DNA from: a virus
Virus record (IMG/VR): IMGVR_UViG_3300032236_001041
Location: 1-45,399 of that record
Strand: one strand, 5' to 3'
Length of the DNA: 45,399 nt
Shown: piece by piece, positions 1 through 45,399 of the stretch
Layout of the letters: every line of letters starts with the position of its first letter
Numbering within the stretch: the first letter of the stretch is position 1
Notes under the pieces: generated by a model
What the model saw: the letters and a program-made list of their open reading frames with translations, nothing else
Database searches by the model: none
Told to the model about the DNA's origin: nothing
Program-made: the position numbers and the translations under genes

Positions 1-123
1 AGTCTTTTACTGTAAATACTTGAAACTTTTACACCTGCAGAAACATCTAATAAATAAGTGTTGCTGCTGTATCCATCAAACTCATGTGCTACCTTTACAG
101 TTGCTCCAAATGTCTTTAATATA
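1..123. repeat. Terminal overlap of circular contig (copy 1)
   Basis: Identical to 45277-45399. The join lies inside a single open reading frame on the minus strand that stays in frame and completes an FtsK-type domain. The repeat is therefore best read as assembly overlap of a circular or circularly permuted genome, not as a biological terminal repeat. Confidence 0.93.
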
Positions 124-1208
124 TGCTCTATCTTTTGTGCCTGTGTCATATCTGTTTTGCTTAAATCGTATTGAATAAATGCGGCTGCATTAGCCTTGAA
201 TTTTTTAATAATGGAAGGGTTAATCATTTCTATAGAAGAATCCTTAATCTTTCTTAAACGCTTTGCAACAAGCTCTTTCTTGCTTTCTTCTACATTAAAA
301 TCTTCTACATCACAAATCATAGTTCGTGCCCAGAAGTCGTACAGCTCTGCCATGTCTATAAAGTTGTCTGATTGATTTATAATGTAGGTATGGTCAGGAT
401 CGTTAACAGCCTCCAGCATTCTTTTAAGTGGCTCATATAATAAAGCCTCATAAAGTTTTCTTGTATTGCTGTCTATAGGTAGTTTGAAAGCGTTTAACTG
501 TGAGCTTCTATCCTTGTTTTGTGAGTACTTATTTTCAACAAACCAAACCTCATCCACATTCAGCCCTGTTTTTGCTTCATACCCTAAAACGTAGGTTATA
601 GCCTGGCACCCGATAGAAAGAGCAATTTCTTCCTCACTGGTAAACGTTGACTTGCTTTTATGGTCAATGATGGCTATTTTACCTGATTTAGTTCTCACTA
701 CTAAATCTATTACAAGATGGCAAGGCAATGGAATATCTACACAGTTTACCGTTAAAAACTCTTCACATCTTACTTCTACATCTAATACCACTGCTATATC
801 ATCAGTGTAAACATTGTTCTCAGAGATGAAATTATAAAGCAATGCAGTAGCTGTTTTATTAGCTTTGATAATACACTCTTCTACTGTAGGAGTTGTCTTT
901 TGTAACTTCCAGAAGTTAGCAGGTATTTCTGCAATATGCTGAAATGCTATTTGCTCAAGCTCCGGCAACTCTATTGCTTCACCATTTAATTTAAGTGAGG
1001 TAAAATATAATTCAAGTGCTTTATGGTAAGCTTTACCTGCTGCCGCTGATGAAGAGTTTTTAGAGAACACTCCAAAGATGTAATTCATCTCAAAAGCTTT
1101 CTCATTCCTGGCAAATGATGTAACTTTAGAATAGGACCAGCTATTTATTAAGAACTGGCTAAACAAGTTCTCTAATTGATCTGTGTCGTATGATTTATAT
1201 ATGTGCAT
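1..1208 (-). CDS. RecB-like PD-(D/E)XK nuclease fused to FtsK motor (N-terminal 402 residues; continues at 45276)
   Basis: N-terminal part of a 693-residue protein whose gene crosses the circle join; the C-terminal part is at 44403-45276. The start ATG overlaps the recT stop (TAATG). Residues about 20-210 carry the RecB/Cas4-type nuclease motifs: an early S-x-S segment, G-x-x-x-H62, D168, D182-H-K184 and Q202-x-x-x-Y206. I see no iron-sulphur cysteine cluster. From about residue 385 the sequence matches the alpha part of FtsK (a short GVKVSSIYSKR-like stretch), which continues past position 1. Known for the families: such nucleases resect DNA ends and are common partners of RecT annealases, and FtsK motors translocate along double-stranded DNA. 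Inference: a self-propelled exonuclease that makes single strands for RecT. The family calls are firm; the joint activity is not tested. Confidence 0.88.
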   Translation of the reverse strand, partial: MHIYKSYDTDQLENLFSQFLINSWSYSKVTSFARNEKAFEMNYIFGVFSKNSSSAAAGKAYHKALELYFTSLKLNGEAIELPELEQIAFQHIAEIPANFWKLQKTTPTVEECIIKANKTATALLYNFISENNVYTDDIAVVLDVEVRCEEFLTVNCVDIPLPCHLVIDLVVRTKSGKIAIIDHKSKSTFTSEEEIALSIGCQAITYVLGYEAKTGLNVDEVWFVENKYSQNKDRSSQLNAFKLPIDSNTRKLYEALLYEPLKRMLEAVNDPDHTYIINQSDNFIDMAELYDFWARTMICDVEDFNVEESKKELVAKRLRKIKDSSIEMINPSIIKKFKANAAAFIQYDLSKTDMTQAQKIEHILKTFGATVKVAHEFDGYSSNTYLLDVSAGVKVSSIYSKR

Positions 1209-2026
1209 TATGGAAGGGTTACGGTTGTTTTAATGTTGTTTTTAGCTTCCTTAACTTCCTCCTCTTTCATTTCTATAGCATCATTATCAATGTAGGTTAC
1301 ATCATGAGTTTCTACATCGTTTATTACAGCTGCATCAGATATTACAGCAGTCTGCATTTCTACTGATAAAGGAGCAAACTTTGAAAGTAGAAGCTTAATA
1401 ACTGTCTTACTTGCCATTGTATCAAAGTCTGTATTCCAAAGGCCATTGTCATTACTAAAGGTTTTTGAATACTTCTTTGCGTGTGATTTAAGTTCCTCGA
1501 TAGTCATATACCAGGTACTTTCAAACCCATTAAGAAGCTTAAATCTTGCAGCATACCCAATAACCTTATCAGATGTTTTCTTGTTAAAATCGAATACAAA
1601 CCCATCTAAAGGATTAGCTTCTAAAATCTGTCCTTCAAACACTGGTGTTGAATAGATACTTTTAAACTGTCCGCTTCTTTGTGCGAGTTGGATAAACCCC
1701 TTGTAACCCATTTGGAATTGAGCTACTTGTTTAGTTTGCCAAACTCCTTTTTCATCCTTAACCTTTTGATTGTAGGGAACTATGTAAGCAAACCCTAAAT
1801 TTTGGTTAAGAGGCAAATCCAAAGTAGCTGCTACTGCTGCTGCCTGATACACACTTACAGGATCTGCTTTGCTCAATAGGTTATTCTGTGAAACTATCTG
1901 TAAAACAGATGTCATAAAAGAACTGGCTCTTTTGCCTAAAAGTTCGCTAAATTTCTTTTTAATATCATCCCTTTCAAATAAGGATTTAGCTGATACTAAC
2001 TGATTGTTTGTTGCCATGATTATCAT
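1208..2026 (-). CDS. recT: RecT-family single-strand annealing protein
   Basis: About 270 residues, the normal RecT length. It has the typical N-terminal region followed by the core with NLGFAYIVPYNQ and QFQMGYKGFIQLAQRSG, and a tail rich in acidic residues and threonine. RecT proteins bind single-stranded DNA and anneal complementary strands in phage recombination. The ATG overlaps the upstream stop (ATGA), and an internal ATG three codons later is an equally good start. The nuclease-FtsK fusion follows directly with a TAATG overlap, so the two are almost certainly made from one message and act together. Confidence 0.93.
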   Translation of the reverse strand: MIIMATNNQLVSAKSLFERDDIKKKFSELLGKRASSFMTSVLQIVSQNNLLSKADPVSVYQAAAVAATLDLPLNQNLGFAYIVPYNQKVKDEKGVWQTKQVAQFQMGYKGFIQLAQRSGQFKSIYSTPVFEGQILEANPLDGFVFDFNKKTSDKVIGYAARFKLLNGFESTWYMTIEELKSHAKKYSKTFSNDNGLWNTDFDTMASKTVIKLLLSKFAPLSVEMQTAVISDAAVINDVETHDVTYIDNDAIEMKEEEVKEAKNNIKTTVTLP

Positions 2027-2205
2027 ATTGATTGTTTAATAATTTGAAAAGCATTATCTATTTTTTCTTTAGCTTCCTCAATCAATAGAAATGGTTTACC
2101 AAGTGCAGTGTAGCCGGATTTAGTCTTATGAATAATACAGCCTTTATATCTAATTGTAGTGCCTTGTATTACCGTATTAAGTAAATCCTGTACTTTTGTA
2201 TCCAT
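2023..2205 (-). CDS. Small hypothetical protein (60 aa)
   Basis: Not recognised. A 60-residue soluble protein whose stop overlaps the recT start by four bases (ATGA), which suggests translational coupling with the recombination genes. It contains a KSGYTALGKPF segment reminiscent of small phage proteins with one beta-alpha unit. It lies in the early-left operon. Confidence 0.6.
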   Translation of the reverse strand: MDTKVQDLLNTVIQGTTIRYKGCIIHKTKSGYTALGKPFLLIEEAKEKIDNAFQIIKQSI

Positions 2206-2227
2206 TATCGTATTGAGTTGATTTATT

Positions 2228-2255
2228 AGCCTCTGTTGGTAGCAGGGGCTTTTTT
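2228..2255 (+). terminator. Hairpin followed by T-run on the plus strand
   Basis: Arms AGCCTCTG and CAGGGGCT (one mismatch or wobble) around a 7-base loop, followed by six T on the plus strand. No plus-strand gene lies upstream. It could stop antisense transcription entering from the left. On the minus strand it could instead be a leader hairpin before the 60-aa gene, since that strand has no U-run after the stem. Confidence 0.45.
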
Positions 2256-2550
2256 ATAAAAACTTTATTAATTCATTATACCATTTACCGTACATTCTTG
2301 CAAGTGCTGCGCTATTATCCTGATTAACTTGCTTTAGCTGCTTAAGGATTGTTTCTGAACTGTCGCCAGCCTGTATAGCTTTTACTATAGCCAACCCCTC
2401 GAATGTGTCTACATTTATCTTTGAAATAATGTAAAGCCTGTACCATTCGTGATTCTCTTTCATTAGCCTCTTATGGTCTATAATGAAAGCTATTAAAATG
2501 ATTATCAAGAACACAGTTAATACTGGGTGCATTTGCTTTAGTTGTTCCAT
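2254..2550 (-). CDS. Small single-span membrane protein (98 aa)
   Basis: Not recognised. I take the start at the ATG at 2550 (MEQLKQ), because it overlaps the end of the upstream 50-aa gene, as its neighbours do; an in-frame ATG at 2631 would give 125 residues. One hydrophobic segment (LTVFLIIILIAFII) near the N-terminus is followed by a mostly helical soluble part. Its early-operon position suggests an accessory or host-takeover role, which the sequence does not show. Confidence 0.6.
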   Translation of the reverse strand: MEQLKQMHPVLTVFLIIILIAFIIDHKRLMKENHEWYRLYIISKINVDTFEGLAIVKAIQAGDSSETILKQLKQVNQDNSAALARMYGKWYNELIKFL

Positions 2551-2690
2551 AGTGCTATTTGTTTTTGGCAGCCTATCTGAAAGGCTATGAATAATATTGT
2601 TATTGTTAACCAACTCCATTTTAATAACCATGCAGCAGTTAAGTAATGGCTTTCGTTAGTTCTGCTGAAGTAGTGCTTTATTTCTTTCAT
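2538..2690 (-). CDS. Small membrane protein (50 aa)
   Basis: A 50-residue frame with one hydrophobic stretch (WLTITILFIAFQIG) after a basic, aromatic N-terminus. Its end overlaps the start of the next membrane protein gene by 13 bases, a spacing typical of this operon. Not recognised. Support comes from the overlap and the clear transmembrane segment. Confidence 0.5.
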   Translation of the reverse strand: MKEIKHYFSRTNESHYLTAAWLLKWSWLTITILFIAFQIGCQKQIALWNN

Positions 2691-2769
2691 ACGTTTAAAA
2701 TTTAAAAGGCTGCTGACTTACTTTAACCGAGTCAAGGCTTATTTTCAGTCGATTAATGTTTAATTGTTT

Positions 2770-2985
2770 TTAGTTTAATCTTGCAGCCTTTCGTTTGCTT
2801 ACTAATCCGGTGTGAACCGAATTGTTATTTTTGCGAGGATTGAGCCTCTGTAATTCACTTTTTAAAAACGCTTTTGCTTTAGGATCAGTTACTACCTTTA
2901 ATCTTTCTGTGTAGTGTCTGATAGAAAACTCTGTCATAGTTTCTACTGATGCGGTAACTACTCCGTGGAATGTTGTATTTTTCAT
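2770..2985 (-). CDS. Small basic hypothetical protein (71 aa)
   Basis: Not recognised. Basic, helical, ending in a K/R-rich tail (SKRKAARLN), so nucleic-acid contact is possible but unproven. It starts one base after the upstream stop. About 80 bases without an evident gene separate it from the next frame. Confidence 0.6.
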   Translation of the reverse strand: MKNTTFHGVVTASVETMTEFSIRHYTERLKVVTDPKAKAFLKSELQRLNPRKNNNSVHTGLVSKRKAARLN

Positions 2986-2986
2986 A

Positions 2987-3250
2987 TTAAGCTACTTTAG
3001 TTTGTAATTCTTCAACAAGCACTATTGCTGATACAAGTACCTGGTTCTCAAGAATGGTTAAATGATTGTTTTCGCTATCTATCTTCACATTGATAGTAGG
3101 AGTGTAAACACATTGAAAGCATCTTACAAACCCGCATAAGTCAGATAATGTAACCCACTGGTCTTTCTTTTGAGCACCGTTGATAATGCCATTTATAAAC
3201 TTTGTTAGATCAGTTTCTTTGTAAACCGTATGCGTGAATTTGTTTGTCAT
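2987..3250 (-). CDS. Hypothetical protein (87 aa)
   Basis: Not recognised. An 87-residue soluble protein with two nearby cysteines (FVRCFQC) in the middle. It overlaps the end of the upstream 62-aa gene by 41 bases in another frame, an unusually long overlap even for this compact operon; a later start is possible. Confidence 0.6.
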   Translation of the reverse strand: MTNKFTHTVYKETDLTKFINGIINGAQKKDQWVTLSDLCGFVRCFQCVYTPTINVKIDSENNHLTILENQVLVSAIVLVEELQTKVA

Positions 3251-3398
3251 GTAAAGCGTTGTTTAAATCGTTATTTGATAAGTGATATAGTTTATCTTCT
3301 TTTGAAATTGCTGCCCAGATTAACCCCTCTGGATGGGTAGGCTCTTTCATTATTACCTGAACCACAACCCCATCAACCGTTAACCACTCTCCTATCAT
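3210..3398 (-). CDS. Small hypothetical protein (62 aa)
   Basis: Not recognised in function. The opening (IGEWLTVDGVVVQV) and the HPEGLIWAAISKED region resemble small beta-rich proteins seen in Bacteroidota phages. It overlaps both neighbours (3373-3398 upstream, 3210-3250 downstream), which supports co-translation within the early-left operon. Confidence 0.6.
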   Translation of the reverse strand: MIGEWLTVDGVVVQVIMKEPTHPEGLIWAAISKEDKLYHLSNNDLNNALHDKQIHAYGLQRN

Positions 3399-3585
3399 TC
3401 GGCTGTATTTTTATGATTCTATTGTTTCTCTTTTTAATAATCTCTCTTATATCAATTTTACCCCCGTTGGGAGCTGGAGCAGAGAACTGCTCCAGTGAAC
3501 CCCTCAACCTTTCGGCTGAATCAATTACAGCTTTTGAAGCCTTAATTATTTTGTCTAATTCGTTTATGATATAATTGCTATCCAT
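3373..3585 (-). CDS. Small hypothetical protein (70 aa)
   Basis: Not recognised. An N-terminal helix with regular hydrophobic spacing is followed by a basic tail (IIKKRNNRIIKIQ). It starts five bases after the Cro-like gene, so it is the second gene of the early-left operon. Confidence 0.6.
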   Translation of the reverse strand: MDSNYIINELDKIIKASKAVIDSAERLRGSLEQFSAPAPNGGKIDIREIIKKRNNRIIKIQPNDRRVVNG

Positions 3586-3590
3586 TACAA

Positions 3591-3812
3591 TTAACTTTTA
3601 GCTGCTAACACTGATAAAACCTCATACATCTTTTTGGCTACTTTAGGCTTCTTTGCTTCGCCTCTTAAGTATCTGTAAACCGTTACAACATCACAGTTCA
3701 GTTTTCTTGCTGCCTCAGCTTTATCTTTCCCTGATAAAAGAGAATTATTTAAACTCTTTAGCTTTTCGCTGTAAGTTTCCAGTGTCTCTTGTTTAGTACT
3801 TGTATTTGCCAT
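3591..3812 (-). CDS. Cro-like helix-turn-helix regulator (73 aa)
   Basis: First gene of the early-left operon, divergent from the CI-like repressor with a 110-bp operator region between. The segment KAEAARKLNCDVVTVYRYLRG reads as a helix-turn-helix of the XRE/homeodomain-like kind, with Y and R residues in the recognition helix. By position it should act as the lytic-side regulator (Cro or anti-repressor). Whether it recognises the same operators as CI is inference. Confidence 0.75.
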   Translation of the reverse strand: MANTSTKQETLETYSEKLKSLNNSLLSGKDKAEAARKLNCDVVTVYRYLRGEAKKPKVAKKMYEVLSVLAAKS

Positions 3813-3840
3813 TTATTTTGTTTATCTTTGTTTGACATTG

Positions 3841-3872
3841 CAAATATATACAAAGTATTTACAAAGTACAAA
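3841..3872 (-). promoter_or_regulatory. Early-left promoter with tandem 11-bp operator repeats
   Basis: On the minus strand TTTG (3869-3872) and TATATTTG (3841-3848) are 20 bp apart, fitting the Bacteroidota TTTG-N19/20-TAnnTTTG promoter. Two direct repeats, TACAAAGTATT (3849-3859) and TACAAAGTACA (3860-3870), fill the spacer at 11-bp period, where a bound repressor would block polymerase. The same repeat family occurs at 40125-40157. Confidence 0.72.
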
Positions 3873-3922
3873 ATATTTTACGAAGTTTTTTAAAATAATT
3901 TTTATAAACTTAACTAAGAATC

Positions 3923-4585
3923 ATGGAAAACATAGAACTGATAGGGATTGTAGAGGATTTAAAGGCTAAAAGAATTATATATTCAAATAAGGATTTAGCC
4001 GATACTTTAGGCTATAGCGAGCCTACAGTATCTGGATATTTAAGTGGCAGAGTAAAAGTTTCGAAAAACTTTGTAACTAAGTTCGAAGATACTTTTGGTA
4101 TCAAAGTTTATAATTCGGAAAACATTTCACCGGATTTTCGTGGCCACTTACAGGAAATAAAGCTCTCTGAAAGAAAGAAAAATCAAATAATTTACACAGA
4201 TGTCGATTTCTCTGCTGGTACATCAATTGAGTTTTTCGATGATAACCAAATGATCCAGTCTGCTTATACAATGGATATACCAGAGTTTAAAGGCACAATA
4301 GCGTTCAGAGCATACGGAGACAGCATGGAGCCATCTATTAAAAGTGGGAGCATTGTTTTTGCTACTAAAATCGAGGATTGGACCAGTCATTTAGAATATG
4401 GTCAGGTGTATGGCATTGTCTGTAATGATAATCGTAGATACTTAAAGTACATTAGAAGGAGTAAAAAAGAGGCTACGCACTTTCTGTTAAAGTCAGAGAA
4501 TGAGTTTTACGATGATTTCGAATTGCCAAAGGATAAAATAAAAAACATTTGGTTAATTCATGGATGGCTTAATAAAAGAACTTAA
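3923..4585 (+). CDS. CI-like phage repressor (HTH plus S24 peptidase)
   Basis: 220 residues. The N-terminal helix-turn-helix (SNKDLADTLGYSEPTVSGYL, about 21-40) is of the XRE type. The C-terminal half is a LexA/S24 self-cleavage domain: S134 in GDSMEP, K175 in RYLKYI, and a candidate Ala98-Gly99 cleavage site in FSAGT. Known for the family: it keeps lytic promoters off and cleaves itself when RecA is activated by DNA damage. The divergent operators next to it (3841-3872) and the related ones at 40119-40157 are its likely targets. No strong promoter of the local type is visible upstream of it. Confidence 0.9.
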   Translation: MENIELIGIVEDLKAKRIIYSNKDLADTLGYSEPTVSGYLSGRVKVSKNFVTKFEDTFGIKVYNSENISPDFRGHLQEIKLSERKKNQIIYTDVDFSAGTSIEFFDDNQMIQSAYTMDIPEFKGTIAFRAYGDSMEPSIKSGSIVFATKIEDWTSHLEYGQVYGIVCNDNRRYLKYIRRSKKEATHFLLKSENEFYDDFELPKDKIKNIWLIHGWLNKRT

Positions 4586-4608
4586 TTTTATAAACTAAAT
4601 ACAACATT

Positions 4609-5118
4609 ATGAGACATTTAATAACACTTTTATTAGTAATCATTGCAATACCATGCCTATCTCAAAAAATCAAAAAGAACGAGATTGACAAGTTTACTAA
4701 AAAAAGAAAAATAGAAACAAGCAGCGTTACAATATACGGCTCAGACATGGCAATTCGCCCAAACAAAGTATCATGCTATTTTAGATCTGTTGATTCTACT
4801 TACTTTTTGGGATTAGACGGATTTAATACAGCGGCTGGTGTAGTTGGAAACTTTGATAAGCTATATATTTTATTATCAAATGATTCAACAATAATTCTAA
4901 ATGCAAAAGGTGGCCTACAATCTTACGAAATGTATAACAGCACTAAGTCGTATAATTATGAGTATTTAATTACTAAAAAACTTATAGAGCAGTTGTCTAC
5001 ATTAAAAGCTAAATCAATGAGAATATATTACTCTGATACTTATAGCGACATTGATTTAAAACACACAGATGCTTTACTCTCTCTATGTTTGATATTTCTT
5101 AAAGAAATAAATAAATAG
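4609..5118 (+). CDS. Secreted protein in the lysogeny cassette (169 aa)
   Basis: Starts 24 bases after the repressor gene on the same strand, so it is probably expressed in the lysogen. It has a clear Sec signal peptide: basic start, hydrophobic core LITLLLVIIAIPC, and likely cleavage near CLSQ-K. A lipoprotein reading at Cys16 (IPC) is weak. The mature part is about 150 residues, tyrosine-rich, with no recognised domain. Position and export suggest a lysogenic conversion or superinfection-exclusion protein; that is inference only. Confidence 0.75.
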   Translation: MRHLITLLLVIIAIPCLSQKIKKNEIDKFTKKRKIETSSVTIYGSDMAIRPNKVSCYFRSVDSTYFLGLDGFNTAAGVVGNFDKLYILLSNDSTIILNAKGGLQSYEMYNSTKSYNYEYLITKKLIEQLSTLKAKSMRIYYSDTYSDIDLKHTDALLSLCLIFLKEINK

Positions 5119-5133
5119 ATTTATAGCACAACA

Positions 5134-5173
5134 CTTGCATTTGTAATTATTATAATTACCTTTGCAATGCAAA
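5134..5173 (+). promoter_or_regulatory. Promoter of the HTH gene with 17-bp palindrome and a second palindrome
   Basis: GTAATTATTATAATTAC (5143-5159) is the same GTAATTA-N3-TAATTAC motif found before late genes. Its last bases form the TA of TACCTTTG (5157-5164), a TAnnTTTG element, with CTTG (5134-5137) 19 bp upstream. The -7 TTTG begins the perfect palindrome TTTGCAATGCAAA (5161-5173). The arrangement predicts control of this gene by the late-motif binder, perhaps autoregulation. Confidence 0.65.
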
Positions 5174-5227
5174 ACAAAGTAACTGTTTAAGATACTTTGA
5201 ATATTCACACATAAAACAACAAATCAG

Positions 5228-5518
5228 ATGCCCCCTGCTTTGGAAGTTACCGACATGAAGATGTTGGAATTAATAGACACGCTCAAGGATATGAATATAA
5301 TATCCACTACGCAGGAGTTCTGCGATAGTATGGGCATATTTAAGCAAAATATAGTTACTGTTCGTAAAGGGTTGCAAAGCTTCAGAGCTGCGCACATAGC
5401 GGATGCCTGTAGGATATATAATGTAAACGCCAACTGGATATATGGCTTTGAGAGCAATATGTTCAGAAAAAGGGTTAACAAAATCGTTAACAGCAGGGCA
5501 GAAACAAAAGGAAATTGA
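5228..5518 (+). CDS. Small HTH regulator (96 aa)
   Basis: XRE/Cro-type helix-turn-helix of a class common beside integrases in Bacteroidota phages: FCDSMGIFKQNIVTVRKGLQ is the DNA-binding unit, followed by the typical VNANWIYGFESNMFRK ending. A second ATG at 5255 is a possible start. Its own promoter carries the 17-bp palindrome that recurs before terS, portal, capsid and a fibre gene, so it is a candidate for the protein that reads this motif. The two GTTAACA repeats in its 3' end look like integrase arm sites embedded in the coding sequence. Confidence 0.75.
   Translation: MPPALEVTDMKMLELIDTLKDMNIISTTQEFCDSMGIFKQNIVTVRKGLQSFRAAHIADACRIYNVNANWIYGFESNMFRKRVNKIVNSRAETKGN
5474..5492 (+). promoter_or_regulatory. 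Left pair of putative integrase arm sites
   Basis: Two copies of GTTAACA at 5474 and 5486, spaced 12 bp. An identical pair with the same spacing lies at 5685 and 5697, on the other side of the tRNA-like core. Paired, equally spaced repeats on both sides of a core are the usual layout of tyrosine-integrase attP sites. Confidence 0.6.
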
Positions 5519-5565
5519 TTAATATTTTACGCTGAAAACATTGAGAGCATATAGCCTATTTTGCC

Positions 5566-5607
5566 CTTCTAAGCTATAGGTCATTGGTTCGAATCCAATC
5601 CGGTTCA
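5566..5607 (+). other. attP: attP core: 3' half of a tRNA-Arg(TCT)-like gene
   Basis: The sequence reads as an anticodon loop CTTCTAA with 3' stem GCTAT, variable bases, a T-arm ATTGG-TTCGAAT-CCAAT and an acceptor strand CCGGTTC plus discriminator A. No D-arm or 5' acceptor half lies upstream, so this is not a working tRNA gene. Many phages carry the 3' part of the tRNA they integrate into, so that integration restores it. Its position just before the integrase gene and between the paired GTTAACA repeats supports the attP call. The host target is predicted to be tRNA-Arg(TCT). Confidence 0.8.
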
Positions 5608-5616
5608 CAAAAGCTC

Positions 5617-5651
5617 AAACCCTTGCAGCACTAAGGCTACAAGGGTTTTTT
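5617..5651 (+). terminator. Rho-independent terminator behind the tRNA-like core
   Basis: Stem AAACCCTTG with CAAGGGTTT followed by a T-run on the plus strand. It may be the terminator that normally follows the host tRNA, carried with attP. It also separates the HTH gene from the integrase gene. Confidence 0.75.
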
Positions 5652-5684
5652 AACCTCTCAATTTTTCGGCATTTTATAACAACA

Positions 5685-5707
5685 GTTAACAATAACGTTA
5701 ACAATAA
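5685..5707 (+). promoter_or_regulatory. Right pair of putative integrase arm sites
   Basis: Two direct copies of GTTAACAATAA (5685-5695 and 5697-5707) just upstream of the integrase start. They match the left pair in sequence and in 12-bp spacing. Integrase or an excisionase binding here would also influence integrase expression. Confidence 0.6.
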
Positions 5708-5717
5708 AAATGCTGAT

Positions 5718-6902
5718 ATGATACACTTACCGAACAATTGTAAATGCTCCGAGCTAAAGGTCAATCCAACAAACTGGAAAACTTTAAAAGCTTCTACTAA
5801 GTCTGATTGGTATATTCAGTACAGATTTTACGACCCACAAATTACCAAGAATGGTAAAATTGCCCCAAAGCTCAAGATAATTAAGGGAATGAACATTTGT
5901 AAAACAAGGGATGAGCGCAAAATAGCTACTGAGGCACTACTATCAAATGAGCTTACTTTGTTAATTTCGGGATACAACCCCATTACAGGCCATACTACCA
6001 GCGATACGGAGATTAGCCCCAACCTTTATTTTTTAGATGCTCTGTATAAGGCATTCGATAAAATACACGTTGAAAAAACAACAGAGCAACAGATCCGGCA
6101 TATTCTCACTCACTTTTCTACCGGAGCAAAGAAATTAGGTTATGACTTGCTACTCATATCTGAGGTAAAGCGTAAACACATAAGGTTAATACTTGATTAT
6201 TTGGGCAGCATTAGAAATAAATGGACCAATAACACCTTTAATTATTTCAGAAAATACCTATCAATACTTTTTAAAGAACTTGTAGAGCTGGAGGCGGTTG
6301 AGTTCAATCCGGTTACTTCTATCGCTAAAAAAGAGATAACTACGAGATTAAGAGCAACACTAAGCAAGGATGAAAGAGAGCTTGTAGCAAACCATTTAGA
6401 AAGTAAATACCCCTCATTCTGGAGATTCTTACAAGTGTTCTTTCATTCAGGTGCCAGAATATCCGAGCTGCTGCTAATTAAGGTATCAGATGTAGATTTG
6501 GATAAACAGACCTTTAAAATAACTGTAAAGAAAGGCAGGAGCCGGAAAGAAGTATTAAAAGTAATCAAGGATATAGCTTTGCCTTTTTGGACAGAATCTG
6601 TCCAAAATAGCAACCCTGATAATTATGTATTTAGTGCTGACTTAATACCAGGTAAAAACGCTATTCGCCCCGATCAGATAACTAAACGCTGGTATAGATT
6701 AGTAAAGAAGCAGTTAGGGATAAAAGCAGACTTCTACAGCCTTAAGCATTTAAACCTTGATGAAACAGCAGAGTTGTTAGATATTGAGGCAGCTCAAAAA
6801 ATGGCAGGCCACAGCACACCAGTAGTAACAATGAATCACTATGCATTAGGAGAAAAAGAAAGGAGAAATAATATACTTAAGGGAGTTGCTAATAAGTTTT
6901 AA
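5718..6902 (+). CDS. int: Tyrosine-type integrase
   Basis: 394 residues: an N-terminal arm-binding part, a SAM-like core-binding domain (about 100-205) and a catalytic domain (about 210-385). Catalytic residues visible are R247 in SGARISEL, K271/K272, H365 in GHST and the nucleophile Y375 in MNHY. The usual H-x-x-R box reads Y340-S-L-K343, a substitution I believe occurs in some Bacteroidota integrases. It should recombine attP (5566-5607) with a host tRNA gene. The gene ends facing the late operon; no excisionase gene is evident. Confidence 0.92.
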   Translation: MIHLPNNCKCSELKVNPTNWKTLKASTKSDWYIQYRFYDPQITKNGKIAPKLKIIKGMNICKTRDERKIATEALLSNELTLLISGYNPITGHTTSDTEISPNLYFLDALYKAFDKIHVEKTTEQQIRHILTHFSTGAKKLGYDLLLISEVKRKHIRLILDYLGSIRNKWTNNTFNYFRKYLSILFKELVELEAVEFNPVTSIAKKEITTRLRATLSKDERELVANHLESKYPSFWRFLQVFFHSGARISELLLIKVSDVDLDKQTFKITVKKGRSRKEVLKVIKDIALPFWTESVQNSNPDNYVFSADLIPGKNAIRPDQITKRWYRLVKKQLGIKADFYSLKHLNLDETAELLDIEAAQKMAGHSTPVVTMNHYALGEKERRNNILKGVANKF

Positions 6903-7002
6903 ATAAAAATTCCCGCCTTACCAAAGTTATCACTTTTGCAGACACGGGAAAATGAAGTGCATCTTTATATTTATACACATTCAGAAGGACCACAAAAATA
7001 AT

Positions 7003-7073
7003 GTATTCTTACATGAAATATGTTTTCTGCAATATAAAGTTGCTTAAAAAGGTCGTGTATTCTTACATGAAAT
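7003..7073. repeat. 17-bp direct repeat between integrase and late operon ends
   Basis: GTATTCTTACATGAAAT occurs at 7003-7019 and 7057-7073, perfectly conserved and 54 bp apart, in the 233-bp non-coding gap between convergent transcription units. The inner TTACATGAAA is a near-palindrome around CATG. No gene is visible here; the function is unknown. Confidence 0.7.
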
Positions 7074-7081
7074 TAGCAAAC

Positions 7082-7105
7082 AAAAAAGGAGCGTAGAAAC
7101 GCCCC
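7082..7105 (-). terminator. Terminator of the late operon
   Basis: On the minus strand, stem GGGGCGT / ACGCTCC (one G-T wobble) with a TTCT loop is followed by TTTTTT. It lies 31 bp beyond the stop of the last late gene. Confidence 0.85.
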
Positions 7106-7135
7106 CTCGTTATTTTTAGTTTAGATGAACCTTCT

Positions 7136-7585
7136 TTATTGATCTACAAACAATCCGTTTAACCATCCTTTTAAAAATACTCCGTATTTATTAGGATTCT
7201 TGTTTGCCAGATTCAAGTAATATTTTACACGAATCACTTTAAAGTTAGCCCGGGTAAGAGCTGTCCTTAATGAATCGCAGTTAGATTTTTTGTTTGTCTG
7301 GATAATAGCTTTCAAAGAATCGTTTTCTTTCTGCAAAATATCCCTTTCTGAAATACTATTTTCAGCAATATTTACAATCTCAGTTTTCAAACTATCGTAT
7401 TTGCACTGCAGCTTCATGTACAAGCTATCATCTATAGGTGAAACCAATGTTGTATCTCCATTAGAAACTACTGCTATTGGTGCTTTCTGCTTATTACAGC
7501 TAATTACTACTAATGGTCCTATTACAACTATAGTAGCTATTAGAAATGCAATTAATAATTGTTTATGTATCCAATATTTTTCCAT
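7136..7585 (-). CDS. Putative lysis-cassette lipoprotein with coiled coil (149 aa)
   Basis: Last gene of the late operon, overlapping the endolysin start by one base (TAATG). A hydrophobic N-terminal segment (LLIAFLIATIVVIGPLVVISC) ends in V-I-S-C, a plausible lipobox with Cys30. Residues about 60-115 form a polar coiled coil. Size and position resemble Rz/Rz1-type lysis accessory proteins. It could equally be an inner-membrane protein with a single N-terminal anchor. Confidence 0.6.
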   Translation of the reverse strand: MEKYWIHKQLLIAFLIATIVVIGPLVVISCNKQKAPIAVVSNGDTTLVSPIDDSLYMKLQCKYDSLKTEIVNIAENSISERDILQKENDSLKAIIQTNKKSNCDSLRTALTRANFKVIRVKYYLNLANKNPNKYGVFLKGWLNGLFVDQ

Positions 7586-8175
7586 TATGCCTGATTATTT
7601 AAGTGAGCAATTGTGTTTTCATCCATCTCTCCGGTAACATTTAATCCTGCCGCTTCCTGAATCTCTCTTATACCGGTGCCTAATCCTTGGTTAATTGCAG
7701 CATCGCATAAATCCTGAGCAATACCGTAATCATTCAATCGATCGCCCTGGAATTTATCCCAGTAGTTTGCTTTGAATATTACTGCAGCAGTTTCTTGTGA
7801 TAGGTTCTGCATATCCTGAAGGGTTGCAGTTCTGCCCAGGTACTTACCAAGTTCTGGAGCTGTTACACCCCAAGTAGTTCCGATGCATTCGCCAACACCT
7901 TGTTTGCCACCGGTATAGTTACCATCATCGGTAGTGTCTTTGTTATCCCATCCACCCTCAATAGTGATCCTATGTGCAAAAGCTTTGTCGAAATTGGAAA
8001 GGAACTGAATACTAGAAGAATCTTTATCAACTGTAAATACTCCGTTGAGTGTACCAGCAATAATGAGCATTCCATCTACACGGATATTATTTACTTTTAA
8101 TTCTTGCCCAGCTGTAGCGTAAAGTATTCTCGGTTTATCATTCGAGTTTACGTCTTTTATTATTCTGATCTTCAT
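7585..8175 (-). CDS. Endolysin: GH108 muramidase
   Basis: 196 residues in three parts: an N-terminal small beta domain (1-50, SH3/KOW-like opening KIRIIKDVNS), a glycosyl hydrolase family 108 catalytic domain beginning at ITIEGGWDNK with the catalytic glutamate E73, and a C-terminal helical peptidoglycan-binding part (QEAAGLNVTG). GH108 enzymes cleave the glycan strand of peptidoglycan. No signal peptide is present, so export relies on the holin-like proteins encoded upstream. Confidence 0.88.
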   Translation of the reverse strand: MKIRIIKDVNSNDKPRILYATAGQELKVNNIRVDGMLIIAGTLNGVFTVDKDSSSIQFLSNFDKAFAHRITIEGGWDNKDTTDDGNYTGGKQGVGECIGTTWGVTAPELGKYLGRTATLQDMQNLSQETAAVIFKANYWDKFQGDRLNDYGIAQDLCDAAINQGLGTGIREIQEAAGLNVTGEMDENTIAHLNNQA

Positions 8176-8861
8176 TAGAAAGGTAGTTTAAGTTTAGGAT
8201 AATAAAAATAGATAGTCTTTTTCAAGTCATCTATTCCAATAGCGTATCTGGTATAGTCTGAATCTGTTGTATATTCATTAGGAGCTATCCAACTTTCAAC
8301 TTTACCATTATATATAATTACCTTCCAATAGAAGTCTGGTTGAGGTACATTTCCCATTAAACTATCACCATACAAACAGCCAGTGTAAACATAAATAGAA
8401 TCGTGAGTAGGTGCCAATGTCTTTAAGACATACATTTCTAAAGGCTCCCATGAGTGTTCATTAAAAAAAGGATACTGAGGTGCAGTATTTGTATAATACA
8501 TACTTTCTTTGGCAGCATCTAAATCAAAGTTGAAAGCCGTAAATGGAGAAAGATGTCCTTTATCACGACCATGGAAGCGGTCAAAGTTCTTATTGAATGC
8601 TTTATACTCATTATCATTTGCAACCTGATAACGGGCATCTATTAACGGATCCTGATGGAAAGATGCTGTAGTTTTCCTATCAATTTTCACAGTTGAAGTT
8701 GCATGTGCTGTGGTTTGAATATACCAGCTTATTAATGGACTTTTTAAAACAGTGTCATACTCTAAGGTATAATACTTATGATGAACTGTAATTGTGTGTT
8801 GTGCAAATACACAACTAACTAAGTCAATGCTCATTGAGAGCAGGAGTAATACTTTTTTCAT
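8175..8861 (-). CDS. Secreted DNA/RNA non-specific endonuclease (NUC1 type)
   Basis: 228 residues with an N-terminal export signal (KKVLLLLSMSIDLVSCVFAQ); cleavage after FA-Q is likely, and L-V-S-C17 is also a possible lipobox. The NUC1 active site reads D100-K-G-H103 (usually DRGH), with N125 in TNTAPQ as the metal-side asparagine and a WEPLE helix after it. These enzymes cut single- and double-stranded nucleic acid with Mg2+. It lies inside the lysis cassette and overlaps the upstream gene by four bases. A periplasmic or extracellular nuclease made late could clear DNA on lysis or attack incoming phage DNA. Confidence 0.87.
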   Translation of the reverse strand: MKKVLLLLSMSIDLVSCVFAQHTITVHHKYYTLEYDTVLKSPLISWYIQTTAHATSTVKIDRKTTASFHQDPLIDARYQVANDNEYKAFNKNFDRFHGRDKGHLSPFTAFNFDLDAAKESMYYTNTAPQYPFFNEHSWEPLEMYVLKTLAPTHDSIYVYTGCLYGDSLMGNVPQPDFYWKVIIYNGKVESWIAPNEYTTDSDYTRYAIGIDDLKKTIYFYYPKLKLPF

Positions 8862-9265
8862 TTAATAAATATTTTATTGTAGAACAGATTGAAACACCAG
8901 TTTCTAAGGAAGGATATAAGTAGCAAGAAAACTACTATAGATTGAATAGGTAAATGCTGCGTAAATAACAGAGCTATTAATATTGCTAATATGTTGCATC
9001 CCTCTCTTAGTATTTTGCCTATATGCCATGCATCTGTGAGGTAATCAGGATAATTTACTTTGAAGTACATCAGATAAAAGAACCTATGCCCTTTTGATGG
9101 GTCGTTATCTATATACTTGTTTTTCCAACTAACATTCGGACACCAGAAATAAGGATTATAGTCTTTAAAAATACTTACGCTGTAATGGTCTTTGATTGTG
9201 TCCATAAAAGCATCTAAGATGCCACTAAGGCAATAAAATAGAATAGGAATTAATAAGTAAATCAT
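8858..9265 (-). CDS. Conserved membrane protein (135 aa)
   Basis: A hydrophobic N-terminal segment, a conserved-looking soluble region (HYSVSIFKDYNPYFWCP, SWKNKY) and two C-terminal hydrophobic segments (NILAILIALLF, IVVFLLLISFL). I recognise this as a family seen in many Bacteroidota phages and genomes, without known function. Its place between spanin and nuclease puts it in the lysis region. Confidence 0.7.
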   Translation of the reverse strand: MIYLLIPILFYCLSGILDAFMDTIKDHYSVSIFKDYNPYFWCPNVSWKNKYIDNDPSKGHRFFYLMYFKVNYPDYLTDAWHIGKILREGCNILAILIALLFTQHLPIQSIVVFLLLISFLRNWCFNLFYNKIFIK

Positions 9266-9267
9266 GA

Positions 9268-9444
9268 TTATAGTTTATGTGATAAAAGGCTTGTTAATTG
9301 CTCCCTCAATTCTTTAATTTCTGTTTTTAGTTCCTTAATTTCTTCATGTACCAAACCATAACCGAACCTTGCGGCATCCTGATGGGTAGCCTCTGGATTA
9401 AGTAAGACATAATCTTTGATAGATTCGAGCTGTTGGTCTGTCAT
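9268..9444 (-). CDS. Small coiled-coil protein (58 aa)
   Basis: The start overlaps the upstream stop (TAATG), and the frame ends two bases before the next gene. The C-terminal half is a heptad-rich E/K helix (HEEIKELKTEIKELREQL). Not recognised. The tight packing with neighbours supports a real gene. Confidence 0.65.
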   Translation of the reverse strand: MTDQQLESIKDYVLLNPEATHQDAARFGYGLVHEEIKELKTEIKELREQLTSLLSHKL

Positions 9445-9641
9445 TATTTGCTGTTTAATTCAGTTTGTTTCAATATGTATTCAATCAAATCATTTTTAGC
9501 TGCTTCGAATGAATGAAAGTGCCAAGGGCATTCTGGCAATCCAGATGAATGGATTAAGTGAGTCCAATATTTAAAGAACAGAAACCTTGTTTTCTGCACC
9601 TCAACTACATATCCTCTTTCGTAATTTTTAATTCTATACAT
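9444..9641 (-). CDS. Small hypothetical protein (65 aa)
   Basis: Start taken at ATG 9641 (MYRIKNYERGYVVEV), overlapping the spanin stop by eight bases; a longer in-frame start at 9683 would lie deep inside the spanin gene. Aromatic-rich (FLFFKYWTHLIHSSGLPE). Similar short proteins occur in Bacteroidota phages; function unknown. Confidence 0.65.
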   Translation of the reverse strand: MYRIKNYERGYVVEVQKTRFLFFKYWTHLIHSSGLPECPWHFHSFEAAKNDLIEYILKQTELNSK

Positions 9642-10263
9642 CAGAATCTCTTTTCTTTCTAACAAAGCCAAATAAATAAGCAAGCGGATTCCCTTTCAAA
9701 TAGATTGATGCTGCTATGAATATGCAAACCATGCTGATGCCGATAACAACTATCCAATCAATAAAGCTCCATCCTGACTTCTTAACGACATCTTTAACGG
9801 CTACCTGCTTAACAAGATGCGTGCTGTCAACAGTATGGACTGTTTCTATTTTGGAAATAGTCGAATCGCTTGTTTTGTGCTGCTCTGTTGACTTGCTGTC
9901 CTTTATCTTGATGGACTTTATAGGAGTATTGGAAGTAACTGTATAGCCGCCCTCTTTGGTTGGATTAATAATAACTGAAGGATGCCCTGATTCAGGGCAT
10001 CCTTTATCTATCCAACGCGGAGTCCAAGTTGAACTATCGCCGCCGACCAACTCCACATCTATACTATTGTTGTCAGTTGTAGAACTGCCCTCAGACTTAT
10101 TTAAGTCAGATGTATTAATGCTGGCACTATCTACCTTCTTAACGGTTGTACTATCGGTAGAAGTCTTAGTGATATGTTTAGAAACGTTGCAGCTGGATAG
10201 AACTACAATCGCAGCAAATAGCCACGCAATTAATATGCCTGATAAGATTAGTTTTTGTTTCAT
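9634..10263 (-). CDS. Putative u-spanin: lipoprotein with C-terminal membrane anchor
   Basis: 209 residues. The N-terminus is a lipoprotein signal with lipobox L22-S-S-C25. A long polar, Ser/Thr/Lys-rich middle follows, and near the C-terminus (about 168-190) there is one strong transmembrane segment (WIVVIGISMVCIFIAASIYL) and a basic cytoplasmic tail. An outer-membrane lipid anchor and an inner-membrane span in one chain is the defining layout of unimolecular spanins such as T1 gp11, which fuse the two membranes in lysis. Its place next to holin-like genes agrees. The outer-membrane destination is inferred. Confidence 0.7.
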   Translation of the reverse strand: MKQKLILSGILIAWLFAAIVVLSSCNVSKHITKTSTDSTTVKKVDSASINTSDLNKSEGSSTTDNNSIDVELVGGDSSTWTPRWIDKGCPESGHPSVIINPTKEGGYTVTSNTPIKSIKIKDSKSTEQHKTSDSTISKIETVHTVDSTHLVKQVAVKDVVKKSGWSFIDWIVVIGISMVCIFIAASIYLKGNPLAYLFGFVRKKRDSDV

Positions 10264-10265
10264 AA

Positions 10266-10391
10266 TTACGGTTTTGGTTTACTACTTTCAAATCTTTCTT
10301 TTGTCAAGTCATGTAAAATACTTGTGCCTGTGGTATGGTATTTTATTTTGTATTTACCAAAAACTATTTTTACATCATTATTTTTACTCAT
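10266..10391 (-). CDS. Very small hypothetical protein (41 aa)
   Basis: Frame beginning MSKNNDVKIVFGKYKIKY, two bases before the spanin gene. Beta-rich and basic. Not recognised. The only support is the tight spacing and protein-like composition in an otherwise unexplained 186-bp gap. Confidence 0.45.
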   Translation of the reverse strand: MSKNNDVKIVFGKYKIKYHTTGTSILHDLTKERFESSKPKP

Positions 10392-10448
10392 AGATTAAAT
10401 GAATGCTACCTGCATTCGAGGTTATTATTTGTAAGTAGAATGTGTATA

Positions 10449-10721
10449 CTATTGTGGTTTTTGTTCAGTTGGCGCTGGTGCCTCATCCTTTGAAGGTGTG
10501 CCACCTCGAACCAACGATACTATTTGCGCTACTGTTGCAACGCCACTCATTACAGCAATAAATATCAATGTTGAATGGTATAAGTCTAATACCTTGTCCT
10601 CATACTTGTAAGAAGCCCAAACAAATACAACTGTAGCAGCCAAAGCAGCTATTACACTGATAAATCTTTTGTGGGAAATACTTCCCCCTTCACCCAACAT
10701 TGATTCAATAAATTTTTTCAT
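10449..10721 (-). CDS. Holin-like two-span membrane protein (90 aa)
   Basis: A short polar start is followed by two hydrophobic segments (VIAALAATVVFVWASY and TLIFIAVMSGVATVAQIV) and a charged, proline-rich tail. Size and topology fit a class II-like holin, and the genes around it are lysis genes. Two candidate holins lie side by side, and which one makes the lesion cannot be told here. Confidence 0.65.
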   Translation of the reverse strand: MKKFIESMLGEGGSISHKRFISVIAALAATVVFVWASYKYEDKVLDLYHSTLIFIAVMSGVATVAQIVSLVRGGTPSKDEAPAPTEQKPQ

Positions 10722-10722
10722 A

Positions 10723-10947
10723 TTACTTTTTCTTTTTAATGTGATTATTCGCTTTCAACTGCTTCCAGTAATACACCATTGCTATAATACTTGCTCCTAT
10801 TGCACAAACTCCACTTATAAGGCTAATAATGGCATTTACTGAAGCTATACTAAATGCAGCAAATAAAAATGTGCATACTATTGACATTAGCCCGTCTACT
10901 GTCTTTTGGAACTCATGTATCATCGATGTATTTTTATGGGTTAACAT
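10723..10947 (-). CDS. Holin-like small membrane protein (74 aa)
   Basis: Two hydrophobic segments (MSIVCTFLFAAFSIASVNAI and VCAIGASIIAMVYYW) and a very basic C-terminus (NNHIKKKK). It is one base from the other holin-like gene, suggesting a holin/antiholin pair. A shorter start at the internal ATG (MIHEFQKT) is possible. Confidence 0.6.
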   Translation of the reverse strand: MLTHKNTSMIHEFQKTVDGLMSIVCTFLFAAFSIASVNAIISLISGVCAIGASIIAMVYYWKQLKANNHIKKKK

Positions 10948-10948
10948 T

Positions 10949-11356
10949 TTATTTATTAATAGATTTTAAGCAATGATCAGGCTGAATTTTATCTAATGTA
11001 TTCGCTAACCATACCCCTGTTTTACTTAGTTTTCCGCTTCTCTGGTTCTTACCTAATACACTGCTGATAGTTTCATCCTCATTCCCAAATCTATCAACGC
11101 TATCACTCTTAATGAGCAAGGAATTAAATAACTCAGAACAAACAACATTGCCCGTCTGGTCTTTTACAACTGCCATTATAAAGAACTTACCGCCTATACT
11201 ATTCAATCCAATACCAATATGACGGTTATATAAAGACTTGATTATTCCCCATACTATGCCTATAGTATAGAACACAAACATTAGTACTGTTGCTATTGTA
11301 TACATCAGCACCCCAATGAATATATTTTTACTCGCTCCAGTTGGTTGCTTGTCCAT
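10949..11356 (-). CDS. Hypothetical membrane-anchored protein (135 aa)
   Basis: One long N-terminal hydrophobic segment (IFIGVLMYTIATVLMFVFY, continuing to about residue 40) is followed by a soluble domain of about 95 residues. The family occurs in Bacteroidota phage lysis and tail regions, with no known function. It overlaps the upstream secreted protein gene by 29 bases. Confidence 0.65.
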   Translation of the reverse strand: MDKQPTGASKNIFIGVLMYTIATVLMFVFYTIGIVWGIIKSLYNRHIGIGLNSIGGKFFIMAVVKDQTGNVVCSELFNSLLIKSDSVDRFGNEDETISSVLGKNQRSGKLSKTGVWLANTLDKIQPDHCLKSINK

Positions 11357-11801
11357 ACTGTAAGATTAAATTGTTTACAATTATTGGTTGATATTGCGCC
11401 AATCGTTGAAAGAAATTAAACTGTCCTATATAAAGTACATTAGGATAATTGCCGTTGCTATCTTTATATACAAAAGCACCTGTAGAAGTATTAACCATAA
11501 CAGTATTATCGGCTGTAGTTGGTTTAATAAAGTCAGGAATGAACGCTCCTAAATAATCTCCGTAATTGCCATTATCATCCTCTGAGTAATGTTTCACAGC
11601 CCACACCAAATTCAATACTGAATCACACGGATTGTAAAACATAGACTTTAATTGAGCCTTACGTTTAATTGTAGTATTGCCTTTTACTAAGTCAGGGATA
11701 TTCATCACTATTTGCAAGGCATGGAAAGAAGTGTCTAATGGAGCACTTGCCTTACAAACTAAAGAGGAAACTAAAAGAAGAAAGAACAATAATTTTTTCA
11801 T
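11328..11801 (-). CDS. Secreted protein in the late operon (157 aa)
   Basis: Sec signal peptide KKLLFFLLLVSSLVCKASA, with cleavage most likely after ASA. The mature part has no recognised domain. It follows the signal-bearing fibre-like gene at ten bases, so the two are co-expressed. It could be a tail-tip or fibre partner, or an exported factor acting on the envelope. Confidence 0.7.
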   Translation of the reverse strand: MKKLLFFLLLVSSLVCKASAPLDTSFHALQIVMNIPDLVKGNTTIKRKAQLKSMFYNPCDSVLNLVWAVKHYSEDDNGNYGDYLGAFIPDFIKPTTADNTVMVNTSTGAFVYKDSNGNYPNVLYIGQFNFFQRLAQYQPIIVNNLILQYGQATNWSE

Positions 11802-11811
11802 GTGTATTAAA

Positions 11812-13281
11812 TTAAAATGTTGATAATGCTGTACGAACCCATGTATTAGTAGCTGTACATATGTATATATAAGTTGCTGTTACTCTTATCTCTCCAGTGG
11901 TGCCTACATCGCTACTACTTGAAGGAGCTGTATTTAATGCTGATAGTCTATATTGAGTAGCTTTAGATGAACCATTTACTTGTAATTTATTAACCCCATC
12001 ATCTCCACCATATCCAGCTAATATATTTCCACCTGACACACATAATCTAAGCCCAGATGTCGAGTACCGCTGAATATCCATTTGGCTACTTCCTGAACCA
12101 TTAAATGCGCTTATATCTATTCCGTCACTTTTAATATTATAACCAGTATTATACTTCCACCATCTTATAGGGTAATTGGTAACGCCTGAAAATGAATTAG
12201 CATTGAATGTAGGGTAAATATCAAGTCCTATCAATACATCATTAGCTGCTGCTGCATTTAAAGTAGGACTTATTACAGTTCCTTGCGCTAAATTAGCAGA
12301 TGCGGTTACTGTGTTGTTAAATATGTTTAATCCAGTCCATGTATTAGAATATCCTAACATCGCACCACTTACAGCCTTCCTCCATCCACCTGCGAAGTAG
12401 TTACTATCTAAGGTGAGAAATGAAGGCGTACCGCTCCCACTACCCCTTCCAAATACTGTATAAGGGCTTTGCGTTGCTAATGACATTGAGCCACTCCATG
12501 CCCCACCTACCCTTGTAAAATTGATAGGAGTTGTATGGATACTCCCGGAAGTATTTAAAGTAATTGTAGAAAGTGGAAGAATAGTAGTTGAGTCTACTTT
12601 TACCGGACTACCAGATGTACCTGAACCAGTTAAACCATAACCTGCATTTACAGAAGTTATATAACCTAAAGACCTTACATATCTTCTTGACGAGAATGTA
12701 TCTGTAAACCCATGAGATAAAGAAGCCGCATAATTTATACTACCATTATGAGCAGTATCATAAAAATAAATATTATTATCAGATGCCGAACTACTTATTA
12801 TAAATGCAGAATAGTTTGTATATGGATATTTTAAAAACTGATTATTCCAAGAAAATTGATTTGCTGATCCTCCGTTTGGCTGTACACTTAAAACATTCCA
12901 TTCTGTAGAGCTGTCATAAATATTCCAGGTATATGTTTTATTGATATAAGTATTAAAAGTGTTGAAATTTTTAAAAGTAATCTGCTTTTTGTTACCATAC
13001 ACAACTCTATTTGATGCTATAGTATCGTCAGCCGTATAAATTGTATTTCCTCCAGAGCCTTTTACCCAAACGCCACTATTTTTAATGTAAAAAATACCTG
13101 ATTTTATTGCTATCGCCCCATTAGGAGCTTTACTTAAAGTATCTAAAGCAGGAACCATAACGCTATCAGCCTTTAAGCCGTTGTATTCATAATAACCAGT
13201 ATTAGGTTTAAGCCAATTAATCTGAGCGTTTGATTTGATTAAAACAATAGACAATATAAAAAGTAATAATACTCGCTTCAT
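11812..13281 (-). CDS. Fibre-like protein with Sec signal peptide (489 aa)
   Basis: I place the start at ATG 13281 (MKRVLLLFILSIVLIKSNAQ), not at the in-frame ATG 13332: the signal peptide begins there and a late promoter motif lies just upstream (13291-13307). The mature protein is long, rich in G/S/T/N with beta repeats, and ends in a compact region (ATYIYICTATNTWVRTAL) like those at the ends of Bacteroidota phage fibres. The position after the tail collar protein fits a receptor-binding or appendage role. A signal peptide on a virion-type protein is odd. Confidence 0.75.
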   Translation of the reverse strand: MKRVLLLFILSIVLIKSNAQINWLKPNTGYYEYNGLKADSVMVPALDTLSKAPNGAIAIKSGIFYIKNSGVWVKGSGGNTIYTADDTIASNRVVYGNKKQITFKNFNTFNTYINKTYTWNIYDSSTEWNVLSVQPNGGSANQFSWNNQFLKYPYTNYSAFIISSSASDNNIYFYDTAHNGSINYAASLSHGFTDTFSSRRYVRSLGYITSVNAGYGLTGSGTSGSPVKVDSTTILPLSTITLNTSGSIHTTPINFTRVGGAWSGSMSLATQSPYTVFGRGSGSGTPSFLTLDSNYFAGGWRKAVSGAMLGYSNTWTGLNIFNNTVTASANLAQGTVISPTLNAAAANDVLIGLDIYPTFNANSFSGVTNYPIRWWKYNTGYNIKSDGIDISAFNGSGSSQMDIQRYSTSGLRLCVSGGNILAGYGGDDGVNKLQVNGSSKATQYRLSALNTAPSSSSDVGTTGEIRVTATYIYICTATNTWVRTALSTF

Positions 13282-13290
13282 AAAACAAAA

Positions 13291-13307
13291 GTAATTAAAA
13301 TAATTAC
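13291..13307 (-). promoter_or_regulatory. Late promoter motif before the fibre-like gene
   Basis: Minus-strand GTAATTATTTTAATTAC, whose end overlaps TACTTTTG, a TAnnTTTG element. Only four bases separate that element from the ATG at 13281, so the transcript would be nearly or completely leaderless. Confidence 0.7.
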
Positions 13308-13354
13308 TTTTTAGTTGTGTTTTTTTATTCATGTCAATAATTTTTATTTATAAG

Positions 13355-14893
13355 TTAATAACGGATATATAAATACATACCTATTGAGAATGGTCTGCTT
13401 TCAATATCCATGCTCTTTAAATTTGAATTATCAATAACCCCATTAAGTGAACCTCTACCAGTTCTCATAGATTCATCAGGGTTGCTACTTGCTCCAAATC
13501 CATCTACACCACCACCTGCATATCTTCCACCTGTACGAGCTAAGTAATAAGAATAAGGAGCAATAACACCGCTTTCGTGCATTGTGTGGTCGTGCGGCTT
13601 AATTACATCTTTTAGCAAATCCAATGCTCTTACACTGCCATTTGAAGGATCAACTACTCTTAAATACATACCACCAGCTAAAACTGTAAGATTTGTACCT
13701 AAAGAGTTTTTTTGATAGAGCACCAACATTCTTGGTAGTCTGAATGTAGTAGTGCCATTGCCATAGCTAAACTTGCCTTTATTTGGGTAAACCTCTGCTG
13801 TATTGTCTACATATCCCCACTGCCCTGATGATGTGCCCTCATTAACTATCTGAGCTGATTGTAGCTTATTTACTATCCAATCCCATAACCTTGGATAATC
13901 AGAACGATTATAATATAAAGGAGTAAAATTGCTATTAGTAAATGTCTGGTCAGTATCTCCGTACTCACCATTAAATAACAGGCAGTTTTTATAAGGATGG
14001 GAACTTTCTATTGCTGCACTGTAGAATAGCTCTCCTACTTGTTTAACGCCCTCTGAAGATTGCGCTACCTGCCAGTTACTGCCATCATAAAACAACCATA
14101 TCTGTTCACCCTGACATAGATATATATAATCCAAAGCAGCACTCAAATACATTAATTTATCACCCCCTTGGAATGCTAATTTTGCGTTCTTATGTGAACC
14201 TCCCTCGCTGATAAATGCTATTAGTTTATTATTTGTAACAGTATTAGAGGCAGGTAAAGTAATAGTGATAGCTGATGAAGCTCCCTGTATCAGATTTAAC
14301 GACCCCATGTAAGTCTGGTCTAATGTAACTGTAGCAGTAATAACATTAGTAGAAGAGAATAACTGCCCTGCAGAAGATGTGCTTCCTGGAGCCTGTATGT
14401 TTACTGATGGCTGAAAATGCAGAATAAATATTTCCTGATCTCCAAAAGTATCACCTGAGTTTTTAAGATAAAAACCACCTGCAGGATTGTAACCTACCTC
14501 ATCACTTTTTAGCGTACCAAATCCTCGTCTTTCTACATCGTACTTCCATCCTGCCAACGTAGCATCTGAGTAAGATGTTGCGCCTACTGTCATTCCTGAG
14601 CTTAGCCCTGCAACTAACTCCATATCATTTCTTGGAGTCATGTTTTCAGTAGTCTTATCGGTAATATAATTGATAATTAACGCACCTCCAACCGTAGGAG
14701 TGCTATTATAGTACCCCATTACTCTATAAGTAGAATTTGGAAGGTTACCAAAGGTAATATTACCAGGCTGAGACGGCATGGCAAATGATTGGTAAGCAAC
14801 TACTGTAGCTGGAGCAGAAGTATCATATATTGCAATTACAATATACCCTGTACTGTATCCGGTTTGATTTACTGTTAAATCTATACTTGCCAT
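13355..14893 (-). CDS. Tail collar-type fibre protein (512 aa)
   Basis: The N-terminal beta-rich domain (about 1-100, SIDLTVNQTGYSTGYIV) probably attaches to the baseplate. The C-terminal third has the tail-collar layout: TTTFRLPRM, then KPHDHTMHESG with clustered histidines, then an S-R-P-F-S-I-G-M-Y-L-Y-I-R-Y ending. The histidines may bind metal in the trimer. It lies four bases after the baseplate gene. Confidence 0.78.
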   Translation of the reverse strand: MASIDLTVNQTGYSTGYIVIAIYDTSAPATVVAYQSFAMPSQPGNITFGNLPNSTYRVMGYYNSTPTVGGALIINYITDKTTENMTPRNDMELVAGLSSGMTVGATSYSDATLAGWKYDVERRGFGTLKSDEVGYNPAGGFYLKNSGDTFGDQEIFILHFQPSVNIQAPGSTSSAGQLFSSTNVITATVTLDQTYMGSLNLIQGASSAITITLPASNTVTNNKLIAFISEGGSHKNAKLAFQGGDKLMYLSAALDYIYLCQGEQIWLFYDGSNWQVAQSSEGVKQVGELFYSAAIESSHPYKNCLLFNGEYGDTDQTFTNSNFTPLYYNRSDYPRLWDWIVNKLQSAQIVNEGTSSGQWGYVDNTAEVYPNKGKFSYGNGTTTFRLPRMLVLYQKNSLGTNLTVLAGGMYLRVVDPSNGSVRALDLLKDVIKPHDHTMHESGVIAPYSYYLARTGGRYAGGGVDGFGASSNPDESMRTGRGSLNGVIDNSNLKSMDIESRPFSIGMYLYIRY

Positions 14894-14897
14894 AATA

Positions 14898-17800
14898 TTA
14901 GTTTAATTGTGTTATTGTAATTGTATTATCTAAGTTGCCATCCCCAAAATTGGTAGTGTCTATATTGTAACCGATAGTTAACCCTTTATTTATCAGTCCG
15001 TCTGTAGTTTGTGAAATGCCATATTTGTTAACGGCTTTTCTTACTTTAATCTTCCAGAGTTTCATTGCCCACCCTTCAATCTTTGTTTCTTCGAATTTTG
15101 CGTCATTATCTCTGGTAAACCCTTCACCATCTACAAGGATTGTTTCGCAGGTCATTATGTACTCAAGAAGTTTAATAATGTAAGGAGGTATTCCTTTTGA
15201 TTTCCACCCAATTATCAACTCAAACGTATCATAAGGAATGCCATTTATTACATTAATATCTGCTGTCTGATCTTCGTATGAAGTAAAGTGAGCATCTGTT
15301 TTAAAATCCCATAACATAGCCTCTACCCTAAAACTTGGTGAGAACCCAGTATCAAATATTGTTGATAGCTTATTGTCAGAGTTTAGGTATTCTAATAAAA
15401 GTGTATTACTGTGAATCTCTCTTACTTCTATAACTTCAGATATAAACTGAACAGTTGCAGGAGTGGTACCTACTGTTATAAGGATAGTGTAAAACCCTTC
15501 ACTTAATCCGGCTAAAGAATAAGAAGCTTCATAAATAAGATCAGGCAAAATAACTACAGGTGAAGTTTTCTGATTAAAAGTAATAGTTGCAACCTGATTG
15601 CCGTCTATATCCTGCACAATAGCCGAAACAGGAGAAATAGTCCTTGTAATTACCTGTAAGCTAATGATGTCGTTTTTCTGCCATTTCTGGGCATAATTAA
15701 CCGGATATAAATAGCGTTCTGTTTGCTTTTCAAGTGTTGCCTGGTCCTGATGATACATATTGTATTTATCAGCCTTAGTAAAGTCATACGGTATAAATTT
15801 TACCGGACTTAAATATGGTATATATGCTCCGTTTGCCATAAGTTCTATTTTATTAATGCCTGAGTAATCTAAATTTGATAAAGCTGTAATATCTGTTAAT
15901 GGTGAACATCTTAGCTTCCATTGTTGAGCCTCGTTTAATGATGGTTTGCACTTTACTTCAATTGGGAATCCATAAAGCTCTTGCCCTAAATAAGTGAACT
16001 TTATTAAAGCGTTTTTAACCTTATTGAATATCTGATTAAATGTTGCAGGAATTTGTGTCTTAAACTCAAACTCTATAGGATAGTAAAGTGGCGCACCTGG
16101 TAAATCATTTATTCTCTCATCTGCATTCTCAATTACAGTAATCCCATTGCTATCTTTAGTAGATAGCTGATTATTTTTATCTGAAGATTGGAAATGTAAA
16201 TCTCCGCTTAAGTAGTTAAAGAACCATCCTTTAATCTCTCCTGAGTGCCTTTTTAGCATTCTCTTTGGCGTTAAGTCCTCAATATTATAAGCTGTTCCTG
16301 CATTCAATAATCCAGAAATAGCCGTATAAGTTTCTTTCCTTAAGCTGTAAACAGTTTGAGCGTTTGGAACTAAGAAACTAACTTTTGCTGATGCCTGAGC
16401 ATCTACTATTAACCAATAGTAAAGAGGTAAACTTTGATTTTGTGAATCTACATCTATCAATACAGTTATTCTTGTTTGATTAGCGGAACTCAATATTAAA
16501 TTAGGAACATTAAAATTAACCTGCACCGGATGCCCTGTAGGACAAAACATTGTAATAGGCGTTAAGTAGGTTTTATTATCAACTAACAATGTAAACGCCA
16601 TATTTGCTCCTAATGGGTTTTTATTAAATACGTTTTTATTAGTGTTGTTATAAACAAATACTATCGAATAATTAAGCGTTATTATTTGGTCAGAAGAGCC
16701 TATATACTGAATAGTATCATTAGGACTAATATTTGTTATACATTTAAAATTACTCTTAAAAGATGGACCTGTAATAATATCTAAATCAGGTTGAGACAGT
16801 ATTTTGTCATTACTATTCGCTCTTATTGGGAATTTAGTAGATGATTCTATTGTTACATATTCAGCCCCTAATTTATTATAATCAATATTCGCTATAAAAA
16901 CATCGTTATCTGATGAGTTGTTTGCAGTGTTCGAGGTGCTGACTAAATACCTTGCATATTCTTCGCCAAACATATCAGCTCTGTACTTAGACACCCATTT
17001 TACAGACTTCTTTTCGTTGGTGAATGCAGTATGGGGAGCTTTAAATTTACTGGTAGTGTTGAACTCTTGATTACCTTGCTTTTCATCATACTTCTTTTCC
17101 TCGTAACCAACCTCAATAGATTCAGGTATTAACTCTGGATTGAATATTGTTTTTAATTCTGTAACCTCACCAATATTTACAGGTGCATCAGAGGAGTTAT
17201 ATACATCGTTTAACGATTCAAAAAACAATACATCATTCCCTTTTCTGTCTGTTTTAATACCTAAAGAAGCCGATAATATTGCGTTGTAACTATCAAAAAA
17301 CTCTGATAAAGAAGTTTTAATTACTGCGTTTTCTTCCTGCCTCAATGCCATACCGCAGGTTAATGCAAGATGTGAGAACGAATTAAGTAGGTTACTTTCT
17401 AACTGATAATTATAGCTATAGTTAGGAGTTTTTGCAAGTTGGCAAATAGTCCTTAGCATGTATTTTAATACATCGTAAGGCTTAATAAAATAACAGTAAG
17501 TATCCTGGAATGAACTATTAAAATCAAACTGAAAGTTCCCCGAAAATGCAAGGTTGCTTAACCCGCTACCTTCGAACAGTATAAATAACTTCTCTCCTGC
17601 TCCAACAAATATGCTTAATCCTGGAGGAATAGTGATACTGCCCGGACTGATTGCACCGTTTATTATATCTACCTTTAATCCTGCACTGGTAATTAAAAAC
17701 AAATTGCCATGTGTAGCGGATCCGCTTGCTGTAATATTAGCAGAACCAAAAGTTTGCGATACATTTATAGTGGCATCCTGTGTAGCCTGCCATAGATAGT

Positions 17801-18482
17801 TATTTGAATTGATAATATAAGAGCTTCTGTTTGAAGGGCTGTAATCTTCATACTTCTGGTCTCCTTTTAAAACCCCTACATCATTCCCTTGCTGATGCAG
17901 AAACACAATAGATACAGCAAAAGCGTTGGTTGCAGCTATTGTAGGAACAAAAGCATAGGAAAATATCGCATGGAATAAATACCCTTCCATCTGTACCAAG
18001 AAAGCGTCTGAGTTTTTATCGCTGCAAGGAATTTCAATAACTGTATTTTCGTAGGTCTTTATAAGTTTAGATAAACCACCCTCTAAAAGCCCAACTTTAA
18101 CGCCTCCCATTGCGTCATCTTCCTGCCTCTGTATATTAAGTTCTCCTTTATAATAACCTTCATAAATGCCATTAGATGCATTGTATTTATTTACAACAAG
18201 CTGAATAGGAGAAGTAACCCCATTATTTGCATAAATAAGAGTCCTTAGTAGTTTTGCAGTGTCTCCATAGAAGTTAAACTGTTGGGAGTAATTTCTCATT
18301 AAGCCCTCATATTTGCCATTACGAGCAAACCCTACAGACTGGTCGAACCATCCTTGAGGCAAATGTTTTAACCACGTTGGCGTTCCGGTAATCTTTACAA
18401 CAGGCTTGCCGTTGCTTTTATCGAGGTAGTATGACTGCCCGAAAACATTTTGCAGGAAGAATAAAAATATTTCACGGGTCAT
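14898..18482 (-). CDS. Tail tip / baseplate hub protein (1194 aa)
   Basis: A very long protein directly after the tape measure gene (TAATG overlap), the usual place of distal tail and tail-associated proteins. The first 150 residues look like a distal tail domain (YYLDKSNGKPVVKITGTPTW). Later regions are beta-rich, with a segment near 980-1050 resembling an Ig-like fold. I see no peptidase motif. It probably forms the tail tip that holds the fibres. Confidence 0.68.
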   Translation of the reverse strand: MTREIFLFFLQNVFGQSYYLDKSNGKPVVKITGTPTWLKHLPQGWFDQSVGFARNGKYEGLMRNYSQQFNFYGDTAKLLRTLIYANNGVTSPIQLVVNKYNASNGIYEGYYKGELNIQRQEDDAMGGVKVGLLEGGLSKLIKTYENTVIEIPCSDKNSDAFLVQMEGYLFHAIFSYAFVPTIAATNAFAVSIVFLHQQGNDVGVLKGDQKYEDYSPSNRSSYIINSNNYLWQATQDATINVSQTFGSANITASGSATHGNLFLITSAGLKVDIINGAISPGSITIPPGLSIFVGAGEKLFILFEGSGLSNLAFSGNFQFDFNSSFQDTYCYFIKPYDVLKYMLRTICQLAKTPNYSYNYQLESNLLNSFSHLALTCGMALRQEENAVIKTSLSEFFDSYNAILSASLGIKTDRKGNDVLFFESLNDVYNSSDAPVNIGEVTELKTIFNPELIPESIEVGYEEKKYDEKQGNQEFNTTSKFKAPHTAFTNEKKSVKWVSKYRADMFGEEYARYLVSTSNTANNSSDNDVFIANIDYNKLGAEYVTIESSTKFPIRANSNDKILSQPDLDIITGPSFKSNFKCITNISPNDTIQYIGSSDQIITLNYSIVFVYNNTNKNVFNKNPLGANMAFTLLVDNKTYLTPITMFCPTGHPVQVNFNVPNLILSSANQTRITVLIDVDSQNQSLPLYYWLIVDAQASAKVSFLVPNAQTVYSLRKETYTAISGLLNAGTAYNIEDLTPKRMLKRHSGEIKGWFFNYLSGDLHFQSSDKNNQLSTKDSNGITVIENADERINDLPGAPLYYPIEFEFKTQIPATFNQIFNKVKNALIKFTYLGQELYGFPIEVKCKPSLNEAQQWKLRCSPLTDITALSNLDYSGINKIELMANGAYIPYLSPVKFIPYDFTKADKYNMYHQDQATLEKQTERYLYPVNYAQKWQKNDIISLQVITRTISPVSAIVQDIDGNQVATITFNQKTSPVVILPDLIYEASYSLAGLSEGFYTILITVGTTPATVQFISEVIEVREIHSNTLLLEYLNSDNKLSTIFDTGFSPSFRVEAMLWDFKTDAHFTSYEDQTADINVINGIPYDTFELIIGWKSKGIPPYIIKLLEYIMTCETILVDGEGFTRDNDAKFEETKIEGWAMKLWKIKVRKAVNKYGISQTTDGLINKGLTIGYNIDTTNFGDGNLDNTITITQLN

Positions 18483-21400
18483 TATCTTACATTTTTATTA
18501 ATAAAAGAATCATAATTACCAGAGTTTACTACCTTAACTACAGGCCTTGATTTAGTAATAGCTCTTACTAATGCAGATGTTTGGCCGTCAATAGAGTTTG
18601 TTATTGCTCTTGATTGCGCTTTCATCATTTCAGTATATGCCCTGCTATTTAAAGTATCTGCATAAGCAGCCATTTGAAGGTTTTTAGATTGCGTCCTCTC
18701 TGCTGCTGCGAATAACTCAAGATTTGATAAAGGAGTGATTTTTGTTCCAATTGGTAAGTAGTCAACTGTTGCTTTATCTGCTATAAATGGAGATTGCCCT
18801 GGCTTATGGATTAACTCTGGCCCCGCTTCTCCATAAATACCAAAGTGAGGACTAACTACGCCATCTGTCCCTTTTGCGTATTTAGGCAAAGGAGTCGCAA
18901 TAGCAACCGCTAACTCTGCTGCTCCCATCGCTCCTGCAAGTATTGACAGTGGGATATTTGGCAAAGCTTTTACTACTGCCATCGCTGTTGTAAGAATGAT
19001 ATTCATTATAGCTATATCCTTATCAAACTTCGCTTTCTCTAAATCTGCCTTTTTCTGGTCTTTTGCGTTCTTATCCTTTTGAGCCTGCCTTTGAGCTTCC
19101 AGTATCTTAAGCTTATCAGCTTTATCTTGTTCAGATAATGTAGAATTGTTTATCCTTTCAATTTCAGCAGAATAGCTTTCTTGTTGAGCGTTTTCAATAT
19201 CCTGAATAGCATTCTTTTGATTGGTAAACTGAATATCAAGAATGCCACCAATGATGGATGCTACCTGATTCGCTGTTTCCTGCACCTTCTGGATGGTATC
19301 CTGCAGCTCTTTTAGTTTTACCTCTCTAAGCTTTGTGTCGTGCTCTTTTTTTGCATCGCTTGCAGCCTTTTCAGCATTCGCTCCATCTTCTACAAGCTTA
19401 TTAATTTGCTTTTGAGCATCCCTTTTAGCGTTTAGCTCGTCCTCAGTTCTCTTTAATTCAGCCTCATGTAACTTTCTCTGTATATCGCTTGTGTCTGCTG
19501 ATATTTGAGCCATAACATCAGCCTTATGTCTTTCAAGCTCCTCAATAGTTGCACCATTCTTTAAAAATGCATCTAATACCTTAGCCTGGTCTTTTGCCTG
19601 ATTAACTGCAAGTGCTGCCTGATTGATAGAATATTTATAATCTATCAAATCTCTTTCTCTTGCGTACTTTTTAAGAGAAACTTTTTTACCTTCAAACTGT
19701 TTATTGAGAGCTTGTATATCTTCAGAATACCTTACTGCAATCTTTGATTGATTCTCTACATTAAATGCTTCTATTGCAGCTATATTCTCTGCATTTAATG
19801 ATTTAATCTTATCAAAGGAAGATTTTATTATTTCTACCCTTTTAATTTCTCCTTCAGTAGTAATAGTAGAAAGTTGAATCTGAGTTTTACTGTCAAGCTC
19901 TGCCAGCTCTTTTGCTGTCATTACTTTTGTGGACTTCTGCAATGCAGCATCTGCCAGTACATTCTTTTTTTGATCTTCGCTGTACTGCTTTAACGCCTCC
20001 AGTCTTACATCAAGGCTAAAAGTGTCGCTGTTAGCTATTTCCTGCTTAGTTTTAATTTCATTATCAAGAATAGCTCTGTTAGTATTAGCTACTGCTGTTA
20101 CATCACGCTTTCTATAATCATCATTAGTCTTAAATATTACCTGTTTTGATTCAATATTTATTTTCTTTATTTCAGCAGCATTCTTTTTGATTGCTTCTGC
20201 TTTATCCTTTTCAGATACAGTAGAATCATCAAGTGTATTTTTAAGTTCTGCATTTAATATCTCTTTTCTGCTCTTTGCGTTTGATTTTAAAGCGGATAAT
20301 CTTTGCTCCAATGTAGAATACTCGTTTCCAAGAATAGCGGCGTTTTTAGCCTGTATTAATCCTTGCTCAATATTTACATCTTCTAAAGCAATCTTTCTTA
20401 ATTGGTCAGATGTAAATTTAGCCTCTGCTAATTTTTGAACCTGAATAGCTTTTTCTGCTTTATCCTGATTCTCCATTGCATTTTTTTGCTCATCAAGATT
20501 CGCTTTAGTTAAGCTTGTTACTTCTTTTTGAGCATCTATCTTAGTCTTTAATTTTTCAGGTACTTTCTCCCCTTTAGAGATATATTCAGCTTCTTTAGTA
20601 ATTAACCTACTTAAAACTTCATTTTGCTCTGAGTATTTTAAACTTAATTGAATAACTCCGTCCTCAGTAGCCCCATAAGATTCAACTACTTGCCTTGCTT
20701 GTGATAGCTTAGCCTCGTTTATTTTTCTTTCAATGGCAAATTGTTGTTCTTGAGTACTGCCTATTGCCTTTGATTTGTCCAACTGTAATTGATACATATC
20801 AACTACCTTTTGCGCATCATCTGCAATTATTTCAGTCTGAGCTTTTAATATTTCGTTTAACTCTTTAGATAAGGCAGCTAACTCTTTTTGTTTTTCAATT
20901 GCTTTCTCATCAGCATTAACCCAATCTGATACAACTCCTACAAGTTTACCTACACCATATACTAAGGCTATAATTATAGCTCCTATACCACTTGCTATCA
21001 ATACCCCCTGTAACGTTACCGTAGCTGCTGCCGCTTGTTCGGTAGCTATCGCTTCTCCTTCCATAGCTATCGTAGTAGCTTCTGTTGTAGCCGCTTGCTC
21101 TACATTAGCAATTCCTAACATTTGCTTTGCCTTGGTAAGTACACTTGTAGAAAACGCCTGTAATTGATTAAGTATGACAGATTTTTTCTCTATTAATTGC
21201 CTTGCTTCTTCCAAACTTTGTATTAAGGTCATTACAGCCATTAATTTGCTTAACTCCTTTTCTACTTTCTCATTACCATCTGCAAATAATGCAGAAGCAC
21301 TTGCTCCAATACCATACACTCCAGAAAGACCTTTTGCGGCTGTTGTCATGGCTGCTAATGCCGGAACCTCTGCCTCTATTATCTTTTGGCTTTCTGCAAA

Positions 21401-22207
21401 CTCGTTAAACTCCCTTCGAACCTTTGCCAGCTCGGTCTGCATTTCTCTGAATTGCTCTGTCTCTCCTAATCCTGCAGCTCTTAATGTTTGTAATGCCTTT
21501 TCTGATTGTCTTATTTCCTGCGTAACAGAAACAAACCCATTTGATGCCGTTGTAGCTGCTGCATTTACTGCTGCATACTGCTGCTGCATGTGTTGTATCT
21601 GTTCTGCGTTTGCCCCCCCTGATTGAGTAACTTTATCAATGTTGGCTTTTAGTTGCTGTAATAAGCTTTCTAACGGCTTAACTGATCCTGAGTAATTACC
21701 AACGTTTCTCCCAAATCTTCCTGTGCCTTCCTCCAAACCTTTAATAGATGCCGTTAAGGAGTCAACCTTTGCTTTTGCATCTTTACCCTCTTGAGAACCT
21801 TCTCTCATTTGTTTACTCATTGAATCATAAGCCTTTTGAGCTTGTATCAATTTAGCTCTTAACTGGTCCAATGAATCTGCCTGAGAATTAGCTACCTGAG
21901 CAGCAAGTTTATTTTCCTGAGTAGTTTGCCTTATTTGTTCTTTTAACTCCGCTAATCGCTTCGCCTCGTCTGTTCTTAATTGTGTTAGCTTCTCTTCTGC
22001 CCTTGCAACCTCATCCATTACAGTCTTTTGCTCTTTTGCCGCTGCTGTGTAATCTTTCATGCCAGTAGCATTACCAAAAGACATTTTAATGCCGTCTATT
22101 TTTTGAGCCGTTTCATAAGTCTGAGTCAACCATTCAACTATTTGTTTTTGTTGAACAGACAACTTTTCCATGTCATACCCTAAACTTATAATATTTTGCT
22201 CGTTCAT
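18482..22207 (-). CDS. Tape measure protein (1241 aa)
   Basis: Start chosen at ATG 22207 (MNEQNIISLGYDM), which overlaps the upstream stop (TAATG); an in-frame ATG at 22249 adds 14 residues. Almost entirely helical and coiled coil, rich in K/E/Q/A, with a central hydrophobic segment (LIASGIGAIIIALVYGVGKL, about 400-425) and a glycine-rich C-terminal part (GTDGVVSPHFGIYGEAGPEL) typical of tape measures. It sets tail length, and its size implies a long siphovirus-type tail. Confidence 0.88.
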   Translation of the reverse strand: MNEQNIISLGYDMEKLSVQQKQIVEWLTQTYETAQKIDGIKMSFGNATGMKDYTAAAKEQKTVMDEVARAEEKLTQLRTDEAKRLAELKEQIRQTTQENKLAAQVANSQADSLDQLRAKLIQAQKAYDSMSKQMREGSQEGKDAKAKVDSLTASIKGLEEGTGRFGRNVGNYSGSVKPLESLLQQLKANIDKVTQSGGANAEQIQHMQQQYAAVNAAATTASNGFVSVTQEIRQSEKALQTLRAAGLGETEQFREMQTELAKVRREFNEFAESQKIIEAEVPALAAMTTAAKGLSGVYGIGASASALFADGNEKVEKELSKLMAVMTLIQSLEEARQLIEKKSVILNQLQAFSTSVLTKAKQMLGIANVEQAATTEATTIAMEGEAIATEQAAAATVTLQGVLIASGIGAIIIALVYGVGKLVGVVSDWVNADEKAIEKQKELAALSKELNEILKAQTEIIADDAQKVVDMYQLQLDKSKAIGSTQEQQFAIERKINEAKLSQARQVVESYGATEDGVIQLSLKYSEQNEVLSRLITKEAEYISKGEKVPEKLKTKIDAQKEVTSLTKANLDEQKNAMENQDKAEKAIQVQKLAEAKFTSDQLRKIALEDVNIEQGLIQAKNAAILGNEYSTLEQRLSALKSNAKSRKEILNAELKNTLDDSTVSEKDKAEAIKKNAAEIKKINIESKQVIFKTNDDYRKRDVTAVANTNRAILDNEIKTKQEIANSDTFSLDVRLEALKQYSEDQKKNVLADAALQKSTKVMTAKELAELDSKTQIQLSTITTEGEIKRVEIIKSSFDKIKSLNAENIAAIEAFNVENQSKIAVRYSEDIQALNKQFEGKKVSLKKYARERDLIDYKYSINQAALAVNQAKDQAKVLDAFLKNGATIEELERHKADVMAQISADTSDIQRKLHEAELKRTEDELNAKRDAQKQINKLVEDGANAEKAASDAKKEHDTKLREVKLKELQDTIQKVQETANQVASIIGGILDIQFTNQKNAIQDIENAQQESYSAEIERINNSTLSEQDKADKLKILEAQRQAQKDKNAKDQKKADLEKAKFDKDIAIMNIILTTAMAVVKALPNIPLSILAGAMGAAELAVAIATPLPKYAKGTDGVVSPHFGIYGEAGPELIHKPGQSPFIADKATVDYLPIGTKITPLSNLELFAAAERTQSKNLQMAAYADTLNSRAYTEMMKAQSRAITNSIDGQTSALVRAITKSRPVVKVVNSGNYDSFINKNVR

Positions 22208-22839
22208 TAGAATGTAGTTTTTTGACTGTTCAAAATAGCCTGTTGGCACTCTTCATTATGCTGCTGAATCATTATTGCTAAATCATCAACCATGGTTTTA
22301 TCGTAGTCTATACGATATCCTGACTTTCCAAGAAGATTAAGCATTTTCTTAAACTCAACCTTTGAATTTTTAGGTTTATTTTTATCAGCTTTAGATTTCT
22401 CCTCGCCTAATTGTTTTAATAGTATTTCAAGCTCAACCTTGTAGCGTTTTTCTTTGCTTTCAATTGCTGCAAGTTTCTTTTCAAAAGCCTCTATCCCTTC
22501 CTCTGGCACCCACTTTACAGTATGGCCTATCCTCTTTAGCATATCAAAAGCCCCGGTGCAAGGAATACCTATATCCTGCAGCGATACCTTTTGCATCTTA
22601 ATAAACAACTCCACAACACTTACCCTGGCAGCTATTTGCTGAATCTTTTTAGATAGCTGCAACTCTTCACTATTGCTATTGCCGCTTAAGTCTGTGTACT
22701 CTGTGTATATTGCTTCAAACGCTTCCTTTAACTGTTCCTTTGTAATATCTTTGCTCCTACCTGCCAACCCTTTAAGATTGCCATTGTAAAGACATTCATA
22801 AAACAACTTTACCGAACATTTAGCAGCAGTATTTATCAT
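22207..22839 (-). CDS. Putative tail assembly chaperone (210 aa)
   Basis: Immediately upstream of the tape measure gene with TAATG coupling, the position of tail assembly chaperones in siphoviruses. Helical and charged, opening with KCSVKLFYECLYNGNLKGL. I see no programmed frameshift site. The call rests on position. Confidence 0.55.
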   Translation of the reverse strand: MINTAAKCSVKLFYECLYNGNLKGLAGRSKDITKEQLKEAFEAIYTEYTDLSGNSNSEELQLSKKIQQIAARVSVVELFIKMQKVSLQDIGIPCTGAFDMLKRIGHTVKWVPEEGIEAFEKKLAAIESKEKRYKVELEILLKQLGEEKSKADKNKPKNSKVEFKKMLNLLGKSGYRIDYDKTMVDDLAIMIQQHNEECQQAILNSQKTTF

Positions 22840-23321
22840 ATATCCAATCCTGTTTGTTCTTTAAAAGCTTTGGTTATCTCTGGTAATGTTATCTCTGTAG
22901 CGAACTGTAGTCTTTTCTCTGCGTTCAATCCTAATGCATTCTTATGTACATCTTCTACTGCATCAGATATACTGCTATCACTTCCTATGGCTAATGTTTT
23001 TGCTGATACTCTCGCCTTAATTGAACCCTGATAATAACCATTAATGTATAAGTTAGGAACATCTAATGGTCTCTTACTGTTTGGAGTGATCTTAGCTTTC
23101 CATAATGCGTATTTGTGTGCTGCTTCTGGAGTTTTGAAGTATGGGTTTTCAGAGTAAAACGGTCTTATAAATTCGCCATCAACTCCTTTACCTTCCATCA
23201 TTTGCTCCTGCTGTAACTCTATGACTTTATCCAGGTTATTTGTAACAATAATATCAAGTTCAACCTCCCAATTGAATTTGCTTAGTGAGTTAACAAGATT
23301 TTTCAAACCATCGAGAGCCAT
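22836..23321 (-). CDS. Putative tail completion protein (161 aa)
   Basis: Lies between the tail tube and chaperone genes, overlapping the latter by four bases (ATGA). The DVPNLYINGYYQGSIKARVS region and the KNALGLNAEKR ending recall a Bacteroidota phage structural family. A role in tail completion is inferred from the gene order. Confidence 0.5.
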   Translation of the reverse strand: MALDGLKNLVNSLSKFNWEVELDIIVTNNLDKVIELQQEQMMEGKGVDGEFIRPFYSENPYFKTPEAAHKYALWKAKITPNSKRPLDVPNLYINGYYQGSIKARVSAKTLAIGSDSSISDAVEDVHKNALGLNAEKRLQFATEITLPEITKAFKEQTGLDI

Positions 23322-23341
23322 AACACAATAGATATTTAAGA

Positions 23342-23375
23342 AAAAAGGGTGGCGGCAAATGCTACCACCCTTTTT
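23342..23375 (-). terminator. Terminator after the tail tube gene
   Basis: Arms AAAAAGGGTGG and CCACCCTTTTT around a short loop; T-runs on both strands make it potentially bidirectional. It sits just after the likely major tail gene, where partial termination would keep tail tube expression above that of the downstream tail genes. Confidence 0.8.
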
Positions 23376-23396
23376 AAATTATCATTCACGCACCCA

Positions 23397-24320
23397 TTAA
23401 GGAATAGTGATAGTTACAGTGCTTCCACTTGCATCATAGCCAGCTACATTTAAAGCTAACCAAGCTGCAGGACTTGCGCCTGTAACTTTGAATATATCAC
23501 CAGTAGTACCGGTAATAGTTAATTCAATATGTCCGCTTACTATCGCTGCACCGGATGGTGTAACAGGAGAACCGTTTTTAGTAACGCTGAACGCAGAAAC
23601 CGCAGCAAGTGCAGGATATGCCGCTACTAAATCAGTATCTGTACCATTGGTAGCAACTGCTATTTTCAACTTGGTAGTTGTAGCAGCAGCAGCAGAGCTG
23701 ATAGTTGAATTAATTAAACCTACTGTATCAAGTAGATCAACATCGCTGGTTACAATCTCACCACTTGCAAGGTAATCTTTAGTAGAGAAGTTCAGCGTTA
23801 AACCGAAACGGAACTCTTCTTTAAGATTAGCAAGCTCTGGATTAGGAGAGTACATCATGTTTAAAGGCACACCAGAATAAGTGCCGTCTGCGTTTTTCTT
23901 ACGCAAAACACGGTTATACTGATCTATCTCAATAAATGAATACCCACCAAAGCCATTGAATGACTGTAATCTTTTAGCAAGGTCGAATCCTCCCTTGTTA
24001 GTCATAAAGCTTCTGGTAATTGTACCAAGACGAATGAAAGCTTGAGAGCCATCATCGTAAGTTACGATTACATCAGACTCTTTAGAGTCATTAAACACTC
24101 TTATCGGTGCAATATTTCCGAACATAGGGAACCAACGGCTCGAAGGAGCAGCATGTATTTTCCCTTGCAAAAGGGTAACGAAGTCTACCTCGTCACTTGC
24201 AGCCCATTTAGCTGCTTGAGGTAAGATAATCAGCATCTTAGTTGCCGACATCTTTACCTGACAGTCTACTCCTACATTCTCTGGAGAAGCAGAAACCGAA
24301 CATGGTTTATTTAGTGCCAT
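23397..24320 (-). CDS. Major tail tube protein candidate with C-terminal Ig-like domain (307 aa)
   Basis: Residues 1-210 form a beta-rich core, and residues about 210-307 (TKLKIAVATNGTDTDLVAAY onward) look like an immunoglobulin-type surface domain. It lies between connector and tape measure genes and is followed by a strong terminator, fitting a highly expressed tail tube subunit. No catalytic features. Confidence 0.65.
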   Translation of the reverse strand: MALNKPCSVSASPENVGVDCQVKMSATKMLIILPQAAKWAASDEVDFVTLLQGKIHAAPSSRWFPMFGNIAPIRVFNDSKESDVIVTYDDGSQAFIRLGTITRSFMTNKGGFDLAKRLQSFNGFGGYSFIEIDQYNRVLRKKNADGTYSGVPLNMMYSPNPELANLKEEFRFGLTLNFSTKDYLASGEIVTSDVDLLDTVGLINSTISSAAAATTTKLKIAVATNGTDTDLVAAYPALAAVSAFSVTKNGSPVTPSGAAIVSGHIELTITGTTGDIFKVTGASPAAWLALNVAGYDASGSTVTITIP

Positions 24321-24339
24321 TTTAATAAAATTTATTTAA

Positions 24340-24897
24340 TTAACAATTGAAGTTTTCTAAATCAAAAAGGATATTAAAGTTTACTTTAAAACAGTGCCTT
24401 GGGTGCATATCATCAAACTTTACTCCTGATGTTTTTCTCCATCCTGAAAAGTCTTTAAATACGTTATCAATTCCTGTTTCTGTTCCTACATACTCAAATC
24501 CATAATTACGAGGCATTACCAGCTTTTGCACTGTGTTTCTAACCTCTTCATCAGGTCTATGAGATATAGTGGTAAATATTTTCGATAAGTCAACCATAAA
24601 TATTATACTGCCAGTTGTAGAAGCAGCAGAACTATTATAGTTAACAGTATCACTGATCGTAAAAAATAAAGAGGCTGCTAACTTATCATTAAAAAACACC
24701 TCTGAATAATTCTTATTACCTGTATAAACCTCTGGTATATAACCATCAGTAGTTTTGTTCTTGTAAGCCCTTCCATAAGCGGTAAAGTTGTTGTCGTTCA
24801 GGCTCCATAATGCTTTTAGCTTTGCATAAAGCATTTGCTGGAACTGTTGAAGATTAACATCAACCCCCTTTGGATTATTTTTAATAATTGCGCTCAC
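24340..24897 (-). CDS. Head-tail joining / tail terminator-like protein (185 aa)
   Basis: Soluble, mixed alpha/beta; it overlaps the preceding connector candidate by 17 bases and precedes the tail tube gene. That is the usual place for tail terminator or neck proteins. No motif specific enough to name it. Confidence 0.5.
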   Translation of the reverse strand: MSAIIKNNPKGVDVNLQQFQQMLYAKLKALWSLNDNNFTAYGRAYKNKTTDGYIPEVYTGNKNYSEVFFNDKLAASLFFTISDTVNYNSSAASTTGSIIFMVDLSKIFTTISHRPDEEVRNTVQKLVMPRNYGFEYVGTETGIDNVFKDFSGWRKTSGVKFDDMHPRHCFKVNFNILFDLENFNC

Positions 24898-26014
24898 GAG
24901 GTGGTAATTTATTTATATCAAATGTGTCATACATGGTTTGTCTGCCTCCATCCAATGATAAAGTAGTAGCAGTTGCTTTAGGAAAGAACTGATCGCTCAA
25001 CCTTCTCAACTCTCTATTTAACTGAGCCTTTAACCCTGCAACAAATGGCATGGATTCTGTAGGATTAGCTAAATTCAAGTCAAAGTCTATCCCCTGCATC
25101 TTCTCATTGGATTGTCTTTCAGTTGCATTGCTTCTGGTAGTATGCTTTATTTGCTCAAGAACAGATATAGCCATGGTTAAACCTCTTGCCTCATCAAACA
25201 TATTAGCATTCTGAATAATCTTTTGAGTGTAGTCTTTATAAGAGCTAACCTCAATATTCATGCCGTAAGATTTAAATACCACAGAAGGATTAATCCGGTT
25301 AAAATCAAGTTCGCCTGCTTTCTTTGAAGACTGGAAAGGCCATGCTCCAAATATCTTTGTATCTGCCCAGGTATTTAACTGCTCATCTACAGCTTGGTTT
25401 GTTCCGAGATCATCCTGGAAGTATCCTATGTAGAACAATCCTCCTTTTCTTACCTCGTTATAAATTAGCTGCCAATTAAGTGTAACTGTTGTCTGACTAT
25501 TTGCAACCGTTGTAACTTCTTTAGTTAATAACGGAGCTTTAACAAGGTCATTAAACAGATACAGATTAAAAGTTGATGCCTGAGTAAAAAACAATGAAAT
25601 AGAGTTAAGCATTACTGCATAATCCCCTTCAGCTACTTTGATTCTATACCCGCAGAAGTTGCCCTGATTAGGTACCAGTACATTCCTTAAGTTAGACTGT
25701 CTTTCGTAGTTTAGCTTATGCTCGATTAATTGAGGTCTGTTAAATACAGCGTTTAGGCATCTTAATAATGCCGCTTTATCCATTCTTTGAAGTAAGGAAT
25801 TGAAATCACTATCACTTATATTGTCATCATCTTGAGTGTCATAAATTCTCGCAATTCTGCTTTGTGGGTGAAAGTCATCGTAATACCTTCCTGAGTCAGC
25901 CTGCTTGTTAGCAGTTGCCAAAGTAGGATACCCTGATTGAGTAGGCTGTTGCCAACCTACTCTACCAGAGAATGCCGTATTAATGCGCTCAATATCGAAG
26001 CCGTTGCTAATCAT
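24881..26014 (-). CDS. Head-tail connector candidate (377 aa)
   Basis: The start at ATG 26014 (MISNGFDIERINTAFSGRVGW) overlaps the upstream stop (TAATG); the longer in-frame start at 26107 would lie inside the upstream gene. A mixed alpha/beta protein seen after the capsid gene in several Bacteroidota phages. Capsid-associated or connector function is inferred from order only. Confidence 0.55.
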   Translation of the reverse strand: MISNGFDIERINTAFSGRVGWQQPTQSGYPTLATANKQADSGRYYDDFHPQSRIARIYDTQDDDNISDSDFNSLLQRMDKAALLRCLNAVFNRPQLIEHKLNYERQSNLRNVLVPNQGNFCGYRIKVAEGDYAVMLNSISLFFTQASTFNLYLFNDLVKAPLLTKEVTTVANSQTTVTLNWQLIYNEVRKGGLFYIGYFQDDLGTNQAVDEQLNTWADTKIFGAWPFQSSKKAGELDFNRINPSVVFKSYGMNIEVSSYKDYTQKIIQNANMFDEARGLTMAISVLEQIKHTTRSNATERQSNEKMQGIDFDLNLANPTESMPFVAGLKAQLNRELRRLSDQFFPKATATTLSLDGGRQTMYDTFDINKLPPRERNY

Positions 26015-26472
26015 TACTGAGTAATTGTCTTTCTTAAAGTATAAAGTACCTGCACTGGTGCCGAAACTGTACCAGATGAAGTAGCAGCTACAGTATAATA
26101 AACCCAAGGTGCACCAATAGATTTAATATAAGCTGTATGGGTATAGCTACCAATTGCGCCAAATACTGAACCGCTTGCACCTGCAGGAATTGCAGTATAA
26201 GAAGCAGAGTCTACAAGAAAATAACTTCTTGTATCATTCGAAGCAAAAAGGTAAACTTTACCAGCAACTGTACCGGATAGTTTATTCAGGTTAACTTGTA
26301 CACCAATCTCACGATAACCTGCAGTGGTTTTAATCACTTTAGCTACAGTGTCAGTATTGGTAAGAGTATCACCTTGCACCAATGGAAATGTATAAGCAGT
26401 TCCAAACTGTGCTTTTGCGCCTACTGCAAAAAGCAGTGTAAAGGCGAATAAAAACGATAGTATCTTTTTCAT
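26014..26472 (-). CDS. Signal-peptide protein in the head module (152 aa)
   Basis: A textbook Sec signal peptide (KKILSFLFAFTLLFAVGAKA, cleavage before QFG) followed by about 130 residues of predicted beta sandwich. The gene lies between the major capsid and connector genes, where decoration proteins are usually coded, 39 bases after the capsid stop. Either the signal is real and this is an exported protein encoded in the head cluster, or virion assembly uses the hydrophobic N-terminus another way. Confidence 0.72.
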   Translation of the reverse strand: MKKILSFLFAFTLLFAVGAKAQFGTAYTFPLVQGDTLTNTDTVAKVIKTTAGYREIGVQVNLNKLSGTVAGKVYLFASNDTRSYFLVDSASYTAIPAGASGSVFGAIGSYTHTAYIKSIGAPWVYYTVAATSSGTVSAPVQVLYTLRKTITQ

Positions 26473-26511
26473 TTACTTGTTTTTAGTTTGTTATAAAATA
26501 TTGTTTAGAAA

Positions 26512-27582
26512 CTATTGTCCTTGTCCGAAAAGGTGAACTACAGACTCATTGCTTGTACTCAATGGAGGTAAAGCATAAGCTACAGTAAGCGTTAACTCCC
26601 ACTGATCTACTACATCCTGAGTAGAACCACCAGAAGTATTTGCGCTTGTGTCGCTTCTTTGAGTGTACATAGAAATATCAGCAATTGCACCAGAGCCTAA
26701 CGGATCCTTCGCAGTTCCTAACATACCGATAGGACCACCAATATCTTCACTTAAACCCTTAACGTTTAATTGCTCATTCCAGTTTAAGCCACTAAATAAA
26801 CCTTTTGGAAGGATTAAAGCAGAACCTAAAGCGTAGTTTGAAGCAATAACATCTTGAGTTACAGCGATATTAGTTCCGGCATATTGGAATTGAGTGTTAG
26901 CGGCATTGCCTGCTCCTTGTTGTGCTGCATAGTCAAACGCTGCTGCAAGTTGCAAATCTGCAATTACATCTAATTCACCACCAAATAAGCGGGAAGCCAT
27001 ACCAGCCTTTGCGTACTGAATGAATTGTTTTTGATAAGTTTGGTTGATTTCAATTGCTGCATTAGCTTCATTATAAGAACCTACAACACCCCCAGAACCT
27101 AATCCTGCAGATGCTAATTGTGGATTCATTACAGCAGCAGTTAATTGAACTCTATTAGCATACAAGAAAGCAATTGCACTGTCATCATGACGCTTGCGCA
27201 GATTCTTCCATTTTTGCTCATAAAGATTCTCAAAGATTGCCTGATACTGCATAATGCTGTTTACGGCAAGTTTTCTCGGTAAAGAGAAAGGTTCAACATG
27301 GGTAACATAAACCAACTCAACCTTCCCACTATCCCCATAAGTGCCAGTGTGGTTGTAAGCCTTTGAAGTTCCATTACCTGGAGCGACATTGGTAAAGTAG
27401 TTGATTTCAACAGGGCGCAAAGGAGAAACTCTTAGCTCCTGAGCGTTAGGAATAGAATATTCCTGATTTTGGATAGCCAACTCAAATACAGTTGGTATCT
27501 TACGGCGTTGCTCCGGCGATTGATTTTTAGCGGTTACAACGGCCTGTCCTTTTGCCAGTACGGCTGTAGCATAATTTGCCAT
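26512..27582 (-). CDS. Major capsid protein
   Basis: 356 residues beginning MANYATAVLAKGQAVVTAKN. An N-terminal arm is followed by an alpha/beta body of HK97-like size (for example SIMQYQAIFENLYEQKWKNL and the GLSEDIGGPIGMLGTAKDPL loop). It has its own terminator/promoter island upstream (27710-27776) and follows a scaffold candidate, the usual order. No protease gene is evident nearby. Confidence 0.78.
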   Translation of the reverse strand: MANYATAVLAKGQAVVTAKNQSPEQRRKIPTVFELAIQNQEYSIPNAQELRVSPLRPVEINYFTNVAPGNGTSKAYNHTGTYGDSGKVELVYVTHVEPFSLPRKLAVNSIMQYQAIFENLYEQKWKNLRKRHDDSAIAFLYANRVQLTAAVMNPQLASAGLGSGGVVGSYNEANAAIEINQTYQKQFIQYAKAGMASRLFGGELDVIADLQLAAAFDYAAQQGAGNAANTQFQYAGTNIAVTQDVIASNYALGSALILPKGLFSGLNWNEQLNVKGLSEDIGGPIGMLGTAKDPLGSGAIADISMYTQRSDTSANTSGGSTQDVVDQWELTLTVAYALPPLSTSNESVVHLFGQGQ

Positions 27583-27709
27583 TTGTAATAAAATTTAACT
27601 TGAAAAAATTTTGTTGAATTTTACCGAATCCCTCGGCCGCTTGCTGAATCCCTCAGCACCGTATTAATGTGGTTTGAACTACAATCCCTGTAATTCGATT
27701 ACAAAGTAA

Positions 27710-27726
27710 GTAATTAATTTAATTAC
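27710..27726 (-). promoter_or_regulatory. Late promoter motif upstream of the capsid gene
   Basis: GTAATTAATTTAATTAC, intact 7-bp arms. On the minus strand it is followed by TTACTTTG, close to but not a perfect TAnnTTTG. A second palindrome, TGTAAT-TCG-ATTACA (27689-27703), lies just downstream. A terminator sits directly upstream, so the capsid message probably starts here, with a leader of about 120 bases. Confidence 0.68.
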
Positions 27727-27742
27727 TATCAAATATATTTTT

Positions 27743-27776
27743 AAAAAACAAAAGCCTCTGCTGTTTGCAGAGGCTT
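27743..27776 (-). terminator. Terminator after the scaffold candidate
   Basis: On the minus strand a perfect 10-bp stem AAGCCTCTGC / GCAGAGGCTT with a 5-base loop is followed by a T-rich tract (TTTGTTTTTT). Confidence 0.9.
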
Positions 27777-27798
27777 CTATTATATCTTAATGCTATTC

Positions 27799-28647
27799 CT
27801 AAGCGTTAAAATCAAAGTCCGGATTATCCTTGGTAACTCCTGCAAGGTAGTTTTCAAACTCTGGACTTACTACGTTCTTATCTGGGTTCTGCTCAAGCCA
27901 TTGCTTTTGCGCCTGAGAAAAACTCTTTATACCTGCAGCTCCTTTACCCGCGAAATTATCACCAGAGCCACGACCACCAGCTCCACCGCTACCTCCTGCT
28001 TGTTGTGTACCAAGTAGAATAGGTTTTTCGGTAAATATTTTAGTTACTACAGCAGACAAATCCAATGGATTGCGTGTTTTATCATCAAGCAATAATTCAC
28101 CATTCTTTTTAGCTACTACCTTACCGTCAACAGTTTCAAACTGCACATTAGCTTTAATGAGTGTTAATCTTTCCTCGTCTGATAAATCAGCCCCTCTATT
28201 TGCAGGGAACAATTTAATTAAGCTGTTATCAAATGCAATCTGATCGTTTTTAAGCTTAATTTCCTGAATACTTGATTCAAGGTTCTGCTTGTCAGTCTGC
28301 AATGCAGTAACCTGCTGTGTAAGCTGTGTTACTTTTTCATCGTTGGACTTACTTAGTTGCTCTTTTACATTGGTTACAAGGTCGGCTATTCGCTCTCCTT
28401 TTACATCAATATTCAGCTTTGTAGAGATTTCCTTCACTACTGTTTTAATAACAGCAGATTCAGCAGCTTTTTGCCCCTCTGATTTACTGTTGTTATCTCT
28501 TGCAGTAAGTTCATCTGGTGTAAATACTGTTACATCAGGCAATTCATAATCCTGATCTTCTTTAGCAGTTATTGCTGCTATTAGCTTGTCAACATCTAAT
28601 TTATAGACGGACTTTAGTTTATCGGTTACTTCCTTTTTGAGTGCCAT
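27799..28647 (-). CDS. Putative scaffolding protein (282 aa)
   Basis: A long coiled coil (about 85-145: SNDEKVTQLTQQVTALQTDK onward) is followed by a small alpha/beta part, a glycine-rich linker (GGSGGAGGRGSG) and a helical C-terminal tail. This layout, directly upstream of the capsid gene, is typical of scaffolds. The Gly-rich hinge before a short C-terminal helix would suit a capsid-binding end. Confidence 0.65.
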   Translation of the reverse strand: MALKKEVTDKLKSVYKLDVDKLIAAITAKEDQDYELPDVTVFTPDELTARDNNSKSEGQKAAESAVIKTVVKEISTKLNIDVKGERIADLVTNVKEQLSKSNDEKVTQLTQQVTALQTDKQNLESSIQEIKLKNDQIAFDNSLIKLFPANRGADLSDEERLTLIKANVQFETVDGKVVAKKNGELLLDDKTRNPLDLSAVVTKIFTEKPILLGTQQAGGSGGAGGRGSGDNFAGKGAAGIKSFSQAQKQWLEQNPDKNVVSPEFENYLAGVTKDNPDFDFNA

Positions 28648-28676
28648 TACTATTTTTGTTTAGTGAATAATAAAAA

Positions 28677-29273
28677 CTATTTTACAAAATAAAATCTTCC
28701 AACTGCAGGATGACCAGGATTGATTTGAGAACCTACAATGTTGAAATAAGACGGGTCTTTTCTCATTGGAAACTCTAATCTACCAATAAACTGCAAAGCA
28801 TGTTTTACAGGTATCTTAGTTGTGTGAATGTTTTTTGTTTCCTTAATGATAACCCCAACTAAATCAACTGGAGAGTTTTCTACCCCTTCATAACGTTGAT
28901 CTCTGATTACATCAACCTTTTTAACTTCAAAGGTTAAATGCACATTACCGTCCAACTGGTTTAAAAGCTCATAATACTTTTTGCAGTCTGCGCCTTTAAG
29001 ACCTTCTTTCGTATCAATTGCTTTTAACTGTTTAATAATCTCCTCTGATGGGTCTGCTACTTTAGCACTCTCAACTATAGGAGTTTCATCTATTGGAGGT
29101 TGAGTAGTGCCTGGAATATCTCCGGCATCCCCTTTTACACCGATAGAATCAAGAATCTGAGTAGCCTCATCTTCAGGGTAATTGTCTTTAATAGCTGTTG
29201 TCAGCTCTTCGCCTTGCAAGTCTTTAAGCTTTTTTAAAGCGGCATTAATTTGATTAGCATTTAATTTTGCCAT
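28677..29273 (-). CDS. Head-module protein (198 aa)
   Basis: Not recognised. The N-terminus is a short helical domain (NQINAALKKLKDLQGEEL) that recalls small LEM/SAP-like or tail-fold helices, then a Pro/Thr-rich linker, then a beta-rich C-terminal domain. It lies between portal and scaffold genes, so a minor head protein is plausible. Confidence 0.5.
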   Translation of the reverse strand: MAKLNANQINAALKKLKDLQGEELTTAIKDNYPEDEATQILDSIGVKGDAGDIPGTTQPPIDETPIVESAKVADPSEEIIKQLKAIDTKEGLKGADCKKYYELLNQLDGNVHLTFEVKKVDVIRDQRYEGVENSPVDLVGVIIKETKNIHTTKIPVKHALQFIGRLEFPMRKDPSYFNIVGSQINPGHPAVGRFYFVK

Positions 29274-29302
29274 TTCAATTGTATTTTAGTGAATAATAAA
29301 AA

Positions 29303-29578
29303 CTATTTGGAGTTAGCTTGCTGATATACTGGTATAATATCATCGCCGTATATGTTTACAAGCTTCTTAAGCTTCCTTTTGTGATTGTATGCCACCTGTA
29401 TAGGCATAGGGTAATTGTAAGACTTCATAGGGTCTACAGGCTTTCCATCAATTGTAGTTTCTCCTCTTGCTATAAACTCCCAACCTTTTACAATGTGGTT
29501 CTCATGCTTACTTACCATTATAGTATTTAATTCTCCAATGACAGCAGATATAGCCTTATATTTTTTTTTCTTTCCCAT
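29303..29578 (-). CDS. Hypothetical protein (91 aa)
   Basis: Basic at both ends (GKKKKYKA, HKRKLKKLV) with a beta-rich centre. Not recognised. Part of the head-module run of small genes. Confidence 0.55.
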   Translation of the reverse strand: MGKKKKYKAISAVIGELNTIMVSKHENHIVKGWEFIARGETTIDGKPVDPMKSYNYPMPIQVAYNHKRKLKKLVNIYGDDIIPVYQQANSK

Positions 29579-29721
29579 TATATAAATGATATTTTATACT
29601 TTGTTATGGTCTTAGTATGTAAGCTATTCAATACTTGACATTTTTTAATTAATAAAAAACCAAGTACTTTTTTCTCAGTAACCCACATTTTAATTTTAAA
29701 ATCCCAGTATTTATTACCCAT
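29578..29721 (-). CDS. Short hypothetical protein (47 aa)
   Basis: Start chosen at ATG 29721 (MGNKYWDFKIKMWVTEKK), just after the upstream stop at 29723; a longer in-frame start at 29799 overlaps that gene strongly. Very AT-rich; reality uncertain. Confidence 0.4.
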   Translation of the reverse strand: MGNKYWDFKIKMWVTEKKVLGFLLIKKCQVLNSLHTKTITKYKISFI

Positions 29722-29722
29722 A

Positions 29723-30019
29723 TTAAATAAGATTATGATAAACAGAGTGGTAAATGGATGGAGCAGTAAACGAAACCCACTCCTTAGAAGCAAACCCATT
29801 TTCTTTCCAAGAATCTCCAGCGTTATGTACTATAACATTTTTGCCGTTTTTGTTAGAAAACTCCTCAAATGTTTTTGGAGCGTAACCAGTAATATTACTT
29901 TTTCGACACTTGTTTAAGTACTTATTATATAAATACTCACACAGATATTTACTATAATATTTATACATTGTAAACATACCCATTGTGTCAACTATATCAA
30001 ATACGCTCTTCTCAGTCAT
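29723..30019 (-). CDS. Hypothetical protein (98 aa)
   Basis: Rich in Tyr, Lys and Asn, with a YKYYSKYLCEYLYNKYLNKC helix and a C-terminal WVSFTAPSIYHSVYHN segment. Not recognised. It looks more AT-rich than its neighbours, as does the following gene, suggesting a recently acquired pair within the head module. Confidence 0.5.
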   Translation of the reverse strand: MTEKSVFDIVDTMGMFTMYKYYSKYLCEYLYNKYLNKCRKSNITGYAPKTFEEFSNKNGKNVIVHNAGDSWKENGFASKEWVSFTAPSIYHSVYHNLI

Positions 30020-30029
30020 AACTTATAAG

Positions 30030-30518
30030 TTAATTTTCGAACACTTCATTCTCAAATAAGGCAATATCATCACCATAGTTTGATAGCTTATTTATTAAGC
30101 TGGCATACTCTATTACAGATGCATTCTGAATAGCGATATATTCCTGGATTATACCAAACGTGGTTTTACATACAGGGAAAATAGTTTCTGCATCATCTCC
30201 GTATAGATCAAGCAATGTAGCCTCCATTTCGTATGCGTTATTAAGAATGTCATCAAGACCAGTAAACGCTGGAGGTGTATCTATTTTCGGGAAAATTACA
30301 GTCTCATTCCAATCAGACAAGAAATTAACCCACTTCATATAGTGGCTGTTTTCATCTGTAGCCTCGTTTGTAAAATACTGAGCTGCATTATCGTAGCCGT
30401 TAGCTCTACACCATGCAGAAGCAGACTCATAAAAGTATCTTGCACTTAATTCGTTTGCTATTCTGCTTGTAATAGCATCAACTGCAACACCTTCCAATTT
30501 TCTTAATTTAACGCTCAT
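30030..30518 (-). CDS. Ferritin-like diiron protein (162 aa)
   Basis: The whole chain lines up by eye with bacterial ferritins: helix A with E23 and Y30 seven residues later (as E17/Y24 of E. coli FtnA) and a shared SAWC, helix B with E56-x-x-H59 (E50/H53), helix C with E99 (E94), and helix D with Q131 (Q127). Spacing 23-56 equals 17-50 in FtnA. FtnA E130 seems not to be kept. Ferritins oxidise Fe(II) and store it in 24-mer cages. The gene lies three bases after the portal gene within the head module. Whether it forms cages, sits in the virion, or protects DNA from iron and peroxide during infection is unknown. Confidence 0.8.
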   Translation of the reverse strand: MSVKLRKLEGVAVDAITSRIANELSARYFYESASAWCRANGYDNAAQYFTNEATDENSHYMKWVNFLSDWNETVIFPKIDTPPAFTGLDDILNNAYEMEATLLDLYGDDAETIFPVCKTTFGIIQEYIAIQNASVIEYASLINKLSNYGDDIALFENEVFEN

Positions 30519-30520
30519 AT

Positions 30521-32374
30521 TTACGCTGTTTGAAGTTTATCTATTTGAGCCTGAATAGCTCTCTTTTCTGTTGGCTTTTTAGCTTCCTTTAGCTTTTGCT
30601 CCAAAGCTGCTATTTCTGCTGAATTATCAACTGGCTCTTTTACAGGTTGCTTTTTCGGCATTTTAGTTTCTGCATAATCATACAGCTTCTGCCTTAATGT
30701 TTCCAATGGAGTGCCAATAATTACAATGTCCTGTAAGGTATCTTTCCACTCTCCAAAGTATAGTTTAGCCGCTAACATTTGCGGATTTGTTATGATAGTA
30801 GGAGCATCAATTAAGCTAACGTGAGGGAATGGTTCTACATCTAACAGCTTTAAGTATTTAGCCATCTGAATAGGGCTATTTTGATACAATGCCCTTAAGT
30901 ATCGCTCTATCTGTTCATCAAGCATAAACTCTGGCACTCCGTTGGTTCTCATGTCATAATACTGCTGTATAATATCATCAGGAGTCTCCAGTATATAATT
31001 GCGGCCATAAGAAATATTGCTCTTAAACTTATCGTTAAAGAAATATTTACCTATAAACTCAGCTATCATATTCTCGGTCTTTTCTGCCCAATCGGCTGTA
31101 GTGTTTAACCTGGAATATTTAGGCTGTAAGTTGCTTATGGTTTTTGTAGCAGTCTCTTTATTGTTGCCGTTTGTAGACATGCCGCTTGTAGATGTTGTAT
31201 TACTGCATCCCCAATAAGTAGAATAAATTATCTGCTCTGCAATATCAAGACTGCTGTCTTGTTTATCCCATGTAGCTATATCTGCACTGGCATATCCAAG
31301 AATACCTTTAACGTTGAAGTTTGGCACTTTCTCAAATATATCAAGAGGGAATTTAAGCACATCAGATGGCTTAGTTTGTAGCTTATAACCAGTGCCTCTA
31401 TCTGCATTAGCTGGTGTACAATCAGGGCATGCAGTACCTTTTACAACTCCCTCACCAGAGCAGGTAGAACACTTCATTAAAGGCTCAAAAGATTTAGGGA
31501 ATGCATGATATTTCTTTGAAAGGTCTCTTACTGATCTATCATAAAGAAAGTTATCTGCAAGCTCTAAAACCTGATGAATTGGAGAAAGAAATATTTGGTT
31601 ATCATCAAACTCCATTATGTCAGATATAACAAAAGCAGGAACTCTGCCCCATTCTGATGGTATAGGAAGTGGGTTTAATTGCTGCAACTGAGCAACTATT
31701 AAATTTTCTCCATCAAGTTTGTAAACTATATCTGCTGAATCATCTACAAATCTGTAGTATGCTGTTTTTTGCTTTGTATCTGTTGGCAGTTTATTATCTA
31801 TAACACCCATCTGCATACAGTCTCCTACAGTAAGAACAAAACAGATATATTCAAGCTTACGGCCACTACTGGCATAATCATGAATGCACTGTATAGATTT
31901 GTATGTAGGATAACATTTAGGCTCTGTTATCTTCTGCCCTTCCATATCCATTACCTGGTCCTGTTCTATAAAAACAACTCCCATAGGATCAGTACGGAAC
32001 GCATAAAGAGCAATATTACTCACCCATTTTCTTAAACTCATCCCAAATCTTATATCTTCAAGAATAGAGTTCATGTTCTTTTCGTCCTCTTCAGATAGGT
32101 TAAAATGAGAAGAGCCACCCCTGGCAGTAAATACCATTGATTCCTCCTGTAATATCCTGCTGAATAAATCCTTGTTTGAAGTTGGACACTTGGAACGTGA
32201 GGCAAAAACATCTTTATTCTCAAAGAAAGTGTCCTGTCTAAAGGCGTTCTGCAAATCTTCTGCCTTAATATGTACACGAAGCTTATTGTTTTGCTCCTTG
32301 CCCCAATTAATAGCATTTTTATTGGGGTTCTTTATTATAATATCCCTGATTTGCTTTTGATTATAAACGCCCAC
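30521..32374 (-). CDS. Portal protein with zinc-knuckle insert (617 aa)
   Basis: Follows terL and precedes the head genes; large, mixed alpha/beta with a long helical C-terminal part ending in a coiled coil (AALEQKLKEAKKPTEKRAIQ), as in portals. Residues 302-319 carry C-x2-C-x-G-x-G then C-x2-C (C302, C305, C316, C319), a DnaJ-like zinc-binding unit inserted in the body. Two tandem late-promoter motifs lie just upstream (32400-32434). The portal call rests on order and size; no single diagnostic motif. Confidence 0.75.
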   Translation of the reverse strand: MGVYNQKQIRDIIIKNPNKNAINWGKEQNNKLRVHIKAEDLQNAFRQDTFFENKDVFASRSKCPTSNKDLFSRILQEESMVFTARGGSSHFNLSEEDEKNMNSILEDIRFGMSLRKWVSNIALYAFRTDPMGVVFIEQDQVMDMEGQKITEPKCYPTYKSIQCIHDYASSGRKLEYICFVLTVGDCMQMGVIDNKLPTDTKQKTAYYRFVDDSADIVYKLDGENLIVAQLQQLNPLPIPSEWGRVPAFVISDIMEFDDNQIFLSPIHQVLELADNFLYDRSVRDLSKKYHAFPKSFEPLMKCSTCSGEGVVKGTACPDCTPANADRGTGYKLQTKPSDVLKFPLDIFEKVPNFNVKGILGYASADIATWDKQDSSLDIAEQIIYSTYWGCSNTTSTSGMSTNGNNKETATKTISNLQPKYSRLNTTADWAEKTENMIAEFIGKYFFNDKFKSNISYGRNYILETPDDIIQQYYDMRTNGVPEFMLDEQIERYLRALYQNSPIQMAKYLKLLDVEPFPHVSLIDAPTIITNPQMLAAKLYFGEWKDTLQDIVIIGTPLETLRQKLYDYAETKMPKKQPVKEPVDNSAEIAALEQKLKEAKKPTEKRAIQAQIDKLQTA

Positions 32375-32399
32375 TTGATGTAATTTGATAACAAATGTA

Positions 32400-32434
32400 G
32401 TAATTATTTTAATTACAGTAATTATTTTAATTAC
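32400..32434 (-). promoter_or_regulatory. Tandem late promoter motifs before the portal gene
   Basis: Two perfect copies of GTAATTATTTTAATTAC (32400-32416 and 32418-32434, plus-strand reading), separated by one base. On the minus strand the proximal copy runs straight into TACATTTG, a TAnnTTTG element (32393-32400), giving a leader of about 15 bases before the portal ATG. Confidence 0.75.
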
Positions 32435-32446
32435 TTTTCATGTGTA

Positions 32447-32478
32447 TAAACAAGAAAGCCCCTAATTAATAGGAGCTT
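32447..32478 (-). terminator. Hairpin terminator between terL and portal
   Basis: On the minus strand AAGCTCCTA / TAGGGGCTT (one mismatch) with a 5-base loop is followed by a T-rich TTCTTGTTT stretch. It separates the terminase message from the portal promoters. Confidence 0.65.
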
Positions 32479-32546
32479 CCCTGCCTTAATCAAAACATAA
32501 ATTAGGACTTTTACATTAAATCATACAAACATTACTTTTAGGAGTT

Positions 32547-32574
32547 CAAAGATAAGGGTAATTATTTTAATTAC
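32547..32574 (-). promoter_or_regulatory. Late promoter motif at the end of terL
   Basis: GTAATTATTTTAATTAC (32558-32574) overlaps the terL stop codon. On the minus strand TATCTTTG (TAnnTTTG) follows three bases later. Transcription from here would meet the hairpin at 32447-32478 after roughly 80-100 bases. Confidence 0.6.
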
Positions 32575-34007
32575 ACTGCATACCCAAATAATTTACTGCT
32601 CCTGGTCTTATATTTATTAAACAACTCATCCAGAATAGTTACTATAAAATATCTTTTAGAGTCTGAAATGTGCCCTTGCGCTTCGTAGGTAACCTTTGTT
32701 TCTTTATCCTTTGTTTTTGGTTTATGCATTCTACCCTCTGCGTCTTCCTTAACTAAAATATAATCTTCAATTGACTTGAGGCAATTGCTGCCTATCGTTA
32801 TGAACCAGCCACCGTTATTATTTTCGTATATGTCATTTATAAAGGCAGCAGAAAGCGCAATCTCTGGAGCTGACTTTCTTACTCTATTTACTACTGTGAA
32901 TCCTGCCTTTTTTAGTTCGCTTATGTATTTATCGTAGAAAGAGGCATTATTTTCGTCTATTGTGCTTCTTTTGCTTGCTGAAGGATCTCCATAAACATAA
33001 ACAACATCTTTGCATCCGGTAGTATCAAGCCACTTAATAAACTCCTTTGCTGCCTTTGGAGCGTTATTGTTTGGCGTTTCGCAAAGCAGCTCATGCACTT
33101 GAGTAATAGTTTTCTTTGATGTGCTTACCTGCCAAATTGTTTGTGTTACATAAGGGTTTACATTCTCATCAAGCGACACATGAATAGTACTTTCTTTATC
33201 TATCGTAACATCTTTAACGTGCTTTGATTCATCAAACTGCTTCCAGAACTCTCCTCCTGTTCTTACCATCCCCCATGATCCCTTAGCAATTGCGTTAAGA
33301 ATATTCATATTGCCGTTAGCAATTAGCTTTAACTGTTCGTAGTATTCCTCCTGATTAAGAAAGTAGTTATCTACATAGTTACATAGTAGTTTAAATGCCA
33401 TACTGGAGTTTTCGCCATCAAAAAACACCTTTCTTATCCAGTGTGATTGAAATACTTTCTCTGTATTAAATGCTCCGTAAAACTGGCAGAAAGCCTTTTT
33501 TGTTCTCAAACGTGAGTACAAGAAGTTGAAATCCTGAAAAGTAAACTGGTCTAACTCATCACAAAAAATATGCGAAGGGTCTTTTATACCCTTAAGGCTC
33601 TCTGTGTCGTTTGCTCCGAATGGGTGAAAATAGTTGCCATTAAGCTTACACTTAACCACCATAGAAGAGTTTGGCTTCGAGGAATAAGTAAAGAATCTTT
33701 GTAAGTTTAAATCTTCAATACGATCTATAAGTGTTTGGAAAACAGTATCTCTTACTCTATCCTTAACCTTTCTCCCAAAGTAGCATCTAAAATAACTATC
33801 CTCCAGAGCTTTCTTTATAAACTCGTCAAATATATCTACTGTCTTTCCTGATCCATAGGAACCATAATACAGATTAACCTTATTCTGATTCCCCCAATTA
33901 GGCAAGAAAATATCATTAACCGGAACAACCCCAGACATTAATAATGCCTTTTGAAGCTCTTCTGGTAAAGTTACATATATGCTCGCCTCTAATGGTTTTA
34001 GCTTCAT
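32571..34007 (-). CDS. terL: Terminase large subunit
   Basis: 478 residues. N-terminal ATPase: Walker A G49-S-Y-G-S-G-K55-T56, Walker B IFCDELDQF. C-terminal RNase H-like nuclease: an Asp in HVSLDENVNP, an Asp in VYVYGDPSAS, and HISDSKRYF near the end. It pumps DNA into the prohead and cuts it. The start overlaps the terS stop (TAATG). Confidence 0.93.
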   Translation of the reverse strand: MKLKPLEASIYVTLPEELQKALLMSGVVPVNDIFLPNWGNQNKVNLYYGSYGSGKTVDIFDEFIKKALEDSYFRCYFGRKVKDRVRDTVFQTLIDRIEDLNLQRFFTYSSKPNSSMVVKCKLNGNYFHPFGANDTESLKGIKDPSHIFCDELDQFTFQDFNFLYSRLRTKKAFCQFYGAFNTEKVFQSHWIRKVFFDGENSSMAFKLLCNYVDNYFLNQEEYYEQLKLIANGNMNILNAIAKGSWGMVRTGGEFWKQFDESKHVKDVTIDKESTIHVSLDENVNPYVTQTIWQVSTSKKTITQVHELLCETPNNNAPKAAKEFIKWLDTTGCKDVVYVYGDPSASKRSTIDENNASFYDKYISELKKAGFTVVNRVRKSAPEIALSAAFINDIYENNNGGWFITIGSNCLKSIEDYILVKEDAEGRMHKPKTKDKETKVTYEAQGHISDSKRYFIVTILDELFNKYKTRSSKLFGYAV

Positions 34008-34624
34008 TACTTCTTTTTCCCGTGTATTTTCCTTAGTTCGCTCAGTATATCATCTACCTTACTTTCTGTTATCGGAGGAGTTACATTGTTACCATCAGTG
34101 TCTGTGTTGGCTACTTTGGTAGGTGCATTATAGCCCAGCACCTTACTTATCGAATCTAACGCCGATATTTTATTAACTATCTTAACCTTTTGTGTTGTTC
34201 CTAATACCATGCCGCTATCAGGTTCTTTTACATCATAGCTTTCTACTCCTCCTATCGCTCCAACAGCTTCATCGTCTAAATCATGTATAGACTTTAATCC
34301 ACCGTCAACAGTGTAAAGTTTTCTTATATCAAAAAAAGCGACCTTCTTATATTCGGATAAAACCTCTTTTAAGCTCAATCCAAGCTCTTTAGCGATATCT
34401 TCAGCGTTTTGCTTGAAAATATCTCTCTTCGTCTTCTCATCCTCTTCTTGTCGTTCTTTGACTGTATTTTTAGCTATTTTAATCCATTTGTTAACTGCAG
34501 AAACGGAAAGTTTATAATTTTCTGTAAACTTTTGTACAATTGCCCCTGTTCTTTCACCTTTATAGAGCATATCAGCTATCATAATTATACCTTCATCTTT
34601 ATTTATTGTACACTTTTTAGCCAT
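34007..34624 (-). CDS. terS: Terminase small subunit
   Basis: The start at ATG 34624 (MAKKCTINKDEGIIM) gives 205 residues; an in-frame ATG at 34645 adds seven. The N-terminal region GAIVQKFTENYKLSVSAVNKWI is a helix-turn-helix of the Terminase_2 type, followed by a central helical oligomerisation part and a K-rich tail for terL contact. It binds the packaging site. The late promoter motif at 34648-34664 lies directly upstream, making this the first gene of the late operon. Confidence 0.87.
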   Translation of the reverse strand: MAKKCTINKDEGIIMIADMLYKGERTGAIVQKFTENYKLSVSAVNKWIKIAKNTVKERQEEDEKTKRDIFKQNAEDIAKELGLSLKEVLSEYKKVAFFDIRKLYTVDGGLKSIHDLDDEAVGAIGGVESYDVKEPDSGMVLGTTQKVKIVNKISALDSISKVLGYNAPTKVANTDTDGNNVTPPITESKVDDILSELRKIHGKKK

Positions 34625-34634
34625 TTTTGTAAAT

Positions 34635-35087
34635 TTACTGTTCAAAAGTAATTGTTTTAATTACTTTTTGCTTATAACTTTCCTTAATTTTCTGCAAATC
34701 GCTTTCAATTTCCTTGTAATTTAAGGCTGTATATTGCAAAACCTTCCATCCTTGCACCTGAGCAGCGTTTAACTTCTCCATATCTCCGGTGTATCCGGTT
34801 ACTGTTGTATGTCTGCTCTTTGCGCTCATAAGTCCGTTATACTCGATCGCTGTCTTTATCTCTGGTATTGCGTAGTCAAACCTCCATTTTCTCACAGGAT
34901 CGAATTTATGCTCTTCTATCAGCTCTGTGAAGTTGTACTTGCAGAAATTGGTTAATACGGCTTTTATATGGGCTTTCTGTCTGGAGACCTTTATTGATTG
35001 CTTTGCCTTTTGCTTGATGGCTAATTGCGGTTTCAGGTGTATTACCTTGGAAATGTCTATTGTTCCTATCTTGATTGCCTTAGCCAT
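34635..35087 (-). CDS. Vsr/DUF559-like PD-(D/E)XK endonuclease (150 aa)
   Basis: The core is KWRFDYAIPEIKTAIEYNG, with an Asp and a Glu as metal ligands, followed by SRHTTVTGYTGDMEKLNAAQ and GWKVLQY, the pattern of phage Vsr-like endonucleases (strand, HTxxxGYxxDxEKxN, GWxVL). The N-terminal 50 residues are basic. Such genes often lie beside terminases. The exact substrate is unknown; Holliday junctions, nicks and HNH-like support of packaging have been suggested for relatives. Confidence 0.72.
   Translation of the reverse strand: MAKAIKIGTIDISKVIHLKPQLAIKQKAKQSIKVSRQKAHIKAVLTNFCKYNFTELIEEHKFDPVRKWRFDYAIPEIKTAIEYNGLMSAKSRHTTVTGYTGDMEKLNAAQVQGWKVLQYTALNYKEIESDLQKIKESYKQKVIKTITFEQ
34648..34664 (-). 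promoter_or_regulatory. Late promoter motif before terS
   Basis: GTAATTGTTTTAATTAC (plus-strand reading; one arm base differs). On the minus strand it overlaps TACTTTTG, a TAnnTTTG element, about 20 bases before the terS ATG. It lies inside the end of the Vsr-like gene. Confidence 0.68.
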
Positions 35088-35377
35088 TAGTTTGTTTTTA
35101 GTTTATGGTATTGCCTTGTTTGTAACCTTACTCTAAGACACTCGAATAATGCAATTGCAGCTTCTTCTGTTAATCTTATTCTCGTTACTGCTACCTTATC
35201 TTTTATAACTGTATGATGAGAACGAGGTGTTTTTGCATCTTCCTTATCTAATATCTTGAATATTAAACCAACATCATTATCATGTAAATCTTCTACTGTG
35301 CAGCTTTTGTTATCAAGTTTGCCAATAGTAGCATTTAAGTAGTTTATTACCTTGCAAGTTGTTTTGTCTGTTATCAT
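35087..35377 (-). CDS. Hypothetical protein (96 aa)
   Basis: Not recognised. Small alpha/beta protein ending in a helix-rich part (TEEAAIALFECLRVRLQTRQ). It overlaps the Vsr-like gene by one base (TAATG). Part of the replication operon. Confidence 0.6.
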   Translation of the reverse strand: MITDKTTCKVINYLNATIGKLDNKSCTVEDLHDNDVGLIFKILDKEDAKTPRSHHTVIKDKVAVTRIRLTEEAAIALFECLRVRLQTRQYHKLKTN

Positions 35378-35389
35378 TTTAGTTTGCTT

Positions 35390-35905
35390 TTAGTATGGGT
35401 TATTTATGTTCGCATCTATGGCGAGATTTTGGTCTATTAAGCCATCAATATCGAAGTGGTTGCTGATTAACCACTCCTTTACCCAATATAATGCACATTT
35501 ACCTAACTCAATACCATAACCATATCCTGACATCTTCCACCATAAACAAGGCTCTTCTTCTGACCATTCCAATCCTTCTGAATAATCTACTTTATCTATA
35601 AATTGAATATCGGTAACTTCGGTAATACTATGGTTATATTGATTTCTTTGTAACTGCTTTTTTATTAGTTCTAATGCAAGGAAAAACGTTTCCCCTTTAA
35701 TAGTTATTTCCTCTGTTAATGAGGATAGGGGGAATAAAATAGGTTTATGCGGCTTTTCTGTTTTATAACTTGAAAGCACATAATCCATAGTTTCTCCATT
35801 TTTTACGGTATTTATAACACCATTCCACCCATCTATACATTTCACTCCATACGGTAAATGTTTTGCTAAATGCTCGATTGTTAGTTTTGCTGTACTCTGT
35901 ATCAT
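35390..35905 (-). CDS. Conserved Bacteroidota phage protein (171 aa)
   Basis: The opening LTIEHLAKHLPYGVKCI, the PILFPLSSLTEEI motif and the ending HFDIDGLIDQNLAIDAN are hallmarks of a hypothetical family I associate with Bacteroidota phages and prophages. No known function. It is usually found, as here, among replication-accessory genes. Confidence 0.7.
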   Translation of the reverse strand: MIQSTAKLTIEHLAKHLPYGVKCIDGWNGVINTVKNGETMDYVLSSYKTEKPHKPILFPLSSLTEEITIKGETFFLALELIKKQLQRNQYNHSITEVTDIQFIDKVDYSEGLEWSEEEPCLWWKMSGYGYGIELGKCALYWVKEWLISNHFDIDGLIDQNLAIDANINNPY

Positions 35906-35919
35906 ATATTTACTTTTAG

Positions 35920-36285
35920 TTATAATTTAATTTCTAATTCACGATTAGTTAAACACCATATTAGGTTCTGTAATTGGTGTAGGTATGAAATATCAATTCC
36001 TATATTCTCTAATGTACATCCTAAATTTTCGCCATCTTTATAAAAACATATTTCAAAACCTTTTACATTAATAAAATAATTACCTGCTAATTTTTCAATT
36101 CCTTCACACTTCAAAAGGAGTTCTTCTGACAGGGGTATTCCGTTAATGTTGTTCCAATCAACTATACCTATCCCAAATGCAGCATTATCTAATACTGGAT
36201 ATATTTCTGCAATAGTTTCTATCTTATAATAGTTCCCCTCAAACTCTATATAATTACCTCGTCTTACTTCATTTGCTTGTATCAT
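35920..36285 (-). CDS. Conserved Bacteroidota phage protein (121 aa)
   Basis: RRGNYIEFEGNYYKIETI at the start, GIPLSEELLLKCEG in the middle and YLHQLQNLIWCLTNRELEI at the end match a recurrent family of Bacteroidota phages, often next to the 171-aa family above. Function unknown. Confidence 0.7.
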   Translation of the reverse strand: MIQANEVRRGNYIEFEGNYYKIETIAEIYPVLDNAAFGIGIVDWNNINGIPLSEELLLKCEGIEKLAGNYFINVKGFEICFYKDGENLGCTLENIGIDISYLHQLQNLIWCLTNRELEIKL

Positions 36286-36289
36286 ATCC

Positions 36290-36619
36290 TTATTGTTTTT
36301 GTTGTGGGGTAATTTTATTTATTGCGTTTAAAATGTCGTCATGAAATAAAGGTATATCTGAACAAATAATACCCAATTTGCCGTCAATATGGTTTTCTAA
36401 CTTCTTTAATACTTTTCTTAAATCTTCTACCCCGCTATCCACACTCACCCACTTACTACCTTCCAACTCCTTAGCGTAGTCTTTAGCGTACTGCAATGCT
36501 TTTTCATTGAGTATTTCTACCATTCTTGAATAGCTGATACTATCTTCTGGTCTTGTTTGCTGATTATCCCATTTATCTGTTATATCTCTTAACTCTGCTG
36601 TTATTATGAATTTACGCAT
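36290..36619 (-). CDS. Hypothetical protein (109 aa)
   Basis: Not recognised. Mainly helical, acidic, with a coiled-coil-like stretch (DLRKVLKKLENHIDGKL). Four bases from the next gene. Confidence 0.6.
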   Translation of the reverse strand: MRKFIITAELRDITDKWDNQQTRPEDSISYSRMVEILNEKALQYAKDYAKELEGSKWVSVDSGVEDLRKVLKKLENHIDGKLGIICSDIPLFHDDILNAINKITPQQKQ

Positions 36620-36621
36620 GA

Positions 36622-37029
36622 TTATACTTTATATGTTGTGATTACTGCATTTATTAAATACCTACTACCTTCAATATCTGCTTCTTCTGAAATGGTTAAT
36701 TCATCAGCATTACATTTTCTTGATTCAATACCCATAATTAATAATGCCCATTGAGCCATTTTTTGGGGTTCTTCTTCCATCATTTGAATAAATCTATCCT
36801 TAATAGCACTTTCTGCATATTGCTCCATTGCTTCCAGTATTCTTTCTTCTGTCATTTCACGCATACCATTACAGCTAACTACTCTTAATACTTCTTTAGC
36901 GGAATCTGTTGGCTTTGGTATTAATGATGTGTGATATTGCTCTGCTATGCCAGCACATATTTCAGCATCTATATTACCTACATTAGTAGTCCTATCTTTA
37001 AATTGATTTACTAATTCTTCTCTGTTCAT
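36622..37029 (-). CDS. Hypothetical protein (135 aa)
   Basis: Not recognised. Helical, with repeated M/E-rich segments (MREMTEERILEAMEQYAESA). Two bases upstream of the next gene, within the replication-accessory run. Confidence 0.6.
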   Translation of the reverse strand: MNREELVNQFKDRTTNVGNIDAEICAGIAEQYHTSLIPKPTDSAKEVLRVVSCNGMREMTEERILEAMEQYAESAIKDRFIQMMEEEPQKMAQWALLIMGIESRKCNADELTISEEADIEGSRYLINAVITTYKV

Positions 37030-37037
37030 AGTTTGTT

Positions 37038-37418
37038 TTATTTGTTGTGAATGTTACCGATTACTTCAACTGTATTAAACCACTCCCTACTATAAATGCA
37101 AGATTGAGTTTCCGATACTGTTACCTCAAAGTAAGGTGCGACATATACTATAATTCCCCAATCACCTCTTTGCGTAAGTATCTTATCGCCTTCCCATATA
37201 TCAACTCCTTTGCAATCCTTTAACCCTGTAAATTGCCCTACTGTTTCGGGGATTACTTCAAATTCATTTAAACCACTTAAATCATAAGTGCATATTAAAT
37301 GCTGTTGATATGTTTCTGTTGTTTCTATTATAGGGCTTTTTTCTTCTCTTAAAATGTAATACCCATACATCCACTCTTTATTATCTACTCTTTTCCCTCT
37401 AAATTTAATTTCTTTCAT
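37038..37418 (-). CDS. YopX-family protein (126 aa)
   Basis: The start at ATG 37418 (MKEIKFRGKRVDNKEWMYGY) is the classical YopX opening; the in-frame ATG at 37466 would add residues unlike the family. Further hallmarks: VIPETVGQFTGLKDCKGVDI, then WEGDKI, and the NTVEVIGNIHNK ending. YopX proteins are widespread in phages of Firmicutes and Bacteroidota, with no established role. A palindrome, TTGTAAT-TGTG-ATTACAA (37434-37451), lies just upstream. Confidence 0.88.
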   Translation of the reverse strand: MKEIKFRGKRVDNKEWMYGYYILREEKSPIIETTETYQQHLICTYDLSGLNEFEVIPETVGQFTGLKDCKGVDIWEGDKILTQRGDWGIIVYVAPYFEVTVSETQSCIYSREWFNTVEVIGNIHNK

Positions 37419-37446
37419 GTTTGTATTATTTAGTTTGTAATTGTGA

Positions 37447-37611
37447 TTACAACTCTTTAAAATCATCCATTAATTTTAAGTACTTATCCCAGATAGCAGC
37501 TTTTAATATCTTGGTAGACTTCAACTCACTTTTAAGGTATCTATTCTCCTTTGTAAGTTTCTTATTCTCATCCAGTATGTTGCCTACTTCTTTTACTTCG
37601 ATTACTTTCAT
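37447..37611 (-). CDS. Small coiled-coil protein (54 aa)
   Basis: Frame MKVIEVKEVGNILDENKKLT continuing as a single charged helix. It starts four bases after the dnaB stop. Not recognised. Composition and spacing support a real gene. Confidence 0.6.
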   Translation of the reverse strand: MKVIEVKEVGNILDENKKLTKENRYLKSELKSTKILKAAIWDKYLKLMDDFKEL

Positions 37612-37614
37612 GGC

Positions 37615-39021
37615 TTAAAAAATATCATCGTTTTCTTCCTTAGGCAATGCGGACCATTTACCTGATGGTAAACTTTCGGACATATCCACATCATTATCAA
37701 TTTCTACCCATCTTTGAAGATGATTAAGTTTGCAATAATCAATATCTCCTAAAGCCCCATTCCTATATTTAGCAACCTTTAATCTGCCGTTACCATTCGC
37801 CTCATATAAAAAGGCAACTATATCGGCATCCTGCTCAATAGCTCCTGATTCTCTCAAATCTGCTAATCTCGGTTCGGCATCTTTTCCCCTTCCTTCTACT
37901 TGCCTGGATAGCTGGCTTAATGCTATTACTGGTATATTCAACTCTTTAGCCAATACCTTTAACCCTCTCGAAATACTGCTAATTTCCTGCTCACGATTAC
38001 CGCCTTTAACATGGCCAGACATTAACTGTAAGTAGTCAATAATAATCAACCCTACATTATCCTTTGTAACCATTCTGCGTGCCTTAGCCTTTAGCTGCAT
38101 TATGTTTAATGTAGCAGTATCATCTATGTAAATAGGCAAACTACTAACCTGATCCATGGCTTTTGTGTAGAAGTGCGGGTTTATATCTCTACCAGTGCTT
38201 AAGCATTCCATATAAATACCTCCTTCATTACTTACTATCCTTTGAGCAAGTTGGACTTTAGACATTTCTAAAGAGAAAAATCCTACGCATTTTATTTTAC
38301 CGCCTTTATTTTTAAATGTTGTTGCAGCGTTTTTAGCCAAATTAAGCGCAAAAGCTGTCTTTCCTATACTTGGCCTTGCTGCTATTATTATAAGGTCAGT
38401 ATTCTGCCATCCATGAGTTTTTTGATTGAGTTTATCAAATCCAGTATCTACACCAGATAACCCGCTTGGCTGTGTTTTCAATATTTCAACCCTTGTAGAT
38501 AGTTCTAATACTGCCTCTGATATGTGCGAGTAATCTTTATGGAATAGCGAGTTTTGTATCTGTGCGGAAACTGTATCTACTCTAACAGCTAATTCAAAAA
38601 CATCTGCACTGTCCTCATAAGCTTCTGCTATCAACTCTGAACCCAACCGTATTACCTCTCTTTGGATATACTTTTCAAGTACAATCTTGCAATGTGTGTC
38701 TGTATTTGTATACCCTACAATCTTATTAGTTAACTGCATTAGGTAATAAGGGCCGCCTATTACTTCAATCTGTCCTAAAGACTTTAACTTGTATGCCATT
38801 GTCTGCATATCAATAGGCGTTCCATCCTTGTACATTTCGAACATAGCAGAGAAGATAATCTGATTAGCATCCACATAAAAGCATTCAGGCTTTAATGTTT
38901 CGCTGGCAATCTCAAAAGCTCTTTTATCAAGTAGTATTGCCCCCAGTATCATTTCTTCCAGTTCTCTTGCTTGAGGTGGCACTTTCCCGTAAATTAATTG
39001 GTTTTCTTTTTTCTTTTCCAT
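37615..39021 (-). CDS. dnaB: Replicative DNA helicase, DnaB family
   Basis: 468 residues: an N-terminal helical domain (PQARELEEMILGAILLDKRA), a linker, and a RecA-type motor with Walker A ARPSIGKT (K221), the GFFSLEMSK motif, Walker B LIIIDYLQLM, and the GGNREQEISSISRGLKVLAK and ALSQLSRQVE motifs. A hexameric helicase that opens the fork for phage replication. Its start overlaps the stop of the initiator-like gene (TAATG), which fits loader and helicase pairing. Confidence 0.95.
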   Translation of the reverse strand: MEKKKENQLIYGKVPPQARELEEMILGAILLDKRAFEIASETLKPECFYVDANQIIFSAMFEMYKDGTPIDMQTMAYKLKSLGQIEVIGGPYYLMQLTNKIVGYTNTDTHCKIVLEKYIQREVIRLGSELIAEAYEDSADVFELAVRVDTVSAQIQNSLFHKDYSHISEAVLELSTRVEILKTQPSGLSGVDTGFDKLNQKTHGWQNTDLIIIAARPSIGKTAFALNLAKNAATTFKNKGGKIKCVGFFSLEMSKVQLAQRIVSNEGGIYMECLSTGRDINPHFYTKAMDQVSSLPIYIDDTATLNIMQLKAKARRMVTKDNVGLIIIDYLQLMSGHVKGGNREQEISSISRGLKVLAKELNIPVIALSQLSRQVEGRGKDAEPRLADLRESGAIEQDADIVAFLYEANGNGRLKVAKYRNGALGDIDYCKLNHLQRWVEIDNDVDMSESLPSGKWSALPKEENDDIF

Positions 39022-39836
39022 TAGGCAGTAATTTGTTTTCGTGAGTAATTCCCTTCAAGGACTTTCATGTAATTTGCTTCGCTTTCAATTATCCAATCGA
39101 ACGTGAACCACGATTCAGACATTATAAACTCGGACTCTTTAACCTTAGCAAGTATTTTGTTTAGCTCGAATAGTGGCTCTTTAATCCTTGTTTTTAATTT
39201 CTTCTTTCTTTTATCGGTTAAAGCTAATAGACGAGGTTTACCGTAAGATTCTGCAAACTGATTCCAGTACTCAAAATACGGTTCTGTAATTTTCGGACGG
39301 GTTTTAATGAAATTGTGAACACTCATTTTATCCTTTGATAAAGATTTCCATGTTTCTATCTCGTCAGGCGTAGTCTGACAAGATACGTTAGTATCTGTAT
39401 TTATATCATTTACTTTATCCTCTACTTCTACTTCTACCTTAACAGCGAGGTTTGCGATGGGGTGCGATGGGGTGCGATCGCAAATGTCGCTCTGCGAGGT
39501 TGTGCGAGCCTTTGCGATATTACACGCATCCTCTATGCTTATCTCTTTGTTTAATACCTTATCGTATAAATCAGTAGAATACCTCTTTAAATTACCTAAT
39601 TTACCTGCATTAGCCTTTCCGACCTTCTCAATTTCCCATTTACACAAATCTCTTTTTAGTTGCATTTTAATTGGTTCAAACAGTAATTTAATCAGTCTAT
39701 CGTCAGCTACTGGATTTAAGTCGTTGATATATTCAAAGAAATGTTTAATTAATTTACCCGCTTCTTCATTAGTTAGCTCGTTGAATATGCTTATCCATTC
39801 AGTATAAACTAAAACTATTTTCTTATTCTCCGCCAT
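39021..39836 (-). CDS. Replication initiator / helicase-loader-like protein with DUF6291-type start (271 aa)
   Basis: The N-terminal region (about 8-110: VYTEWISIFNELTNEEAGKL, LIKHFFEYIND) is of the DUF6291 kind. A low-complexity linker (KVEVEVEDKVNDINTDTN) joins it to a helical C-terminal domain with FIKTRPKITEPYFEYWNQFA and a basic KRKKKLKTRIKEP patch. It sits just before dnaB and contains six 10-bp-phased repeats in the linker-coding DNA. A gene that makes the initiator and contains its own origin is the lambda O plan. The biochemical role is inferred. Confidence 0.68.
   Translation of the reverse strand: MAENKKIVLVYTEWISIFNELTNEEAGKLIKHFFEYINDLNPVADDRLIKLLFEPIKMQLKRDLCKWEIEKVGKANAGKLGNLKRYSTDLYDKVLNKEISIEDACNIAKARTTSQSDICDRTPSHPIANLAVKVEVEVEDKVNDINTDTNVSCQTTPDEIETWKSLSKDKMSVHNFIKTRPKITEPYFEYWNQFAESYGKPRLLALTDKRKKKLKTRIKEPLFELNKILAKVKESEFIMSESWFTFDWIIESEANYMKVLEGNYSRKQITA
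39453..39517. other. Candidate iteron origin inside the initiator gene
   Basis: TGCGA begins at 39453, 39463, 39473, 39493, 39503 and 39513: exact 10-bp register with one step missing. The units include TGCGATGGGG twice. The run is much richer in G and C than its surroundings. Ten is not a multiple of three, so the period cannot come from a repeated peptide. Phased repeats on one face of DNA inside an initiator gene are typical of lambdoid-type origins. Confidence 0.6.
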
Positions 39837-40023
39837 ACTCTTTAAGCTGTTTATTTATGAATTTTACAAGGTGCGACCAATCTTCTTTAGGTATGCATAC
39901 ACAATGATACTGGTCATCTGCTGATGCAATAAATATATTACCCTTATCGTTTATGTAGGCGTTTGTAATCTCGTCTGAATCGGTATTTTCGTTAAATGAA
40001 AACTGCTTTGATATGAAATGTGC
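39823..40023 (-). CDS. Small hypothetical protein, first gene of the replication operon (66 aa)
   Basis: Start chosen at ATG 40023 (MAHFISKQFSFNENTDSD); an in-frame ATG at 40074 adds 17 residues. Beta-rich (NAYINDKGNIFIASADDQYH), with a C-terminal helix. It overlaps the initiator-like gene by 14 bases. Not recognised. Confidence 0.6.
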   Translation of the reverse strand, partial: AHFISKQFSFNENTDSDEITNAYINDKGNIFIASADDQYHCVCIPKEDWSHLVKFINKQLKEYGGE

Positions 40024-40118
40024 CATAAAAAAATAGGCTTCAATTAGTAAACCCGATTGCAGCGAGTAAACCAAAAGAAGCCAAAAAAGTTAATGATGTG
40101 TTCTGCAATAACACGATG

Positions 40119-40157
40119 CGAATATACAAACTATTTGCAAACTATTTACAAACTTTG
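40119..40157 (-). promoter_or_regulatory. Replication-operon promoter with three 11-bp operator repeats
   Basis: Plus-strand reading: TACAAACTATT (40125-40135), TGCAAACTATT (40136-40146), TACAAACTTTG (40147-40157), strictly 11-bp spaced and clearly related to the repeats at 3849-3870. On the minus strand TATATTCG (40119-40126) is a near-TAnnTTTG element, with TTTG 22 bp upstream. Probably the second CI-controlled lytic promoter. Confidence 0.68.
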
Positions 40158-40165
40158 AAAACTTT

Positions 40166-40249
40166 TTATTTTGCTAAAAATTCAAATTCTCTCTGTTCTT
40201 TAACTTTGTTCTTATCCAGTATTACTTCTGCTTGCTTCTGATAATTCAT
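40166..40249 (-). CDS. Tiny basic frame, possibly the end of a frameshifted gene (27 aa)
   Basis: MNYQKQAEVILDKNKVKEQR and seven more residues; it overlaps the upstream 39-aa frame by four bases (ATGA). Reading upstream in the same frame gives a natural-looking KKRKRAIAMNY stretch. It may therefore be the C-terminal part of one gene of about 66 codons broken by one base near 40285. Confidence 0.35.
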   Translation of the reverse strand: MNYQKQAEVILDKNKVKEQREFEFLAK

Positions 40250-40365
40250 AGCAATTGCTCTTTTGCGCTTCTTAGCTTCACTGCCTTTTCTGTATCATAG
40301 TCTCTCCACGCTGTAAATGCTTTGGTAGTAGCCTTTATTAATTCGTTAATGTCGATTAATTCCAT
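40246..40365 (-). CDS. Small frame (39 aa), possibly the N-terminal part of a frameshifted gene
   Basis: Opens MELIDINELIKATTKAFTAW and follows the DndC-like gene by three bases. The last third looks less protein-like than the alternative frame, which would link it to the 27-aa frame after it. An A4 run near the switch point is a likely site of a one-base change. Not recognised. Confidence 0.4.
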   Translation of the reverse strand: MELIDINELIKATTKAFTAWRDYDTEKAVKLRSAKEQLL

Positions 40366-40368
40366 AGA

Positions 40369-41568
40369 TTAAGCATTTTTAAATAATGATTGAAGTATTG
40401 TGCCATTATTGTAAAGTTTATCAATTTCAACCTCGCCACCTATCTCTTTCCCATCCCATTTGTTAGGAAATGTTTTAAGTTTAATAAGCTCTAATATCCT
40501 TAAATGTTCATCTACATTTATAATATCCAGAAGTGGCATTTTTTGAATAATTGCAACATCATTAACCCTTTTCTGGATATCCAGTATTTTATCAAGTGCC
40601 TTTAATCGAACATCTAATTTTATCGGGCCGAGCCTTTGAGGATTAGCAGATAGTTTGCCGTCTTTATTTGTTTCTCCGTTTTTCCGTAATCTATTTTCAG
40701 GTCGGCGCAACCATTCGTATATTGGTCTTAATTCTTTCAATGGCAGCAAATACTCCCACTTTGGCATCTTTACAATAGAATCTAAAGCAGTATCCTTTTT
40801 AGCAAGTGGGCAACCAATACATCCAGTCCTTGCATTTATCTCTTCTGCTTCATCTCCTCCGTAAGCATCTGCTATTATTTCAGTATCCCAATCCCCGTAT
40901 TGTTCCATCGGTGCCCAATGTCTTAACCACTCCCAAACATGGCAAACTCTCCAGTGTAGTAATGGGGCTAATGTATCGCAACCATCACTTTGTAAATCTT
41001 GCTGATACCATCCTTGTCCGCACTCTGCCCCATCCTTTGAACAGCTCAAAGCAATCCTGCCATCACGAATAGCACTTTCTCCCTGTCTAACTCCAGTAAG
41101 CATTAATACTTTCCCTTTTTTCATTAATTCAGATAAAGCATAGTGCATAGGATTTATTTTTATCTGTTGCGTACACCATCTCAATGTTCTATTATTTGGA
41201 GGAGGTACACCACGACCTAACATATAAACCATAAATCTTTTATCCATTTCAGCCATAACAACCCTAATGTCGTAACCCTTCTCTTTCAACTGTTCAATGA
41301 TATTATAAGCGGCTATACTAAGCGGAGTAAGTTCTAATCGAGTATCAGCATAAAAAATAGTCAGCGACTTTGGTGTAGGTATTTTACCTGATTCCATTAA
41401 ATACAAAACAAGCGTAAGCAAACATGAAGAATCTTTACCCCCACTCCAGGCTATAGCCCAATTATCATATTTGTACCCATAAGACAAAACACTTTGAATA
41501 GTTAATTCAATAGATTCATTCATCTGTAAACGTTTGCTTTGAAACATATTCGTTTGTTCAATCTTCAT
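40369..41568 (-). CDS. PAPS reductase / DndC-like PP-loop protein (399 aa)
   Basis: An N-type ATP pyrophosphatase: PP-loop S42-G-G-K-D-S47 (SGGKDSS), and LTGVRQGES typical of the PAPS reductase/DndC group. Cysteines C132 (WCTQQIK), C176, C183, C250 and C253 (CIGCPLA) could hold an iron-sulphur cluster as in DndC. Relatives activate sulphate or, as DndC, help put sulphur into the DNA backbone. None of the other dnd genes is present. It lies in one run with the C5 methyltransferase halves, suggesting a role in nucleic-acid modification; sulphur assimilation remains possible. Confidence 0.8.
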   Translation of the reverse strand: MKIEQTNMFQSKRLQMNESIELTIQSVLSYGYKYDNWAIAWSGGKDSSCLLTLVLYLMESGKIPTPKSLTIFYADTRLELTPLSIAAYNIIEQLKEKGYDIRVVMAEMDKRFMVYMLGRGVPPPNNRTLRWCTQQIKINPMHYALSELMKKGKVLMLTGVRQGESAIRDGRIALSCSKDGAECGQGWYQQDLQSDGCDTLAPLLHWRVCHVWEWLRHWAPMEQYGDWDTEIIADAYGGDEAEEINARTGCIGCPLAKKDTALDSIVKMPKWEYLLPLKELRPIYEWLRRPENRLRKNGETNKDGKLSANPQRLGPIKLDVRLKALDKILDIQKRVNDVAIIQKMPLLDIINVDEHLRILELIKLKTFPNKWDGKEIGGEVEIDKLYNNGTILQSLFKNA

Positions 41569-41571
41569 ATA

Positions 41572-41931
41572 TTACTGACTATTTACTTGATTATCAATAT
41601 ATTCTACCTGCAATAATTCACCCGCTAAAATCTTATCCAGTACGGCTTCTATTGTGTCTCTTTGCTTTGGTGATAGTAATGCAATCTTTTCGGTTATTGC
41701 ATCTACAGTAAAGCTATCTGATGCCCATTCTTTGCGAATACCTTCACGTACTACATCAGGAAACCATATAGAAGTTACAAAGACATTTTTAGCACCTTCA
41801 ATACGGTTAACTACATTGCCGATTAATTTAGCTCCTACGCTTTCTTTTCCTGCTGTTCTCATAGCATCCTCTAATAAGTCTTTTGCTTGCTTTAGCTTGG
41901 TTATGCCGTTTATTATGTTTGCGTTACTCAT
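41572..41931 (-). CDS. Hypothetical protein (119 aa) between methyltransferase and DndC-like genes
   Basis: Not recognised. Mostly helical; overlaps the methyltransferase part B stop by four bases (ATGA) and ends three bases before the DndC-like gene. The tight arrangement suggests that it works with the modification genes. Confidence 0.6.
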   Translation of the reverse strand: MSNANIINGITKLKQAKDLLEDAMRTAGKESVGAKLIGNVVNRIEGAKNVFVTSIWFPDVVREGIRKEWASDSFTVDAITEKIALLSPKQRDTIEAVLDKILAGELLQVEYIDNQVNSQ

Positions 41932-42773
41932 AGTTGATTAAATAGTTTATCGGTTATTAATTGCACCACATCTACAGTCACAGCATTGCCGCACATTTTA
42001 TAGCGATTAGTTTTGCTTATTGGTTTTATTACTCCATCGTAATTACCAAATGCTGTATGCCCGTCTTTAAACCCCTGAAGTCTTTCGCATTCTATTTCTG
42101 TCAACCTTCTAATTTGGTAATCCTGTTGAAGTAAATTATCTTTTTGAGTAGCACACGTAATAGTGTTCATTTCCTCGCTTTCTTCAAAGCGCATTTCTTT
42201 ACCTTGAAACGGTGTATAATCTTTACCGTTTTTAAGACTTTCTTTTCTTATCTGTTTAGCCTCTTCTGTTCTGCGTGGTTTACCGATTAAAACCCCTTGA
42301 TTACATTGGGTGTCTAAGGTTTGTCCTACTCCTACTCTTCCTCTTCTTGTTTCCGAATCGGGGAAAGTTAGGTTAATAGAATCCCCTTCACTTGCTTTCT
42401 CGAATCCTTTTTTAGTAGCTGATTTTACTTTAACAGAAAACCTTCCTGCTGACTGGTCGATAGTAGGGCTTAATCCCTCTGCATCAAATATTCTGTTTTG
42501 TTGGTAAGGTTGCTTGCCGCCACTTTCGGTGCTATCGTTTATCTGTGTTACTTTTATCATATCCCAACAATGTTTTTTAGTAAATGTCATACCCCCCCCC
42601 CCGATCTTATTGTCGGTATTGTGTCCTGATTGAATAATGTCGTGAATGTGTTCATATTCTATAACCATTTTAGGTTCTTTATAATCTCTACTGCATAAGC
42701 AATACATTTCATCATTATTAATGTCTATCCCTTTTCTTCCAAATGATGCTTTTCCAGCCTTAAATCTTTTCAT
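41928..42773 (-). CDS. C5-cytosine methyltransferase, part B (target recognition region and motifs IX-X)
   Basis: 281 residues. The middle (QPYQQNRIFDAEGLSPTIDQ onward) resembles the variable target-recognition part of phage C5 enzymes. The end has motif IX (IRRLTEIECERLQGF, 221-235) and motif X (NRYKMCGNAVTVDVV, 256-270), which part A lacks. A run of 11 G on the coding strand (42592-42602) encodes Ile-Gly4. It is either the second subunit of a split enzyme, as in the AquI methyltransferase, or the 3' part of a broken gene. Its ATG lies 14 bases inside the restored end of part A, as in coupled genes. Confidence 0.78.
   Translation of the reverse strand: MKRFKAGKASFGRKGIDINNDEMYCLCSRDYKEPKMVIEYEHIHDIIQSGHNTDNKIGGGGMTFTKKHCWDMIKVTQINDSTESGGKQPYQQNRIFDAEGLSPTIDQSAGRFSVKVKSATKKGFEKASEGDSINLTFPDSETRRGRVGVGQTLDTQCNQGVLIGKPRRTEEAKQIRKESLKNGKDYTPFQGKEMRFEESEEMNTITCATQKDNLLQQDYQIRRLTEIECERLQGFKDGHTAFGNYDGVIKPISKTNRYKMCGNAVTVDVVQLITDKLFNQL
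42592..42602 (-). repeat. Poly-G tract (G11) in methyltransferase part B
   Basis: Eleven C on the plus strand, that is G11 in the coding strand, within part B. Very unlike the AT-rich surroundings. Tracts of this length slip readily in replication and in sequencing. Confidence 0.95.
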
Positions 42774-42875
42774 TGTTTCTTATTAAAGTTCTTGCTCCAT
42801 GTTGGTCTGTTCCCTTCCAGTAATTAGCATCTATACAGGTTGATATTTCGGTATCTCTAATTACCCCTCTGTCGT

Positions 42876-43583
42876 TTACACACGAAGTAACGTCATACTG
42901 CTGTGCATCCCCCCGCTGTGTCCTCCGGCTGTTATTGTGTTTACTACCCCCCCCCCGTTATTTCTATCTCCTGTGGCTTCGATTGACCCTTTAGCAGCCC
43001 TGCAATCGTTTTCTGTGATAGGAAATACTCTTTGCTTACGTTCTGTTCCAGAATATCCGACAATGTAATACCTCTCTCTGTTTTGGGGGAGTAGGAAAGC
43101 TGTATTAAGAAGCTGCATTTCAACTGTGTATTGTGGCAAATCTGTATTAAAGTAGGTAAGAAATCGAAGTGCCTCGTAGATACTTCTACCTTCATTGACA
43201 CTGGACAATCCTTTGACATTTTCAGCAATGAAAATCTTAGGTTTAGCTTCCATAATGACTCTACCTGCTTCAAATAATAAACTGCTTCGTGTACCTGATT
43301 CAAGTCCTTTGCGTTTTCCAGCAATAGATATATCCTGGCAAGGGAATCCGAAAGTAATAACGATTGTTTCTGTTGGGTGTTGTTCTCTGATTGATGTTCC
43401 TGAAACATCGACAACTGATCCGATATATTCTGCATCTGGAAAATTATATTTATAGTTTGCAATAGCGTGTTTATCTATCTCTGAAAAATAGCATTTAGTT
43501 ATATTGAACCCTGAGCGTTTAAATGCTTCATGAAAGCCACCTATACCGCTAAACAGTTCAATTAATACAATATCCTTACTCAT
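42876..43583 (-). CDS. C5-cytosine methyltransferase, part A (catalytic motifs I-VIII)
   Basis: Start at ATG 43583 (MSKDIVLIELFSGIGGF), eight bases inside the upstream gene; an in-frame ATG at 43592 adds three residues. Motif I FSGIGGF (11-17), motif IV with catalytic C82 in GFPCQDIS, motif VI E121-N-V, and motif VIII QNRERYYIVG (167-176). The frame stops at 42876, but protein-like coding resumes in another frame to 42760 (VNDRGVIRDTEISTCIDANY, WKGTDQHGARTLI). Either losing one GT unit near 42880 or gaining one G in the G6 tract at 42909 restores it to about 273-275 residues. It transfers methyl to cytosine C5; the target is unknown. Confidence 0.85.
   Translation of the reverse strand: MSKDIVLIELFSGIGGFHEAFKRSGFNITKCYFSEIDKHAIANYKYNFPDAEYIGSVVDVSGTSIREQHPTETIVITFGFPCQDISIAGKRKGLESGTRSSLLFEAGRVIMEAKPKIFIAENVKGLSSVNEGRSIYEALRFLTYFNTDLPQYTVEMQLLNTAFLLPQNRERYYIVGYSGTERKQRVFPITENDCRAAKGSIEATGDRNNGGGVVNTITAGGHSGGMHSSMTLLRV
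42909..42914 (-). repeat. Poly-G tract (G6) near the frame break
   Basis: G6 on the coding strand. Adding one G would join the frame of part A to the coding stretch that follows, so this is one candidate site of the break; the GTGTGT just before the stop is the other. Confidence 0.8.
42947..42956 (-). repeat. Poly-G tract (G10) in methyltransferase part A
   Basis: Ten C on the plus strand, G10 in the coding strand, encoding Gly-Gly-Gly and the first base of Val in part A. In the assembled length the frame reads sensibly on both sides. Confidence 0.95.
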
Positions 43584-43908
43584 ACACTTCAACTATTTCC
43601 TCGTTAACAATGGTTGCTCCTACTTCTGTATCTAATGAAGCAACTACCAGCTTAACCTTATTTCTATTGTCAATCATGTTTAACATGATTATACAAAGAG
43701 AAATTACACTTGCTAAGGCATTCTTAATATGCTGGTCTGTAACCTTACCACCTTTATACTTCTTTGTGCAGGCAAGGATGGAAACTTTACCCAATGCATT
43801 AAATATTATTGCACATTTAGCGGCATCATGCACTGGTAGCCTTTTCTTTAAATTTCTATCGAATGCTTTTTGTATTAAAGCGGCATTCTTGGTTGTTAGT
43901 ATGTTCAT
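43576..43908 (-). CDS. Hypothetical protein (110 aa)
   Basis: Not recognised. Helical, with a hydrophobic segment (ALASVISLCIIMLNMI) that could be buried rather than membrane-spanning, and an acidic end (VNEEIVEVYE). It precedes the methyltransferase with an eight-base overlap and so may be coupled to it. Confidence 0.6.
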   Translation of the reverse strand: MNILTTKNAALIQKAFDRNLKKRLPVHDAAKCAIIFNALGKVSILACTKKYKGGKVTDQHIKNALASVISLCIIMLNMIDNRNKVKLVVASLDTEVGATIVNEEIVEVYE

Positions 43909-43911
43909 TGA

Positions 43912-44397
43912 TTATAATTCTAAATATTGAAGTAACGCCTCTGGTATTCTCTTTCTTTCTTGTTTTGCAATAGATGGGTAGATTCTGTTAAACTTCTCTA
44001 TCACTTCATCAAAGCAGTTAAGCTCGGTTATATCCAGAATGTTGTTATCGAAATTTGTATGGCAACTATTGCCGTAAAAACATAGTTCTATCCAGTTATC
44101 AGGATGAGCCGCTACAGATGGAAAATAAGCCTTTGGAAGAATGTGAGCAATTGAGCACTTAAAGTTGTCCGCTTCTTTCTGTGTCTTTCCTCCGCAATGC
44201 TTGCAGGTGCCAGACATTTTTTTGTGTCGTTCATTGAACCAGTTTGAGAGTGCATCTGTACCGTTGGCTTTCGCTTTACGCTCTTCTGCCATTTGCTTGC
44301 TTTTCTTTTCTGATACTTTTGGGATAACATAAGGAGCTTTTTTAGTTGGTTGTACAAGCCCTAGTTTCATATCCCTTCTCATTTCTAAGTAGTTCAT
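43912..44397 (-). CDS. HNH-type zinc-finger nuclease-like protein (161 aa)
   Basis: A basic N-terminal third is followed by a CKHCGG zinc pair, then IAHILPKAYFPSV, DNWIELC and CHTNFDNN. This gives the H, N and H of an HNH (beta-beta-alpha metal) fold with a second cysteine pair. HNH proteins of phages cut DNA in recombination, packaging or homing. It follows the nuclease-FtsK gene after five bases and is probably part of the DNA-processing operon. Confidence 0.7.
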   Translation of the reverse strand: MNYLEMRRDMKLGLVQPTKKAPYVIPKVSEKKSKQMAEERKAKANGTDALSNWFNERHKKMSGTCKHCGGKTQKEADNFKCSIAHILPKAYFPSVAAHPDNWIELCFYGNSCHTNFDNNILDITELNCFDEVIEKFNRIYPSIAKQERKRIPEALLQYLEL

Positions 44398-44402
44398 ATA
44401 TT

Positions 44403-45399
44403 TTATGGTTTATAGAATGCCTGAAATCTTGTTGTATTAATGTATTCAGGAGATTTTATTAAAGCATCTCCTTTCCCTGCTAATCCTTTTGCCCCTTCTT
44501 CGTCAAGTACTACTTTTGAATCTATATCTGTAGGCATCTGTAAGCATATTCTTACAGGAAAATTAGTTTTAGTATTACCATTGATTACTTTAACATCTGC
44601 TCTCTGAGTAGCTGCTATAACACGCATGCCACATGATCTACCCTTTTGAACCAATATTTGCAAATTCTCTTCTAAAGACTTTAACCTTCCGGCTACAACT
44701 CTTTTTAATTTAGGGTTACCATTTGCATAAATTCCGTCTTGTACTGTCTCGTAAACATTTAATTCATTTCCAGACTTAGCTCTGCCAATAGCATCTGCAA
44801 ACTCTTCAAAAATTACAAGCGTAAGTTCTTCTCTTTTCGTTTTCTGTAAATTATCCATATACTCTACAATCTCTTTCGCCTTAGTTTCTATATCTTCTAT
44901 TTCATGGAAAATATGTACATTGCTTTGAGGAGGTAAATCGGCATAATCTAGTTTAGGGTCAAAAATTACAATGTTCTTAACCCCTGCTAAAAGAGCATAG
45001 TGAATTATACTTTTAATTAATACTGACTTACCTGAACCAGTTGTGCCACAAATCAGTGCATGTGGAGTAGATTGGTTTGCTAAATCCCATACTATAGTGC
45101 TTCCAAGATTATCTTTACCTAAAGGGATTTTTAACCCGTTTAACTCCTTCTCGTCAAACATCAGGTTCTTTTCTCTCTTTTTGGTGAAGTCAATACCTAG
45201 ATAACTTTTGCCTTCATATATTACCAGCTCGCTTGAAATTCTAACATTTGATACATCTAAAGCATTCGCTATATCCAGTCTTTTACTGTAAATACTTGAA
45301 ACTTTTACACCTGCAGAAACATCTAATAAATAAGTGTTGCTGCTGTATCCATCAAACTCATGTGCTACCTTTACAGTTGCTCCAAATGTCTTTAATATA
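44403..45399 (-). CDS. RecB-like nuclease-FtsK fusion (C-terminal part; FtsK motor)
   Basis: Continuation of the gene at 1-1208; residues 403-693 use 45276 to 44403. The frame stays open through the join: the stretch up to ATG 45161 reads KRLDIANALDVSNVRISSEL and KSYLGIDF, the FtsK alpha domain. The motor has Walker A G480-T-T-G-S-G-K486-S487, Walker B LTLVIFEEFAD (554-564), AATQRADVKVI and the LDEEGAKGLAGKGDAL signature. The FtsK gamma (KOPS-reading) domain and membrane part are absent. The internal ATG at 45161 is probably not the true start. Confidence 0.9.
   Translation of the reverse strand, partial: ILKTFGATVKVAHEFDGYSSNTYLLDVSAGVKVSSIYSKRLDIANALDVSNVRISSELVIYEGKSYLGIDFTKKREKNLMFDEKELNGLKIPLGKDNLGSTIVWDLANQSTPHALICGTTGSGKSVLIKSIIHYALLAGVKNIVIFDPKLDYADLPPQSNVHIFHEIEDIETKAKEIVEYMDNLQKTKREELTLVIFEEFADAIGRAKSGNELNVYETVQDGIYANGNPKLKRVVAGRLKSLEENLQILVQKGRSCGMRVIAATQRADVKVINGNTKTNFPVRICLQMPTDIDSKVVLDEEGAKGLAGKGDALIKSPEYINTTRFQAFYKP
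45277..45399. repeat. Terminal overlap of circular contig (copy 2)
   Basis: Exact copy of 1-123; see that entry. After removing it, the circle is 45,276 bp. Confidence 0.93.

Follow-up and report, generated by a model that had tools for sequence, protein, structure and literature searches.

The DNA analyzed here, referred to as the window, is the whole 45,399-nucleotide stretch of IMG/VR virus record IMGVR_UViG_3300032236_001041. Next to a recT gene it carries the parts of an open reading frame in which a RecB-type nuclease appears to continue into an FtsK DNA motor across the two ends of the record. A sequence-only reading of the window had proposed a single-chain motor-exonuclease that feeds RecT. 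We asked whether this fused gene is real, with which partner genes it occurs, and what the pair might do.

A nuclease-FtsK gene spans the join of a circular phage genome

The first 123 bases of the window are repeated directly as its last 123 bases, so that the genome is a circle of 45,276 bp. On the minus strand a frame stays open for 693 codons, from 1208 down to 1 and then from 45276 down to 44403 (Table 1); the chance of such a frame at the base composition of the window is ~1e-19. The repeat and the open frame together confirm the continuous 693-codon gene of the sequence-only reading, including the TAATG shared by the recT stop and the fusion start. The interval under which it had been described (44403 to 45399) holds the motor end, and the whole gene also requires 1 to 1208.

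As the ends of the record split the gene, the fusion might be an assembly artefact of the join, which we consider exceedingly improbable. The frame is intact, and the join falls at residue 403, inside a stretch whose conservation extends to relatives with no break at that point. Family-alignment and nuclease-half scans found the same chain in at least 195 loci, counting the window; many of these loci repeat one contig, and the relatives are not located at a join. We rejected the artefact because homologues carry the continuous chain, with 99 further non-identical relatives encoding it.

The window also encodes an integrase, a CI-like repressor, a DnaB helicase and a terminase large subunit, and from these genes the phage looks temperate. 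On the minus strand, two ORFs (41928-42773 and 42876-43592) make up a split C5-cytosine methyltransferase, one for the N-terminal catalytic part and one for the C-terminal part.

Table 1. Features of the nuclease-FtsK locus in the window.
Feature	Position	Strand	Remarks
Fusion gene, 5′ part	1..1208	-	residues 1-402; nuclease ~240-1208; FtsK alpha domain begins ~1-149
Fusion gene, 3′ part	44403..45276	-	residues 403-693 and stop, beyond the circle join
Subregions of the 3′ part	alpha domain end to ~45189; FtsK motor ~44412-45137; Walker A 45024-45047	-	
Terminal direct repeat	45277..45399	.	identical to 1-123; assembly overlap of the circular genome
recT annealase gene (PF03837, phrog_148)	1208..2026	-	overlaps the fusion start as TAATG
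RecT C-terminal tail codons, T-V-T-L-P-COOH	1211..1225	-	proposed docking peptide, common to fusion-linked annealases of other families

The fusion joins a Cas4/RecB-like nuclease to an FtsK-type motor

Pfam profiles above their cut-offs place PDDEXK_1 at residues 23-223 (E 3.5e-10), FtsK_alpha (PF17854) at 354-432 (1.9e-8) and FtsK_SpoIIIE (PF01580) at 450-613 (4e-11), so the order is PD-(D/E)XK (RecB/Cas4-type) nuclease, FtsK alpha domain, FtsK motor; the product of the upstream gene matches RecT (2.6e-46). The nuclease motifs are H62, D168, D182-H-K184 and Q202-A-I-T-Y206, and those of the motor are Walker A GTTGSGKS at 480-487, ATQR at 625 and GAKGLAGKGDAL at 664, all at the positions given in the sequence-only reading. 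Across 26 aligned relatives there is no variation at H62, D167, D181-H182-K183 and Q201 (numbered as in L031, a relative described below) or in the Walker A core, and next to none at the motif tyrosine. The chain has the D, D-x-K, Q-x3-Y and fold of RecB/Cas4-type nucleases and, by Pfam and fold, the alpha and beta motor of FtsK/SpoIIIE proteins with Walker A/B. No family match was found in it for the FtsK gamma winged-helix domain, the ORF ending with the motor, for NurA, in place of which PDDEXK_1 matched, or for YqaJ (PF09588).

The motor scores alike with the DUF87/HerA and FtsK profiles (43.8 vs 43.2 bits); its alpha domain and best structural matches are those of FtsK. An AlphaFold model built from 26 alignment rows has a mean pLDDT of 83 and a pTM of 0.49, the latter meaning that the domain arrangement of the full fusion is not predicted. 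In the PDB the motor matches FtsK (2iut, E 1e-22; dsDNA-bound 6t8o and 6t8g) with ~26% identity to the E. coli and P. aeruginosa motors, and lower in the list of matches to the fusion are Cas4-like ACE1 and AdnA. By alpha domain and fold, the motor is best read as an FtsK alpha-beta motor rather than HerA, and the nuclease is Cas4/RecB/AdnA-like, not NurA; Pfam and fold matches agree with the earlier claim that an FtsK alpha/beta motor follows a RecB-family nuclease.

The fusion is carried by many Bacteroidota-type phages

A full-protein scan found 28 loci in IMG/VR (53-63% identity in the best segment) and 6 in bacterial genomes: two in Flavihumibacter and one each in Dysgonomonas, Wenyingzhuangia, a Bacteroidetes MAG and a short contig of a Sedimentibacter MAG. 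This last member (L031), on a 4.9-kb contig assigned to Firmicutes, is possibly mis-binned phage DNA. The bacterial genomes with the fusion have an FtsK-type gene of their own in addition. Among 395 Bacteroidia genomes searched, only the two fusions already known turned up, so prevalence in chromosomes is low; the fusion is carried by many Bacteroidota-type phages.

Taking the best 80 loci per scan, we counted 100 non-identical fusions among the matches listed, and in these the motor is always joined to the nuclease in the same order. Every nuclease match continues into the motor in frame, except for one probable frameshift in the Walker B region (L028); the motor of L029 runs off the end of its contig. 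In another fusion (L030, 3784-6687; 967 aa) an intein-like insert interrupts the Walker A loop, a position that fits an essential ATPase site; the insert begins CLSADT and ends VHN ahead of Ser.

Nuclease-half scans found no halves encoded as separate, unlinked genes, and nuclease-half patterns gave no split or standalone nuclease half among the IMG/VR matches listed. In INPHARED (50,697 annotated phages) the nuclease half has no match at E 0.01, and the exact nuclease-FtsK architecture was not found among the annotated phages or plasmids searched. The second-best match in BFVD is a 400-aa PD-(D/E)XK nuclease superfamily protein of virus sp. ctkyY8, spanning 461 alignment columns. A search of open-licence papers returned none that describes a nuclease-FtsK fusion.

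Annealase and annealase-like genes of many families precede the fusion

Of 98 non-identical loci that could be judged, 97 have an SSAP or SSAP-like gene upstream of the fusion; two further loci end at a contig edge and stand outside the count. In 95 it is directly adjacent; in two it is displaced, by an HNH-like gene (L090; ORFs 2764-3477 and 3477-4004) or by ~1.6 kb (L176). The one exception (L085) has a small helix-turn-helix-like gene directly upstream instead. Partner and fusion overlap or lie ≤5 nt apart in 88/97 cases, with an ATGA overlap in 55/97 and a TAATG overlap in 15/97.

Grouped by BLAST, the upstream proteins fall into ten clusters that are unrelated by that measure, four of them assigned as annealases by position alone: phrog_3657 (31 loci with L176), RecT/phrog_148 (20), Sak4-like AAA_24/phrog_1366 (15), an orphan cluster (8), RecT/phrog_561 (7 with L090), ERF (5), Rad52_Rad22 (4), Bet-like RecT (3), the L055 partner cluster (3) and the L083 partner cluster (1). 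The three RecT clusters, one of them Bet-like, fall in one Pfam family. RecT, ERF and Rad52 are thought to have a common Rad52-like fold and Sak4 is RecA-like, so the partners comprise at least two folds. The recT adjacency noted earlier thus holds as adjacency to an annealase or annealase-like gene, RecT being one of about ten partner types.

Partners have been exchanged often. A quick tree of 98 fusions, built without a mixture model, requires 40 or more switches of partner class, against a shuffled mean of 59.5. One fusion (L018) is less than 2% different from its relatives L016-L020, yet its partner is RecT in place of phrog_3657.

Members of the partner families that lack the fusion are often followed by a YqaJ-type nuclease gene, and 4 of 7 replacement nucleases tested reach the Pfam cut-off for PF09588. 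This exchange indicates that the fusion stands in for the exonuclease of a SynExo pair, and the SynExo feature of an annealase gene adjoining the exonuclease gene is found at these loci (95 adjacent and 2 displaced of 98). The constant fusion, the upstream gene and the shared slot together support a motor-nuclease of one chain that has an annealing protein as its partner. Alternatively, the annealase may be a mere neighbor of a motor-nuclease that clears host or rival DNA or processes intermediates of replication or packaging; FtsK-HerA motors with nucleases reportedly occur in defence complexes as well. We regard such a non-recombination role as improbable, given that YqaJ-type recombination nucleases exchange with the fusion in its slot, that an SSAP-type gene overlaps it at almost every locus and that the window has a separate terminase large subunit.

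The largest partner cluster belongs to phrog_3657 (L016:430-1266 and relatives), a family of unknown function that stands ahead of either the fusion or YqaJ nucleases. It is likely an unannotated annealase family. Its model has a predicted beta-beta-beta-long-helix order and no PDB match below E 0.001 (best, Gp77 at 0.03), so the proposed role rests on position and on the beta-beta-beta-alpha prediction. Three partner clusters (L012/L015/L027/L029; L055; L083) have no Pfam or informative PHROG match and mostly end in -[LM]P or similar; they are candidates for new annealase families.

Fusion-linked annealases share a short C-terminal tail

Fusion-linked partners of all clusters tend to end alike, with -[LM]P-COOH in 74/97 and the looser -[LM][PLM] in 90/97; the position before the last is Leu or Met in 95/97 and the final residue Pro in 74/97. 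Among the exceptions, L078 has -EEMP behind an in-frame stop, and most others have ends such as DLNMA or FDLPS. The strict tail is found in 6/684 background ORFs of the same loci, two of the six being the displaced annealases of L090 and L176, and in 1/174 fusion-free proteins from three of the partner families. Within families it accompanies the fusion: 15/20 with vs 0/50 without for phrog_3657 (Fisher 2e-11), 13/14 vs 0/55 for Sak4-like proteins (Fisher 4e-13) and 13/20 vs 1/69 for RecT. These counts come from related sequences among the 80 best loci of each search; the p-values ignore relatedness, and the partner exchanges on the tree are therefore the better argument.

One could see in the tail a by-product of translational coupling, in which the ATGA or TAATG where the fusion begins, along with its initiation region, sets the last codons of the upstream gene. 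The 55 ATGA and 15 TAATG overlaps fit this view, and CCATGA reads Pro-stop. We find it very unlikely, as the tail is kept at non-overlapping junctions (12/25 strict, 19/25 in the looser form), at gaps of 47-214 nt, and in both displaced annealases (-EMP in L090 with a gene between, -QMP in L176 across its longer gap). Leu is written by six codons and Pro by four, and the third base of Pro is free in TAATG junctions. Retention without gene overlap and the use of several codons place the tail at the protein level; the non-overlapping and displaced cases largely refute an overlap by-product.

The tail might instead bind a phage or host SSB or the replisome and merely co-occur with the fusion in one phage group. 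SSB-type tails are known C-terminal plugs. Redβ, moreover, also binds SSB (PMC8303780). This alternative appears unlikely: inside the same partner families the tail tracks the presence of the fusion, not the family, and whether it ends in P follows the fusion tree when shuffled within partner families (16 changes vs a mean of 20.5; 5/500). The same tracking gives modest support for co-evolution of tail and fusion. A column scan of the fusion for a docking site gave nothing clear. On a neutral account, exchange breaks the partner gene within its 3′ end and the tail codons hitch-hike with the fusion gene; this could explain the gain of the tail, though not its retention through synonymous turnover and displacement.

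As a separate observation, Sak4-like proteins without the fusion (L317-L338) often have SSB-like tails (DDDPF..., ...GF, ...ENF), and at several of these loci the next gene starts like an SSB (RGVNKVIIVGTLG).

That different annealases carry the same short tail suggests a plug of universal fit, through which the machine could take different partners. From its distribution we infer that the tail is a portable C-terminal docking peptide that binds the motor-nuclease. Likely, -[LM]P-COOH is a common plug for at least two annealase folds (Rad52-like RecT/ERF/Rad52 and RecA-like Sak4) onto one FtsK motor-nuclease, with the annealase exchanged wholesale, the resection machine constant, and an incomer gaining the tail on joining the fusion. 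The tail on fusion-linked annealases is new here; a search of open-licence literature with general SSAP-exonuclease and SSAP-SSB terms found no description of it.

Proposed mode of action

Probably, the fusion is the exonuclease half of a SynExo-type phage recombinase: a RecB/Cas4-like PD-(D/E)XK nuclease riding on its own FtsK-type dsDNA pump, with the annealase held by its tail. FtsK motors pump duplex DNA as hexamers, and RecB/Cas4-type nucleases cut single strands at ends. By analogy, the FtsK half would assemble as a hexamer on the duplex at a DNA end and pump it in an ATP-driven manner, while the attached nuclease domains would degrade one strand, presumably the 5′ strand, leaving a 3′ single strand. 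The co-translated annealase, tethered through its -[LM]P tail, would be loaded on the new single strand and could then serve annealing, recombination-dependent replication or break repair. Annealases of different folds would be exchangeable because just the short tail must fit. Two studied systems offer precedents: bacterial NurA-HerA resects 5′ ends in a manner coupled to its translocation (PMC9960219), and the C-terminal domain of Redβ binds lambda exo, presumably so that Redβ is loaded on the 3′ overhang (PMC8303780). The single-chain motor-exonuclease feeding RecT of the sequence-only reading survives in its fused chain, its upstream SSAP or SSAP-like gene and its YqaJ slot, and is widened in that the partners are not RecT alone.

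If correct, the fusion is a phage analogue of HerA-NurA, a resection enzyme of one chain that propels itself and loads annealing proteins. The hand-over of single strands from exonuclease to annealase, a long-standing question, would become directly testable, the handle being a C-terminal peptide of two to five residues that can be moved between proteins. The pairs could be used for recombineering in Bacteroidota, and the tail could serve as a rule for spotting unannotated annealase families such as phrog_3657.

Comparison with known systems

As in the SynExo pairs (lambda Exo-Redβ, RecE-RecT, YqaJ-RecT), the exonuclease gene adjoins an annealase gene. In lambda the C-terminal region of the annealase binds the exonuclease (PMC8303780), a part proposed here for the tail. 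The fusion differs from these pairs in that its nuclease is Cas4/RecB-like and joined to an FtsK dsDNA motor, and its partners come from many families with a common short C-terminal tail rather than a domain. With HerA-NurA it shares the coupling of a nuclease to a ring dsDNA translocase from the FtsK-HerA superfamily (PMC9960219), whereas the fusion is a single chain of bacteriophages with an FtsK alpha-beta motor and a PD-(D/E)XK Cas4/RecB nuclease in place of NurA. The counterpart of HerA-NurA proposed earlier therefore stands as an analogy of working and not as membership.

FtsK/SpoIIIE translocases, including the phage phrog_1358 proteins, likewise have FtsK_alpha and an FtsK motor with FtsK signatures; the fusion differs in its N-terminal nuclease and in ending with the motor, with no gamma match. 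AdnAB, AddAB and RecBCD also tie a RecB-family nuclease to a motor for end resection, and AdnA is among the fold matches of the fusion. Their motors are SF1 helicases on single strands, whereas that of the fusion is an FtsK pump of duplex DNA. By the features tested, the fusion belongs to neither YqaJ/lambda exo nor HerA-NurA, and by analogy it would work like both the SynExo pairs and HerA-NurA.
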